Positions 1 through 50,345 of a DNA stretch of 50,345 bases are shown here, piece after piece. Source of the stretch: Candidatus Thioglobus autotrophicus (GTDB taxonomy: Bacteria; Pseudomonadota; Gammaproteobacteria; PS1; Pseudothioglobaceae); assembly GCA_022448455.1 (NCBI GenBank), contig JAKUUR010000012.1, positions 1-50,345 of the forward strand, in the 5' to 3' direction. The notes under the pieces were generated by a model that saw only the letters and a program-made list of their open reading frames with translations, did no database searches and was not told the DNA's origin. The translations under genes were made by a program, and so were the position numbers. Numbering within the stretch: position 1 is the stretch's first letter; each line of letters starts with the position of its first letter.

Positions 1-197
1 CGGTTTTTTCCAAATAAGTAAACGAGCTCAACTGAGCCAGAAACATTTCCTTTTTCATCAATTTGACCACTAAAAGTGTCATACAATTCATTTGAACCTG
101 TTTTTAGGTTGCTACTGTACCAGTGTTCTGTACCAATATAGAGTTTAAGAGTGCTTCGAAGGGTGCTAAACCTTGACGTATCAAGGCTTGCATAAAT
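1..197 (-). CDS. Partial unidentified reading frame behind tRNA-Glu, runs off the left edge
   Basis: An uninterrupted minus-strand frame runs from just after the CCA end of tRNA-Glu to the window edge, about 65 codons. It reads like real protein, with stretches such as LYIGTEHWYSSN and GQIDEKGNVSGSVELVYLFG. No ATG or GTG occurs in frame; the only possible start is a TTG about 40 codons in. The frame also continues unbroken back into the tRNA gene to a TAG in its D-loop region. It is either a gene whose 5' end was removed when something joined at the tRNA 3' end, or one that starts at a rare codon. The family is not recognised. Confidence 0.4.
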   Translation of the reverse strand, partial: MYASLDTSRFSTLRSTLKLYIGTEHWYSSNLKTGSNELYDTFSGQIDEKGNVSGSVELVYLFGKN

Positions 198-198
198 T

Positions 199-273
199 TG
201 GCATCGCGTAGGGGAATCGAACCCCTCTTGCCAGGATGAAAACCTGGAGTCCTAACCGATAGACGAACGCGAC
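199..273 (-). tRNA. tRNA-Glu (anticodon UUC)
   Basis: The minus strand folds as a full cloverleaf. A 7-bp acceptor stem (first pair G-U) closes it, the anticodon loop is TTTTCAT (anticodon TTC), the T-arm is AGGGG/CCCCT with loop TTCGATT, and discriminator G is followed by an encoded CCA. It lies 18 bases downstream of tRNA-Ala on the same strand, so the two are probably co-transcribed. Confidence 0.96.
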
Positions 274-291
274 AAAAAAATATTTTTTGCT

Positions 292-367
292 TGGTGGAGC
301 TAGGCGGGATCGAACCGCCGACCTCAACACTGCCAGTGTTGCGCTCTCCCAGCTGAGCTATAGCCCC
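292..367 (-). tRNA. tRNA-Ala (anticodon GGC)
   Basis: The minus strand gives a complete cloverleaf starting GGGGCTA, with anticodon stem CAACA/TGTTG, loop CTGGCAG (anticodon GGC), T-stem GGCGG/CCGCC, discriminator A and encoded CCA. It is the first gene of a tRNA-Ala/tRNA-Glu pair transcribed away from the hydrolase gene at 451. Confidence 0.97.
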
Positions 368-450
368 AATAACTGGGTTATTTAGCAAAAACGTAAATTA
401 TAATCTGTATCTCATTTCAGTCAAGTCAAAATTGGTAAAATATTATCCTT

Positions 451-1173
451 ATGGAGAGAATATACAACAGTAATCGTTACTCAATCGAAGTACTCTATCA
501 CATTGGAGCCTATGAAAATTCTATTCATTTCATTTTTGATAAGGCAACAAAGCAGTGTGCAATCGTAGACCCAGCCTGGGAGCCAGATCTTTTTCTGAAA
601 AGGATTCAAGTCAAGGGTTACACACTTACTGATATTTGGATAACACATTGGCATGGTGACCATACCAACGCTGTCGATGAAGTCGCCAACAAAACAGGTG
701 CAAAAATTACTGCTGGCGTTAATGAAGTGCCCTACCTAAACATTGAAAACACAGTTCATACGGTTTCTGATGGAGATACTATAAAGCTCGGTGAGGTTGA
801 GATACAAATCATTGAAACACCTGGACATACTGCAGGTGGTATTTGTTATCTTTTAGACGAGCACCTTATCGCTGGTGACACTTTATTCGTTTATGGTGTC
901 GGTATTTGCAGTCTGGCTGGCTCTAACCCAGTTAAATTGTTTCATTCACTGAACAAATTAAAAACTCAGGTGCCTGATGATATTCATCTTCTATGTGGCC
1001 ACAACTACGGTTCAGAGATTACCACAACACTTGCTGAGCAGAAAAGAGCAAATCCATTTTTGTTGATTGAAAATGAAGAAACATTTGTCCGTTATCGCAT
1101 GCATGTGCATGACTCTACTCGAACTTATCCAATGTCACCAATGACACTTGAAGAGGTAAACGCCTTGCTATGA
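451..1173 (+). CDS. Metallo-beta-lactamase-fold hydrolase, glyoxalase II-like
   Basis: This 240-residue protein has the metal-binding pattern of the glyoxalase II/persulfide dioxygenase branch of the metallo-beta-lactamase superfamily. The HxHxDH motif is HWHGDH at 66-71, with H126 in ETPGHTAGG, D143 in AGDTLF and H184 in LCGHNYG. The likely reaction is hydrolysis of a glutathione thioester or oxidation of a persulfide; the sequence does not settle which. There is no signal peptide, so it should be cytoplasmic. Its stop codon overlaps the nadD start (ATGA), which makes it the first gene of a translationally coupled run with nadD, rsfS and rlmH. Confidence 0.88.
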   Translation: MERIYNSNRYSIEVLYHIGAYENSIHFIFDKATKQCAIVDPAWEPDLFLKRIQVKGYTLTDIWITHWHGDHTNAVDEVANKTGAKITAGVNEVPYLNIENTVHTVSDGDTIKLGEVEIQIIETPGHTAGGICYLLDEHLIAGDTLFVYGVGICSLAGSNPVKLFHSLNKLKTQVPDDIHLLCGHNYGSEITTTLAEQKRANPFLLIENEETFVRYRMHVHDSTRTYPMSPMTLEEVNALL

Positions 1174-1778
1174 TAGGTATTTATGGAGGCTCCTTTGATC
1201 CTGTTCATTTGGGACATCTTAAAACTGCAACATCACTCAAAACTGAACTGAAGCTAGATCACTTGTTTTTGTTGCCATGCTTTGAACCTGTTCACAAGGA
1301 TGGGCTGAAATACTCCTCCAATGACCGCCTTAAAATGCTAAATCTTGCAGTAGATAATTATTCTACTCTTGAGATTGATTCTCGTGAAATACTTCGTGGT
1401 GGAGGTTCTTATATGATTGATACACTCCACGAATTAAAGCAGATTTATAGAGATGAACCAATCTGTTTAATTATCGGAATGGATAGCTTTATTAAAATTA
1501 AAACCTGGAAAGACTGGCAAGAATTTTCCAAATTAGTCCATCTTGTTATACTTCAAAGACAAGGGTTCAATCTTATCGATAGCTTTCTAGATTCCTTTCA
1601 TAACACTAAAGAGGTTAATGAGCTTAAATTAGAGTCAAATGGCTTATTGTATTTTTCCAATTGCCCTAAGATAAATATATCATCAAGCGATATTCGAAGT
1701 AGAATTGCCGCCAATCAAAATCTTGATGATTTGCTACCTAAATCCGTTATTAATTACCTGAGATTACATGAATCTTGA
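1170..1778 (+). CDS. nadD: Nicotinate-nucleotide adenylyltransferase NadD
   Basis: NadD transfers AMP from ATP to nicotinate mononucleotide to form deamido-NAD in NAD synthesis. The N-terminus carries the nucleotidyltransferase signature GGSFDPVHLGH, with the H-x-G-H motif at residues 13-16. The C-terminal region has the ISSSDIRSR motif expected of the family. The length of 202 residues is typical. The start overlaps the upstream hydrolase by four bases and the end overlaps rsfS by 11 bases. The nadD-rsfS-rlmH order is a conserved bacterial gene string, which supports all three assignments. Confidence 0.96.
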   Translation: MIGIYGGSFDPVHLGHLKTATSLKTELKLDHLFLLPCFEPVHKDGLKYSSNDRLKMLNLAVDNYSTLEIDSREILRGGGSYMIDTLHELKQIYRDEPICLIIGMDSFIKIKTWKDWQEFSKLVHLVILQRQGFNLIDSFLDSFHNTKEVNELKLESNGLLYFSNCPKINISSSDIRSRIAANQNLDDLLPKSVINYLRLHES

Positions 1779-2103
1779 TGAGCAAGTAAAAGTTGTCGTT
1801 GATGTAATCGACGAGCTAAAAGGCGAGGAAGTCGTTACCCTTAATGTTTTAGAGCAAAGTGTTGATATGGAAGCCATTATCGTTGCTACAGGAAGGTCGA
1901 TTCAACACGTAAGGGGTATTGCTAACAATATTAAAATTGAGGCTAAAAGGCTTAATATGATGATATTAGGTACTGAGGGTTCAGAATTTGGTGAGTGGGT
2001 TCTGATAGACCTTGGCGAAGTGATAGTGCATATCATGACTGAAAAAACAAGAGCATTCTATAAGTTAGAGAAACTATGGTCAGTCGAGGAAGATGAGAAT
2101 TAA
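1768..2103 (+). CDS. rsfS: Ribosomal silencing factor RsfS
   Basis: This 111-residue protein of the RsfS/Iojap family binds ribosomal protein L14 and blocks joining of the subunits when nutrients are short. Family blocks visible include GRSIQHVRGIANNI, then GTEGSEFGEWVLIDLGEVIVHIM and the terminal aromatic run around YKLEKLW. It overlaps nadD at its start and rlmH at its end, the usual placement. It is full length for the family. Confidence 0.95.
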   Translation: MNLDEQVKVVVDVIDELKGEEVVTLNVLEQSVDMEAIIVATGRSIQHVRGIANNIKIEAKRLNMMILGTEGSEFGEWVLIDLGEVIVHIMTEKTRAFYKLEKLWSVEEDEN

Positions 2104-2561
2104 CCTTATCGCTATTGGCAAAAAAATGCCAGAGTGGGTTAATCTAGGTATTCATCATTACCAAAAACAACTCCCTAGTAACTATAATTTCACTCTTACC
2201 AGCTTGGAGGCTCAAAATCGTAAAACAAATAACATTGATAACATAAAAACTCTTGAAGGCAATATGCTTCTTGAAGCAGCTAAAGGATCAACGACACTGA
2301 TAGCCTTCGATGAGTTAGGCAAGCAACAATCCAGTCGAATGATTGCTAAGTCAATTGAAACCTGGCAACTTCATGGCGATAATGTTGCACTTATTATTGG
2401 GGGTGCTGACGGCTTGTCATCGGAACTAAAACAACAATGCCATTACATTTGGGGGGCTCTCCAACCTAACCATGACCCATTCTATTGCAAGACTATTAGT
2501 TATAGAACAACTCTATCGTGCCCACACGTTACTAACCAATCACCCTTACCATAGAGAGTAG
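2093..2561 (+). CDS. rlmH: 23S rRNA pseudouridine1915 N3-methyltransferase RlmH, with a C-terminal frameshift
   Basis: RlmH is a SPOUT-fold enzyme that methylates pseudouridine 1915 of 23S rRNA using S-adenosylmethionine. Residues 1-121 match the family, including the IIGGADGL cofactor loop (101-108). As written, the frame then changes to an unrelated tail and stops at 2554. The neighbouring frame encodes the expected C-terminus ([20 protein letters not shown] and the terminal YHRE) and stops at 2559-2561. The switch falls at a run of six G at 2451-2456; five G would give a 155-residue protein, the canonical length. It is therefore a natural frameshift, a slippage site, or a homopolymer sequencing error. 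The C-terminal knot and dimer interface are lost in the unshifted product. Confidence 0.93.
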
Positions 2562-2570
2562 TAAAAGCTA

Positions 2571-2918
2571 TTAAAGAATGCTTTGAACGTTCTCTGGTGG
2601 CCTACCAATCACTACACCTTTGGTTGTCCTTACAATCGGACGTTCAATTAAAATTGGGTAGTTGAGCATCGCTTTTATCAACTCATCTTCAGTTAAAGAC
2701 TTATTCGATAACTGCAAATCTTTGTATGCCAACTCCCCTTTTCTAATTAAATCACGTGCACCAATCCCTAAATCTTGCAAAACCGATCTGAGTTCTGATT
2801 CACTTGGAGGATTTTCGAGGTAGTTAACAATTTCAAACTCTACGTTGTTTTGCTCTAAAATGGCCAATGTTGCTTTAGATTTAGAGCAGCGTGTGTTGTG
2901 ATAAATCTTAGCTATCAT
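2571..2918 (-). CDS. arsC: ArsC-family reductase (glutaredoxin-type arsenate reductase)
   Basis: This 115-residue protein has the thioredoxin-like ArsC fold. The catalytic cysteine is C11 in the HNTRCSKSK loop. The NYPILIERPIV block supplies the conserved arginine that holds the oxyanion, followed by GVVIGRPPENV. Canonical members reduce arsenate to arsenite with glutathione and glutaredoxin. No arsR, arsB or acr3 gene is nearby, so the protein may be a YfgD-like relative with another disulfide role. Its start lies only 11 bases from the divergent TlpA-like gene, and its end is 9 bases from the corrected rlmH stop. Confidence 0.88.
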   Translation of the reverse strand: MIAKIYHNTRCSKSKATLAILEQNNVEFEIVNYLENPPSESELRSVLQDLGIGARDLIRKGELAYKDLQLSNKSLTEDELIKAMLNYPILIERPIVRTTKGVVIGRPPENVQSIL

Positions 2919-2929
2919 TGATCTAATTC

Positions 2930-3457
2930 ATGAAAAAAATACTTATTATACTCTTGCTAATATCTCCTATTCATACAAGCCAAGCTCTTGGTCTTACGGA
3001 CATAGTAAATTGGGCAAAACCTTTAATGCCGTGGTATGAAGCTCAACCAGAACTTTCATTTGAGCTGACTGATACAAAAGGCAATATATTTACAGAAAAA
3101 AATACTCGTGGCAAATATTTGGTGGTTAATTTTTGGGCTACTTGGTGTACTCCTTGTTTAAAGGAGATTCCTGCATTGGTTAAATTCTATAATGAAAATT
3201 CTGACCATGTGGAGATACTAGGACTGGATTTTGAGCCAGTAAATTTGCCTATAATTAAAGAATTTATTGAACGCTTTTCTATTAATTATCCTTTGGTGCT
3301 CTACAACGAAAATAATGACTCCGAATTTTCAAATTTTGGAGAAATTGTAGGTATGCCTACTACACAGATTTATAGCCCTGAAGGAGAGTTGTTACAGACC
3401 TTTATGGGTGAAATAACCGTAGATGATCTAAACAAATTTATTTCACCACTCTCTTAG
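2930..3457 (+). CDS. Secreted TlpA/ResA-like thioredoxin
   Basis: The 175-residue product opens with a clear signal peptide (MKKILIILLLISPIHTSQA), so it should act in the periplasm. The thioredoxin domain carries the redox motif WCTPC inside VVNFWATWCTPC, and VGMPTTQIY contains the cis-proline. Proteins of this type reduce disulfides for cytochrome c maturation or protect against oxidative stress. No cytochrome biogenesis gene is in the window, so the partner is unknown. The 11-base gap to arsC means the promoter must lie inside arsC coding sequence. Confidence 0.9.
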   Translation: MKKILIILLLISPIHTSQALGLTDIVNWAKPLMPWYEAQPELSFELTDTKGNIFTEKNTRGKYLVVNFWATWCTPCLKEIPALVKFYNENSDHVEILGLDFEPVNLPIIKEFIERFSINYPLVLYNENNDSEFSNFGEIVGMPTTQIYSPEGELLQTFMGEITVDDLNKFISPLS

Positions 3458-3467
3458 ACTCTTCATT

Positions 3468-5639
3468 ATGATTTCACCATCAATGGCTGATGAATTAAAC
3501 GAGAAACAGCAGCAATCGGTTGCTTTGAAAGAAGATGTCAACGCCTTAATCCTAGCTGGTGCTGGTAGCGGTAAAACACGGGTTTTAACTCATAGAATTC
3601 ATTATCTAGTGTCAACAAAGAACCATCATATTGACGACATACTTGCAGTTACTTTTACTAACAAAGCTGCAAATGAAATGAAAGAGCGATTGAGCGAACT
3701 ACTAAGACGACCAATTGGTAGGATGTGGGTTGGAACGTTTCATTCACTCGCTCATAGACTTCTTAGAACTCACCCTGTAGAAGCAAATCTTTCACCCACA
3801 TTTCAAATTCTAGATGCGCAAGATCAGTTTCGAATCGTTAAACGTTTGATGAAGGAAAATGGGGTTGATGAGACAAAGTTTCCGATAAAAAAAGTACAGT
3901 GGTTTATTAATCAACAGAAAGATGAAGGTATTTTGCCCCATCAAATTGATGCAGGACACAACTATTTTGTAAAGCAGAGTGCTAAGATTTTTGATCTTTA
4001 CGAAAAGCACTGTCAGGCCAATGACTTAGTTGATTTTGCAGGCTTACTAGTTAAAAGTTATGAGCTCTTAAAAAATAATCAATCTCTTTTAGATCATTAT
4101 CAAAAAAGGTTTCACCATATTCTAATTGATGAATTTCAAGATACAAACCGAATTCAATATCAATGGATAAAATTACTGCATACTCAGCAAAATCATATCT
4201 TTTGTGTGGGTGATGATGACCAATCCATTTATGGTTGGAGAGGAGCAAGAATTGAAAACATCCAAAAAATAGAAAATGACTTCAAACCAATTAAAGTCAT
4301 TAAGCTTGAACAAAATTATCGCTCAACAGGCAATATCTTGAGTGCTTCAAATGCCTTAATTGCAAATAACCCTAACAGGCTTGAAAAATCCCTCTGGACT
4401 CACTCAGGTGATGGTGACCTCATCAATGTATTTAATGCTAGAACTGAATCTGATGAGTCTCAATATGTTATTAGTGAAATTAAGAATCAATTTAACCAAG
4501 GTAGAAACCTAAATGAATGCGCCATACTCTATCGCTCAAATGCACAGTCTCGAGTCTTTGAAGAGTCACTAATCAAACAAAATATAGATTACAGAATTTA
4601 TGGTGGCTTAAGGTTTTTTGAGCGGGCTGAAATTAAAGATGCGATGGGTTACGTTCGACTTATTGAAAACACATCAGACAACATAGCCTTCGAAAGAATT
4701 GTCAACTTCCCAACTCGTGGAATCGGACTATCGACTATTGAAAAAATTAGATCTCACGCAAGTGAAAACCATACCGACCTCTTTCATTCATCTATTGCTA
4801 TTGTTGATAGTCTACCAGCAAGAGCATCAAATGCTTTGCAAGCCTTTATCAAATTAATTGAATCGATAAGTGATAGTTCAAAAAATCTTACACTTAGTGA
4901 AAAAGTTGACTCTATTCTTTTGCAATCTGGCTTGATGGCTCATTATTCTAATGATAAAACTGACAAGGCAGGATTTAAGCCTGAAAACCTATATGAGCTT
5001 GTAAATGCCGCAACTCAGTATGTTCATGAAGAAGATAATGAAATGAATGAAACTCAAGGCTTTATAGCACTAGCAACACTTGACTCTAGTGGTGAGTCTA
5101 ATCAAAGTCATCACAATTCTGTTCAACTAATGACCGTTCATTCTGCAAAAGGATTGGAATTTCCTGTTGTGTTTTTAGTAGGCTTGGAAGAAGATTTATT
5201 TCCCTCCAGACAAAGCAAAGATGAACCTCATCTTCTTGATGAAGAAAGACGCCTTTGTTATGTTGGCATGACAAGAGCAATGCAATCTCTAACGCTTTCC
5301 TATGCGAGCAGGCGTTTTATTCATGGACAATCTTTTTATTCACTAAATTCAAGATTTATAGATGAGATACCAAGAAATTTTTTAAACTATATTAAAAATC
5401 CTAATAGTGGAGATGATGAAAGATTCTCTGAAAATACTGGCACCTTTTCTAAAAAAATGGTGTCTAGTAAAAGCAGCTCTATTTATTCTATTGGCCAGGT
5501 CGTAAAGCACGCTAAATTTGGCCTGGGTACGATTGTTAATTATGAAGGCAGCGGTGATTCAATGAGACTGCAAATTAAATTTCAAAAGGTTGGCACGAAG
5601 TGGTTGATTAGTTCGTATGCTAATTTAGAGCTTGTTTAG
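3468..5639 (+). CDS. uvrD: ATP-dependent DNA helicase UvrD (helicase II)
   Basis: This superfamily 1A 3'-5' helicase acts in nucleotide excision repair and mismatch repair. Walker A is GAGSGKTR at residues 31-38 and Walker B is LIDEFQDTN. Further motifs are GDDDQSIYGWRGA, the QNYRS motif and VQLMTVHSAKGLEFPVVF. The end of the protein (SIGQVVKHAKFGLGTIVN onward) is the UvrD-specific C-terminal domain, which separates it from Rep. Its 723 residues are normal. Translation may start at 3468 or at the second ATG at 3483; neither has a clear ribosome site. Its stop overlaps the stop of the convergent rhodanese gene. Confidence 0.95.
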   Translation: MISPSMADELNEKQQQSVALKEDVNALILAGAGSGKTRVLTHRIHYLVSTKNHHIDDILAVTFTNKAANEMKERLSELLRRPIGRMWVGTFHSLAHRLLRTHPVEANLSPTFQILDAQDQFRIVKRLMKENGVDETKFPIKKVQWFINQQKDEGILPHQIDAGHNYFVKQSAKIFDLYEKHCQANDLVDFAGLLVKSYELLKNNQSLLDHYQKRFHHILIDEFQDTNRIQYQWIKLLHTQQNHIFCVGDDDQSIYGWRGARIENIQKIENDFKPIKVIKLEQNYRSTGNILSASNALIANNPNRLEKSLWTHSGDGDLINVFNARTESDESQYVISEIKNQFNQGRNLNECAILYRSNAQSRVFEESLIKQNIDYRIYGGLRFFERAEIKDAMGYVRLIENTSDNIAFERIVNFPTRGIGLSTIEKIRSHASENHTDLFHSSIAIVDSLPARASNALQAFIKLIESISDSSKNLTLSEKVDSILLQSGLMAHYSNDKTDKAGFKPENLYELVNAATQYVHEEDNEMNETQGFIALATLDSSGESNQSHHNSVQLMTVHSAKGLEFPVVFLVGLEEDLFPSRQSKDEPHLLDEERRLCYVGMTRAMQSLTLSYASRRFIHGQSFYSLNSRFIDEIPRNFLNYIKNPNSGDDERFSENTGTFSKKMVSSKSSSIYSIGQVVKHAKFGLGTIVNYEGSGDSMRLQIKFQKVGTKWLISSYANLELV

Positions 5640-6049
5640 CTTTGTGACCATGGCATACCATCATGTCGCCAGCCATTTAAGTTGCCACGATGATCATTTT
5701 CATCCAAGTCACCTTCAAAACCACTAGCAACGTGTGAAACTTGAGTGAAACCTTTATTTTTGAGACACTTTAGCGCTTCATTGGAACGGAAACCGCTTCT
5801 ACAAATCAAAATAATTTCAGTATCAGATAAATTTTCACGGCCATCAAGCTCTTGCATCACTGCATCAGAAAATACCTCTGGATTTGGCTCCCAGTCTGGA
5901 TCATCAATCCATGGGATCAGGATTGAGTTTTCTGGAAAACCAACATACTTATATTCAGCTTTACTTCTAACATCAACAAACAATGCCTGCGGATTGCTTT
6001 GAAGCCTTTCGATAGCCATTTTTGGTAATAAATTTCGCTTATAACCCAT
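5636..6049 (-). CDS. Single-domain rhodanese-like sulfurtransferase
   Basis: This protein of about 137 residues has one rhodanese domain. The domain opens with LFVDVRSKAEYKYVGFPENS and holds the active-site loop CRSGFRS, whose cysteine would carry the persulfide. No signal peptide is seen. The ATG at 6049 is preferred because a GAGAAG sequence lies just upstream and the fold begins soon after. The physiological sulfur acceptor cannot be told from sequence. Confidence 0.87.
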   Translation of the reverse strand: MGYKRNLLPKMAIERLQSNPQALFVDVRSKAEYKYVGFPENSILIPWIDDPDWEPNPEVFSDAVMQELDGRENLSDTEIILICRSGFRSNEALKCLKNKGFTQVSHVASGFEGDLDENDHRGNLNGWRHDGMPWSQS

Positions 6050-6123
6050 TTCTTCTCTGTCATAAAACAGTAACAAGTACTATTATAATTCTTTATGCAT
6101 CTCGGTCTTAGTAAAGAATTTAA

Positions 6124-7443
6124 CTATTTCTTTAAAAAAAGTGCAATCGACTCAACATGTGCAGTTTGCGGAAACATATCCATTACTCCCGCACTGCTAA
6201 GTGTAAACCCTAAATCAATTAAACGTGAAGTATCTCTTGCTAAGGTTGACGGATTACACGATACATAAACCAACCTTTCGACACCCAATCTTGGCAGCAA
6301 TTCAACAATTTCAATGGCGCCACTCCTGGCTGGATCTATTAATGCTTTGTTATATTTTTTACCTCGAAACCATTCAAAGCCAGAGACATCTTCAAACAGG
6401 TCAGCTTTATAAAAAGATGCATTAGATACCCCATTCTGACTGGCATTCTCTTTCGCTCTCTCAACAAGGCCACTGTCACCTTCTATTCCGACTACTGTCT
6501 TAACATAACGTGAAATTGGCAATGTGAAGTTACCTAAACCGCAAAAAAGATCTATTACTTCATCTTCCTTGTTTAGATCTAACAATTGTAGGGCTAGATT
6601 AATCATTTTTTGATTAAGTTCAAAATTAACCTGAGTGAAGTCGGTAGGCAAAAATGTCATTTTTATGTCGTGATCAGGTAAAGAATAATTCAGTGATACA
6701 GCTGCATTAAGTGGTTTAACAGTTTCCAAGCCACCACTCTGAGTGTACCATGTGATTTTTAATTTTTCGCCATACTCTTGAAGAATGATCTCATCTTCAC
6801 TAGTTAAAGGTTGAAGATGTCTTAAGATCAAAATGGTGTCTAACTCCGCAATAGCAACTTCTATTTGAGGTACGTGAAACTTGACACTCAACTTTCCAAT
6901 ACATTCGCCCAACAATTCAAGATTATCACCAAGCAAAGGGTGTAGAACTTCACAACGTTCCATTACCGTAATATAAGAAGACTTTCTCTCTCTAAAACCG
7001 ACTAATACTTTATCTTTTTTATTGACGTAGCGAACTCCTAATCTTGCTTTGCGCCTGTATCCCCAGCTTTCAACCTGCAGCGGCTCGAGCCATTGCTTTG
7101 GTAATACTTTTGCTTGACCCATAAAGGCGCTTTGAAGCCAACCCTGCTTTGCACTTATTTGATCCTGACTTGAAAGATGTTGCAAAGAGCAACCACCACA
7201 AATACCATAAACAGCGCACTTCGCCTCAATTCTGTCTGGAGATGATTGAAGAATTTCTACTATATCTGCCTCTTCGTATTTCGCACGTGAGTGTGAACGT
7301 GTGGCGATAATTTTTTCTCCTGGCAATGCACCACGCGTAAAAATAATTTTGTTGTCATGGTGTGAAATGCCTCTACCTTCGTGAGACAAAGATTCAATAT
7401 TCAATTCATAAACTTTACTTTTAACTTTTCTTCTTCTAGCCAT
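6124..7443 (-). CDS. rlmD: 23S rRNA (uracil1939-C5)-methyltransferase RlmD
   Basis: RlmD methylates uracil 1939 of 23S rRNA. An N-terminal TRAM domain (residues 1-65) is followed by the iron-sulfur cysteines C76, C82 and C85 in CAVYGICGGC, with a later cysteine in MERCEVL. The methyltransferase domain holds DLFCGLGNFTLP for cofactor binding and VYVSCNPSTLARD with the catalytic cysteine. The length of 439 residues is typical. Its start overlaps the end of glcF by 8 bases, so it is probably transcribed with the glycolate oxidase genes. Confidence 0.96.
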   Translation of the reverse strand: MARRRKVKSKVYELNIESLSHEGRGISHHDNKIIFTRGALPGEKIIATRSHSRAKYEEADIVEILQSSPDRIEAKCAVYGICGGCSLQHLSSQDQISAKQGWLQSAFMGQAKVLPKQWLEPLQVESWGYRRKARLGVRYVNKKDKVLVGFRERKSSYITVMERCEVLHPLLGDNLELLGECIGKLSVKFHVPQIEVAIAELDTILILRHLQPLTSEDEIILQEYGEKLKITWYTQSGGLETVKPLNAAVSLNYSLPDHDIKMTFLPTDFTQVNFELNQKMINLALQLLDLNKEDEVIDLFCGLGNFTLPISRYVKTVVGIEGDSGLVERAKENASQNGVSNASFYKADLFEDVSGFEWFRGKKYNKALIDPARSGAIEIVELLPRLGVERLVYVSCNPSTLARDTSRLIDLGFTLSSAGVMDMFPQTAHVESIALFLKK

Positions 7444-8590
7444 CCAGTAATTCGACCCAATGCTTGACAGGTATTGAGCTTCCTTTTTGAAGATGCATTA
7501 AGCAACCAATGTTACTAGTCACAATCATTTCAGGCTTCGAAACGTTCAAGTTTTTTAGTTTATTCTCTTTTAATTGATTCGATATTTCAGCTTCAAAGAT
7601 CGAGTAAGTGCCTGCAGAACCGCAACAGATATGTGAATCCTTGATTGGTTTTTTTTCGTAACCAAATTGTGTAAGAATAGATTCAACGAGTCCAGCTAAT
7701 TTCTGTCCGTGTTGCAATGTACAAGGTTCGTGGTAAGAGATGTTTGATTCCGATAAACACAGTCCAGTTAAGTCTTTACTGGCCAAGTACTCTGCAATAT
7801 CCTGAGTTTTCGAAGAAGCAAATTTTGCCTTGTCATAATAAGGGTCCGTTTTTTCAAATAAAGCTGGGTAATCCTTAACCATCACACCACAACCACTAGC
7901 ACTAGATATAATTACCGAGACACCTGAGTTGAGTTGTGCATTCCATGAATCGATATTCCGTTTCACTCTATTCAAAGCATCCTTTGAGGCTGCCAGATGC
8001 TGGTCGATCGCTCCACAACACTGTCGTTGTGGGCTTTCAATAACGTCTACACTCAACTTAGCTAAAATATTCTTAATGCTATGGTTAATATTTGGCGCTA
8101 AAGTTGGTTGAACGCAACCACCAAGCAATAAGACCGTTGACTCTACCTTTTGAGGCTTTATTGATTTTGTTGAGATAGCAGAATGTCTAAAAAAATATCC
8201 AACTGATTTAAACAACATAGGTGTTAAAAGTAGCTTACGGACAAAGAATCGATAAATTGTTTGCAACTTTGTACGTTTACTTTCCATAAATTCCCGACCA
8301 ATTTCAAGTAGTTGGCCATACTCTACGCCAGAAGGACAGGTAGTCTCACAGGATCGACATGTAAGACATCTATCAAGATGTTTAAGAGATTTAGTACTGA
8401 AGTGATTATTCTCAAGTGCTGACTTTATAAGATAAATACGCCCTCTTGGAGAATCAAGCTCGTCGCCGATTAACTGGTAGGTTGGGCATGTAGCTAAACA
8501 AAAACCGCAGTGCACACATGATTCTATAATCTGACTTGCTTTTTCATTATCAAGTTCTGAGATTGATAACTGGTTTAGTTCAGTATGCAT
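7436..8590 (-). CDS. glcF: Glycolate oxidase iron-sulfur subunit GlcF
   Basis: GlcF is the electron-transfer subunit of glycolate oxidase. Two [4Fe-4S] motifs are visible near the N-terminus: CVHCGFCLATCP and CLTCRSCETTCP. Two cysteine-rich CCG-type domains follow, represented by RQCCGAIDQH and HICCGSAGTYS. Its 384 residues are close to the usual size. Its start codon overlaps the last base of glcE, and its end overlaps rlmD. Electrons from glycolate would pass through it to the quinone pool. Confidence 0.95.
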   Translation of the reverse strand: MHTELNQLSISELDNEKASQIIESCVHCGFCLATCPTYQLIGDELDSPRGRIYLIKSALENNHFSTKSLKHLDRCLTCRSCETTCPSGVEYGQLLEIGREFMESKRTKLQTIYRFFVRKLLLTPMLFKSVGYFFRHSAISTKSIKPQKVESTVLLLGGCVQPTLAPNINHSIKNILAKLSVDVIESPQRQCCGAIDQHLAASKDALNRVKRNIDSWNAQLNSGVSVIISSASGCGVMVKDYPALFEKTDPYYDKAKFASSKTQDIAEYLASKDLTGLCLSESNISYHEPCTLQHGQKLAGLVESILTQFGYEKKPIKDSHICCGSAGTYSIFEAEISNQLKENKLKNLNVSKPEMIVTSNIGCLMHLQKGSSIPVKHWVELLDG

Positions 8591-9153
8591 TAGATAAAAA
8601 CCCCATAAGGGTCAAAAACTTTTTTTAGTTTGCTTTCAAAATTTAGAATTATTTCTGACACTTTATGCTTTGGTGGTGGCTTTAGTTGAAACTGTTCTGC
8701 TATTCTTTGGGGTAGGATTTTTATGCTAATCTGAGTCACTAAAGCTAAACGTCCCATAGATCCAACCAAGAGTTTAGATACATCATATCCAGCAACATTT
8801 TTCATTACCTGGCCTCCAAAATTTAGCAACTCACCCCTACCATTAATTATTTGAACACCTAGTACGCTATCGGAAAATTCAGGACCTGATGTTGCATATA
8901 CAGCTCCAATTGTTTTTTCAAGACTCTCAGTAAAAAATGGTAATGCTTGACCATAAGCAGCGAGAGTATTGTTGATTTCTTGGATTGTCGTTCCTGCTTT
9001 AAGGGTAATGACTAATTCTTCAGGAAAGTATTCGACTACCCCAGAATACGATGATATATTGATAAACTCTTTGTCTGTATTATCTGCACGCCCTGTAATT
9101 CTCAGATTCTTACCTTCCCTAACTTGTTTCTGTAATTCTGCAATCGAACTCAT
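8590..9153 (-). CDS. glcE: Glycolate oxidase FAD-binding subunit GlcE, shortened
   Basis: This is the second flavin-binding subunit of glycolate oxidase. Residues 1-160 match the FAD-binding PCMH half, including LKAGTTIQEINNTLAAYGQ, GAVYATSGPEFSDSVLG and GQVMKNVAGYDVSKLLVGS. Canonical GlcE is about 350 residues, but this protein has 187. The substrate-side C-terminal domain is missing, while a short terminal piece resembling the usual end (KKVFDPYGVF) is kept. That pattern suggests an in-frame internal deletion rather than a premature stop. It sits 2 bases after glcD and overlaps glcF, so the operon is otherwise intact. Confidence 0.85.
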   Translation of the reverse strand: MSSIAELQKQVREGKNLRITGRADNTDKEFINISSYSGVVEYFPEELVITLKAGTTIQEINNTLAAYGQALPFFTESLEKTIGAVYATSGPEFSDSVLGVQIINGRGELLNFGGQVMKNVAGYDVSKLLVGSMGRLALVTQISIKILPQRIAEQFQLKPPPKHKVSEIILNFESKLKKVFDPYGVFI

Positions 9154-9155
9154 GA

Positions 9156-10586
9156 TTAAAATCGCTCCAACTCAGGGTGAGGGAGTTCACCATGATGAAC
9201 GTGCATATTTCCTAATTCAGCACAGCGATGAAGAGTCGGCACGGCTTTACCTGGATTGAGCAATGAGATTGGGTCAAAGGCATTCTTGATTTGATGAAAA
9301 ACATCCAATTCAGCACTGCTAAATTGATGACACATAGCATCTAATTTTTCAATACCAACACCATGCTCCCCTGTAATCGAACCTCCCATTTCAACACAAA
9401 GCTTCAATATATCCATACCAAAAGATTCTGTCTTCTCGAGTTCTCCAGGTCGACTTGCGTTATACAATATGAGTGGATGAAGATTACCATCGCCTGCATG
9501 AAAAACATTGGCTACACGCAATTTATAGTGTGCAGATAGCTCGCTTATTTTTTCAAGAACGGTAGCTAAGTGGCGCTTAGGTATGGTTCCATCCATACAA
9601 TAATAATCTGGAGATAGCCTTCCTATAGAAGGGAAAGCATCCTTGCGTCCCTTCCAAAAAAGTAAACGCTCATCTTCATTTTCTGAGACCCTTGTAGTGG
9701 TCGCATTCGAAAGCAAGCCAAGAACCTTATTCAAATCTTCATTTACCGAATCTATAGCTCCATCAAGTTCGCAAAGCAGCAGCGCTTGAGCATCTAAAGG
9801 GTAGCCTGGATGTGCAAAAGCTTCGGAAGCCTCTATTGCAAATTTATCCATCATCTCAAGACCAGAAGGTATGATGCCTTTCTTTATAATTTCAGCCACT
9901 GTATCGGCACAATCCCTAACACTACTAAAGCCAGCCATAACTAGTCTAGCAAGTTCAGGTTTTGGAGTTAACTTCACAGTAATCTCTGTTATCACACCTA
10001 GTAAGCCTTCTGAGCCATTCATTAATGCCAGTAAACCAATACCCTCATCTTGTCGAGTTAATAATAACTCTTCACCATCAATGGTTAGCATTTTGATTGC
10101 CTCCACGTTTTGAACTGTCAGACCATACTTTAGACAGTGAACACCGCCAGCGTTCTCAGCAACATTACCTCCAATGGTACAAGCGATTTGAGAAGATGGG
10201 TCGGGCGCATAATAAAGACCAAACTCCTCAACCGCTTCACTAATTGCTAAATTGCGAACCCCTGGTTCCAATACTGCTATTTTTTTTTCCTCATCAATTG
10301 AAATAATTTGAGTAAGTTTTGAAAATCCTAAAACTACAGAGCCTTCCAGTGGCGTTGCACCTCCTGAAAGGCCTGTTCCAGCACCCCTACTTACAATGGG
10401 TGTATTGTTCTTTCGACAAATTTCTATTACCTTCTTAATCTGAGCAATATTGTTTGGTAAAACCACAGCAAGTGGTTCTTGCTTATAAACACTCAGACCA
10501 TCACATTCAAATGGGCGAGTATTTTCTGAGCCAAAGATAACAGTATTTTTTGGTAAAGCTCGTTTTAATTGACTTAAGATAGACAT
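9156..10586 (-). CDS. glcD: Glycolate oxidase catalytic subunit GlcD
   Basis: GlcD is the FAD subunit that oxidises glycolate (and often D-lactate) to the 2-oxo acid. FAD-contact blocks are present: SRGAGTGLSGGATPLEGSV, CTIGGNVAENAGGVHCLKYG and GEHGVGIEKLDAM, plus HAGDGNLHPLI in the substrate domain. The 476 residues are near the family length (about 499 in E. coli). It heads the glcDEF-rlmD run. Its start faces the aminotransferase gene at 10740 across 153 bases, which would hold both promoters. Confidence 0.95.
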   Translation of the reverse strand: MSILSQLKRALPKNTVIFGSENTRPFECDGLSVYKQEPLAVVLPNNIAQIKKVIEICRKNNTPIVSRGAGTGLSGGATPLEGSVVLGFSKLTQIISIDEEKKIAVLEPGVRNLAISEAVEEFGLYYAPDPSSQIACTIGGNVAENAGGVHCLKYGLTVQNVEAIKMLTIDGEELLLTRQDEGIGLLALMNGSEGLLGVITEITVKLTPKPELARLVMAGFSSVRDCADTVAEIIKKGIIPSGLEMMDKFAIEASEAFAHPGYPLDAQALLLCELDGAIDSVNEDLNKVLGLLSNATTTRVSENEDERLLFWKGRKDAFPSIGRLSPDYYCMDGTIPKRHLATVLEKISELSAHYKLRVANVFHAGDGNLHPLILYNASRPGELEKTESFGMDILKLCVEMGGSITGEHGVGIEKLDAMCHQFSSAELDVFHQIKNAFDPISLLNPGKAVPTLHRCAELGNMHVHHGELPHPELERF

Positions 10587-10676
10587 AAATTTGGACTAAT
10601 AAACAGTTAAAGCACTCTGGTTAGATGAATTCAAGCCGTTATGAATTTAATTACTTACGACTGATCAAATATCTAA

Positions 10677-10706
10677 GACAATAATTGCAGTTGAACACAT
10701 TATAAT
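10677..10706 (+). promoter_or_regulatory. Likely sigma-70 promoter for the glyoxylate aminotransferase
   Basis: A perfect -10 hexamer TATAAT lies at 10701-10706. A weak -35-like GACAAT at 10677-10682 gives an 18-base spacer. Transcription would start near 10713, leaving a leader of about 27 bases that ends in an A-run without a recognisable Shine-Dalgarno sequence. Confidence 0.5.
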
Positions 10707-10739
10707 GTCTTCTATTTTTTATTTTCTCACAAAAAAAAT

Positions 10740-11849
10740 ATGCAATCATTTATTCCACCAACCAGAACACTTATGGGGCCCGGCCCTTCGGATGTTCACC
10801 CTAGAATTCTAAATGCCATGGCGAGAGCTACTATAGGCCATTTAGACCCTGCCTTTATTGACATGATGGATGAAGTTAAAGAAATGCTAAAGTATGCATT
10901 CAAGACTGAAAACGAACTTACTATGCCTATCTCTGCTCCTGGATCTGCTGGTATGGAAGCATGCTTTGCAAATCTTGTTGAACCAGGTGACAAGATTATT
11001 GTTTGTATCAATGGTGTCTTTGGTTTACGAATGAAAGAAAATGTAACCCGCTTAGGTGGTGAAGCAGTTGTCGTTGAAGATGACTGGGGTACTGCCGTTA
11101 GTCCTGATAAAGTGGAGCAAGCATGTGTTGATAACCCTGATGCTAAAATTGTTGCCTTTGTTCATGCAGAAACCTCAACTGGAGCACTTTCTGACGCTAA
11201 AACTCTCTGTCAGATTGCTAATCAAAACGGCTGCATCAATATCGTTGACGCCGTAACTTCATTGGCAGGTTCTGAATTAAGGGTTGATGACTGGGGAATA
11301 GATGCCATCTTTTCGGGTTCCCAGAAGTGCTTATCAGCAATGCCTGGGTTATCGCCTGTTAGTTTTAGCGACAGAGCAATTGATAAGTTAACTAATCGAA
11401 AAACGCCAGTAACAAGTTGGTTTCTAGATCTCAACTTGGTGATGGGTTATTGGGGTAAAGGCTCAAAACGAGCATATCATCACACCGCACCAGTCAATAC
11501 TTTGTATGGTTTACACGAATCTTTGGTGATGTTAGCCGAGGAAGGAGTTGAAAATTCTTGGAGTCGTCATCAACAAAACCACACACTCCTTAGAGATGGC
11601 CTTAATAAACTAGGAATCAATTACTTAGTCGACGAAGCTAGCAGATTACCTCAACTGAACAGTGTACTAATTCCTCAAGATCAAGATGATTTAGAAGTTC
11701 GCTCTTCGTTGCTGAAGAACTACAACATTGACATTGGAGCAGGTCTAGGTCCACTTGAAGGTAAGATATGGAGAATTGGATTAATGGGATACACTTCAAG
11801 AAAGGATAATATTGAACTTTTATTGTCTGCACTTAAAAAGACACTATAA
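10740..11849 (+). CDS. Class V alanine/serine-glyoxylate aminotransferase
   Basis: This PLP enzyme of the AgxT/SgaA type transfers an amino group from serine or alanine to glyoxylate, forming glycine. The N-terminus has LMGPGPSDVHPR, typical of the family. D170 in NIVDAVTSLAG should hold the pyridine nitrogen, and K196 in FSGSQKCLSAMPG is the expected Schiff-base lysine. The 369 residues are normal. Its position divergent from glcDEF fits disposal of the glyoxylate made by glycolate oxidase. Whether serine or alanine is preferred cannot be told from sequence. Confidence 0.93.
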   Translation: MQSFIPPTRTLMGPGPSDVHPRILNAMARATIGHLDPAFIDMMDEVKEMLKYAFKTENELTMPISAPGSAGMEACFANLVEPGDKIIVCINGVFGLRMKENVTRLGGEAVVVEDDWGTAVSPDKVEQACVDNPDAKIVAFVHAETSTGALSDAKTLCQIANQNGCINIVDAVTSLAGSELRVDDWGIDAIFSGSQKCLSAMPGLSPVSFSDRAIDKLTNRKTPVTSWFLDLNLVMGYWGKGSKRAYHHTAPVNTLYGLHESLVMLAEEGVENSWSRHQQNHTLLRDGLNKLGINYLVDEASRLPQLNSVLIPQDQDDLEVRSSLLKNYNIDIGAGLGPLEGKIWRIGLMGYTSRKDNIELLLSALKKTL

Positions 11850-11853
11850 AAAA

Positions 11854-11879
11854 GGCGGCTTCGAAGCCGCCTTTTTTTT
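11854..11879. terminator. Strong bidirectional terminator between convergent genes
   Basis: The 18-base perfect palindrome GGCGGCTTCGAAGCCGCC (11854-11871) is preceded by an A-run and followed by eight T. It works in both directions, ending the aminotransferase transcript from the left and the ferredoxin transcript from the right. Confidence 0.92.
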
Positions 11880-11893
11880 GAAAGAAAGTCTAA

Positions 11894-12142
<249 letters not shown>

Positions 12143-12274
12143 TTAAAAAATCATACTAACACAACTTTATATCAGTTGTGGCTATCCCATATCACAGGGA
12201 ACTTATTTTAACTTATCAATACTACTATAATATTGATTTTGGGTATTATTACCGATTTTCTTTTTAAGGTTATC

Positions 12275-13267
12275 ATGAGAGCACTTTTAACTATTTTCTC
12301 TTTATTATTTTCTTCGCTCTCAATTGCCGCTCTTGATGATGGCATTTATGCACACATAAAAACTAGCAAAGGTGAGATTATTGTTGAATTAGCCTATGAA
12401 GAGGCACCGCTTACTGTCATTAACTTTATAGCGCTCTCGGAAGGTAGCAAGAAAAGTAACAAAGAGCCTGGAATACCTTTTTATGATGGCATAACATTTC
12501 ACCGAGTTATCGACGACTTTATGATACAAGGTGGTGATCCACAGGGAGATGGCGGAGGTGGTCCAGGTTATCAGTTTAATGACGAGTTTAGTGACTTGAA
12601 ACATGACCAGCCCGGTGTCCTCTCTATGGCCAACTCAGGACCTAATACAAATGGTTCACAATTTTTTATTACCCATATACCGACGCCTTGGCTGGATGGA
12701 AAGCATAGTGTTTTTGGTCTTGTTGCTGAAGGCATGAGTGTTGTTAACTCAATTGAGCAAGGTGATATTATTGAAAGCATATCAATTGAGCGTATTGGTG
12801 ATCAAGCTAATGAATTTATTGCTGATGAAGCATCATTTCGTGAACAAATTGAAAAAGCTAATGCGAACTTAAAAGCAAAACCAGAGTTACGTCAAAAAGA
12901 ATTTGAAAATTATGTCACTACTTCTTATCCTGGGATCAAAAAGAGCAACTTAGGTTACTTCACAACGATCAATAAATCAGGCAACGATAAGCTACCTAAT
13001 GTTGGGCAAGTTGTTTCTGTTAATGTATCATTTAAAGCTGATAATGGTCAAATCTTGCGTGAAGCTGGAAGTCCAGTCGAGTTCATTCTCGGAAGTGGGC
13101 AAATAATCAGCTTTATTGACAATAACATTAAAGATATGTCAATTGGTGAAGTTCGAACAATAATTGTTACTTATGAGGCCGTATTTGGTGATAACCCTAG
13201 TGGTGACATACCACAAGACTCAATTCTTATTTTTGAACTAGAACTTCTTTCTGCCAAGGATAACTAA
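12275..13267 (+). CDS. Secreted cyclophilin-FKBP fusion peptidyl-prolyl isomerase
   Basis: Two unrelated prolyl isomerase folds are joined in one periplasmic protein. Numbering from the ATG at 12275, a signal peptide ([19 protein letters not shown]) is followed by a cyclophilin domain at about 22-172. That domain has [15 protein letters not shown] (catalytic arginine), GSQFFIT and [13 protein letters not shown] polar linker leads to an FKBP-like domain at about 220-328, with [28 protein letters not shown] and [15 protein letters not shown]. The start was chosen because AAGG precedes it and the signal peptide begins there; an upstream ATG at 12233 adds only 14 residues. The arrangement matches dual-family immunophilins of the CYP-FKBP order. 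Confidence 0.9.
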
Positions 13268-13269
13268 GA

Positions 13270-14355
13270 GTGTTTCTTGAATTAATTAGCTTTCTCTCTT
13301 CACTAGATCCTGGCTTTAATGTACTTAGCTATTTAACGGTAAGAGCTGTGTTTTCAATGATGACTGCACTTCTCATTTCCCTTTTCCTTGGAAAATGGAT
13401 TATTTCCAAACTACAACACTATCAAATCGGTCAAGTAATACGTGGAGATGGACCAGAATCACACCACATAAAAGCCGGAACACCTACAATGGGGGGACTA
13501 CTTATCCTTTTTGCGTTTACCACCAGTATGATTATCTGGGGCGATTGGAGAAACCCTTATTTGTGGATAGTACTAACTACAGCTTTTATTTTTGGTGCGA
13601 TCGGATTTATTGATGACTATCTAAAACTTAAGAGACAAAGCCCAAATGGATTGACCAGTAAACAAAAATTTGTTGCTCAATCAATCGGAGCAATCTTAAT
13701 TGGAAGTTGGTTGATTGGTCTGGACTCTTCTACCATAGCAACTCAACTTCTAATACCGTTCTTTAAAGATGGTGCAATTGAATTAGGGGTTGCAGGCTTT
13801 TTAATTTTGTGCTATTTCGTTATTGTTGGTAGTTCAAATGCCGTCAATCTCACTGATGGCTTAGATGGTTTGGCCATTATGCCTGTGATTCTAATTAGTG
13901 GTGGTTTGGCGATTTTTGCCTATATTGGTGGCAATTACAATTTTTCTGAATACCTTAACATGCCTTTTATGCCAGGCACAGGAGAATTGTTTGTTATTTG
14001 TGCGGCACTGATAGGATCTGGTCTTGCATTCCTATGGTTTAACACCTATCCAGCTGAAATATTTATGGGTGATGTCGGTTCACTCTCACTGGGCGCTATT
14101 TTAGCCGTTATTGCAATCATCGTTAGACAAGAAATTTTGTTTTTCTTAATGGGTGGCATTTTTGTTGCAGAAACTTTCTCAGTAATCATACAAGTTGGAT
14201 ACTATAGGCGCACCAAGAAAAGACTTTTCTTGATGGCGCCTATACATCATCACTTTGAAAAAAAAGGCCTTTCAGAACCAAAAATCATTGTACGGTTCTG
14301 GATAATTACTTTGATTCTAATTCTAATTAGCTTAGCCAGCATCAAGATTCGATAA
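13270..14355 (+). CDS. mraY: Phospho-N-acetylmuramoyl-pentapeptide transferase MraY
   Basis: MraY makes lipid I by moving phospho-MurNAc-pentapeptide to undecaprenyl phosphate in the inner membrane. The start codon is GTG, two bases after the isomerase stop. Family motifs are PTMGGLLIL, the aspartate pair in [22 protein letters not shown] and the histidine motif [10 protein letters not shown]. About ten membrane segments are visible and the 361 residues match E. coli. It lies outside a mur/dcw cluster here, which is unusual for the gene. Confidence 0.96.
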
Positions 14356-14388
14356 CTCCGATAGTTTGGCACTGTAAAATATCCGCCC

Positions 14389-14955
14389 ATGAGCATAAAA
14401 TCAGATAAATGGATTCGCCGAATGTCCCTTGAACAGGAGATGATTCAACCCTTTGAATCGAACCAACTTCGCCACGTTAATGATAAAAAAATTATTTCGT
14501 ACGGAACTTCAAGTTACGGTTATGATGTTCGCTGTTCCACTGAATTCAAGATATTTACCAACATCAATCACAACATTGTCGATCCAAAAGACTTTGATGC
14601 ACAAAGTTTTGTCGAAATAGATGCCGATGAATGCATTATCCCGCCCAACTCCTTTGCTCTAGCAAGAACCGTTGAGTATTTCAAAATACCTCGCTCTACG
14701 CTCGTTATCTGTCTAGGTAAGTCAACCTATGCGAGGTGTGGCATTATTGTCAATGTAACTCCCTTAGAGCCAGAATGGGAAGGTAATGTCACCCTTGAGT
14801 TCTCTAACACCACCCCTTTGCCTGCAAAAATATATGCCAACGAGGGTGTCGCTCAGATGCTCTTTTTTGAGTCAGATGAGGAGTGCGAAACTTCGTATAA
14901 AGATAGGGATGGCAAATATCAAGGACAGACTGGCGTCACTCTACCTAAGGCTTAA
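14389..14955 (+). CDS. dcd: dCTP deaminase
   Basis: Dcd converts dCTP to dUTP for thymidylate synthesis. The 188-residue protein follows the long-form proteobacterial type beginning [12 protein letters not shown]. Diagnostic blocks are [31 protein letters not shown] and the catalytic glutamate region [20 protein letters not shown]. It ends with [14 protein letters not shown]. It lies between mraY and prfC on the same strand, 5 bases before prfC. Confidence 0.97.
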
Positions 14956-14960
14956 TTCAT

Positions 14961-16529
14961 ATGTCAGAAATTTCAAAACGTCGCACCTTTGCGATCATTT
15001 CTCACCCTGATGCTGGAAAGACAACTGTCACCGAAAAACTATTACTTTATGGCGGCGCAATTAAAACTGCTGGAAGCGTCAAAGCAAGAAAAGCAAACAG
15101 TCACGCTACCAGTGACTGGATGGAAATGGAAAAAGAAAGGGGTATTTCTGTCACATCATCAGTTATGCAGTTTCCTTATGATGGTCATGTAATCAATCTT
15201 TTAGACACCCCTGGCCATGAAGATTTTTCTGAGGACACTTACCGGACCCTTACGGCTGTTGACTCTGCACTTATGGTTATCGATGTCGCCAAGGGTGTTG
15301 AACAGAGGACCATTAAATTGATGGAGGTTTGTCGACTTCGTGACACTCCAATCCTTACTTTCATCAATAAACTCGATCGTGAGGGTCGGGAGCCAATCGA
15401 CTTATTAGATGAGGTTGAATCGGTATTAGATATTGAGTGCTCACCAATTACTTGGCCAATAGGAATGGGTAAGGAATTCAAAGGGGTGGTTCATTTACTA
15501 GAAAACAAAGTCTATCTATTCGAAAGCGGAAAAAATGCAATAATTGGTGACAATACAGTTATTGAAGGCATCGACAACCCTGAACTTGATAAAGCTCTTG
15601 GAATTGAGCTTTCTTTATCCATTAGAGAAGAGATTGAACTTATCCAAGGCACGACGAATCCTTTTCAACTAGAGAAATTTCTTGAGGGCAAGCAGACGCC
15701 TGTTTTTTTTGGTTCAGCCATTAATAACTTTGGGATAAAAAAACTACTTGAGGGTTTTATTGATTACGCACCAACCCCACAGGACCGTGAAAGTGACAAT
15801 CGTAAGGTGTCTCCTTATGAAAATAAACTTACTGGCTTTGTGTTTAAAATTCAAGCAAATATGGACCCCAAGCACCACGACAGGTTAGCCTTTATGCGTA
15901 TTGTTAGCGGTGAATATAAGAAAGGAATGAAAATCCTTCAAGTCTCTACCGGCAAGCAAATAAAAATTGCCAATGCTGTTACCTTTATGTCGCAAGAAAG
16001 GAGTTCCACAGAAACCGCTCATGCCGGAGATGTGATTGGCATTCATAACCATGGTGGAATCAGAATCGGCGACACCTTTACTCAAGGTGAGAAGCTCAAC
16101 TTTCATGGTATACCAAATTTTGCACCGGAGATTTTTAGGCGCGCACAACTCAAAGACCCACTCAAAGCAAAAGCCCTTCAAAAAGGCCTTGACCAGCTCT
16201 CTGAGGAAGGCGCAACGCAAGTATTTAGACCGATTTCAAATACTTCACAAATATTAGGAGCTGTAGGTATTTTGCAGTTCGATGTGGTCGCTCATCGGCT
16301 TAAATATGAATACGGCGTTGACTGTCAATTTGAAGCAATCAATGTGGCTACGGCAAGATGGGTTAACGGATCAGATAAAGATCTTGAACAACTTAAGATA
16401 AAAGCAGGCAACAATATCGCTATAGATAGTGCAGGAATGCTGTCTTACTTAGCACCCAGTATGGTTAATCTTCAACTAACAATGGAGCGCCACCCAAATT
16501 TAACTTTTAATGCTACCAGAGAACATTAA
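14961..16529 (+). CDS. prfC: Peptide chain release factor 3
   Basis: RF3 is the GTPase that removes RF1 and RF2 from ribosomes after termination. GTP-binding motifs appear in order: [15 protein letters not shown] (P-loop), [31 protein letters not shown] and [11 protein letters not shown]. The 522 residues are close to E. coli RF3. The gene ends one base before the convergent proV stop, so no separate terminator is visible between them. Confidence 0.97.
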
Positions 16530-17567
16530 CTAGTCTTCAACCAATGGCTTAACTACTTCAGCAATATCTTTCTTGTTTAAGTAACCCACCGCTGCACCAC
16601 TGGAATCTTGAACCACCGCACAATCAGCATTGGAACGCAATATTTCGCACAAAACATTATCAATAGAGTCTTCTTCATTGACTACAATTTTTGCCGCACC
16701 GTTGTCTGGTTTTTCATCCTTCATCACTGACTTGGCATGGAGTACATGGGAACGATTTACCTTTTTCACAAAGTCTCTCACATAGTCATCCGCAGGAGTC
16801 ATAAGGATATCCTGAGAGGTTCCATGTTGCACCAATTCTCCGTCATTAAGAATAGCAATTCGATCACCAATCTTAAGTGCTTCATCTAAATCATGTGTAA
16901 TAAATATAATGGTTTTATGGAGTTCTCTTTGAAGCTCCAAAAGTAGATCCTGCATATCACTTCGAATAAGAGGGTCAAGCGCACTGAATGCCTCATCCAT
17001 CATTAAGATTTCTGTGTCACAGGTTAATGCCCTTGCCAATCCAACACGCTGCTGCATGCCACCTGATAACTGAGATGGATAGCGGTCTTCATAGCCAGTA
17101 AGACCTACACGATCGATCCATTTTTTTGCTCTCTGGGTAGCTTCATCACCCTTTACTCCTTGTAAATGAATTCCAAGGCATATGTTATCTGTCACCGTTT
17201 TATGGGGCAACAAAGCAAAGCTTTGAAAAACCATAGCCGTTTTTTGTTGCCTAAACAGTCTAAGCTTTTCCATTGACATCTGAATAACGTCCTCACCACC
17301 AATCATCACTGAACCAACAGTAGGTTCAATAAGTCGATTAATGTGGCGAATTAGTGTGGACTTTCCAGAACCTGAAAGACCCATAATAACTTCAATATTC
17401 TTGTTTGCAAGGTCAAGATTTATATTACTCAAACCCAACACATGTTGGTGCTCTTTAAGGAGGTCATCCTTATTCATACCGTTATCAACATACTTCAAAA
17501 CGGACTTCGCCTTGGGTCCAAAAATCTTCGTCAAGTTTGAAATTTTTATTTTTATATCTTGACTCAT
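16530..17567 (-). CDS. proV: Glycine betaine/proline ABC transporter ATP-binding protein ProV
   Basis: This is the ATPase of a QAT-family importer. Walker A is GLSGSGKST at residues 63-71. The ABC signature is QLSGGMQQRVGLARAL, and LMMDEAFSALDPL holds Walker B. The part after about residue 265 resembles the regulatory CBS region of ProV/OpuAA, ending with a CAVVQDSSGAAVGYLNKKDI segment; only about one CBS repeat is evident. The 345 residues are a little short of E. coli ProV (400). It overlaps proW by 4 bases and is last in proX-proW-proV. Confidence 0.94.
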   Translation of the reverse strand: MSQDIKIKISNLTKIFGPKAKSVLKYVDNGMNKDDLLKEHQHVLGLSNINLDLANKNIEVIMGLSGSGKSTLIRHINRLIEPTVGSVMIGGEDVIQMSMEKLRLFRQQKTAMVFQSFALLPHKTVTDNICLGIHLQGVKGDEATQRAKKWIDRVGLTGYEDRYPSQLSGGMQQRVGLARALTCDTEILMMDEAFSALDPLIRSDMQDLLLELQRELHKTIIFITHDLDEALKIGDRIAILNDGELVQHGTSQDILMTPADDYVRDFVKKVNRSHVLHAKSVMKDEKPDNGAAKIVVNEEDSIDNVLCEILRSNADCAVVQDSSGAAVGYLNKKDIAEVVKPLVED

Positions 17568-19729
17568 AATACATCTCCAGAACGATGTTTCTGAATTCGA
17601 GTTCCGAATGCCTGCGAAACCCTGTCAAATATAATTGCTAGGGCCACAATCGCAAGACCGTATAGCATTCCAAGTGAAAGGTATTGGTTTTGAACAGCCT
17701 GAAGTACCGGCAAACCTAAACCCGTCACACCAATCATTGAGGCAATCACAACCATCGATAAAGCCATCATAATTGTTTGATTTACACCTGCGAAAATATT
17801 TGGAAGTGCAAGCGGTATTTGAACCATAAATAAACGCTGCCTATAGGTCGCACCGAATGCATCTGCTGCCTCCATAGCTTCCTTATCAACCAAACGTAAA
17901 CCCAAATTTGTCAAGCGCACAATAGGCGGCATAGCATAGATACAAACCGCAATCAAACCAGGAACCTTACCTATACCTAGCAACATAACGACAGGTATTA
18001 GATAGACAAAAGAAGGAATCGTCTGCATGATGTCAAGTACCGGTGTAATCATTAACTGAGCTCTGTCAGACCGTGACATCCATATTCCAATGGGTATCCC
18101 AACCGTTAGACATATCAGAGTAGCAGTCGCTATCATAGTTACTGTAGAGATCATAGGAGTCCACATGTCAAGGAATCCAATAGCAAAGAAACCTAGTATT
18201 ACTCCCACTGTCACCTTCAAGCTTCTGGAACCAAGCCAGGCTAGTGCACCTGCACCTAATAAAAAAACAGGCCAAGGTGTGGCAAGCAATAGCTGTTCAA
18301 ATCGAGCTAAAAAGAATAATAGTGGGTCAAATATTTTTTCAATAATATCTCCAAACTCTCTCGTAAAGTCCCTAAAGGCTGAGTCCACACACATACGTGA
18401 ATTCATCATCACATCACGAGGTATTGATATAGCGTTATTGACAAACAAAGAAAAGTCAGACACGTTAATTGCGTCACTTACCTGAGTCGATAAAGTCGCA
18501 AAATAATCTCCTTGAGTAACGGGGTCAACTGATTGAGCAGACTCAAATTGAGTTTCAATATTTTGAGACAATTTACTGATAGTTGCTGACAAAGCTTCTG
18601 GGTCAGTAGAACGAACGGACATATATGTTCTATCAAGCCTTTGCACTACCTTATCAAGATTAGCGATTACACCAACCTTTATTTCTGCATAATTACCAGC
18701 CTCATACTGAGCCGCTATGTCGATTACTTTTGCACCTAGCTCATTTGTTTTATTAACTAGTGGCATTAATACGTTTTCAACTATACTGACATCACCCCTT
18801 ATAGAGGCTTCTTTGACCGCTCTAGAGAGAGCCTCAGGATCGTTTACTAAAGGCATTAAGTTTGATACAATCTCGTTACTATCAACCATGTCTTGTACTT
18901 TTGCATGGGTTGTGATACTCAACTCATCCAAACTGAAAATCATATCTTTAGAACCAGAAAAACTCTTGTACGTCGAAGCTAAAGAATTTATCTTATCCCT
19001 TATTTGAGAAATTTGCTCAATGTGAGACTGAATTTCGATATTCGAATTGAGATAGTCGACCTGACCTATAAGTCCTCGAATTTTCTCGTGTAACGAGCCT
19101 ATCTGTAAACCTATATCACTCATAAACGATGTGCTATAGGTGTCTGCCTTATCAGCGTATTGTTGTGCCAACAATTCAACTTTATTAACAAGTTCGCTGG
19201 CATTATCGTTACTAACTAGATAGCGTGAGTTTTCCTCTATATCTTTTAGAAGAGGCTCTATATCCTTAAATATTGAAGTAAATTGATTAGGTGAATTTAT
19301 CGAATCAACCCTATTTGAGAGTTCTGCAACAGAATTGTTATAAGCCTCATATTGAGTGGTTGCGTTAGAGTTAAACTGAGCTCCAAGCTCCTGAGTTTTA
19401 TTTTCTAGGACTTGAGATAATAATTGAACTTTTTCAAGCAGTTCTGCAGCACTATTTACCTCAGTTAAAGGATTTGATTCATTTGATAACTCCTTTAAAG
19501 TTTTGGCTTTGACACTAGCTCGATCCGCGAGTTTAGTATAGTTATCAGTGATTTTGACTAGCTGAGTATAATCTGTCGCACTTAGAGCTTGTGACGTCAA
19601 GTCATCTGCTCTTTTAGTCATTGCTTGAATGAAGTTTAGGTCCTTATTGACAATTCTTAAGTCACCAATTTCAGCTGCCGTTGGAAGGCAATCCAATATG
19701 CTTTGTTTAGGTATCGGTCTAACTGCCAC
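17564..19729 (-). CDS. proW: ProW-type permease with a large helical N-terminal extension
   Basis: The last 270 or so residues (about 455-721) are a normal ProW permease. They have several membrane segments, DIMQTIPSFVYLIPVVMLLG, and the ATPase-contact EAA loop EAADAFGATYRQRLFMVQIP (620-639). Residues 1 to about 450 are not normal: E. coli ProW has about 100 residues before the membrane part. The extension is polar, rich in Ala, Asp, Glu, Leu, Asn and Ser, and looks helical or coiled-coil. Similar units recur at 93-115, 177-199 and loosely at 53-75, and DPEALS occurs at 297 and 376. No signal peptide is seen. The frame is continuous with no internal start that would separate the parts. Confidence 0.9.
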   Translation of the reverse strand: MAVRPIPKQSILDCLPTAAEIGDLRIVNKDLNFIQAMTKRADDLTSQALSATDYTQLVKITDNYTKLADRASVKAKTLKELSNESNPLTEVNSAAELLEKVQLLSQVLENKTQELGAQFNSNATTQYEAYNNSVAELSNRVDSINSPNQFTSIFKDIEPLLKDIEENSRYLVSNDNASELVNKVELLAQQYADKADTYSTSFMSDIGLQIGSLHEKIRGLIGQVDYLNSNIEIQSHIEQISQIRDKINSLASTYKSFSGSKDMIFSLDELSITTHAKVQDMVDSNEIVSNLMPLVNDPEALSRAVKEASIRGDVSIVENVLMPLVNKTNELGAKVIDIAAQYEAGNYAEIKVGVIANLDKVVQRLDRTYMSVRSTDPEALSATISKLSQNIETQFESAQSVDPVTQGDYFATLSTQVSDAINVSDFSLFVNNAISIPRDVMMNSRMCVDSAFRDFTREFGDIIEKIFDPLLFFLARFEQLLLATPWPVFLLGAGALAWLGSRSLKVTVGVILGFFAIGFLDMWTPMISTVTMIATATLICLTVGIPIGIWMSRSDRAQLMITPVLDIMQTIPSFVYLIPVVMLLGIGKVPGLIAVCIYAMPPIVRLTNLGLRLVDKEAMEAADAFGATYRQRLFMVQIPLALPNIFAGVNQTIMMALSMVVIASMIGVTGLGLPVLQAVQNQYLSLGMLYGLAIVALAIIFDRVSQAFGTRIQKHRSGDVL

Positions 19730-19740
19730 TTGTCACTCCA

Positions 19741-19779
19741 ATAAAAAATTGCCCGTAATCTTATAATCTACGGGCAATT
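19741..19779 (-). terminator. Hairpin with T-run between proX and proW
   Basis: On the minus strand an 11-bp stem (AATTGCCCGTA with TACGGGCAATT, arms at 19769-19779 and 19747-19757) encloses an 11-base loop and is followed by T-rich sequence. Its place just after proX suggests partial termination. That would give more binding-protein transcript than permease transcript, as is common in such operons. Confidence 0.8.
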
Positions 19780-19816
19780 AAATACTACTTTTTAATTTAC
19801 TACTATAGTGAAGCTA

Positions 19817-20824
19817 TTATAGTGAAGCCTCAACTGTGGCAGCTACATCAGCGTCAACCCATGCCTTCCATACATCTGTATGATTCGAAAGAAAATGAGT
19901 AGCAGCATCAGCTCCAGTGCCACCAGTCTCACCCATCCAAACAAGCATAGAGTTCATGATAGTACCAGGCCATGTACGTGCTGCAAAGTAGTCCATACCC
20001 TCTGATGGTCCGTTATAGAAAAAATTGTCACTCAACAAAGTGTTGACACGTGACTCAGTCCATCCAGACACCTGAGGATCAGCACAACCATCATAACCAA
20101 ACGCAATACAACCATCCCAGTTATCAGCACCGGCAAACGCTCCCATGTCAAGCTTCCTGAGGTCATATTTACCAACCAATGAAGTCGGGCTCCAGTAGTA
20201 ACCAAACCAGTTTTCACCTTGCTCAGAGGCCTTGGCAATGGAACCATCAAGACCAGCTGCAGTACCAGGATCACCTAGTACCCATCCTTTGTCAGCCATT
20301 CCATGGGCTCTGAAAAGACTTTGGCTTGCTAACTGACAACCCCAACCAGCAGGACAACCCATAAAGAAACCCTTAGAGGGGTCTTCTTTGTAAGGGAATA
20401 AATCAGGTCGAGCTATAACATCTTCGACTGTAACTAGTTCTGGGTTTGCGTCTTGAGTATAAGGTGTAATCCACCAACCCTCACCTAGACCGCTCATTGG
20501 CGCTGAATTACCAATATGTATTCTACCTGCTCCAACTGCACTATCAACTAGTGTAGCCATCGCATTAGCCCATATTTCTGGAGCCACGTCCGGCTCCCCT
20601 TTCGCATCCATTGAAGCCCATGTAGTCATTGTAGCACCAACTACAAGCTCAACTTCGCAGCCCATTGCCGTCAAAACAGCTTTATCGACATGAGCCATCA
20701 AAGATGCCGAAGGCCAGTTCATGTCTGCAATGGTGATTTTGCCACAAGCAGCATTTGAGGTTGTGCTTAACAAAAATGCAGCAGCAACAGCTCCAAACAC
20801 TTTCGTGGAAAATTTAATATTCAT
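19817..20824 (-). CDS. proX: Glycine betaine/proline-type ABC substrate-binding protein ProX
   Basis: This periplasmic binding protein feeds the ProVW importer. From the ATG at 20824 it has a signal peptide (MNIKFSTKVFGAVAAAF..., cleavage near SNA-A) and is 335 residues long. The mature part has ITIADMNWPSASLMAH at its start, then GLGEGWWITPYTQ and DNWDGCIAFGYDGC, rich in aromatic residues that could form a cation-binding box for quaternary amines. AGGAGA lies 7-8 bases upstream of this start, which rules against the ATG 19 codons earlier. The exact ligand (betaine, choline, DMSP, proline) is not fixed by sequence. Confidence 0.93.
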   Translation of the reverse strand: MNIKFSTKVFGAVAAAFLLSTTSNAACGKITIADMNWPSASLMAHVDKAVLTAMGCEVELVVGATMTTWASMDAKGEPDVAPEIWANAMATLVDSAVGAGRIHIGNSAPMSGLGEGWWITPYTQDANPELVTVEDVIARPDLFPYKEDPSKGFFMGCPAGWGCQLASQSLFRAHGMADKGWVLGDPGTAAGLDGSIAKASEQGENWFGYYWSPTSLVGKYDLRKLDMGAFAGADNWDGCIAFGYDGCADPQVSGWTESRVNTLLSDNFFYNGPSEGMDYFAARTWPGTIMNSMLVWMGETGGTGADAATHFLSNHTDVWKAWVDADVAATVEASL

Positions 20825-20864
20825 ATTTCTGTCTCCTAAAGTTTTTTTTATATATAAGAATTCA

Positions 20865-20879
20865 GAATGAGAATCATTC
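20865..20879. promoter_or_regulatory. Fur-box-like operator at the proX promoter
   Basis: GAATGAGAATCATTC is an inverted repeat with 6-base arms around GAA. Its core AATGAGAATCATT (20866-20878) differs by one base from the Fur-box core and from the site upstream of livJ. It lies 13 bases downstream of the proX -10 box, over the expected transcription start, and 40 bases before the proX ATG. That is where a repressor would sit. Confidence 0.6.
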
Positions 20880-20892
20880 AATCTGAACCCTG

Positions 20893-20898
20893 ATTATA
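20893..20898 (-). promoter_or_regulatory. -10 element of the proX promoter
   Basis: The minus strand reads a perfect TATAAT here, about 70 bases before the proX start codon. No good -35 is seen at the right spacing, only T/A-rich sequence, so the promoter may depend on an activator. Confidence 0.5.
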
Positions 20899-21064
20899 TC
20901 AACTCAAATATACATTTTTAATTTTTTTGCGCTTTTTTTGCAATAATAATTAAAACATGTATTGAATAAATTTGAACAAATAAGTTCACTATATATCAAA
21001 AAAAATTATCGATTTGACTACTACAATAGGTAGTTTTAATTCTATTAACAGGTAGTTAAAGAAC

Positions 21065-23650
21065 TTATGAATCTACTTCTGGTTGATTTTCTGATTCCGA
21101 CTCTTCATCAGATTCAGCAATCTTTGCCACCGAAACTAGCTCTTCATTTTTAGCGATATTGATTAGTGTGACACCCTGAGTATTTCGTCCAATAATTGAA
21201 ACGTCAGCCGCTCTTGCTCTAACCAAAGTTCCTTTATTTGAAATAAGCATCATTTCATCATCGTCAGTGACCTGTATGGCACCAACAACTTGACCATTTC
21301 GATCAGAAGTCTTTATCGAAATAACACCAGAACCACCTCTTGCCTGGGTTCGATACTCACCAAGTTGCGTTCTCTTTCCATAACCCTTTTCAGTTGCAGT
21401 TAGAATGGGATCAGTAGACTCAGCAACAATTAAAGAAACTACTTTGTCATTAGTGGCTAACCTAATACCTCGAACACCGATTGCTGTCCTGCCAACTGTA
21501 CGAACGTCGGACTCTTTAAAACGTATTGATTTACCTGCTGATGAGAACAACAAGATGTCATGCTTACCAGCAGTAATTTCTACACCAACCAATTTATCAT
21601 CATCTCTCAGCTCAATAGCAATAATGCCACCCTTTCTCGGACGAGAGAAGTTACTTAGTGAAGTTTTTTTGCATGTACCACTACTGGTCACCATAAACAC
21701 AAACTCCTCTTCACTAAACTCTTTGACTGGCAAGATTGCATTGATTGATTCATCTTTCTCCAGCGGCAGTAAGTTAATAATTGGTTTACCTCTTGATATG
21801 CGTGAAGCCATAGGAAGCTCATAGACTTTTAACCAATGAACTTTCCCGCTCGAAGAGAAGCACAGAACTGTGTCATGTGAGTTCGCTATAAATAGTTGGT
21901 CTACAAAATCTTCATCTTTCATTTTTGTAGCAGCTTTGCCTTTACCGCCACGACGCTGGGCATGATAGTCACTCAGTGACTGAGCCTTAACATAGCCACC
22001 ATGAGACAAGGTAACAACACGGTCTTCTTGTGCTATTAAGTCCTCTAATGTGAGATCTATCTTGTTTTCAATGATTTCAGTCATCCTAGTTGTACCAAAA
22101 TTATCTCGAATTTCTGTTAATTCTTTGCGGATAACTTGCATCAGTAAATCGGGAGTTTGAAGAATGTCAAGGAGGTTTTTTATTTGTTCCAGTAGTTCAT
22201 TGAATTCATTAAATATTTTGTCTTTTTCTAGTCCAGTCAGTCTATGGAGTTTTAAATCAAGAATGGCTTGTGCTTGCTTCTCTGACAATTGATAGTCACC
22301 GTTCTTTTGCAGACCTAATCCTGGCTCTAAATCCTGAGGCTTGAATTGAGCCATATCTCTTTTACCAATCAACTCTTTTATCACTGAGCCTTGCCAAGTG
22401 CGAGAAATTAAACCTTCCTTAGCTTCAGTTGGATTGGCTGCCGCCTTGATGAGTTCGATAATGGCATCAATATTGAAAAGAGCAACCGACAAACCCTCCA
22501 ACAAATGGGCCCGATCTTTTGCCTTGTTGAGTTCAAAGATAGAACGCCGAGTGACCACCTCTCTTCTATGGGCAATAAAGGCATCTAAAATCGACCTAAG
22601 GTTCATTAATTTTGGCATTCCATGATCGATGGCGACCATGTTGATACCAAAAACAGTTTGCATTTCTGTTAGTTTGTAGAGATTATTAAGCATCACTTCT
22701 GGTACTTCACCTCGACGTAGCTCGATAACCATACGCATGCCATCCTTGTCTGATTCATCTCTGAGACCAGTAATGCCATCAATCTTCTTTTCCTTGACCA
22801 GCTCAGCAATCTTACCAATCAGTCTGGCTTTGTTGACTTGATAAGGTAATTCTGTGACAACAATGCTTTGTTTGTCTTCTCCCTCAACATGTGACCTTGA
22901 TCGTAAATAAATCTTTCCCTTGCCTGTTTCGTATGCCTCGCGAATACCATCGGCACCGTTGATTATTCCTGCAGTTGGAAAGTCTGGTCCAGGTAGTATT
23001 TCTAAAAGCTCATCGACTGTAACTTGATCGTTGTCGATGACTTGAAGACAGACCTCAACAACTTCCGTAAGGCTGTGAGATGGTATATTGGTTGCCATAC
23101 CAACGGCAATTCCTGAGGACCCATTAACTAATAAGTTAGGTACGCGGGTTGGTAAAACAGTCGGCTCACTTTCTGAGCCATCATAGTTATCAATAAATTC
23201 AACTGTATCTTTATCTAAATCCCTAAGAAGTTCATGAGACAACTTAGTCATACGAATTTCAGTGTAACGCATCGCCGCCGCGCGATCACCGTCTATGGAG
23301 CCAAAATTACCTTGACCATCAACAAGAGTTTTGCGCATCGAGAATGGTTGCGCCATTCGCACTATCGTGTCATAAACTGCAGTATCTCCGTGAGGGTGAT
23401 ACTTACCAATCACATCACCGACAATTCGTGCAGATTTTTTGTAAGACTTGTTATAGTCATTTCCGAGCACATCCATGGCATAAAGGACACGCCGGTGGAC
23501 AGGCTTCAAGCCATCTCTAACATCTGGCAATGCCCTACCAACAATGACACTCATTGCGTATTCCAAATAGGAACCACGCATTTCATCTTCTATCGTTACT
23601 ATAGGGTATTTTGGTTCAAAAAGTTTTTGAGAATCGGCATTGTCAGACAT
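21065..23650 (-). CDS. gyrA: DNA gyrase subunit A
   Basis: GyrA is the breakage-reunion subunit of gyrase. The catalytic tyrosine is Y129 in [10 protein letters not shown]. The quinolone-resistance region reads [12 protein letters not shown], with T90 and D94 matching E. coli S83 and D87. The GyrA box QRRGGKG, found in gyrase but not in topoisomerase IV, is present and followed by the beta-pinwheel domain. An acidic tail ([16 protein letters not shown]) ends the 861-residue protein. gyrB is not nearby. The gene follows aroG after about 100 bases. Confidence 0.97.
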
Positions 23651-23754
23651 ACAATAAACCTATTAAGAGAACTAGATTTTATTTTACCCTAGATGAGCTA
23701 AAAACATACCAAAAAATTAGCCATTTTGAGCAAAGAAAAGGTAAAAAAATTGTT

Positions 23755-24810
23755 CTAATTGTTGCGAACTTTGACTGACTTTGCAAGAGCACGTAAAAGC
23801 TCTTCAGTGTCATTCCAACCAATACAGCTATCAGTAATACTGACCCCGTATTTTAGTGAAGATAATGGCCCTACTTCTTGATTACCTTCATTAAGATGGG
23901 ATTCAATCATGACGCCAAAAATTGACTTCGAACCATTCTCAATTTGAGAGGCAACATCAGCACCAACCTTTAATTGATTTTTAAATTTCTTTTCAGAGTT
24001 TGCATGAGAAAAATCTACCATTACTTTTGAGACCAATCCCTTACTTTTTAATCTCTCACAGGTCCTTTCAACTTGTTCTTTAGAGTAGTTGGTCCCATCT
24101 TTACCTCCCCTTAGAATAATATGAGTCGTTTCATTACCTAAAGAGTTAAAGTGACTAATACCACCGTCCTTATTTACCGACAGAAGATGATGAGGGCTAT
24201 TGGCTGACAAAATAGCATCAATTGCAATGTCTAAAGAACCACTGGTGCCATTTTTAAAACCCACAGGACAAGATAAAGCTGAAGCCAACTCTCTGTGGGA
24301 TTGACTTTCTGTTGTTCTTGCACCGATAGCGCCCCACGAAATTAAATCAGAAAGATATTGAGGAGTCAGTACATCTAGATACTCAACACCAACTGGCATA
24401 TCTATCTCACCCAGATCTGAAAGTAATTTTCTAGCTGTAGCAAGGCCCTTATCAATATCAAAACTCTCATCCAAGTAGGGGTCATTAATTAAACCTTTCC
24501 AGCCAACAGTTGTTCGTGGTTTTTCAAAATATACACGCATCACAATAAAAAGATCTTCATCCAACTCTTCTTTTAATTTCAAAAGCTTGTTGGCATATTC
24601 TATTGCAGCCTTGGTATCATGAATTGAACAAGGACCAACAAGAACCATAAGACGCCCGTCTCTACCATAAAGTATTTCTTTAATAACTTGTCTTGCACTA
24701 AAAACACCCTTTGAAGCCTTTGCAGATTGCGGAAATTTTTTTATTAGGGTATTGGGTGACACCATAGGTGCGCTCGATATTATTCGAACGTTGTCAGTAT
24801 TGTATTTCAT
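23755..24810 (-). CDS. aroG: 3-deoxy-7-phosphoheptulonate synthase (class I DAHP synthase)
   Basis: This enzyme condenses phosphoenolpyruvate and erythrose 4-phosphate in the first shikimate step. Signature blocks are MVLVGPCSIHD, MRVYFEKPRTTVGWKG, GARTTESQSHRELASALSCP and MVDFSHANSEK. The 351 residues match the AroF/G/H family; which feedback isoform this is cannot be told, so aroG is only a convenient symbol. It starts 5 bases after folE2. Confidence 0.95.
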   Translation of the reverse strand: MKYNTDNVRIISSAPMVSPNTLIKKFPQSAKASKGVFSARQVIKEILYGRDGRLMVLVGPCSIHDTKAAIEYANKLLKLKEELDEDLFIVMRVYFEKPRTTVGWKGLINDPYLDESFDIDKGLATARKLLSDLGEIDMPVGVEYLDVLTPQYLSDLISWGAIGARTTESQSHRELASALSCPVGFKNGTSGSLDIAIDAILSANSPHHLLSVNKDGGISHFNSLGNETTHIILRGGKDGTNYSKEQVERTCERLKSKGLVSKVMVDFSHANSEKKFKNQLKVGADVASQIENGSKSIFGVMIESHLNEGNQEVGPLSSLKYGVSITDSCIGWNDTEELLRALAKSVKVRNN

Positions 24811-24815
24811 GAACT

Positions 24816-25607
24816 TTATTTTTTATTTGTAATCATTGCATATGCAGAATGATTATGAATAGATTCAAAATTTTCTGACTCAAGACAATAGTAATCAATT
24901 TTTTCATTGTTATTTAACTCAACAGCGATGTCTCTTACTATATCTTCAACAAAGGCAGGGTTGTCATAGGCTCTCTCAGTAACAACTTTTTCATCTTCAC
25001 GTTTTAAAACAGCATACAACTCACTTGAGGCTTTTTGTTCTGCTAGGTCAATCAAATCCTCTAAATATAGGTCAGACCCTTCTGAGGCTTTAGCTTCTAT
25101 TGTTATGTGTGACCTCTGATTATGTGCACCATATTTTGCAATGCTTTTTGAACATGGACATAGACTTGTAACGGGCACAACAACCTTCACCGATAAATCA
25201 GCCTTGCCGTCAATGATTTTGCCACTCAAGGTGGCATGATAGTCCAACAAACTTTCAACACCTGAAGATGGTGCAGATTTTTTACGAAAAAATGGAAAAT
25301 CAACAATAATATGAGAACTGTTTGAGTTAAGCTTGTCAGATACTGTCTGAACTAAATTCATGAAAGTTTGTACACTAAAGGCACACTCTTTTTCGTTTAA
25401 TATTTCAACAAATCTTGACATGTGAGTACCCTTAACATTTTCTGGTAGTCTAACAGTCATTGTAAAATTAGCCACAGACGGCAATGACTCTTGATCACGA
25501 TTAATAAAATTGATGGGATGTAATATATCCTTAATGCCGACTTCGTTAATGATAATATTGCGAACATCTGTAGTGTTTTGTGTATCTGGTAGGTGTTTAC
25601 TTTGCAT
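24816..25607 (-). CDS. folE2: GTP cyclohydrolase FolE2 (type IB)
   Basis: FolE2 converts GTP to dihydroneopterin triphosphate, the common precursor for folate and queuosine, and differs from zinc-dependent FolE1 in fold and metal use. The conserved LCPCSKSIAKYGAHNQRSH block contains the metal-binding cysteine, and the N-terminal region ends in LPSVANFTMTVRLPENVKGTHMSRF. The 263 residues are typical. It lies 5 bases after queD, which argues for a role in deazapurine synthesis as well as folate. Confidence 0.95.
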   Translation of the reverse strand: MQSKHLPDTQNTTDVRNIIINEVGIKDILHPINFINRDQESLPSVANFTMTVRLPENVKGTHMSRFVEILNEKECAFSVQTFMNLVQTVSDKLNSNSSHIIVDFPFFRKKSAPSSGVESLLDYHATLSGKIIDGKADLSVKVVVPVTSLCPCSKSIAKYGAHNQRSHITIEAKASEGSDLYLEDLIDLAEQKASSELYAVLKREDEKVVTERAYDNPAFVEDIVRDIAVELNNNEKIDYYCLESENFESIHNHSAYAMITNKK

Positions 25608-25612
25608 TTTAA

Positions 25613-25981
25613 TTATTCCGAATAAGTGACTGCAGATCTAGGTGTTTCCCAAATTAAGACTTCTTTCACTTTAACATTTTCATCGTTTGTCAATATAGCA
25701 ATCTCATCAAATAAATATTTGGCTATATTTTCAGCTGTTGGGTTGAGAACATCAAAAGGCTTAATTTCATTCAAATATTGGTGGTCCAACCTTTTAACCA
25801 CCGCCTTGGTTTGCTTCTTAATTTCCCGAAAATCAATTGCAATCCCTGATTCATCAAGTACTTGAGAAGAAACCATCACCTCTACTTGCCAATTATGGCC
25901 ATGAAGTCTCGAACAATCGCCAGGATAATCACGCAGAGAATGGGCAGATGCGAAGTCTGTTACAATTTTTAGGACGAACAT
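25613..25981 (-). CDS. queD: 6-carboxy-5,6,7,8-tetrahydropterin synthase QueD
   Basis: QueD turns dihydroneopterin triphosphate into carboxy-tetrahydropterin, the second step toward preQ0 and queuosine. Zinc ligands H14, H27 and H29 are visible, the last two in RLHGHNW, and catalytic C23 lies in GDCSRLHGH. The C-terminal ETPRSAVTY carries the conserved glutamate. The 122-residue length is standard. The two pterin genes are consecutive, 5 bases apart; queC, queE and queF are not in the window. Confidence 0.94.
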   Translation of the reverse strand: MFVLKIVTDFASAHSLRDYPGDCSRLHGHNWQVEVMVSSQVLDESGIAIDFREIKKQTKAVVKRLDHQYLNEIKPFDVLNPTAENIAKYLFDEIAILTNDENVKVKEVLIWETPRSAVTYSE

Positions 25982-26054
25982 TTTCGGAAAAATTGATAAA
26001 AAAGAGGATTATACCTGTTTGAAACTCAGAATTACACCCAGAATCAGTACTAGA

Positions 26055-28295
26055 TTAGTCTTCTGACTCAATATAAATAATGTTTGTTACGTAACCGGGC
26101 CTTAGTTCTTTTCCACGCCTTGCACGATGACTGACAAAGTGAATCCAATCCCCAGGCTTATAAAGTGGCTTTCTCTTTCCATAATATACTCGCAACTTTT
26201 GAGTTTCATTAAGGGCGCACAGGCCGGTAATAAGCTCTTTTCTTGCGGTCAAATCCGTAGCTGGAATCTGAATTAGTTTGTTACCCTTACCCTTCGAAAG
26301 TTGTGGTAGTTCAGCTATTGGAAATATCAGCAACCTTCCTCTATTAGTTGTAACAGCAACGTATTGGCTCTCAAGATCCTCAACCAGTACGATTTTCATA
26401 GCTTTGGATTTACTAGGTAATGTAATGGCGTTTTTACCAGACTTGGTTTTAGATTTAAGGTTACCTAGGTTTGATATAAATCCATATCCTACATCTGAGG
26501 CAAGTAGAACAAGTTGCTCATCATCACCCATCACTACATCTATAAATTCAGCCCCTATAGGTGGCGTTAATCGCCCAGTTAATGGCTCACCCTGACCCCT
26601 AGCACTCGGCAAACTACTAGCCAGCAAGGTGTATGAACGACCTGTAGAGTCCATAAAAAATGCCATTTTATTGCTTTTTCCTTTGGCGTCTTGTAGATAG
26701 GTATCTCCAGCCTTATAGTTAAGTGAACCAGGGTCAATTTCATGACCCTTGGCAGCCTTAACCCAGCCCTTTTCACTTAATACTACTGTGACGTTCTCAG
26801 CAGGAACCATGTCCTGATCATTAAATGCCTGAGCAGTAGGCACATCTGAAATAATTTGACAGCGTCTCTTATCTCCAAATTCCTCAACGATAACTCTTAA
26901 TTCCTTCTTGATAAATGTTTTCAAACGAGTTTCACTTGAAAGAAGTAACTCAATTGTTTTTCGCTCTTTTCCAAGCAATACTTCTTCGCTTTTGATTTTA
27001 ATTTCTTCAAGTTTTGCTAAATGGCGTAACTTTAATTCTAAGATAGCTTCTGTTTGAATTTCACTAAACTTGAATCGTTTAATTAGAACTGGCTTCGGTT
27101 TTTCTTCTCTACGAATGATAGCTATTATTTCATCAATGTTAAGGTAGGCGACCAATAATCCCTCAAGAATATGTAATCGCTCCAAAATTTTATTGAGTCG
27201 AAACTGAAGTCGGTTAACAACTGCCTGCGTTCTAAATTGCAACCATTCCTTGAGTAACGGAATGAGAGGCTTAACCTGTGGCTTACCATCTAATCCGATA
27301 ACATTCATATTGACTCGATAATTTTTTTCAAGATCCGTTGTAGCAAACAAATGCAGCATCAGTTGCTCACAATCGACCCTATTTGATCGAGGTACAATGA
27401 CAATTCGAGTTGGATTCTCATGATCAGACTCATCTCGAAGGTCTTCAACCAAAGGTAGCTTTTTATTGCGCATTTGGGTTGCGATTTGAGCAACGACTTT
27501 GGCGCCTGATGTTTGATATGGAAGTGCCTCAATGATAATTTCACCGTCCTCTTTGATATAACTTGCTCTCATTTTGACGGAACCATTGCCAGTCTCATAC
27601 ATCTGGTAGAGTTCATTTTTGGTGCTAACAATATAGGCATTTGTCGGATAATCAGGAGCAGGCAATATCTTAAGCAAAGCATCCAAATCAGTGGAAGGTC
27701 TTTCTAGCAATTGAATACAGGCTGTCACGACCTCTATAAGGTTATGGGGTGGCATATCTGTTGCCATACCCACAGCAATTCCTGATGTTCCATTAAGTAA
27801 CAGGTTGGGAATTTGCGCAGGTAATTGTTGTGGCTCCTGAATTGTGCCATCAAAATTATCAGCCCAATCGACAGTACCTAGATTAATTTCACTGAGAAGT
27901 AGATCAGCGTATTGAGAAAGTTTAGATTCAGTATATCTCATTGCGGCAAATGATTTAGGATCATCTGGAGCACCCCAGTTTCCTTGCCCATCAATGAAAG
28001 GGTATCGGTAAGAAAACGGTTGAGCCATCAAAACCATGGCCTCATAACAAGCACTATCGCCATGAGGATGGAATTTACCCAAAACATCACCAACAGTTCT
28101 TGCTGACTTTTTAAACTTTGCTGTGGATTTCAAGCCAAGCTCGCTCATGGCGTAGATAATGCGCCTTTGAACTGGTTTTAAGCCATCTCCAATAAAGGGA
28201 AGAGCGCGATCAAGAATGACATACATTGAATAATTAAGATAAGCGCGCTCACTATAGACTCCAACACTTTGTCTTTCAATGCCGTTTTGGCTCAT
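26055..28295 (-). CDS. parC: DNA topoisomerase IV subunit A
   Basis: ParC cuts and rejoins DNA in decatenation. The catalytic tyrosine is Y121 in [10 protein letters not shown], and the quinolone region reads [12 protein letters not shown] with S81 and E85 as in E. coli S80/E84. It lacks the QRRGGKG box, which separates it from the GyrA encoded at 21065. At 746 residues it is the expected length. parE is absent from the window. The gene is 73 bases upstream of queD, so the two could share a transcript. Confidence 0.96.
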
Positions 28296-28413
28296 TCCTT
28301 CCTTAATAATTTACTTAATGAAAATCACACAAAATATATCTATGCGAATTGTCGTTATTTTAATTCAACTCAGTGATCAGTTACGATTAATTAGCAACAA
28401 GTTGTATGATTCA

Positions 28414-28752
28414 TTAACCCGGTGGCCAGGACATCTGGCGACCACCCAAACAATGCATGTGTATATGAAAAACACTCTGACAACCATGGCTATTACAATT
28501 CATAACAAGTCGATAACCTTGCTCAGCAAATCCACGCTCTTTGGCAATCTTTGATGCCGTTATACTCATCTTTCCTATCAACGCTTCATCTCTAGCATCG
28601 TTAGGCGTGGATATATGTTCCTTAGGTATTACCAAAAAATGTTCTGGCGCTTGTGCATTAACGTCTTTAAATGCTACAACTTTATCATCCTCATAAAGCT
28701 TATCAGCAGGAATGTCTCCATTTACTATAGAACAAAAAATACAATTTTCCAT
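28414..28752 (-). CDS. hinT: HIT-family purine nucleoside phosphoramidase HinT
   Basis: This 112-residue protein has the histidine triad HIHMH followed by the family end CLGGRQMSWPPG. The N-terminal CIFCSIVNGDIPADKLYEDD block is typical of HinT/PKCI proteins, with zinc-type cysteines. It hydrolyses AMP-lysine-like phosphoramidates. It is on the same strand as parC, with 118 bases between them. Confidence 0.95.
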   Translation of the reverse strand: MENCIFCSIVNGDIPADKLYEDDKVVAFKDVNAQAPEHFLVIPKEHISTPNDARDEALIGKMSITASKIAKERGFAEQGYRLVMNCNSHGCQSVFHIHMHCLGGRQMSWPPG

Positions 28753-28830
28753 ATCATTATTTTATTTTTGTTAATTTAGAAATCTTATCGTAGAACAATT
28801 ATTGTTATCCAAAAGCACTTATAATCAAAG

Positions 28831-28849
28831 GTTAAATTTAATCATTATT
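28831..28849. promoter_or_regulatory. Weak Fur-box-like match upstream of the nitroreductase gene
   Basis: The 19 bases agree with the Fur consensus GATAATGATAATCATTATC at 14 positions, nearly all in the right half (TAATCATTAT). The left half is poor. It ends 14 bases before the start codon, overlapping the ribosome-binding region. In such A+T-rich DNA this could be chance. Confidence 0.25.
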
Positions 28850-28863
28850 TAAGGATACAGTAT

Positions 28864-29445
28864 ATGCTTTCAAATTCAAGTTTAGAAACATTGTTTACAA
28901 AGGCGAGAAGTCAGAATGGTTGGCTGAACAAAGGTATCACTGATGAGCAGATCCACCAACTTTATGATTTACTGAAGTTTGGTCCCACCTCCGCCAATTG
29001 TTGCCCAGCTCGCTTTACATTTATCCGCACCAAAGAAGCAAAAGAAAGACTAAAGCCTTATTTGGATAGTGGAAATATCAACAAATCAATGAGTGCACCT
29101 GCCGTGGCAATTATTAGCTATGACATTGATTTCTATGAAAAACTACCATACCTTTTTCCTCATACTAACGCTAAATCCTGGTATGAAGGGAAAGAGCAAA
29201 AAATAAAGTTTACAGCTGAACTAAATGCTACACTTCAGGGCGCCTACTTTATCATAGCAGCCCGCTCGATTGGCCTTGATTGTGGTCCAATGATTGGCTT
29301 TAATAAAGAAAAATTAAACCAAGAATTCTTCCCCAATGAAAAGGTTAAATCAATCTTCATCTGCGGTATTGGTTATGGCGACGACACAAAGGTTCGCCCA
29401 AGATCTCCTCGTTTAGACTTTGAAGAGGCTTGTGAAATATTGTGA
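28864..29445 (+). CDS. rutE: RutE-like nitroreductase-family flavoprotein (malonic semialdehyde reductase type)
   Basis: This 193-residue FMN protein of the nitroreductase superfamily has GPTSANCCPARFTFIRT near its N-terminus, LQGAYFIIAARSIGLDCGPM in the middle and RPRSPRLDFEE near the end, all as in RutE. RutE reduces malonic semialdehyde to 3-hydroxypropionate in pyrimidine breakdown. No other rut gene is near, so it may serve more generally. AAGGA lies 7-8 bases before the ATG. It converges on the RdhA-like gene. Confidence 0.88.
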   Translation: MLSNSSLETLFTKARSQNGWLNKGITDEQIHQLYDLLKFGPTSANCCPARFTFIRTKEAKERLKPYLDSGNINKSMSAPAVAIISYDIDFYEKLPYLFPHTNAKSWYEGKEQKIKFTAELNATLQGAYFIIAARSIGLDCGPMIGFNKEKLNQEFFPNEKVKSIFICGIGYGDDTKVRPRSPRLDFEEACEIL

Positions 29446-29493
29446 CATTTCCTAACTTAATTTAAATTCAGAAAAAGGCTTTTTTCGGCCAAT

Positions 29494-30720
29494 TTACTTT
29501 CTAAAAAAGATTTTTGCATATCTGGCCAGGAGTTTATCTCGAGCTCCTTGCCACCACAGTGAGGACTTTTGCCGCTCTCCATAGCCTAACTTAACGTCAA
29601 GCCAGAGCATAAAGTGGCGCAATCTTGTGCCGGCAAGTCGGAGACCTAATTTATGAAGCCAGCGAGAATAGTCTTTGTTGTAAGGACATACACGTATACA
29701 GATGGAACAATCGGTGTTTTGTGCCGCCCAAAATCCAAAACATTTTTCACCATCTACAGACCATTTTTTAACGCCATGAATATTTGACTGGTTGTAAGTG
29801 TCTTTTGATGGAGGACCATCTGGAATAGCTTTTACAGGGCAGCCCTTTGTACATCGTCTGCAGATTTCACAGAACTCTTTGACACCAAACCTAATGGGCC
29901 GATCGTGAGCTAAAGGCAAATTTGTGTAGACTTTTCCCAAACGGATTCGAGGGCCGTACTTCGGAGTGATTAACAAACCGTGCCTGCCGTATTCACCTAG
30001 GCCAGCCTTAATCGCATAAGGAATTGCTAAGGATGTATCATTCATACTACCTATTGCTTCATATCCAAGATTGCGTATATATTGTGTTAGCGAAAGAACG
30101 GTAAGAGCATCATGAGAATAGCCCAGCCCAGTTGCAGAACCGCTCAAAGCGGAAGGCACTGTTCTAACCAATTCATAGTCCATAGGTTGCGCAACAACGA
30201 TAACATTATTTAAAGTATCAGGAATTTCAGCAGGTCTAGAAGTTGCACTCATATCGCTGAATTTCCTACTGTATTCCCAACGATTGTCGTAGTTTGTGAT
30301 ACCTACGAGACCAGCTCCGAATTCTAGTGCTATTTTCTTAATTTCGTCGCTTGCCTGTTGTTCTGTACCCATATCGATTTGTGTATCTGCAACTGGAGTT
30401 TGCAGGGTAAATGCATCTGAAAACCCTTCCCTTCGATCGTCATCTTTATTAATCTCAGTTAAGAGATCGCTCACATGCCAGGCAGCATTTCTTAGCGCAT
30501 AGTCTTTTTGTGAATAGCCGTCTGCTTTGCGCCAGGTTTTTAATGGCTCACGATAGGTAGCGAAGAACAGCTTGGTTTTTTTGCTTTTAATAGAGTCGTC
30601 CCACCAAGCACGACGAAAAACATCATTTTTCTGATCAAACCTCGCAAAATCATCCAAAATCTGAAAGCCGGCCTCGAGGTCATTTGAATTATTTTTTTTT
30701 ACTATTTCTTCTATGCCCAT
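29494..30720 (-). CDS. Soluble reductive-dehalogenase-like (RdhA-family) iron-sulfur protein
   Basis: This 408-residue protein has RdhA-type features. A conserved stretch (GLGEYGRHGLLITPKYGPRI, 240-259) in the corrinoid/active-site region contains a candidate catalytic tyrosine at 244. Two [4Fe-4S] sites follow: C284, C287, C290, C294 (CEICRRCTKGCP) and C327, C338, C341, C345. Respiratory RdhA enzymes have a twin-arginine signal and a neighbouring RdhB anchor; neither is present, so it should be cytoplasmic, like catabolic RdhA. The wider family also includes the epoxyqueuosine reductase QueG, but QueG is shorter, so a queuosine role despite nearby queD is less likely. The substrate is unknown. 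Confidence 0.82.
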   Translation of the reverse strand: MGIEEIVKKNNSNDLEAGFQILDDFARFDQKNDVFRRAWWDDSIKSKKTKLFFATYREPLKTWRKADGYSQKDYALRNAAWHVSDLLTEINKDDDRREGFSDAFTLQTPVADTQIDMGTEQQASDEIKKIALEFGAGLVGITNYDNRWEYSRKFSDMSATSRPAEIPDTLNNVIVVAQPMDYELVRTVPSALSGSATGLGYSHDALTVLSLTQYIRNLGYEAIGSMNDTSLAIPYAIKAGLGEYGRHGLLITPKYGPRIRLGKVYTNLPLAHDRPIRFGVKEFCEICRRCTKGCPVKAIPDGPPSKDTYNQSNIHGVKKWSVDGEKCFGFWAAQNTDCSICIRVCPYNKDYSRWLHKLGLRLAGTRLRHFMLWLDVKLGYGERQKSSLWWQGARDKLLARYAKIFFRK

Positions 30721-30788
30721 AGTTATTTTCCGTATAAATTTAAACTCAGTATATACCCATAAGGGAATTCAAATCAAGAACCATCTAA

Positions 30789-31691
30789 TCAACTAAGTTT
30801 AGTGTTTCGTTTAGTGAAAAACTTTTGCAATAATAATCCAAAAATAATTAACACAATACCAACAACTGTTGAAGTCAATATAACTTCTCTAAGGAACAAC
30901 TGGATAATTAATAATGACATAAATGGCGTAATAAATACCAAGCTAGTAACTTTTGCAATACTCGAGGTCATTCTCAAAGCCGATTGCCAAACAACAAATG
31001 TAACTCCCATCTCAAAGAGTCCAACGTAAGCGGCGCCAATAAAACCATTCATTGAAGGAATCACAAATGTAGAACTAAAGAGAACAGCAAAGGCTATAAA
31101 AGGCAAACTAAATAGAAAAATTAAAAACAAACTAACCACAGTATCATTTTTGTGTTTTGTATTGAACAACCAAAACAACGCCCAAATTACGGTTGTTATC
31201 AAAGCATAAATAACACCTTTCGGGTTATCAAATTGCAGTGACAAAAGATCGCCATTAGTAGCAATAACAATTACACCAATATAACTGATGATGATTGAGA
31301 GAAATGCCTTCATACTAATTCTTTGCTTTAGAATCGGGATTGATAAAATAACCATCATCACCACCCAACTATAATTTATTGCCATAGCTTCTTGTGCAGG
31401 TAATATATCGTAAGCTTTAAGTAGAATAATGTAGTAAAGGCAGGGATTTAAGATTGCTAGAAGAGCACAGCGCAACAAACCCTCCATTGTGAAGCGTCGA
31501 ATCAGTTTTAATTTCCCTTGAAAAAGAAGAATAAAGAAAAAAGCTAAGACTGAAAATATGGTTGCATAAAAAACCAACTGAACAGGTTCCAAATATTCTA
31601 GTGAAAGCTTAAAGGCAGTGGCTACTGTGGACCAGAAAAATATAGCAATAGCTGCAAAAAAATAGGCTTTATTTTGGTTTGAAATCGACAT
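30789..31691 (-). CDS. EamA/DMT-superfamily membrane transporter
   Basis: Ten hydrophobic segments make up this 300-residue protein, arranged as two repeated EamA halves; the second starts at about residue 150. The first helix region (FFAAIAIFFWSTVATAFKLS) has the family look. Such proteins export amino acids, nucleosides or other metabolites, and the substrate cannot be read from sequence. It is 68 bases upstream of the RdhA-like gene on the same strand and follows a methyltransferase gene by 25 bases. Confidence 0.85.
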   Translation of the reverse strand: MSISNQNKAYFFAAIAIFFWSTVATAFKLSLEYLEPVQLVFYATIFSVLAFFFILLFQGKLKLIRRFTMEGLLRCALLAILNPCLYYIILLKAYDILPAQEAMAINYSWVVMMVILSIPILKQRISMKAFLSIIISYIGVIVIATNGDLLSLQFDNPKGVIYALITTVIWALFWLFNTKHKNDTVVSLFLIFLFSLPFIAFAVLFSSTFVIPSMNGFIGAAYVGLFEMGVTFVVWQSALRMTSSIAKVTSLVFITPFMSLLIIQLFLREVILTSTVVGIVLIIFGLLLQKFFTKRNTKLS

Positions 31692-31716
31692 TGATATCTT
31701 GATTTAATTATTTAAA

Positions 31717-32352
31717 TTAAGCGGTTACCTCATATAAGCACAACTGACAACTCACACCTTCAACAACGTTATAGTCTGTAGTAAAGCGTTCTAAACAACG
31801 CCACAAATTCTTTTCTTCTAGCTCTATGATAGTTTTATCATAGGGCAAAAAGTCCCACTCTTGATCGCGCACAGTAAAGCTAATATATCCGCCAGTTTTG
31901 GTAACTCGTACCATTTCTGAAAATGCTTCAGGTCCAACATGTCCACAGGTAAATGTTCCAGCACAAATAATTGCATCAAAAGTTTTGTCTTTAAATGTAA
32001 GTTTTTCAGTTAAGTCAGCTAAACCAAGAGATTGATACACATTTTTTTCCAAAGCTTGGTCTATCATTGGCTGAGAAAAGTCAACTCCCACAATATTTTT
32101 AAATTTCTTCTCGTGAAGTATTTCGCCTACAAGCCCAGTACCACATCCAGCATCAAGTATTTTAGCTTTGGAATTATCTAAATATTTAAGTAGAAGCTCG
32201 GTAGTAATCGAGTGACCAATATAGCCAATTATTTCAACAACATCATGGTCGTAATTGCCAGCCCAAACCTTATAAAGCTCTTCTAAATCTTCTTGGTTAG
32301 TGGCATGTAGTGCGTTAAACACAATAGGATGCATGCTGTCAGTATTTTTCAA
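31717..32352 (-). CDS. Class I SAM-dependent methyltransferase
   Basis: This 211-residue protein has the Rossmann methyltransferase motif I ILDAGCGTGLVGEIL, then VGVDFSQPMIDQA (motif II) and FDAIICAGTFTCGHVGPEA (motif IV). The N-terminal segment (DLEELYKVWAGNYDHDVVE) resembles WBSCR27-like methyltransferases. The substrate is unknown. It lies between two EamA-type transporters on the same strand, with 25 bases to the next and 130 bases to the previous. Confidence 0.85.
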   Translation of the reverse strand: MKNTDSMHPIVFNALHATNQEDLEELYKVWAGNYDHDVVEIIGYIGHSITTELLLKYLDNSKAKILDAGCGTGLVGEILHEKKFKNIVGVDFSQPMIDQALEKNVYQSLGLADLTEKLTFKDKTFDAIICAGTFTCGHVGPEAFSEMVRVTKTGGYISFTVRDQEWDFLPYDKTIIELEEKNLWRCLERFTTDYNVVEGVSCQLCLYEVTA

Positions 32353-32482
32353 AAATTTCTCCAGGAACTGCTAAAATAAACCACTCCTTTTGATCCTCAA
32401 GCTACATCAACCAGAAGTATCTTATCCTAACATAGGGTCCAAGGTGAGTCTATAAATTAAATCACACCAATAATGCTACCTA

Positions 32483-33346
32483 TCATGCTTTTCTAATCAA
32501 AGCATAACAATAAACTACGAGACCAATCCATACACCAACAAACCCAATTAGTTGGTCAATGTTAACTGGCTCTTCATGCAGTAAATAACCAACTAAAAAC
32601 TGAATTGTAGGGGTAATAAAAAATAATATGCCTACTGTTGTCATAGGTAGGAGTTTTGCTCCAATAGTGAAAAGTGCTAAAGGAAGGACAGTAACAAAAC
32701 CCGCCAAGATTAATAATACATCTGTAGTTAAATTGATATTAAGAAAGGAAACTTCTTGATAAAAATACATCCATATTGTGAATACAAAGGCCACTGGTAA
32801 AAGTAATAAAGTTTCAATATAAAGTCCAGGCACTGCGGAAGTAACCATTGCTTTTCTCGCAACCCCGTATAAGGCAAAACTGACTCCAAGTATAAAACCC
32901 AACCATGGAAAAGAGTCACTACTAAACACATAATACAAAGCTCCCACTGATGCAAACAGAGCCGACCACTGCTTTAATCTGGAAATTCTTTCATGGAAAA
33001 AAATATAACCTCCTAACATACTTATTACTGGCGCCAGAAAGTAACCCATAGAACCCTCAATTACTCGTCCAAGGTTAACGGCAACAATATAAGTTCCCCA
33101 ATTAATAGTTATAAGAGTAGCTGTCAACAACAAGAAAAGTAGCTCTTTGCGGGAAGTGATAGATTTCTTGAAATTAGTATGCCAACTTGATTTCAAGTAG
33201 ACGATAATAAAAAGAATAGGCACAGCCCAAACCACTCTGTGTAGTAGAACTTCAGAAGGGTTTACATGATTTAATAATGCCCAATAAATAGGAAACAAAC
33301 CCCAAAGAAGGTAACCCGACAAGATAAGTACGATACCCCTATTCAT
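32483..33346 (-). CDS. rarD: RarD-type EamA transporter
   Basis: This 287-residue, ten-helix membrane protein begins RGIVLILSGYLLWGLFPIYW and contains LLHRVVWAVP and GRVIEGSMGYFLAPVISMLGG, blocks specific to the RarD branch. RarD was named for chloramphenicol sensitivity, but its natural substrate is not settled. It is a separate branch from the EamA protein encoded at 30789. Confidence 0.9.
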   Translation of the reverse strand: MNRGIVLILSGYLLWGLFPIYWALLNHVNPSEVLLHRVVWAVPILFIIVYLKSSWHTNFKKSITSRKELLFLLLTATLITINWGTYIVAVNLGRVIEGSMGYFLAPVISMLGGYIFFHERISRLKQWSALFASVGALYYVFSSDSFPWLGFILGVSFALYGVARKAMVTSAVPGLYIETLLLLPVAFVFTIWMYFYQEVSFLNINLTTDVLLILAGFVTVLPLALFTIGAKLLPMTTVGILFFITPTIQFLVGYLLHEEPVNIDQLIGFVGVWIGLVVYCYALIRKA

Positions 33347-33398
33347 GAATTCTTCCCTCTATAAAGAAACGGTTGGCTATTGTTGATAAAAGGGAAGG

Positions 33399-33779
33399 TT
33401 ATTTAGATGCTTTACTTTTTGCTTTAATAGGTTTCTTAATATTGTTACTGCCGAGACTACCAATTTTTTTAGTGTTGTCATTGATTTCATGCAAAGTTTC
33501 ATTAATACGAAATAGGATAACTACAAGCTCACAGGCTACTCGTGAAGCAAGGGAACCACCGACAACCCAAACTAGACCACGAAAGAAATCACCTTCAAGT
33601 ATATCCCCAATCCCTTTTGTTATAAATGCAAACAATAGTATCCAATAGAAAATCGTAAGTAACTTAGGGGTCACCATTTCTTCTAGATAAAAAATGTAGT
33701 GTTTATCTAGTTTATCAAACCTATCAAGCGAAGGCTTAGCAGCTTTTTTTACACTGTCCCATAGTTCATCTTTGCTCAT
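33399..33779 (-). CDS. DUF4282-type small membrane protein
   Basis: This 126-residue protein has a soluble N-terminus (SKDELWDSVKKAAKPSLDRF), two hydrophobic segments around residues 37-54 and 66-93, and a lysine-rich tail (NNIKKPIKAKSKASK). The layout, with helix ends rich in aromatic residues and a membrane-proximal FRINETLHEIN, fits the DUF4282 family of unknown function. No partner is suggested by its neighbours. Confidence 0.7.
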   Translation of the reverse strand: MSKDELWDSVKKAAKPSLDRFDKLDKHYIFYLEEMVTPKLLTIFYWILLFAFITKGIGDILEGDFFRGLVWVVGGSLASRVACELVVILFRINETLHEINDNTKKIGSLGSNNIKKPIKAKSKASK

Positions 33780-33884
33780 TTTTAATCCTTATTCTCCTCT
33801 GCATATGACCATTATAATACCTATGAATTTTGAGGTTGTATATTCATACTTTTACTGCAGATTAAATGAACAAGATTAAAGGAC

Positions 33885-33917
33885 AAAAAAAAGCCCATCC
33901 AAAAGACGGGCTTTTTT
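33885..33917. terminator. Terminator after the livJ-type gene
   Basis: On the minus strand GCCCGTC pairs with GATGGGC (one G-U pair) around a five-base loop, with A-runs before and T-runs after, so it can act in both directions. It lies 19 bases beyond the stop of the binding-protein gene. Confidence 0.88.
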
Positions 33918-33935
33918 ATCTAAAAGTAAAACTAA

Positions 33936-35120
33936 TTACTCATGTGAAGCTACAGTTGTAAACACACCACCAATAATTTCTTTCTCTGCATAAGAGCCTT
34001 TACCTTCACCCACTGCAGTGAACTCAACGCCAGTAGCGCCAACATAGTCAACAACTAGGCCGCCTGAAATATACTTCAGACATGTGCCTAAGTCACCAGC
34101 ACTACATTGAATACCTGGAGCGTTGGCTATATTCATGACCTGTGCCTGAATGGCAGCTCTGTCAGTTGAACCTGCGGCTTGAGAGGCTAGGATAATTAGA
34201 GCCATCGCGTCATAAGCCTCGGCTGAGTATGCCCCTGTACCATCAACACCACCCGCTTCAGCAACTGATAACCAGTTAGCAGCTAGTGCACCACTTGGTG
34301 CAGGCAATGTACCCCAAGAACCATCTCCAACTGCACCTGAAGTAGTTGTACTCATCATACCATCAGCAAAGACGTAGTCACTAAACGCGCCCGTATCTTC
34401 CGACGCAGCAATGATTCCCTTACCACCTGTATCAGCATAACCAAGAACAGCTAGTGTAGTTGAACCACCTGCAGATAAGGCAGCGACATCAGCAGAGTAG
34501 TCCGCTTTATCGTCTTCATGACCTGACATAACGGTAATAGTTCCACCTACAGCCTCATAGGCAGATGCGAATGCATCAGCTAAACCCTTTCCGTAGTCAT
34601 TATTTGTGTAAGTTACTGCCATATCAGTTTGTCCTCTTGATATCGCAATATCAGCAAGAACTTGTCCTTGTCTTGCATCAGAAGGTGAAGTTCTAAAGAA
34701 CCAGCCACCGTCTTCTTGATCTGTCAAAGCTGGTGAAGTAGCTGATGGTGAAATAGCAACAATACCGTTAGGTACAAGCACATTACTTATCACCGCGCCA
34801 GTATTACCAGAACAGTTAGGACCCATAATGGCGATAACATTTTCGTCATTAATCATACGCTCTGCTTCAGCAATTGCAGCGTCTGGATCGATACACTTTG
34901 AGTCACCTTGGATAACTACAATCGTTCCTTGAAGGTAGTTACCAGAGTCATTTGATTCTGTGACCGCCAAATTAGCACCACCAGACATAGCGCCTATCAT
35001 AGATTCGAGTGGCCCTGTAAATCCTTGCAACTCACCAATATTCACAGTAGCACCAAATGATGCTGTTGCCATCGTAGCTGACAGTACAAAGCCAGCCGTT
35101 ATTTTAATAAGATGTTTCAT
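33936..35120 (-). CDS. livJ: Branched-chain amino acid-type ABC substrate-binding protein (LivJ-like)
   Basis: This periplasmic receptor for the LivFGHM importer has a signal peptide (MKHLIKITAGFVLSATMATASFGA) and 394 residues. The mature protein starts with VNIGELQGFTGPLESM. Ligand-binding blocks such as IMGPNCSGNTGAV, AISPSATSPALTD and MAVTYTNNDYGKGLADAF are characteristic of the type I fold. AGGAGA sits 6 bases upstream of the ATG. It is the last gene after livM, 178 bases away, with its own upstream regulatory region and terminator, so it is probably also transcribed alone. The ligand could be amino acids or amides. Confidence 0.92.
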   Translation of the reverse strand: MKHLIKITAGFVLSATMATASFGATVNIGELQGFTGPLESMIGAMSGGANLAVTESNDSGNYLQGTIVVIQGDSKCIDPDAAIAEAERMINDENVIAIMGPNCSGNTGAVISNVLVPNGIVAISPSATSPALTDQEDGGWFFRTSPSDARQGQVLADIAISRGQTDMAVTYTNNDYGKGLADAFASAYEAVGGTITVMSGHEDDKADYSADVAALSAGGSTTLAVLGYADTGGKGIIAASEDTGAFSDYVFADGMMSTTTSGAVGDGSWGTLPAPSGALAANWLSVAEAGGVDGTGAYSAEAYDAMALIILASQAAGSTDRAAIQAQVMNIANAPGIQCSAGDLGTCLKYISGGLVVDYVGATGVEFTAVGEGKGSYAEKEIIGGVFTTVASHE

Positions 35121-35195
35121 TTTCTCTCCTGTTTTAAAAAAAAGAACCCCAATGCTTAATAGTCTTCATTAAAGCATGTTTCAAAAGGGATTCGG

Positions 35196-35214
35196 GTTAA
35201 TGATAATCATTTTC
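35196..35214. promoter_or_regulatory. Fur-box-like operator upstream of livJ
   Basis: GTTAATGATAATCATTTTC agrees with the 19-base Fur consensus at 17 positions, with the perfect palindromic core AATGATAATCATT at 35199-35211. It lies about 75 bases upstream of the livJ start. The core matches the site upstream of proX except for one base. Confidence 0.7.
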
Positions 35215-35298
35215 TTGGCTTTTGTGTTAAAAATATTTAAAAAAAAATAAAGAAAAGCTTTTCTATAGCAATTTTTCTTGACAACTATCTGTGATTTA

Positions 35299-36675
35299 TT
35301 ACAGTTCCTTGTTTTTTTCCGGCAGGATGCCTCCAGGTGTAAACCTCATCACCGTAAGAAGCACTGACCCCATAAGGATATACCTTAAGAAGTGAACTCG
35401 GTCTTCTAAGAACTCCGTTATAATATTCCCTTCCTCAGTGAAATTACCAATCATTTCAACAAACCAGAGACCCATAGGTCCCGACTGAATCCAAAGAAAC
35501 CAAATAATAAAGGCACCAATTACCGATCCCAAATTATTACCAGAGCCGCCCACAATAACCATCACCCATATCAAAAAAGTAAATCGCAAGGGTTGGTAGG
35601 ACGTAGGAATAAATATTCCATTGTAGGTTACCAATAAAGCCCCAGCAACACCAACAATCGCAGAACCGATGACGAATATTTGTAGATGTTGACGGGTAAT
35701 ATCTTTACCCATCGCAGAGGCTGCAACTTCATTATCTCTTATCGCCCTTACCTTTCTACCCCATGGTGAATCAAGCGCAAGATTAGCCAACACAATCATT
35801 ACAACCAAAATCGTAATAAAGAGGCCTGAATAGCAAAGTTTAACAAAGATAACTGAAGATGCTCTGACATATTGACTTAACTGGGCTGTTTGATCCGCTA
35901 ACGGGAGTAACTCCAAGCTTGAGCTGTGGAACCAAGAAACCATATCCTGAAACCAAACAGAATTTTGTAAGTTAACCTCATAAGGCACAGGCCTAGAAAG
36001 ACCGGCGACATTTTTAACGCCACGAACAAACCAGTCTTCATTTTTTATGACGTAGAGAGTAATTTCTGCAATACCTAAGGTCGCAATTGCTAGATAGTCT
36101 GCTCTTAAACCAAGTGTGATTTTTCCAATCGACCAGGCAGCTCCAGCGGCAGCTAAGCCACCCACTATCCAAGAAAACATGACATGCATCCCTAAACCAC
36201 CTAAGTAACCGGTTTTTGCAGGGTTTACCTTTTCTATTAAATCTGCAGCATTAGAAAAATAATAGCGAGTGGCCAGGTAACCAATAATTACAACTAGAGC
36301 GATTAACCATTTGTTATATCCTTTCCTATTAAGTAAGACTCCAGTAACAATCGTTATCGCTCCAAGTAGCAACGCAAAGAGCATCTTAAATCCGCCAACT
36401 TCAATAGCTTCAGCAACAGGTTGTTGCGATATCAGAATTACACTAACCCCACCCAGTGCAGCAAAACCCATAATTCCAACGTTAAAGAGTCCTGCATAAC
36501 CCCACTGGATGTTCACGCCAAGAGCCATAATCGCTGAAATCAGACACAAGTTGAAAATACCAAGAACCAATGCCCATGACTGATTAAAGCCAACAAACAG
36601 AAGTAATAAGGCCATTATAGTGAAACTAATGGTTGTTTTATGTGATTGCCAAATGTTATCAAAATTACTCATCAA
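35299..36675 (-). CDS. livM: Branched-chain amino acid-type ABC permease LivM
   Basis: This 458-residue inner-membrane permease has the LivM start pattern LCLISAIMALGVNIQWGYAGLFNVG. It also has LGLRADYLAIATLGIAEI and the ATPase-contact region VRAIRDNEVAASAMGKDITRQH. It is somewhat longer than E. coli LivM (425) because of extra sequence between the early helices. It overlaps the end of livH by 11 bases. Confidence 0.93.
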   Translation of the reverse strand: MMSNFDNIWQSHKTTISFTIMALLLLFVGFNQSWALVLGIFNLCLISAIMALGVNIQWGYAGLFNVGIMGFAALGGVSVILISQQPVAEAIEVGGFKMLFALLLGAITIVTGVLLNRKGYNKWLIALVVIIGYLATRYYFSNAADLIEKVNPAKTGYLGGLGMHVMFSWIVGGLAAAGAAWSIGKITLGLRADYLAIATLGIAEITLYVIKNEDWFVRGVKNVAGLSRPVPYEVNLQNSVWFQDMVSWFHSSSLELLPLADQTAQLSQYVRASSVIFVKLCYSGLFITILVVMIVLANLALDSPWGRKVRAIRDNEVAASAMGKDITRQHLQIFVIGSAIVGVAGALLVTYNGIFIPTSYQPLRFTFLIWVMVIVGGSGNNLGSVIGAFIIWFLWIQSGPMGLWFVEMIGNFTEEGNIITEFLEDRVHFLRYILMGSVLLTVMRFTPGGILPEKNKEL

Positions 36676-37699
36676 CTAAAACCTTCCCTTTAAAAATACC
36701 TGTCGGCCTAATGAGTAAGACAATGACCAAGATCATAAAGGATATTGCATATTTATATTCAGTACCAATAAGCTGCACCAAAGAGGTAGGATGCATTGAT
36801 AATGGCAACAAATAAATTAAAAACTTCTTATAAGCGTAAGTCAGTAGAACTTCAGAAAATGCGATCAAAAAAGCCCCTGCAATTGCTCCTAATGGTGAGC
36901 CAATACCACCAACAATAACTGAAGCAAATATAGGTAACAACAATAAATGGTACTGTTGCGGGGTGAATCCTTTATCCAAACCATAAAGAGCACCAGCAAT
37001 CGTTGTAAGAGAGGCCACTAATAGCCAAGTCACTGTTACCACCTTATCAGGATCAATACCAGATAGTAGCGCTAACTCCTTATTATCTGAATAGGCACGC
37101 ATCGCTTTACCTGTCTTGGTTTTTTGTAGAAAATAAAAAACAAAAGCAACTAACAATATGGCAATAGTGACAGTAAGGAACTGAGAAGTTTTAAGCGCTA
37201 TACCCTGTTCGAGTCCAGTGAAAGCCTTAAACTCTCTTACACTAAATATAAATCTTTCACCATCTGCAAAAATTTGTGGTCTAGGCCCAAGAATAAACCT
37301 CACTAAACCGCCAGTAACAAACATTACACCAATCGAAGCCATTACTATAGTGATCGATTTTGCTTTTACTCTACGATAAAATTTATAAACCAATCTGTCC
37401 ATTGATAGTAAATAGATTGCAGTTCCTATGATAGCTACGGGAATTACTAATAAAGCTGTCGGAATGCCACTGATTGTCCAACCTTGATTGATCATAAACC
37501 CAGTCAGCAATATAACTATCATTGTGCCAAAAGCCATACTATCACCTTGAGCAAAGTTGGAGAATCGTAAAACTGAATACACTAACGTCACCGCCAATGC
37601 ACCAAGTGCCAGTTGCGAGCCGTAAGACAATGCCGGTAGAATGACAAAGTTTGTCAGTAAAGCGAAGGCGTTAATAATATCAATAGAATCTGACGACAT
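36665..37699 (-). CDS. livH: Branched-chain amino acid-type ABC permease LivH
   Basis: This 344-residue integral membrane protein has the LivH pattern SYGSQLALGALAVTLVYSVL, RFSNFAQGDSMAFG near the N-terminus and KAMRAYSDNKELALLSGIDP in the cytoplasmic coupling loop. It pairs with LivM to form the channel. It begins immediately after the livF stop, and livM begins inside its end. Confidence 0.93.
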   Translation of the reverse strand: MSSDSIDIINAFALLTNFVILPALSYGSQLALGALAVTLVYSVLRFSNFAQGDSMAFGTMIVILLTGFMINQGWTISGIPTALLVIPVAIIGTAIYLLSMDRLVYKFYRRVKAKSITIVMASIGVMFVTGGLVRFILGPRPQIFADGERFIFSVREFKAFTGLEQGIALKTSQFLTVTIAILLVAFVFYFLQKTKTGKAMRAYSDNKELALLSGIDPDKVVTVTWLLVASLTTIAGALYGLDKGFTPQQYHLLLLPIFASVIVGGIGSPLGAIAGAFLIAFSEVLLTYAYKKFLIYLLPLSMHPTSLVQLIGTEYKYAISFMILVIVLLIRPTGIFKGKVLVDE

Positions 37700-38404
37700 T
37701 CAACCTCCTAAAAATTTCTTTCTAACTTCTGGGTCATTAATCAATTCATGTCCAGTCCCTGTATGTTCATTACGACCCGATACTAAAACATAGCCTTTGT
37801 CTGCTATGTTGAGTGCTTGCTGTGCATTTTGTTCAACCATAAGTACTGCCATTCCAGCATCCCTTACATCCAATATATTGGAAAAAATCTCATCCATTAC
37901 AATCGGTGACACGCCAGCAGTTGGCTCATCTAAAAGCATCACAGATGGCTGTGTCATCATAGCCCGACCAAAGGCAACCTGCTGTCTCTGTCCGCCTGAA
38001 AGTTCTTCAGCTAATTGTCTACGTTTTTCATAAAGAATCGGAAAAAGGCTATAGACTTCTTCCATCGTTTTTTTGATGTCATCTGTCCTAAGGAAAGCGC
38101 CCATCTCTAAATTTTCTTCAACAGTCATTGATGGAAACACGTTTTTGTTCTGAGGAACAAAAGCCAAGCCCAGACTAATTCTTTCTTGAGTAGAAAGCAT
38201 TGAAATATCATTTCCATCAAGTGTAACTGAACCTGATGTCGCTTCCAGCATACCTAAAAGCACTCTCATTACGGTAGACTTGCCAGCACCGTTTGGACCT
38301 ACAATCACCGCCAGTTCACCTTTCTCAACTTTAACGGAGCATTCATGCAGTATTGGAACTACGCCATAGGCGGCTACCAAATTAGTTCCTTCTAGATAAG
38401 CCAC
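37700..38404 (-). CDS. livF: Branched-chain amino acid-type ABC ATP-binding protein LivF
   Basis: One of two ATPases of the importer, 234 residues. Walker A is GPNGAGKSTV, the signature motif is LSGGQRQQVAFGRAM, and Walker B is VMLLDEPTAGVSP. The short length and LGLAFVPQNKNVFPSMTVEENL place it in the LivF group rather than LivG. It overlaps livG by one base and abuts livH. Confidence 0.94.
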   Translation of the reverse strand: MAYLEGTNLVAAYGVVPILHECSVKVEKGELAVIVGPNGAGKSTVMRVLLGMLEATSGSVTLDGNDISMLSTQERISLGLAFVPQNKNVFPSMTVEENLEMGAFLRTDDIKKTMEEVYSLFPILYEKRRQLAEELSGGQRQQVAFGRAMMTQPSVMLLDEPTAGVSPIVMDEIFSNILDVRDAGMAVLMVEQNAQQALNIADKGYVLVSGRNEHTGTGHELINDPEVRKKFLGG

Positions 38405-39180
38405 TACGCCGAAACCTCGGTTCTCAAACCTTTGCCTAAATAGGCATCGATTACTGCATCACTGCTCTTAATTTCATCCGGAGAGCCTATGGTCAGAATT
38501 TGACCTTCAGCTAGAACAACGACCGGGTTGCACAACCTGGAAATAAAGTCCATATCATGCTCAATCATACAAAAGGTGTAACCTCTTTCTGAATTGAGTC
38601 GCAAGATGGCATCTCCTATCTGCTTCAATAGTGTTCGATTCACTCCTGCCCCTACCTCGTCTAAAAGTACCACCTTAGCTTCTACCATCATTGTACGAGC
38701 CAACTCGAGCAATTTCTTCTGACCTCCAGAAAGGTTGCCTGCTCTTTCATTTTTTAAATGACTGATATTCAAAAAGTCAATGACCTCCTCTGCTTTTTCT
38801 TGTAGGATTTTTTCTTCTTCTTGGATTTGTTTACGCTTGAGCCAGGTATTCATCAAATGTTCTCCCGATTGATTGGCAGGAACCATCATTAAATTCTCTA
38901 ACACGCTCAAAGTTGGGAATTCATGCGAAATTTGAAATGTCCTGAGTAGTCCCTTGTGAAAGAGTTGATGAGAGGTCAACTCGGTAACATTCTCACCGTC
39001 AAGAATGATTTCCCCTTCTGTTGGTTGGTATAGGCCGGCAATTAAGTTAAACATCGTGGTTTTTCCAGCGCCATTAGGTCCAACCAAACCCGTAATAGAG
39101 CCTCGGTCGATGTGCAAATCAACACCATCAACAGCCTTGATACCACCAAAATGTTTTGATAAATTCTTAACTGTAATCAT
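38404..39180 (-). CDS. livG: Branched-chain amino acid-type ABC ATP-binding protein LivG
   Basis: The second ATPase, 258 residues. Walker A is GPNGAGKTTM, the signature is LSGGQKKLLELARTM, and VVLLDEVGAGVNRTL holds Walker B. The segment RTFQISHEFPTLSVLENLM and the CMIEHDMDFISRLCNPVVVL end region are LivG-like. It is the first gene of livG-livF-livH-livM-livJ, 79 bases after yciI. Confidence 0.94.
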   Translation of the reverse strand: MITVKNLSKHFGGIKAVDGVDLHIDRGSITGLVGPNGAGKTTMFNLIAGLYQPTEGEIILDGENVTELTSHQLFHKGLLRTFQISHEFPTLSVLENLMMVPANQSGEHLMNTWLKRKQIQEEEKILQEKAEEVIDFLNISHLKNERAGNLSGGQKKLLELARTMMVEAKVVLLDEVGAGVNRTLLKQIGDAILRLNSERGYTFCMIEHDMDFISRLCNPVVVLAEGQILTIGSPDEIKSSDAVIDAYLGKGLRTEVSA

Positions 39181-39259
39181 TTATTAATTCCTGGCCCTCA
39201 GTCGTTATAACAAAAAAGTGGCAAATTATCCTTTATTTCTTATGGCTATGCTTCTACAT

Positions 39260-39559
39260 TTAGGGCAAAACTTTCTTAAAAGTTTTAACCACTACGCTTG
39301 AATAGACACCAGCAGAAACATAGGGATCAGCATCGGCCCAATCTCTAGCCTCCTTAAGATCTTCAAACTCTGCAACAACCAATGAGCCCGTAAACCCTGC
39401 CTCACCCGGTTCGTTGTTATCAATAGCTGGATGAGGGCCAGCCAAAATAAGTCGACCTTCATCTTTTAATTTATTCAATCGATCAATATGCTCAGGACGT
39501 GCCTCAATTCTTCTTTCTAGGCTATTTTCTACGTCCTGTGAAATAATTGCGTATAACAT
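39260..39559 (-). CDS. yciI: YciI-family protein
   Basis: This 99-residue ferredoxin-like-fold protein has the conserved arginine/histidine start ([21 protein letters not shown]), the LAGPHPAID motif and the [20 protein letters not shown] end with the conserved aspartates. Family members are related to chlorinated-aromatic dehydrochlorinases, but the function of YciI itself is unclear. It follows dapB by 9 bases and should be co-transcribed with kdsA and dapB. Confidence 0.9.
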
Positions 39560-39568
39560 TTGAACTCT

Positions 39569-41141
<1,573 letters not shown>

Positions 41142-41209
41142 CCAAGACTTAAATATAAAACCAAATTATATTCGTTTAAAATAACCATTGTTACAAATTC
41201 AATCAAACC

Positions 41210-42010
41210 ATGACCCAAAAGACACCTAACATATTAAAGCGAATCGTTGCCAGAAAGCGTGAAGAAATTGATGAATCAAGAAGTCGTATCCCGATAGAAA
41301 GGATGATTGAGAATACTCAGTTTGCCGACAATACGCGTGGTTTTTATAAAGCATTGGCTACAAAAGTTAACAATCGCCAGAGCGGTGTTATTGCTGAAAT
41401 CAAGAAAGCCTCACCAAGTAAGGGTGTATTGTGTGAGAACTTTGACCCTGTTGAGATAGCAAAAAGTTATGAGAATGGGGGTGCCAGCTGCCTGTCTGTC
41501 TTAACTGATAGAGATTTCTTTCAGGGAGACCCTCAGAATTTAATAAAAGCGCGTGCCGCTGTTTCAATTCCTGTAATACGGAAAGATTTCATCATTCAAC
41601 CCTATCAAGTCTATGAATCAAGAGCGATGGGAGCTGATTGTATTTTACTCATCGTATCCTGTTTGAAAGATGCAGAACTTAAAACGTTGAGTGATCTTGC
41701 AATATCCTTAACAATGGATGTCTTAGTTGAAGTACATGACCTAAGTGAGCTTAAGCGTGCTCTTAGACTTGACTTGCCAATGATCGGCATCAACAACAGA
41801 AATCTTAGTAGTTTTGACGTCGATCTGCAAACCACTCTAGACTTGCTTGAAGAAATTGGTGATGATAAACTTGTGATCACTGAATCAGGCATCACTTCTA
41901 GGGATGATGTGGCATTGATGCATGAACACAATGTCTACGGCTTTTTGGTTGGTGAAGCCTTTATGCGGCAATCTGACCCTGGCAAACAACTTAAGGAGTT
42001 TTTTCAATGA
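41210..42010 (+). CDS. trpC: Indole-3-glycerol phosphate synthase
   Basis: This TIM-barrel enzyme of tryptophan synthesis closes the indole ring with loss of CO2. The active-site strand is VIAEIKKASPSKGVL with the catalytic lysine. IGINNRNLSSFDVD and VITESGITSRDDV complete the binding site. The 266 residues show a stand-alone TrpC, not the TrpC-TrpF fusion found in enteric bacteria. Its stop overlaps the osmC start (ATGA). Confidence 0.96.
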   Translation: MTQKTPNILKRIVARKREEIDESRSRIPIERMIENTQFADNTRGFYKALATKVNNRQSGVIAEIKKASPSKGVLCENFDPVEIAKSYENGGASCLSVLTDRDFFQGDPQNLIKARAAVSIPVIRKDFIIQPYQVYESRAMGADCILLIVSCLKDAELKTLSDLAISLTMDVLVEVHDLSELKRALRLDLPMIGINNRNLSSFDVDLQTTLDLLEEIGDDKLVITESGITSRDDVALMHEHNVYGFLVGEAFMRQSDPGKQLKEFFQ

Positions 42011-42420
42011 ACATTTCTGTTAAATGGATTGATGGGATGTTGATGGTTGGTAAATCTGATAGTGGCCACGCCATCGTGATGGATGGACCTCCTGAGATTG
42101 GTGGGGAAAATTTAGGCGTCAGACCAATGGAGATGCTACTGCTTGGAATGGCTGGATGTACAATGATTGATGTCGTAAGTACACTCGAAAAAATGCGGGA
42201 AAATCTGTCTGATTGCCAAACTAAAGTGAGTGCAGATCGAGGTGATAAATACCCAAAAGTTTTTACAAATATTCACGTCCATTTTATTTTGAGAGGAAAG
42301 AAACTTAACCCATTAAAGGTTGAGAAGGCAATCAAACTTTCAGCTGAAAAGTATTGTTCAGCCTCAATTATACTTGGTAAAACTGCAGTCATAACCCATG
42401 ACTTTGAAATCATAGAATAA
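42007..42420 (+). CDS. OsmC/YhfA-family redox protein
   Basis: This 137-residue protein of the OsmC fold keeps the two conserved cysteines, one in MAGCTMIDVVSTL and one in AEKYCSASIILGK. OsmC proteins are thiol peroxidases, but the shorter YhfA-like branch, which this resembles, has no settled function. It is translationally coupled to trpC. Confidence 0.88.
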   Translation: MNISVKWIDGMLMVGKSDSGHAIVMDGPPEIGGENLGVRPMEMLLLGMAGCTMIDVVSTLEKMRENLSDCQTKVSADRGDKYPKVFTNIHVHFILRGKKLNPLKVEKAIKLSAEKYCSASIILGKTAVITHDFEIIE

Positions 42421-42437
42421 TGTTTGGTTGGATTGGA

Positions 42438-42456
42438 ACGATTACGGAGTAATCGT
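42438..42456. other. Perfect 8-bp hairpin after the osmC-like gene
   Basis: ACGATTAC pairs with GTAATCGT around GGA. No T-run follows, so it is not a standard intrinsic terminator; it may stabilise the transcript end or be a protein site. Confidence 0.4.
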
Positions 42457-42503
42457 CATAATTACTATTGCATCACTCAAATACTCGTCTGAAATATATA
42501 CAG

Positions 42504-42509
42504 TATAAT
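42504..42509 (+). promoter_or_regulatory. -10 element for tRNA-Ser
   Basis: TATAAT lies 11 bases before the mature tRNA 5' end, the spacing expected for a tRNA promoter. No clear -35 is seen. Confidence 0.5.
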
Positions 42510-42520
42510 ATGCACTCTTC

Positions 42521-42612
42521 GGAGAGATGGCCGAGTGGCTGAAGGCGTTCCCCTGCTAAGGGAATATAGGCTTTAACTCCTATCGAGGGTTCGAATCCCT
42601 CTCTCTCCGCCA
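42521..42612 (+). tRNA. tRNA-Ser (anticodon GCU)
   Basis: Acceptor stem GGAGAGA/TCTCTCC, anticodon loop CTGCTAA (anticodon GCT) and a long variable arm of class II type (about 42566-42584) are all present, with an encoded CCA at 42610-42612. It reads AGC/AGU serine codons. Confidence 0.97.
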
Positions 42613-42693
42613 CTCATTTTTTCAATCACTTTACACTACTCTCAGATTAACTTTTAATCTACATTTCAAGTAATTGGTGGTATATTCAATCCT

Positions 42694-43608
42694 ATGCATA
42701 TAAAAAATTTCATAATTCTTCTGGCTCTTTTTTTCTCACAGCTTTTATTTGCTGAGGATTTAAATGACTACAAATATGAAAACTATAAAGCAAGTGCTGT
42801 TGAGGTTAGCTTTAATAGTATTCTTCCGAAAATGCGTGCTGAAATGTATGACGGAAAGGAAATTAGTGGCTTAATGTATAAACCAGATGGAAGTGGTCCT
42901 TTTGAGGCTGTTGTAATGTTGCATGGAGCAGGCGGTATATTTCCTTATCAACTTGACTGGGCAAGACAGCTGCGTGATGAAGGATATGTCGTGCTATTTG
43001 TTGATAGCTACTGTAAAAGAAAATTTTTGTGTGAACACGACAGTCCAGATAATGACCCTAAAAGAAGAGAAGCAGTGAACAGATGGAAAGATATTACTCC
43101 GCCTCAACGAGGTGCAGATGCTTTTGGTGCGTTTGAATATCTGGTTCAGCAGAATTTTGTTAAAAAAGATAAAATTAGTTTAATGGGTTTTTCTTGGGGA
43201 GCCACCGCTGGGTTGATGTCTATTGACCCCAGGATGAAAAAATTATTTTCTCCCACTAAAGGTGGTTTTCACTCATTGATAGCAGTGTATCCCAACAGCA
43301 AGTATTGGACAGAAATGGGGAGAATGTGGAGAAGGATTGCAGATGTCAATATTACAATTCCTACATTAATGCTTGCAGGTGAAAAAGATGAACTTGAATC
43401 GATTGATGTTTACAAAGAATTACAACAATTAGCAGAAAAAAATACGTATCCGTTGACAGTTGTACTATATCCAGATAGTTACCGTAAGTTTGATGAAAAA
43501 AGAGAAAAACATTCCGTAACTGTAAACAACATTACTCTAACTAAAGCCTACAATAAAAAGGCTCACGAAGATTCTATTAAACAGGTATTTTCTTTTTTAA
43601 GTAACTAA
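42694..43608 (+). CDS. Secreted dienelactone hydrolase-family alpha/beta hydrolase
   Basis: A signal peptide (MHIKNFIILLALFFSQLLFA) starts this 304-residue protein. The alpha/beta hydrolase fold is shown by VVMLHGAGGIFPYQLDWA (oxyanion region) and the nucleophile elbow GFSWGA. A later LAGEKDELE carries the likely acid. It resembles dienelactone hydrolase and the broad DLH family of unknown substrates. Its coding sequence seems more A+T-rich than its neighbours, and it lies just after tRNA-Ser, so it may have been acquired. It ends two bases from the convergent upp stop. Confidence 0.85.
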   Translation: MHIKNFIILLALFFSQLLFAEDLNDYKYENYKASAVEVSFNSILPKMRAEMYDGKEISGLMYKPDGSGPFEAVVMLHGAGGIFPYQLDWARQLRDEGYVVLFVDSYCKRKFLCEHDSPDNDPKRREAVNRWKDITPPQRGADAFGAFEYLVQQNFVKKDKISLMGFSWGATAGLMSIDPRMKKLFSPTKGGFHSLIAVYPNSKYWTEMGRMWRRIADVNITIPTLMLAGEKDELESIDVYKELQQLAEKNTYPLTVVLYPDSYRKFDEKREKHSVTVNNITLTKAYNKKAHEDSIKQVFSFLSN

Positions 43609-43609
43609 A

Positions 43610-44239
43610 CTACTTGGTACCAAAAATTTTGTCACCCGCATCACCCAAACCAGGCAGTATATATCCCTTGTCATTTAGTGAGTCATCTATAGCAGCAATA
43701 AAGAGATCAACCTCTGGATGCAATTCAGTAACCCTTTTTAGTCCTTCAGGTGCAGCAACTAAAAATAATCCTATAATTTTTTTGCAACCTTTCCTTTGAA
43801 GTAAATCAATGGTTGCCAGTAAAGTTCCACCAGTTGCAAGCATTGGATCAATAATCAAGGCCGTTCGTTGATCTATATCGGTGATAATTTTGTCAAAGTA
43901 AGCAACCGGATTCAGTGTTTCTTCATCTCTATAGAGTCCCACAACACTGACTTTCGCATTAGGTACAAGTGTTAAAACACCATCCAACATTCCAAGACCT
44001 GCTCGGAGTATGGGCACGATAGTGAGTTTTTTACCAGTCAACATTTTTGCTTTAATAGGCTTACCTTGCCAACCATCAATTTCACAATCCTTTAGAGGTA
44101 GATCTCGAGTTGCTTCATAAGTTAATAGACTTGCTACTTCATTGGCAAGTTCTCGAAACTGCTTAGTGCTTATGCCATCTTTTCTAAGCAAGGCAAGTTT
44201 ATGAGCTAACAATGGGTGTTCAATTGCGTTTAGAGGCAT
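43610..44239 (-). CDS. upp: Uracil phosphoribosyltransferase
   Basis: Upp salvages uracil to UMP with PRPP. The PRPP loop [20 protein letters not shown] and [16 protein letters not shown] are diagnostic, and the end [17 protein letters not shown] matches the family. It has 209 residues, as in E. coli (208). It converges on the secreted hydrolase gene. Confidence 0.97.
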
Positions 44240-44388
44240 GATATATATCCTTTAAATTATTTTCTTTAATAATTAAATAAATTTAAGTTTAACATCTAAC
44301 AGATGAGATTTTGCTACGAGCAGACAAAACAGTCAATTTAACTGAGCTATTCTTTGAAAATTTATGAAATATTTTGAAATTTACTGCG

Positions 44389-44397
44389 TGTTATAAT
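44389..44397 (+). promoter_or_regulatory. Extended -10 promoter before the leader ORF
   Basis: TGTTATAAT fits the extended -10 consensus TGnTATAAT, which needs no strong -35. Transcription should start near 44404, about 13 bases before the leader ORF. Confidence 0.55.
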
Positions 44398-44416
44398 TCG
44401 TGTTTTTTTAATAATT

Positions 44417-44476
44417 ATGAAAATGAAAACCATATCATTAAGTCTTTTTACAAAATTTTATGGTGATATTAAATGA
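44417..44476 (+). CDS. Putative 19-codon leader ORF
   Basis: The frame reads MKMKTISLSLFTKFYGDIK and ends at a TGA whose first two bases are the last two of the next gene's ATG. That arrangement usually gives translational coupling. A second ATG two codons later is equally possible. No Shine-Dalgarno sequence precedes it, so translation is unproven. It has no obvious run of one amino acid, so it is not a classic attenuator. Confidence 0.35.
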   Translation: MKMKTISLSLFTKFYGDIK

Positions 44477-45417
44477 GATTCGGTATTTTGGGTGAGGCCA
44501 AAATAGCTCGCGAATGGCTTGTGCCAGCAATTATCGAGGCTGGGCATGAGGTCACCCATCTTGGACGTAGAAATCCTGGCCAAGAATCTTTGCCAGAGAT
44601 TTATCAAAATGTTATTGAGACAGACTATGAAGGATTGTTGGCAGAACCATCTATCGATGCAATTTACAATCCTCTACCAAACCACCTTCATGTGCCCTAC
44701 TCCATCGCTGCACTCCAGTCAGGCAAACATGTACTTTGTGAAAAACCTGTCGCATTAAATATAGAAGAGTTGACGCAACTAGAAAGAGTAGCCACTAAGA
44801 GTAAATTGTATTTCCAGGAAGCCTTTATGGTCAGATATCATCCACAGTGGCATTGGCTTCAAGAGCTAGATATCGGAAATATTCAGACTGCACATTTCAT
44901 TTTTAGCTACCCCCAACAGCCATCAGGAAACTATCGGAATCGCTCAGAAGATGGTGGTGGACCTCTTTATGATATTGGTTGTTACGCGATTCTGACTGGG
45001 TGTTTACTTTTTAGTGGCATACCTGAAGTTATCTCAGCAATTGCCATAATGAATGACAAGTATGATGTCGAGAAACAAGTTGATGCTGTTCTTAGGTGGC
45101 CTAATGGAGAGGTTCTTAACTTTACTGTTTCGGGTGACGCTGCACTTTGTCAAACCTTAAATGTTTTAGCTAGTAATGGTTGGGCAAAACTTGATGTACC
45201 AGTCAACCCGCCTGATTTAACCCATGCATACTGGTCAAAAGGCGGCCTAGAGAGAGGTGAGAGAATTAGTTTTCCTAGGTGCAACCAGTACAAACTTATG
45301 ATTGATGATTTTGTAGCGCAAGTTAATTCAGGCACTCCTTCAGATTTCTCAATTTCTAAGGTCGTAACTCAAACCATTAATGAAATACAGCGTAAATCAG
45401 GTCTTTTAGGTAAATAA
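44473..45417 (+). CDS. Gfo/Idh/MocA-family NAD(P)-dependent oxidoreductase
   Basis: This 314-residue protein has a Rossmann start (MRFGILGEAKIAREWLVPAI), the family motif CEKPVALN and the catalytic-region motif GGGPLYDIGCYAI. Members oxidise or reduce sugars, inositols and related alcohols with NAD(P). The second residue of the usual GxGxxA pattern is altered (GILGEAKIA), which is common in this branch. The substrate is unknown, and neighbours do not suggest one. Confidence 0.87.
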   Translation: MRFGILGEAKIAREWLVPAIIEAGHEVTHLGRRNPGQESLPEIYQNVIETDYEGLLAEPSIDAIYNPLPNHLHVPYSIAALQSGKHVLCEKPVALNIEELTQLERVATKSKLYFQEAFMVRYHPQWHWLQELDIGNIQTAHFIFSYPQQPSGNYRNRSEDGGGPLYDIGCYAILTGCLLFSGIPEVISAIAIMNDKYDVEKQVDAVLRWPNGEVLNFTVSGDAALCQTLNVLASNGWAKLDVPVNPPDLTHAYWSKGGLERGERISFPRCNQYKLMIDDFVAQVNSGTPSDFSISKVVTQTINEIQRKSGLLGK

Positions 45418-45536
45418 TCTTTTTTAGTTGGTTACAACAAATTACTATTACAATTAAAGTAATTCATTCAAACTTGAAAAGATTACTGTTCGATTAACCT
45501 ACAGTTAATCAAGGCACATGGTATCTTATTACAGCT

Positions 45537-46319
45537 ATGAAAAGAGACACAACATTTACTGTCGCAGGTCGTACCTTTCAATCCAGATTATTGGTTGGTT
45601 CAGGAAAATACAAAGACCTTGAAGAAACAAGATTGGCAACAGAGAACTCTGGTGCTGAAATTATTACCGTTGCAATCAGGCGTACCAACATTGGTCAAAA
45701 TGCTAATGAAGAAAGCCTTCTCGATGTGATTTCGCCTGAAAAATATACAATCCTTCCAAACACTGCTGGCTGTTACAATGCCAAAGATGCTGTCAGAACA
45801 TGTCAATTAGCTAGAGAGTTATTGGATGGCCATAATCTTGTTAAGTTAGAAGTTCTAGGAGATGAAAAAACACTTTACCCTAATATTGTTGAAACAATTG
45901 ATGCTGCCAAGACCCTTATCAAAGAAGGTTTTGATGTAATGGTTTATACTTCAGATGATCCTATCGTTGCAAAAGAGCTTGAAGCTATTGGTTGTTGTGC
46001 GGTGATGCCGCTAGCCTCGCTTATAGGTTCAGGTCAAGGCATCTCTAACCCATACAATATTAAACTCATTAAGGAACAATCCAATGTTCCTGTTCTGGTT
46101 GATGCTGGCATTGGCTGTGCCAGTGATGCCGCCAAAGCCATGGAGCTAGGTTGTGACGGCGTCTTAATGAACTCAGCAATTGCAAATGCCAATAATCCAC
46201 TGTTAATGGCGAGCGCCATGAAACATGCTGTTATAGCTGGACGTGAATCCTATCTTGCAGGTAGAATGATGAAGAAAGCTTATGCTAGCGCATCATCACC
46301 GATGGAAAACCTAATATAG
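45537..46319 (+). CDS. thiG: Thiazole synthase ThiG
   Basis: ThiG builds the thiazole phosphate of thiamine from deoxyxylulose phosphate, dehydroglycine and ThiS thiocarboxylate. Blocks seen are [47 protein letters not shown] (with the Schiff-base lysine) and [15 protein letters not shown]. The 260 residues are normal. thiS, thiF, thiH and thiO are not in the window. It is 18 bases before bioF on the same strand. Confidence 0.95.
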
Positions 46320-46337
46320 TTCTATAACAGTAATACC

Positions 46338-47447
46338 ATGAATTTCTCAAAAAAAATCAGTGTTATTGAGCAGAATGATCTATTGCGCTTGAGAAAAATT
46401 GCTTACAGTGCACAAAGCACTGAAATGGTAATTGATGACCAGAAGGTAATAAACTTTTGTTCTAATGACTATCTTTCGCTTGCCAACCATCCACAAATTA
46501 AAGAGGCGTTGATTGAAGGTGTGAGTCGTTACGGTGTTGGATCAGGTGCCTCCCATCTTGTGAGTGGTCACTCAGAGTCTCATCACAAGCTTGAAGAGGC
46601 TTTAGCAGAACATACTGGTCAACAAAGAGCCCTTCTATTTTCCTCTGGCTATAGCGCAAATCTGGGTGTCTTTTCTGCACTGAGGGATGAAATTGATTGG
46701 GTTCTACAGGATAAATTAAATCACGCATCTTTGATTGATGGCAATCGATTGATTGGTTTTCCTGTGCAACGATATCTGCATAACAACCTTGAATCGCTTG
46801 AGAAAAAGCTAAAAAAACAAGCTGGTACTGGCTTAATAGTCACTGATAACGTTTTCAGTATGGACGGCGACAGAGCAAATATAGATGGAATTAAAACAAT
46901 TTCAGCACAATCTGGCGCTCTTATTATGCAAGATGATGCTCATGGCTTTGGTATTTTTGAATCAACTATTCCTGATCACTCAATCTATATGGCGACCTTA
47001 GGAAAGGCGGCAGGTGTAATGGGTGCTTTTGTTTCTGGAAGTAGCGATTTGATTGAATTTTTAATTCAAAAATCTCGTCCCTATATTTACACCACTGCCA
47101 TTTCTCCAAGCTTGTGTGTAGCGATACTTAAAAGTTTAGAATTAATTAAAAAAGGTGAACAAAAAGAAAAACTATTTAGCAATATAAACTATTTTAAAAA
47201 TTGTGCCGAAACTTTAGACCTTCATTTCAAGCCTTCTGAAAGCGCCATCCAGCCACTAATTATTGGCTCTAGTAATGAGGCGTTAAGTTTGAGCAATAAA
47301 CTTTTTGAGGCGGGTTATTTTGTAAGTGCAATTCGTCCACCAACAGTCCCTCCAAATACTGCCCGTCTGCGTTTCACACTGTCTGCCAATCATAGCTTTT
47401 CACAGATTGAGTCTCTTCTCCAAAAGGTCAAAGATGTTATGGCATAA
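46338..47447 (+). CDS. bioF: 8-amino-7-oxononanoate synthase BioF
   Basis: BioF is the PLP enzyme that condenses pimeloyl-ACP and alanine in biotin synthesis. The blocks FCSNDYLSLANHP, YGVGSGASHLVSGH, VTDNVFSMDGD and QDDAHGFG are typical, and K in MATLGKAAGVMGAFV is the expected PLP lysine. It has 369 residues (384 in E. coli). bioH begins before it ends. Confidence 0.93.
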   Translation: MNFSKKISVIEQNDLLRLRKIAYSAQSTEMVIDDQKVINFCSNDYLSLANHPQIKEALIEGVSRYGVGSGASHLVSGHSESHHKLEEALAEHTGQQRALLFSSGYSANLGVFSALRDEIDWVLQDKLNHASLIDGNRLIGFPVQRYLHNNLESLEKKLKKQAGTGLIVTDNVFSMDGDRANIDGIKTISAQSGALIMQDDAHGFGIFESTIPDHSIYMATLGKAAGVMGAFVSGSSDLIEFLIQKSRPYIYTTAISPSLCVAILKSLELIKKGEQKEKLFSNINYFKNCAETLDLHFKPSESAIQPLIIGSSNEALSLSNKLFEAGYFVSAIRPPTVPPNTARLRFTLSANHSFSQIESLLQKVKDVMA

Positions 47448-48153
47448 GACGATTGGAAAAGGTCCAAATTTAGTACTATTACATGGTTGGGGTTTTAGTA
47501 GCGATATCTTTCAAAACCTTATAGAAAAATACAAAAAAAGCTATTGCATTACTGTTATAGATTTACCAGGGCACGGTAGAAGTGATGACGTTGATGGCGG
47601 TTTAGAAAGTTGGTGCGAAGAATTGATTCAATTCATTCCTAACAAATCCATTCTATTGGGCTGGTCACTGGGAGGCTTACTGTCAATTTATATTGCAACT
47701 AGAATTCAACTTGAGCACTTAATTCTTGTAGCTGCCACACCGAGCTTGGTTAATCATGAAAATTGGAAGTTTGGAATAAATAGTGAAATATTTCACCAAT
47801 TCGCGATTAATTTAAAAAATGATAATGCCAAAACACTTAAACGCTTTGTTGGCCTGCAGAGTAAAGACAAATCTCAAATATTAGAGATCTACGAAGCCAT
47901 ACAAAAATACCCTACAACTGATAAGGCTCTCAATATAGGTCTCGATATTTTGCTAAATTCAGATCTACAGGAATTGTATAAAAAGATTGAGATTCCAAAG
48001 AGTGTAGTTTTAGGTTCTCTCGATACTCTAGTTCCTGATGAAATTGAGGATTGGTATAAAGGCAATAAAACACAAACGTATTTGTTGCGTTCAGGTCACC
48101 TACCTTTTTTAGATAAAACGTTTAAATTACCTTCAAGAAAGAGTATTAAGTAA
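47434..48153 (+). CDS. bioH: Pimeloyl-ACP methyl ester esterase BioH
   Basis: BioH removes the methyl ester that shields pimeloyl-ACP during biotin synthesis. From the ATG at 47434 (MLWHKTIGKGPNLVLLHGWG) the protein is 239 residues. It has the nucleophile elbow LGWSLGG and the final histidine in SGHLPF. The 14-base overlap with bioF supports this start; the longer upstream frame lies inside bioF. The C-terminus is about 17 residues shorter than E. coli BioH and ends with a basic tail. bioC and bioD do not follow. Confidence 0.9.
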   Translation: MLWHKTIGKGPNLVLLHGWGFSSDIFQNLIEKYKKSYCITVIDLPGHGRSDDVDGGLESWCEELIQFIPNKSILLGWSLGGLLSIYIATRIQLEHLILVAATPSLVNHENWKFGINSEIFHQFAINLKNDNAKTLKRFVGLQSKDKSQILEIYEAIQKYPTTDKALNIGLDILLNSDLQELYKKIEIPKSVVLGSLDTLVPDEIEDWYKGNKTQTYLLRSGHLPFLDKTFKLPSRKSIK

Positions 48154-48184
48154 TTCAGTTTCAAGGGCAATAAGGATGTTGTTT

Positions 48185-48193
48185 TGGTATAAT
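48185..48193 (+). promoter_or_regulatory. Extended -10 promoter before purE
   Basis: TGGTATAAT matches TGnTATAAT. It lies in the 68-base gap between bioH and purE, so purE-purK probably have their own promoter. Confidence 0.5.
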
Positions 48194-48221
48194 TTATTTA
48201 TTCTCTTCTTTCGAGCAATTT

Positions 48222-48710
48222 ATGAGTGCATTAGTTGGTGTTATTATGGGCTCAAAGTCCGACTGGCCTACAATGAAGAACGCCATAGATATGTTGGAAG
48301 AATTTGGCGTACCTTATGAAGTCAAAGTGATCTCAGCTCACCGTACACCCGATCTAATGTTTGAGTATGCTGAAACTGCTCAAGATCGAGGGCTTGAAGT
48401 AATCATTGCTGGTGCTGGTGGTTCTGCTCACTTACCTGGAATGGTCGCTGCCAAAACAATTGTGCCAGTTCTCGGCGTTCCAATCCAATCTCGCGCCTTA
48501 AGCGGCAAAGATTCACTTTTATCGATTGTACAAATGCCTGGTGGTATTCCAGTTGGCACATTAGCTATTGGCGAAGCTGGTGCAAAAAACGCTGGCATTT
48601 TAGCTGCTCAAATTGTTGGCAATCATAATGAAGAAATTAGAGAAAAAGTAGCTAAATTTCGCTCTGAACAAACGCAAGATGTTCTAGATAATCCTAATCC
48701 TGATAAATAA
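48222..48710 (+). CDS. purE: N5-carboxyaminoimidazole ribonucleotide mutase
   Basis: PurE rearranges N5-CAIR to CAIR in purine synthesis. The 162-residue class I form is clear from [44 protein letters not shown] and [20 protein letters not shown]. It is followed by purK after 3 bases, so the two-step bacterial route is complete here. Confidence 0.97.
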
Positions 48711-48713
48711 TTT

Positions 48714-49802
48714 ATGAAAATTGGTGTTCTTGGTTCCGGTCAATTAGGAAGAATGCTTGCCCTGTCTGCTTACCCTTTGGGCCATGAAATACGTTTCTTA
48801 GCATCATCTGAAGAAGATCTCTCTTCACTTTTAGGTAATACATTCATTCAAAACGGTAATCAAGAAATCATAGAAGATTTTGCTTACAACTCCGATGTGG
48901 TTACCTATGAAAGTGAAAATACGGCTGTTAGTATTGTCAAAGAAATCAGTCACAAAACGATAGTTTATCCTAGCGCTAAGTCTTTATACATCACCCAACA
49001 TCGAGGAAGAGAAAAAGCACTTTTCGATAAACTCAACATACCATGCGCCCCATACCAGGTCGTAAACAACCTATCAGAGCTAAAAATTGCTGTTGAAAAT
49101 ATTGGCCTACCAGCGATACTAAAAACTGCGACTGATGGTTACGATGGTAAAGGCCAATTTCTAATTCAATCAAATTCACAGCTTGACCAGGCTTGGAAAA
49201 GCATGTCTGGTGTTGAATCAATATTAGAGGGTTTTGTAAACTTTAAGCGAGAGCTCTCACTTGTTGCTGCTCGTGGCGTAGACAACAGTCATGAGTATTA
49301 TCCACTAGTCGAAAACTCACACCATAATGGCATCCTTCGTCTTACAATTGCTCCTGCACAAAATATCAGCCCAAAACTGCAACAACAAGCTGAATCCTAT
49401 ATGCGTTCTTTGCTTGACGAGATGAATCATGTAGGTGTTTTGACTATTGAACTGTTTGAAACTGACAACAAGCTAGTTGTTAACGAAATGGCCCCAAGAG
49501 TTCATAATTCTGGACATTGGACTATTGAAGGTGCACGCACCTCACAATTTGAAAATCATATAAGAGCTATTACTGAAACACCACTAGGGGGCACATCGTG
49601 TACCCATAAATATAGCGCTATGATTAATATTATCGGAGAACAAGGTCCTATTGATAAAGCGCTTACTTTAAAAAACGCTCATCTCCATCTTTACAATAAA
49701 ACAGAACGCGAGGGACGCAAACTAGGACACATCACTATCACCGCTAATACACTTGATGATTTAAATACTTCTCTCGAAACCTTAAGTGACTTTATGCCTT
49801 AA
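48714..49802 (+). CDS. purK: N5-carboxyaminoimidazole ribonucleotide synthase
   Basis: PurK is the ATP-grasp enzyme that makes N5-CAIR from AIR and bicarbonate. The start KIGVLGSGQLGRMLALSAYP and the ATP-grasp blocks LKTATDGYDGKGQF and VNEMAPRVHNSGHWTIEGA are diagnostic. It has 362 residues. It ends 7 bases from a convergent minus-strand gene. Confidence 0.97.
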   Translation: MKIGVLGSGQLGRMLALSAYPLGHEIRFLASSEEDLSSLLGNTFIQNGNQEIIEDFAYNSDVVTYESENTAVSIVKEISHKTIVYPSAKSLYITQHRGREKALFDKLNIPCAPYQVVNNLSELKIAVENIGLPAILKTATDGYDGKGQFLIQSNSQLDQAWKSMSGVESILEGFVNFKRELSLVAARGVDNSHEYYPLVENSHHNGILRLTIAPAQNISPKLQQQAESYMRSLLDEMNHVGVLTIELFETDNKLVVNEMAPRVHNSGHWTIEGARTSQFENHIRAITETPLGGTSCTHKYSAMINIIGEQGPIDKALTLKNAHLHLYNKTEREGRKLGHITITANTLDDLNTSLETLSDFMP

Positions 49803-49809
49803 GTGGAGC

Positions 49810-50187
49810 TCAATCCTCATTAATATCAAGAATATTTTCTTCAAAATTGTTGGCCAGTTCTTCATCATAAAACTGATTAGCTAGCCTTTCTTCGTAATAA
49901 TAGGCAGAAAATTCACTCACATCAACACCTGCTAGGAATTGCCTGACATGGATCATTTCATGGCACAAAGTAATAATAAACTTTCTTCTATCTAGTGACT
50001 CTTCAATTTCAATGAAAAACTTACCATCACCCTCATAATCTGTCCAGGCAAGGGCATCTTCCACTTTTTTTATACTTAAATCAATAGTAGGTTTTTCTTT
50101 TTTTGAAAACAAACTCTCATTACAGAAGTGAAATAACTGATGTGAAAGTCTTACCTGATCTTCGTTTCCACCATGTATATATAACAT
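49810..50187 (-). CDS. Small HExxH metalloprotein, family not recognised
   Basis: This 125-residue acidic protein contains HEMIHVRQ, a zinc-binding HExxH motif, within FIITLCHEMIHVRQFLAGV. A glutamate-rich helix (EFSAYYYEERLANQFYDEEL) follows and could give the third ligand. No signal peptide is seen. It resembles minimal SprT-like or gluzincin domains but lacks the usual extra domains. It is 22 bases after a partial glutaredoxin-like gene on the same strand. Confidence 0.7.
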   Translation of the reverse strand: MLYIHGGNEDQVRLSHQLFHFCNESLFSKKEKPTIDLSIKKVEDALAWTDYEGDGKFFIEIEESLDRRKFIITLCHEMIHVRQFLAGVDVSEFSAYYYEERLANQFYDEELANNFEENILDINED

Positions 50188-50209
50188 TTTTTAATACAAC
50201 ACATAGAAA

Positions 50210-50345
50210 TTATAAAAAACGCCCTTCTAAATATTTAAAAATATCATTGGACTCATAAATCCAGTTCACTTCGCCTGCATATTCCACCTTCAAGCAAGGA
50301 ACAAAAATTTTACCGCCATTTATTTCAAGCTCTTTTCTATACTCA
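50210..50345 (-). CDS. Glutaredoxin/GST N-terminal-type protein, 5' part outside the window
   Basis: The last 45 codons are inside the window and end at TAA (50210-50212). The readable part contains GGKIFVPCLKV, with the cis-proline typical of the thioredoxin fold, and ESNDIFKYLEGRFL, a common end for glutaredoxin-like and GST N-terminal domains. The active-site cysteine region lies beyond the right edge, so the enzyme type is uncertain. Confidence 0.75.
   Translation of the reverse strand, partial: EYRKELEINGGKIFVPCLKVEYAGEVNWIYESNDIFKYLEGRFL

Follow-up and report, generated by a model that had tools for sequence, protein, structure and literature searches.

An N-terminal extension of about 425 residues, predicted to form a helical repeat domain, on a DmpW-like ABC permease of Thioglobus/SUP05 bacteria

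The stretch of Candidatus Thioglobus autotrophicus DNA analysed here (contig JAKUUR010000012.1 of assembly GCA_022448455.1, 50,345 nt; hereafter the window) encodes, on its minus strand, a ProW-like ABC permease whose membrane core is preceded by several hundred extra residues. The locus raises the question of what these residues are, on which side of the membrane they lie and what they might do for the transporter. The genes and segments concerned are:

16530..17567, minus strand: ATPase subunit gene, ProV/DmpV-like (TIGR01186 above cut-off; 4 nt overlap with the permease gene)
17564..19729, minus strand: permease gene with the extension (open reading frame, GTG start, 721 aa)
17564..18289, minus strand: permease core, residues 481-721 plus stop (BPD_transp_1; OpuA fold)
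18290..18430, minus strand: pre-TM1 segment, residues 434-480, common to short relatives
18455..19729, minus strand: N-terminal extension, residues 1-425, predicted all-helical (non-homologous to short relatives; helical model; profile)
19733..19735, minus strand: in-frame TGA, one codon 5' of the GTG start
19736..19739, minus strand: GGAG, putative ribosome-binding site (read from the sequence)
19817..20824, minus strand: DmpX-like substrate-binding protein gene (OpuAC; match to 7yle; likely ATG start, MNIKF, by homology)

The start codon of the permease gene is firm: the GTG is preceded by an in-frame TGA at a distance of one codon and by a GGAG at 6 nt. The upstream stop rules out a missed signal peptide or an earlier start. 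In the whole protein, Pfam BPD_transp_1 matches only residues 544-712 (E = 7.4e-26; 91.4 bits against a cut-off of 26.4), and the NCBIfam models for ProW and for choline permeases match from residues 406 and 455, respectively. Short relatives outside the family mostly align from around residues 429-448 (three from 398-408). Thus, the extension comprises ∼425 residues; residues 434-480, the pre-TM1 segment, are part of the original permease, which spans approximately residues 434-721. The first-pass annotation had described some 450 extra residues before a normal permease of about 270; the extra residues are real, and the alignment starts put the two sizes nearer 425 and 288. Upstream of residue 440, the hydropathy of 19-residue windows reaches 0.79 at most, so the extension has no signal peptide or membrane segment. 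With no hydrophobic segment found and the start fixed, a cleavable signal peptide before the long tail is absent, as had been noted from the first reading of the sequence.

The genes lie in the order binding protein, permease, ATPase. The BPD_transp_1 match, the fold of the core and the adjoining binding-protein and ATPase genes mark the protein as the permease of a ProW/OpuA-type importer. Its membrane core superimposes on OpuA with Z = 21.4 (rmsd 4.4, 245 aligned), and its scores fall below the cut-offs of the equivalogs for ProW (NF008196; 258.7 against 439 bits) and for the choline permease (TIGR03416; 253.1 against 363 bits). The best solved relative of the binding protein is 7yle (RnDmpX with DMSP; E = 7.4e-44), and seven of the eight DMSP-pocket residues named for RnDmpX in excerpts of PMC10030565 are identical, with glycine in place of A153. 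By these comparisons, the transporter looks like one of the DmpXWV (DMSP) kind, and its substrate is likely to be DMSP. Excerpts of the same paper list Ca. Thioglobus among the DmpX holders and report its dmpX as abundant at polar sites. The mechanical open reading frame of the binding protein extends to 20881, and its TTG start is probably 19 codons too early (window 20825-20881); relatives of this protein begin with MNIKF or MKIKF and a Sec-type signal. The same genome (G000) encodes other ProW-like permeases on G000:C67, G000:C45 and G000:C12, with frames of 807 residues (two successive permease matches), 512 residues and 337 residues.

Searches of Pfam, NCBIfam and PHROGs returned coiled-coil-like or scattered matches to the extension, differing between members and below the curated cut-offs for the window's protein, and a known domain was rejected on these grounds. 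The weak matches among 19 members included Apolipoprotein (best 7.5e-5, in 7/19), DpdI (best 4e-6, in 7), Rad50 (best 2.4e-6, in 6) and KIF21A_4th (4e-5, in 1), and phrog_3550 matched the window at 6.1e-5. The earlier statement that the extension holds no recognised domain is therefore borne out in these three libraries. Among PDB sequences, the best match to the extension profile was the chain sc-apCC-6-DPH-NR (9.5e-4). With the extension alone as query, Foldseek against the PDB gave b-iTHR-110 and a programmable building block as its two matches at E ≤ 0.001, both with TM-scores <0.2. The matches that followed (E ≥ 0.012), subunits of tripartite pore-forming toxins among them, were to helical bundles and were taken as chance likeness between long helices, and no match at 0.001 was found in BFVD. 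No structural relative was convincing. The best coherent match placed model residues 21-283 on three spectrin repeats, at Z = 11.4 and 11.0 and rmsd values of 21.1 and 24.8; the Z of 11.4 lies under the tool's bar of ∼13 for helical proteins, and the structures tied with spectrin in Z were short matches to designed repeats. The spectrin family was absent from the Pfam matches, taken to an E of 10 for the window and to 0.01 for the 19 members. The extension is not described in the titles found in the open-licence literature, and it is undescribed in the libraries searched.

The AlphaFold model of residues 1-426, made with 19 rows, is all helical (mean pLDDT 88.4, pTM 0.72), the full-length model being weaker (pLDDT 74.6, pTM 0.45). 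A long, once-broken helix at 94-142 and a long helix at 177-226 are each followed by a shorter one (147-171 and 230-254) with small breaks, and shorter helices continue to residue 421. The two repeat units are:

19202..19450, minus strand: repeat unit 2, residues 94-176 (HHalign to unit 3)
18953..19201, minus strand: repeat unit 3, residues 177-259 (HHalign to unit 2)

Alignment of the segments 90-180 and 173-262 covered 86 columns with an HHalign probability of 97.3 and a score of 60.9; shuffling the columns 40 times gave no score above 18.8. The 83 residues at 94-176 are duplicated at 177-259, and the recurrence near residues 93-115 and 177-199 seen in the first reading is part of this duplication. 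The description of the extension as long, helical and repetitive agrees with both the model and this repeat. A cruder, ungapped self-comparison gave the 83-residue offset partial support: its score of 7.76 exceeds the 95% level in every kind of block shuffle, yet the best individual shuffles reached 8.28 with 14-residue blocks and 7.92 with 28-residue blocks. The remaining unit pairs of the extension gave no convincing alignment (best probability 17.6 over 17 columns). The motif DPEALS is indeed present at residues 297 and 376, but the surrounding units fail to align (7 columns only); both copies stand at predicted helix starts (H298, H377), so that helix capping explains them. The hydrophobicity of the extension (18455-19729) has a period of ∼3.3 residues that is coherent over the full length (power 101.5 at 3.30 against ≤37 elsewhere; the peak in windows is 616.8, and none of 500 shuffles exceeded 330.5), while its single helices mostly peak at 3.35-3.75, with three outside this range (3.05, 4.00 and 4.15). 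Several matches of the same structure search that gave spectrin align helices distant in sequence (121..399, 33..425 and 28..421) at 2.1-3.5 Å, from which we infer that the second half of the extension folds back along the first.

In the family sample of 83 genomes (the search of the order drew the same number), the extension was found in 24: it occurs in 22 of the 29 genomes that represent Thioglobus/SUP05, the window's genus, and in the two that represent a sister genus. The named extended relatives are Ca. Thioglobus sp. and SUP05 cluster bacteria, and the rest are gammaproteobacterial MAGs. Several of the seven genus genomes that lack the extension are incomplete; one (G026) has only a permease piece at a contig edge (residues 562-721), and the other six have no close permease (best matches ≤49% identity, or none). 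A genome of the same family but another genus (G034) has a short permease (298-residue frame, 66% identity). Searches with the extension profile matched only the window's own genome, both among 369 genomes of the class and among 398 of the phylum, two samples that overlap. A contig scan of named genomes, in which 80 of at least 592 candidate loci were kept, gave eight extended and 72 short permeases. The short frames span 283-327 residues, one being truncated by the end of its contig, and include loci of SAR11, SAR116, Rhodobacteraceae and others. The notion, raised in the first-pass annotation, that the extension might always accompany such permeases in marine bacteria does not hold: in these samples its only carriers belong to Thioglobus/SUP05 and a sister genus.

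In a core tree of 47 rows, a single branch separates the 15 extended rows from all others (96/100, a bootstrap that is unsettled), and the simplest reading of this tree is that the extension was gained once. Searches of plasmids, phages and viral contigs, and of the rest of the genome, revealed no source for it. Tail identity to the window drops to 42% while core identity is 85% (L022), and the tail dN/dS of 0.07-0.40 in 9/9 pairs, above that of the core (0-0.20) in each pair, shows that the tail is under purifying selection. Some pairs have an uneven dS between the two parts (0.118 and 0.552 for the window and L002), which may reflect recombination. The tail length is nearly fixed, with 0-2 indel columns relative to the window in 18/19 rows and 14 in the most distant row (31% identity). 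The extension is a real, selected domain. In one extended locus (L020, G009) the permease frame breaks near the C-terminus, with a second piece in another frame, and in another (L021, G011) 22 core residues are missing; either change may be genuine or an assembly error.

Two cysteines are conserved ahead of the membrane part:

19688..19690, minus strand: C14 codon (Cys in 24/24 copies)
18389..18391, minus strand: C447 codon (Cys in 24/24 copies)

In all 24 extended copies, these are exactly the two cysteines that precede TM1 (window numbering). The short relatives have G, A, S, T, L or F at the position of C447 and no cysteine in that segment (0/68), and by this comparison the pair came with the tail. 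The presence of two cysteines in 24/24 copies and in 0/68 short relatives makes a periplasmic C14-C447 disulfide likely; relatives of DsbB and DsbA are encoded. The natural reading is a disulfide that joins the first residues of the chain to the TM1 side, and such a bond would fit a folded-back rod. It is also possible that a bond forms between the two permeases of a dimer, or that no bond exists.

Conservation, in segments picked after inspection of the data, is high at residues 1-53 (0.81-0.93), 84-93 (0.85) and 295-311 (0.81), and lowest in several intervening helices (0.60-0.68). The conserved middle segment is:

18749..18847, minus strand: residues 295-327, conserved middle segment and possible tip (conservation 0.75-0.81)

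A rod whose base and tip are conserved suggests a module that keeps a site at some distance from the membrane. In the mechanism that we propose, an all-helical repeat domain would have joined the N-terminus of a DmpW-like ABC permease once, in the ancestor of Thioglobus/SUP05 and the sister genus. The domain would be periplasmic, within an uncleaved N-tail of ∼480 residues that crosses the membrane without a signal peptide. The chain would lead outward through spectrin-like three-helix units (the 83-residue repeats), turn in the conserved middle segment and return, and the C14-C447 disulfide would seal the base of the rod beside TM1. The rod would keep its conserved tip above the membrane and most likely dock or retain the soluble binding protein near the channel. 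Taken as a whole, this reading of a helical domain gained once, forming a periplasmic, signal-less, disulfide-closed rod with a conserved, docking tip, is tentative and falls a little short of an even chance. Of its elements, the sequence, the repeat, the distribution, the constrained length, the cysteine pattern and the purifying selection are observed, the helical fold is predicted, and the periplasmic side, the fold-back and the disulfide are inferred. A lineage-specific module on this importer may alter DMSP capture at low concentration.

That the tail docks DmpX in particular is a guess, possible but doubtful. Counted against a docking role is the fact that the short relatives work with soluble binding proteins and have no tail. 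Replacement of binding-protein lipidation by the tail was considered and rejected, as soluble binding proteins accompany both kinds of permease without a pattern; a lipobox pattern was flagged in 14/98 binding proteins, most of which look false (by the start at the mature cysteine), only that of L023 being a clear lipoprotein by eye. L023 (L023:3-1136) belongs to the short-permease system of G034; its binding protein begins with a lipobox-like sequence, whereas those of the other systems look soluble. The main rival to docking keeps the same periplasmic rod and makes it an envelope anchor or spacer that has no contact with DmpX and joins the transporter to peptidoglycan, to a protein of the outer membrane or to some other complex. 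The nearly fixed length, the repeat-built helical rod and the conserved ends all suit a spacer; nevertheless, Pfam and NCBIfam gave no recognised peptidoglycan-binding or lipid-attachment domain, and a folded-back chain makes a shorter rod than an extended one, and we regard this role as unlikely.

The placement of the tail in the periplasm, which both of these roles share, depends on homology of the core. The N-tail of E. coli ProW, of 100 residues, is reportedly periplasmic and translocated independently of Sec, as stated in the title of one study; judged from the range of the alignment, ProW residue 100 lies near residue 470-480 of the window's permease. The binding domain of OpuA is extracytoplasmic according to excerpts of PMC8199443. 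Because the core is colinear with ProW and has the OpuA fold, and the tail or binding domain of these is extracytoplasmic, the tail of the window's permease is probably periplasmic by homology. The predicted cytoplasmic loops carry 2, 2, 5 and 4 K+R and the outer loops 0, 1 and 0, with loop limits set by us. The shared pre-TM1 segment has a mean of 4.1 K+R in proteins with the tail (n = 21, range 4-6) and 7.3 in those without it (n = 68, range 5-9), and the net charge of the tail is −22.

Against this stands the textbook limit of ∼50-100 residues for tails that cross without a signal peptide. Excerpts of the reviews PMC7616256 and PMC13261788 likewise give tails of typically less than about 50 residues for proteins with an N-exo first TM, longer tails needing a signal peptide. 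A cytoplasmic tail would respect these limits: TM1 would not span the membrane, TM2-TM7 would keep their orientation and the tail would regulate or scaffold the transporter from inside, where N-terminal domains of any length are possible (PMC7616256, in excerpt). The hydrophobicity of TM1, which is slightly lower with the tail than without it (1.71 versus 1.95), also favours this arrangement. However, TM1 is better conserved to the short relatives than TM2 (0.61 versus 0.44), the cysteine pair speaks for the periplasm, and positive charge has been lost before TM1. We consider a cytoplasmic tail possible but unlikely.

This conflict is the most striking aspect of the protein: homology of the core would place the tail outside, in a length beyond that accepted for tails that lack a signal peptide. 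Either the rule for long exoplasmic N-tails, as given in excerpts of PMC7616256 and PMC13261788, or the topology of the permease must give. Our estimate is evenly poised on whether a conserved bacterial membrane protein, the permease of a DMSP importer, translocates an uncleaved, signal-less N-tail of ∼480 residues that forms a periplasmic helical repeat rod with a disulfide-locked base. If so, its translocation would lie far beyond current insertion models for such tails, and the protein would serve as a natural test case for the translocation of long tails.

Two further explanations survive less well. Of the roles proposed in the first reading (sensor, tether or spacer), the first would have the tail sense ions or osmolarity and gate transport, by analogy with osmoregulated transporters and in keeping with the polar and charged character of a helical domain that belongs to an importer of the osmolyte type, but no relative with such a role was found in Pfam, NCBIfam or Foldseek against the PDB and the short relatives manage without the extension, making a sensor improbable. 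An artefact, whether an assembly fusion of extension and permease or an internal start at M441/M442 that leaves a short real permease, is hardly credible even with both methionines invariant in 21 extended rows, as extension and permease share one frame in all 24 genomes that carry the extension, two of them single-contig assemblies (G006, G028), which rules out the fusion that was held in the first reading to be fatal to the domain, and as no conserved ribosome-binding site precedes M441, against mostly GGAG-like ones before the upstream starts, an internal start being rejected on this ground. The adjacent methionines 441-442 (window 18404-18409) are invariant in the extended proteins, and other residues stand there in the short relatives.

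How does the protein compare with known systems? The model of the extension aligns with spectrin repeats (3edv, 1u4q) over ∼260 residues and resembles them in the long helices that run from one bundle to the next. Their unit of ∼106 residues is, however, longer than the 83 residues seen here, the rmsd is 21-25 and a Pfam spectrin match is absent. DmpXWV, the DMSP ABC importer of Ruegeria, SAR11 and others, has in common with the window's system an RnDmpX-like binding protein, its pocket and the gene order; the permease here has ∼425 extra residues, whereas the main text of PMC10030565, in its excerpts, mentions DmpW once and there without such a domain. OpuA of Lactococcus lactis (7ahc, 7ahd, 7ahh) shares the core fold, but has a fused binding domain (PMC8199443, in excerpt) where the window's permease has an N-terminal helical domain with no binding-protein match. 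ProW of E. coli is colinear in both the core and the pre-TM1 segment (residues 406-711 with 37-331), whilst the tail here is about four times longer.
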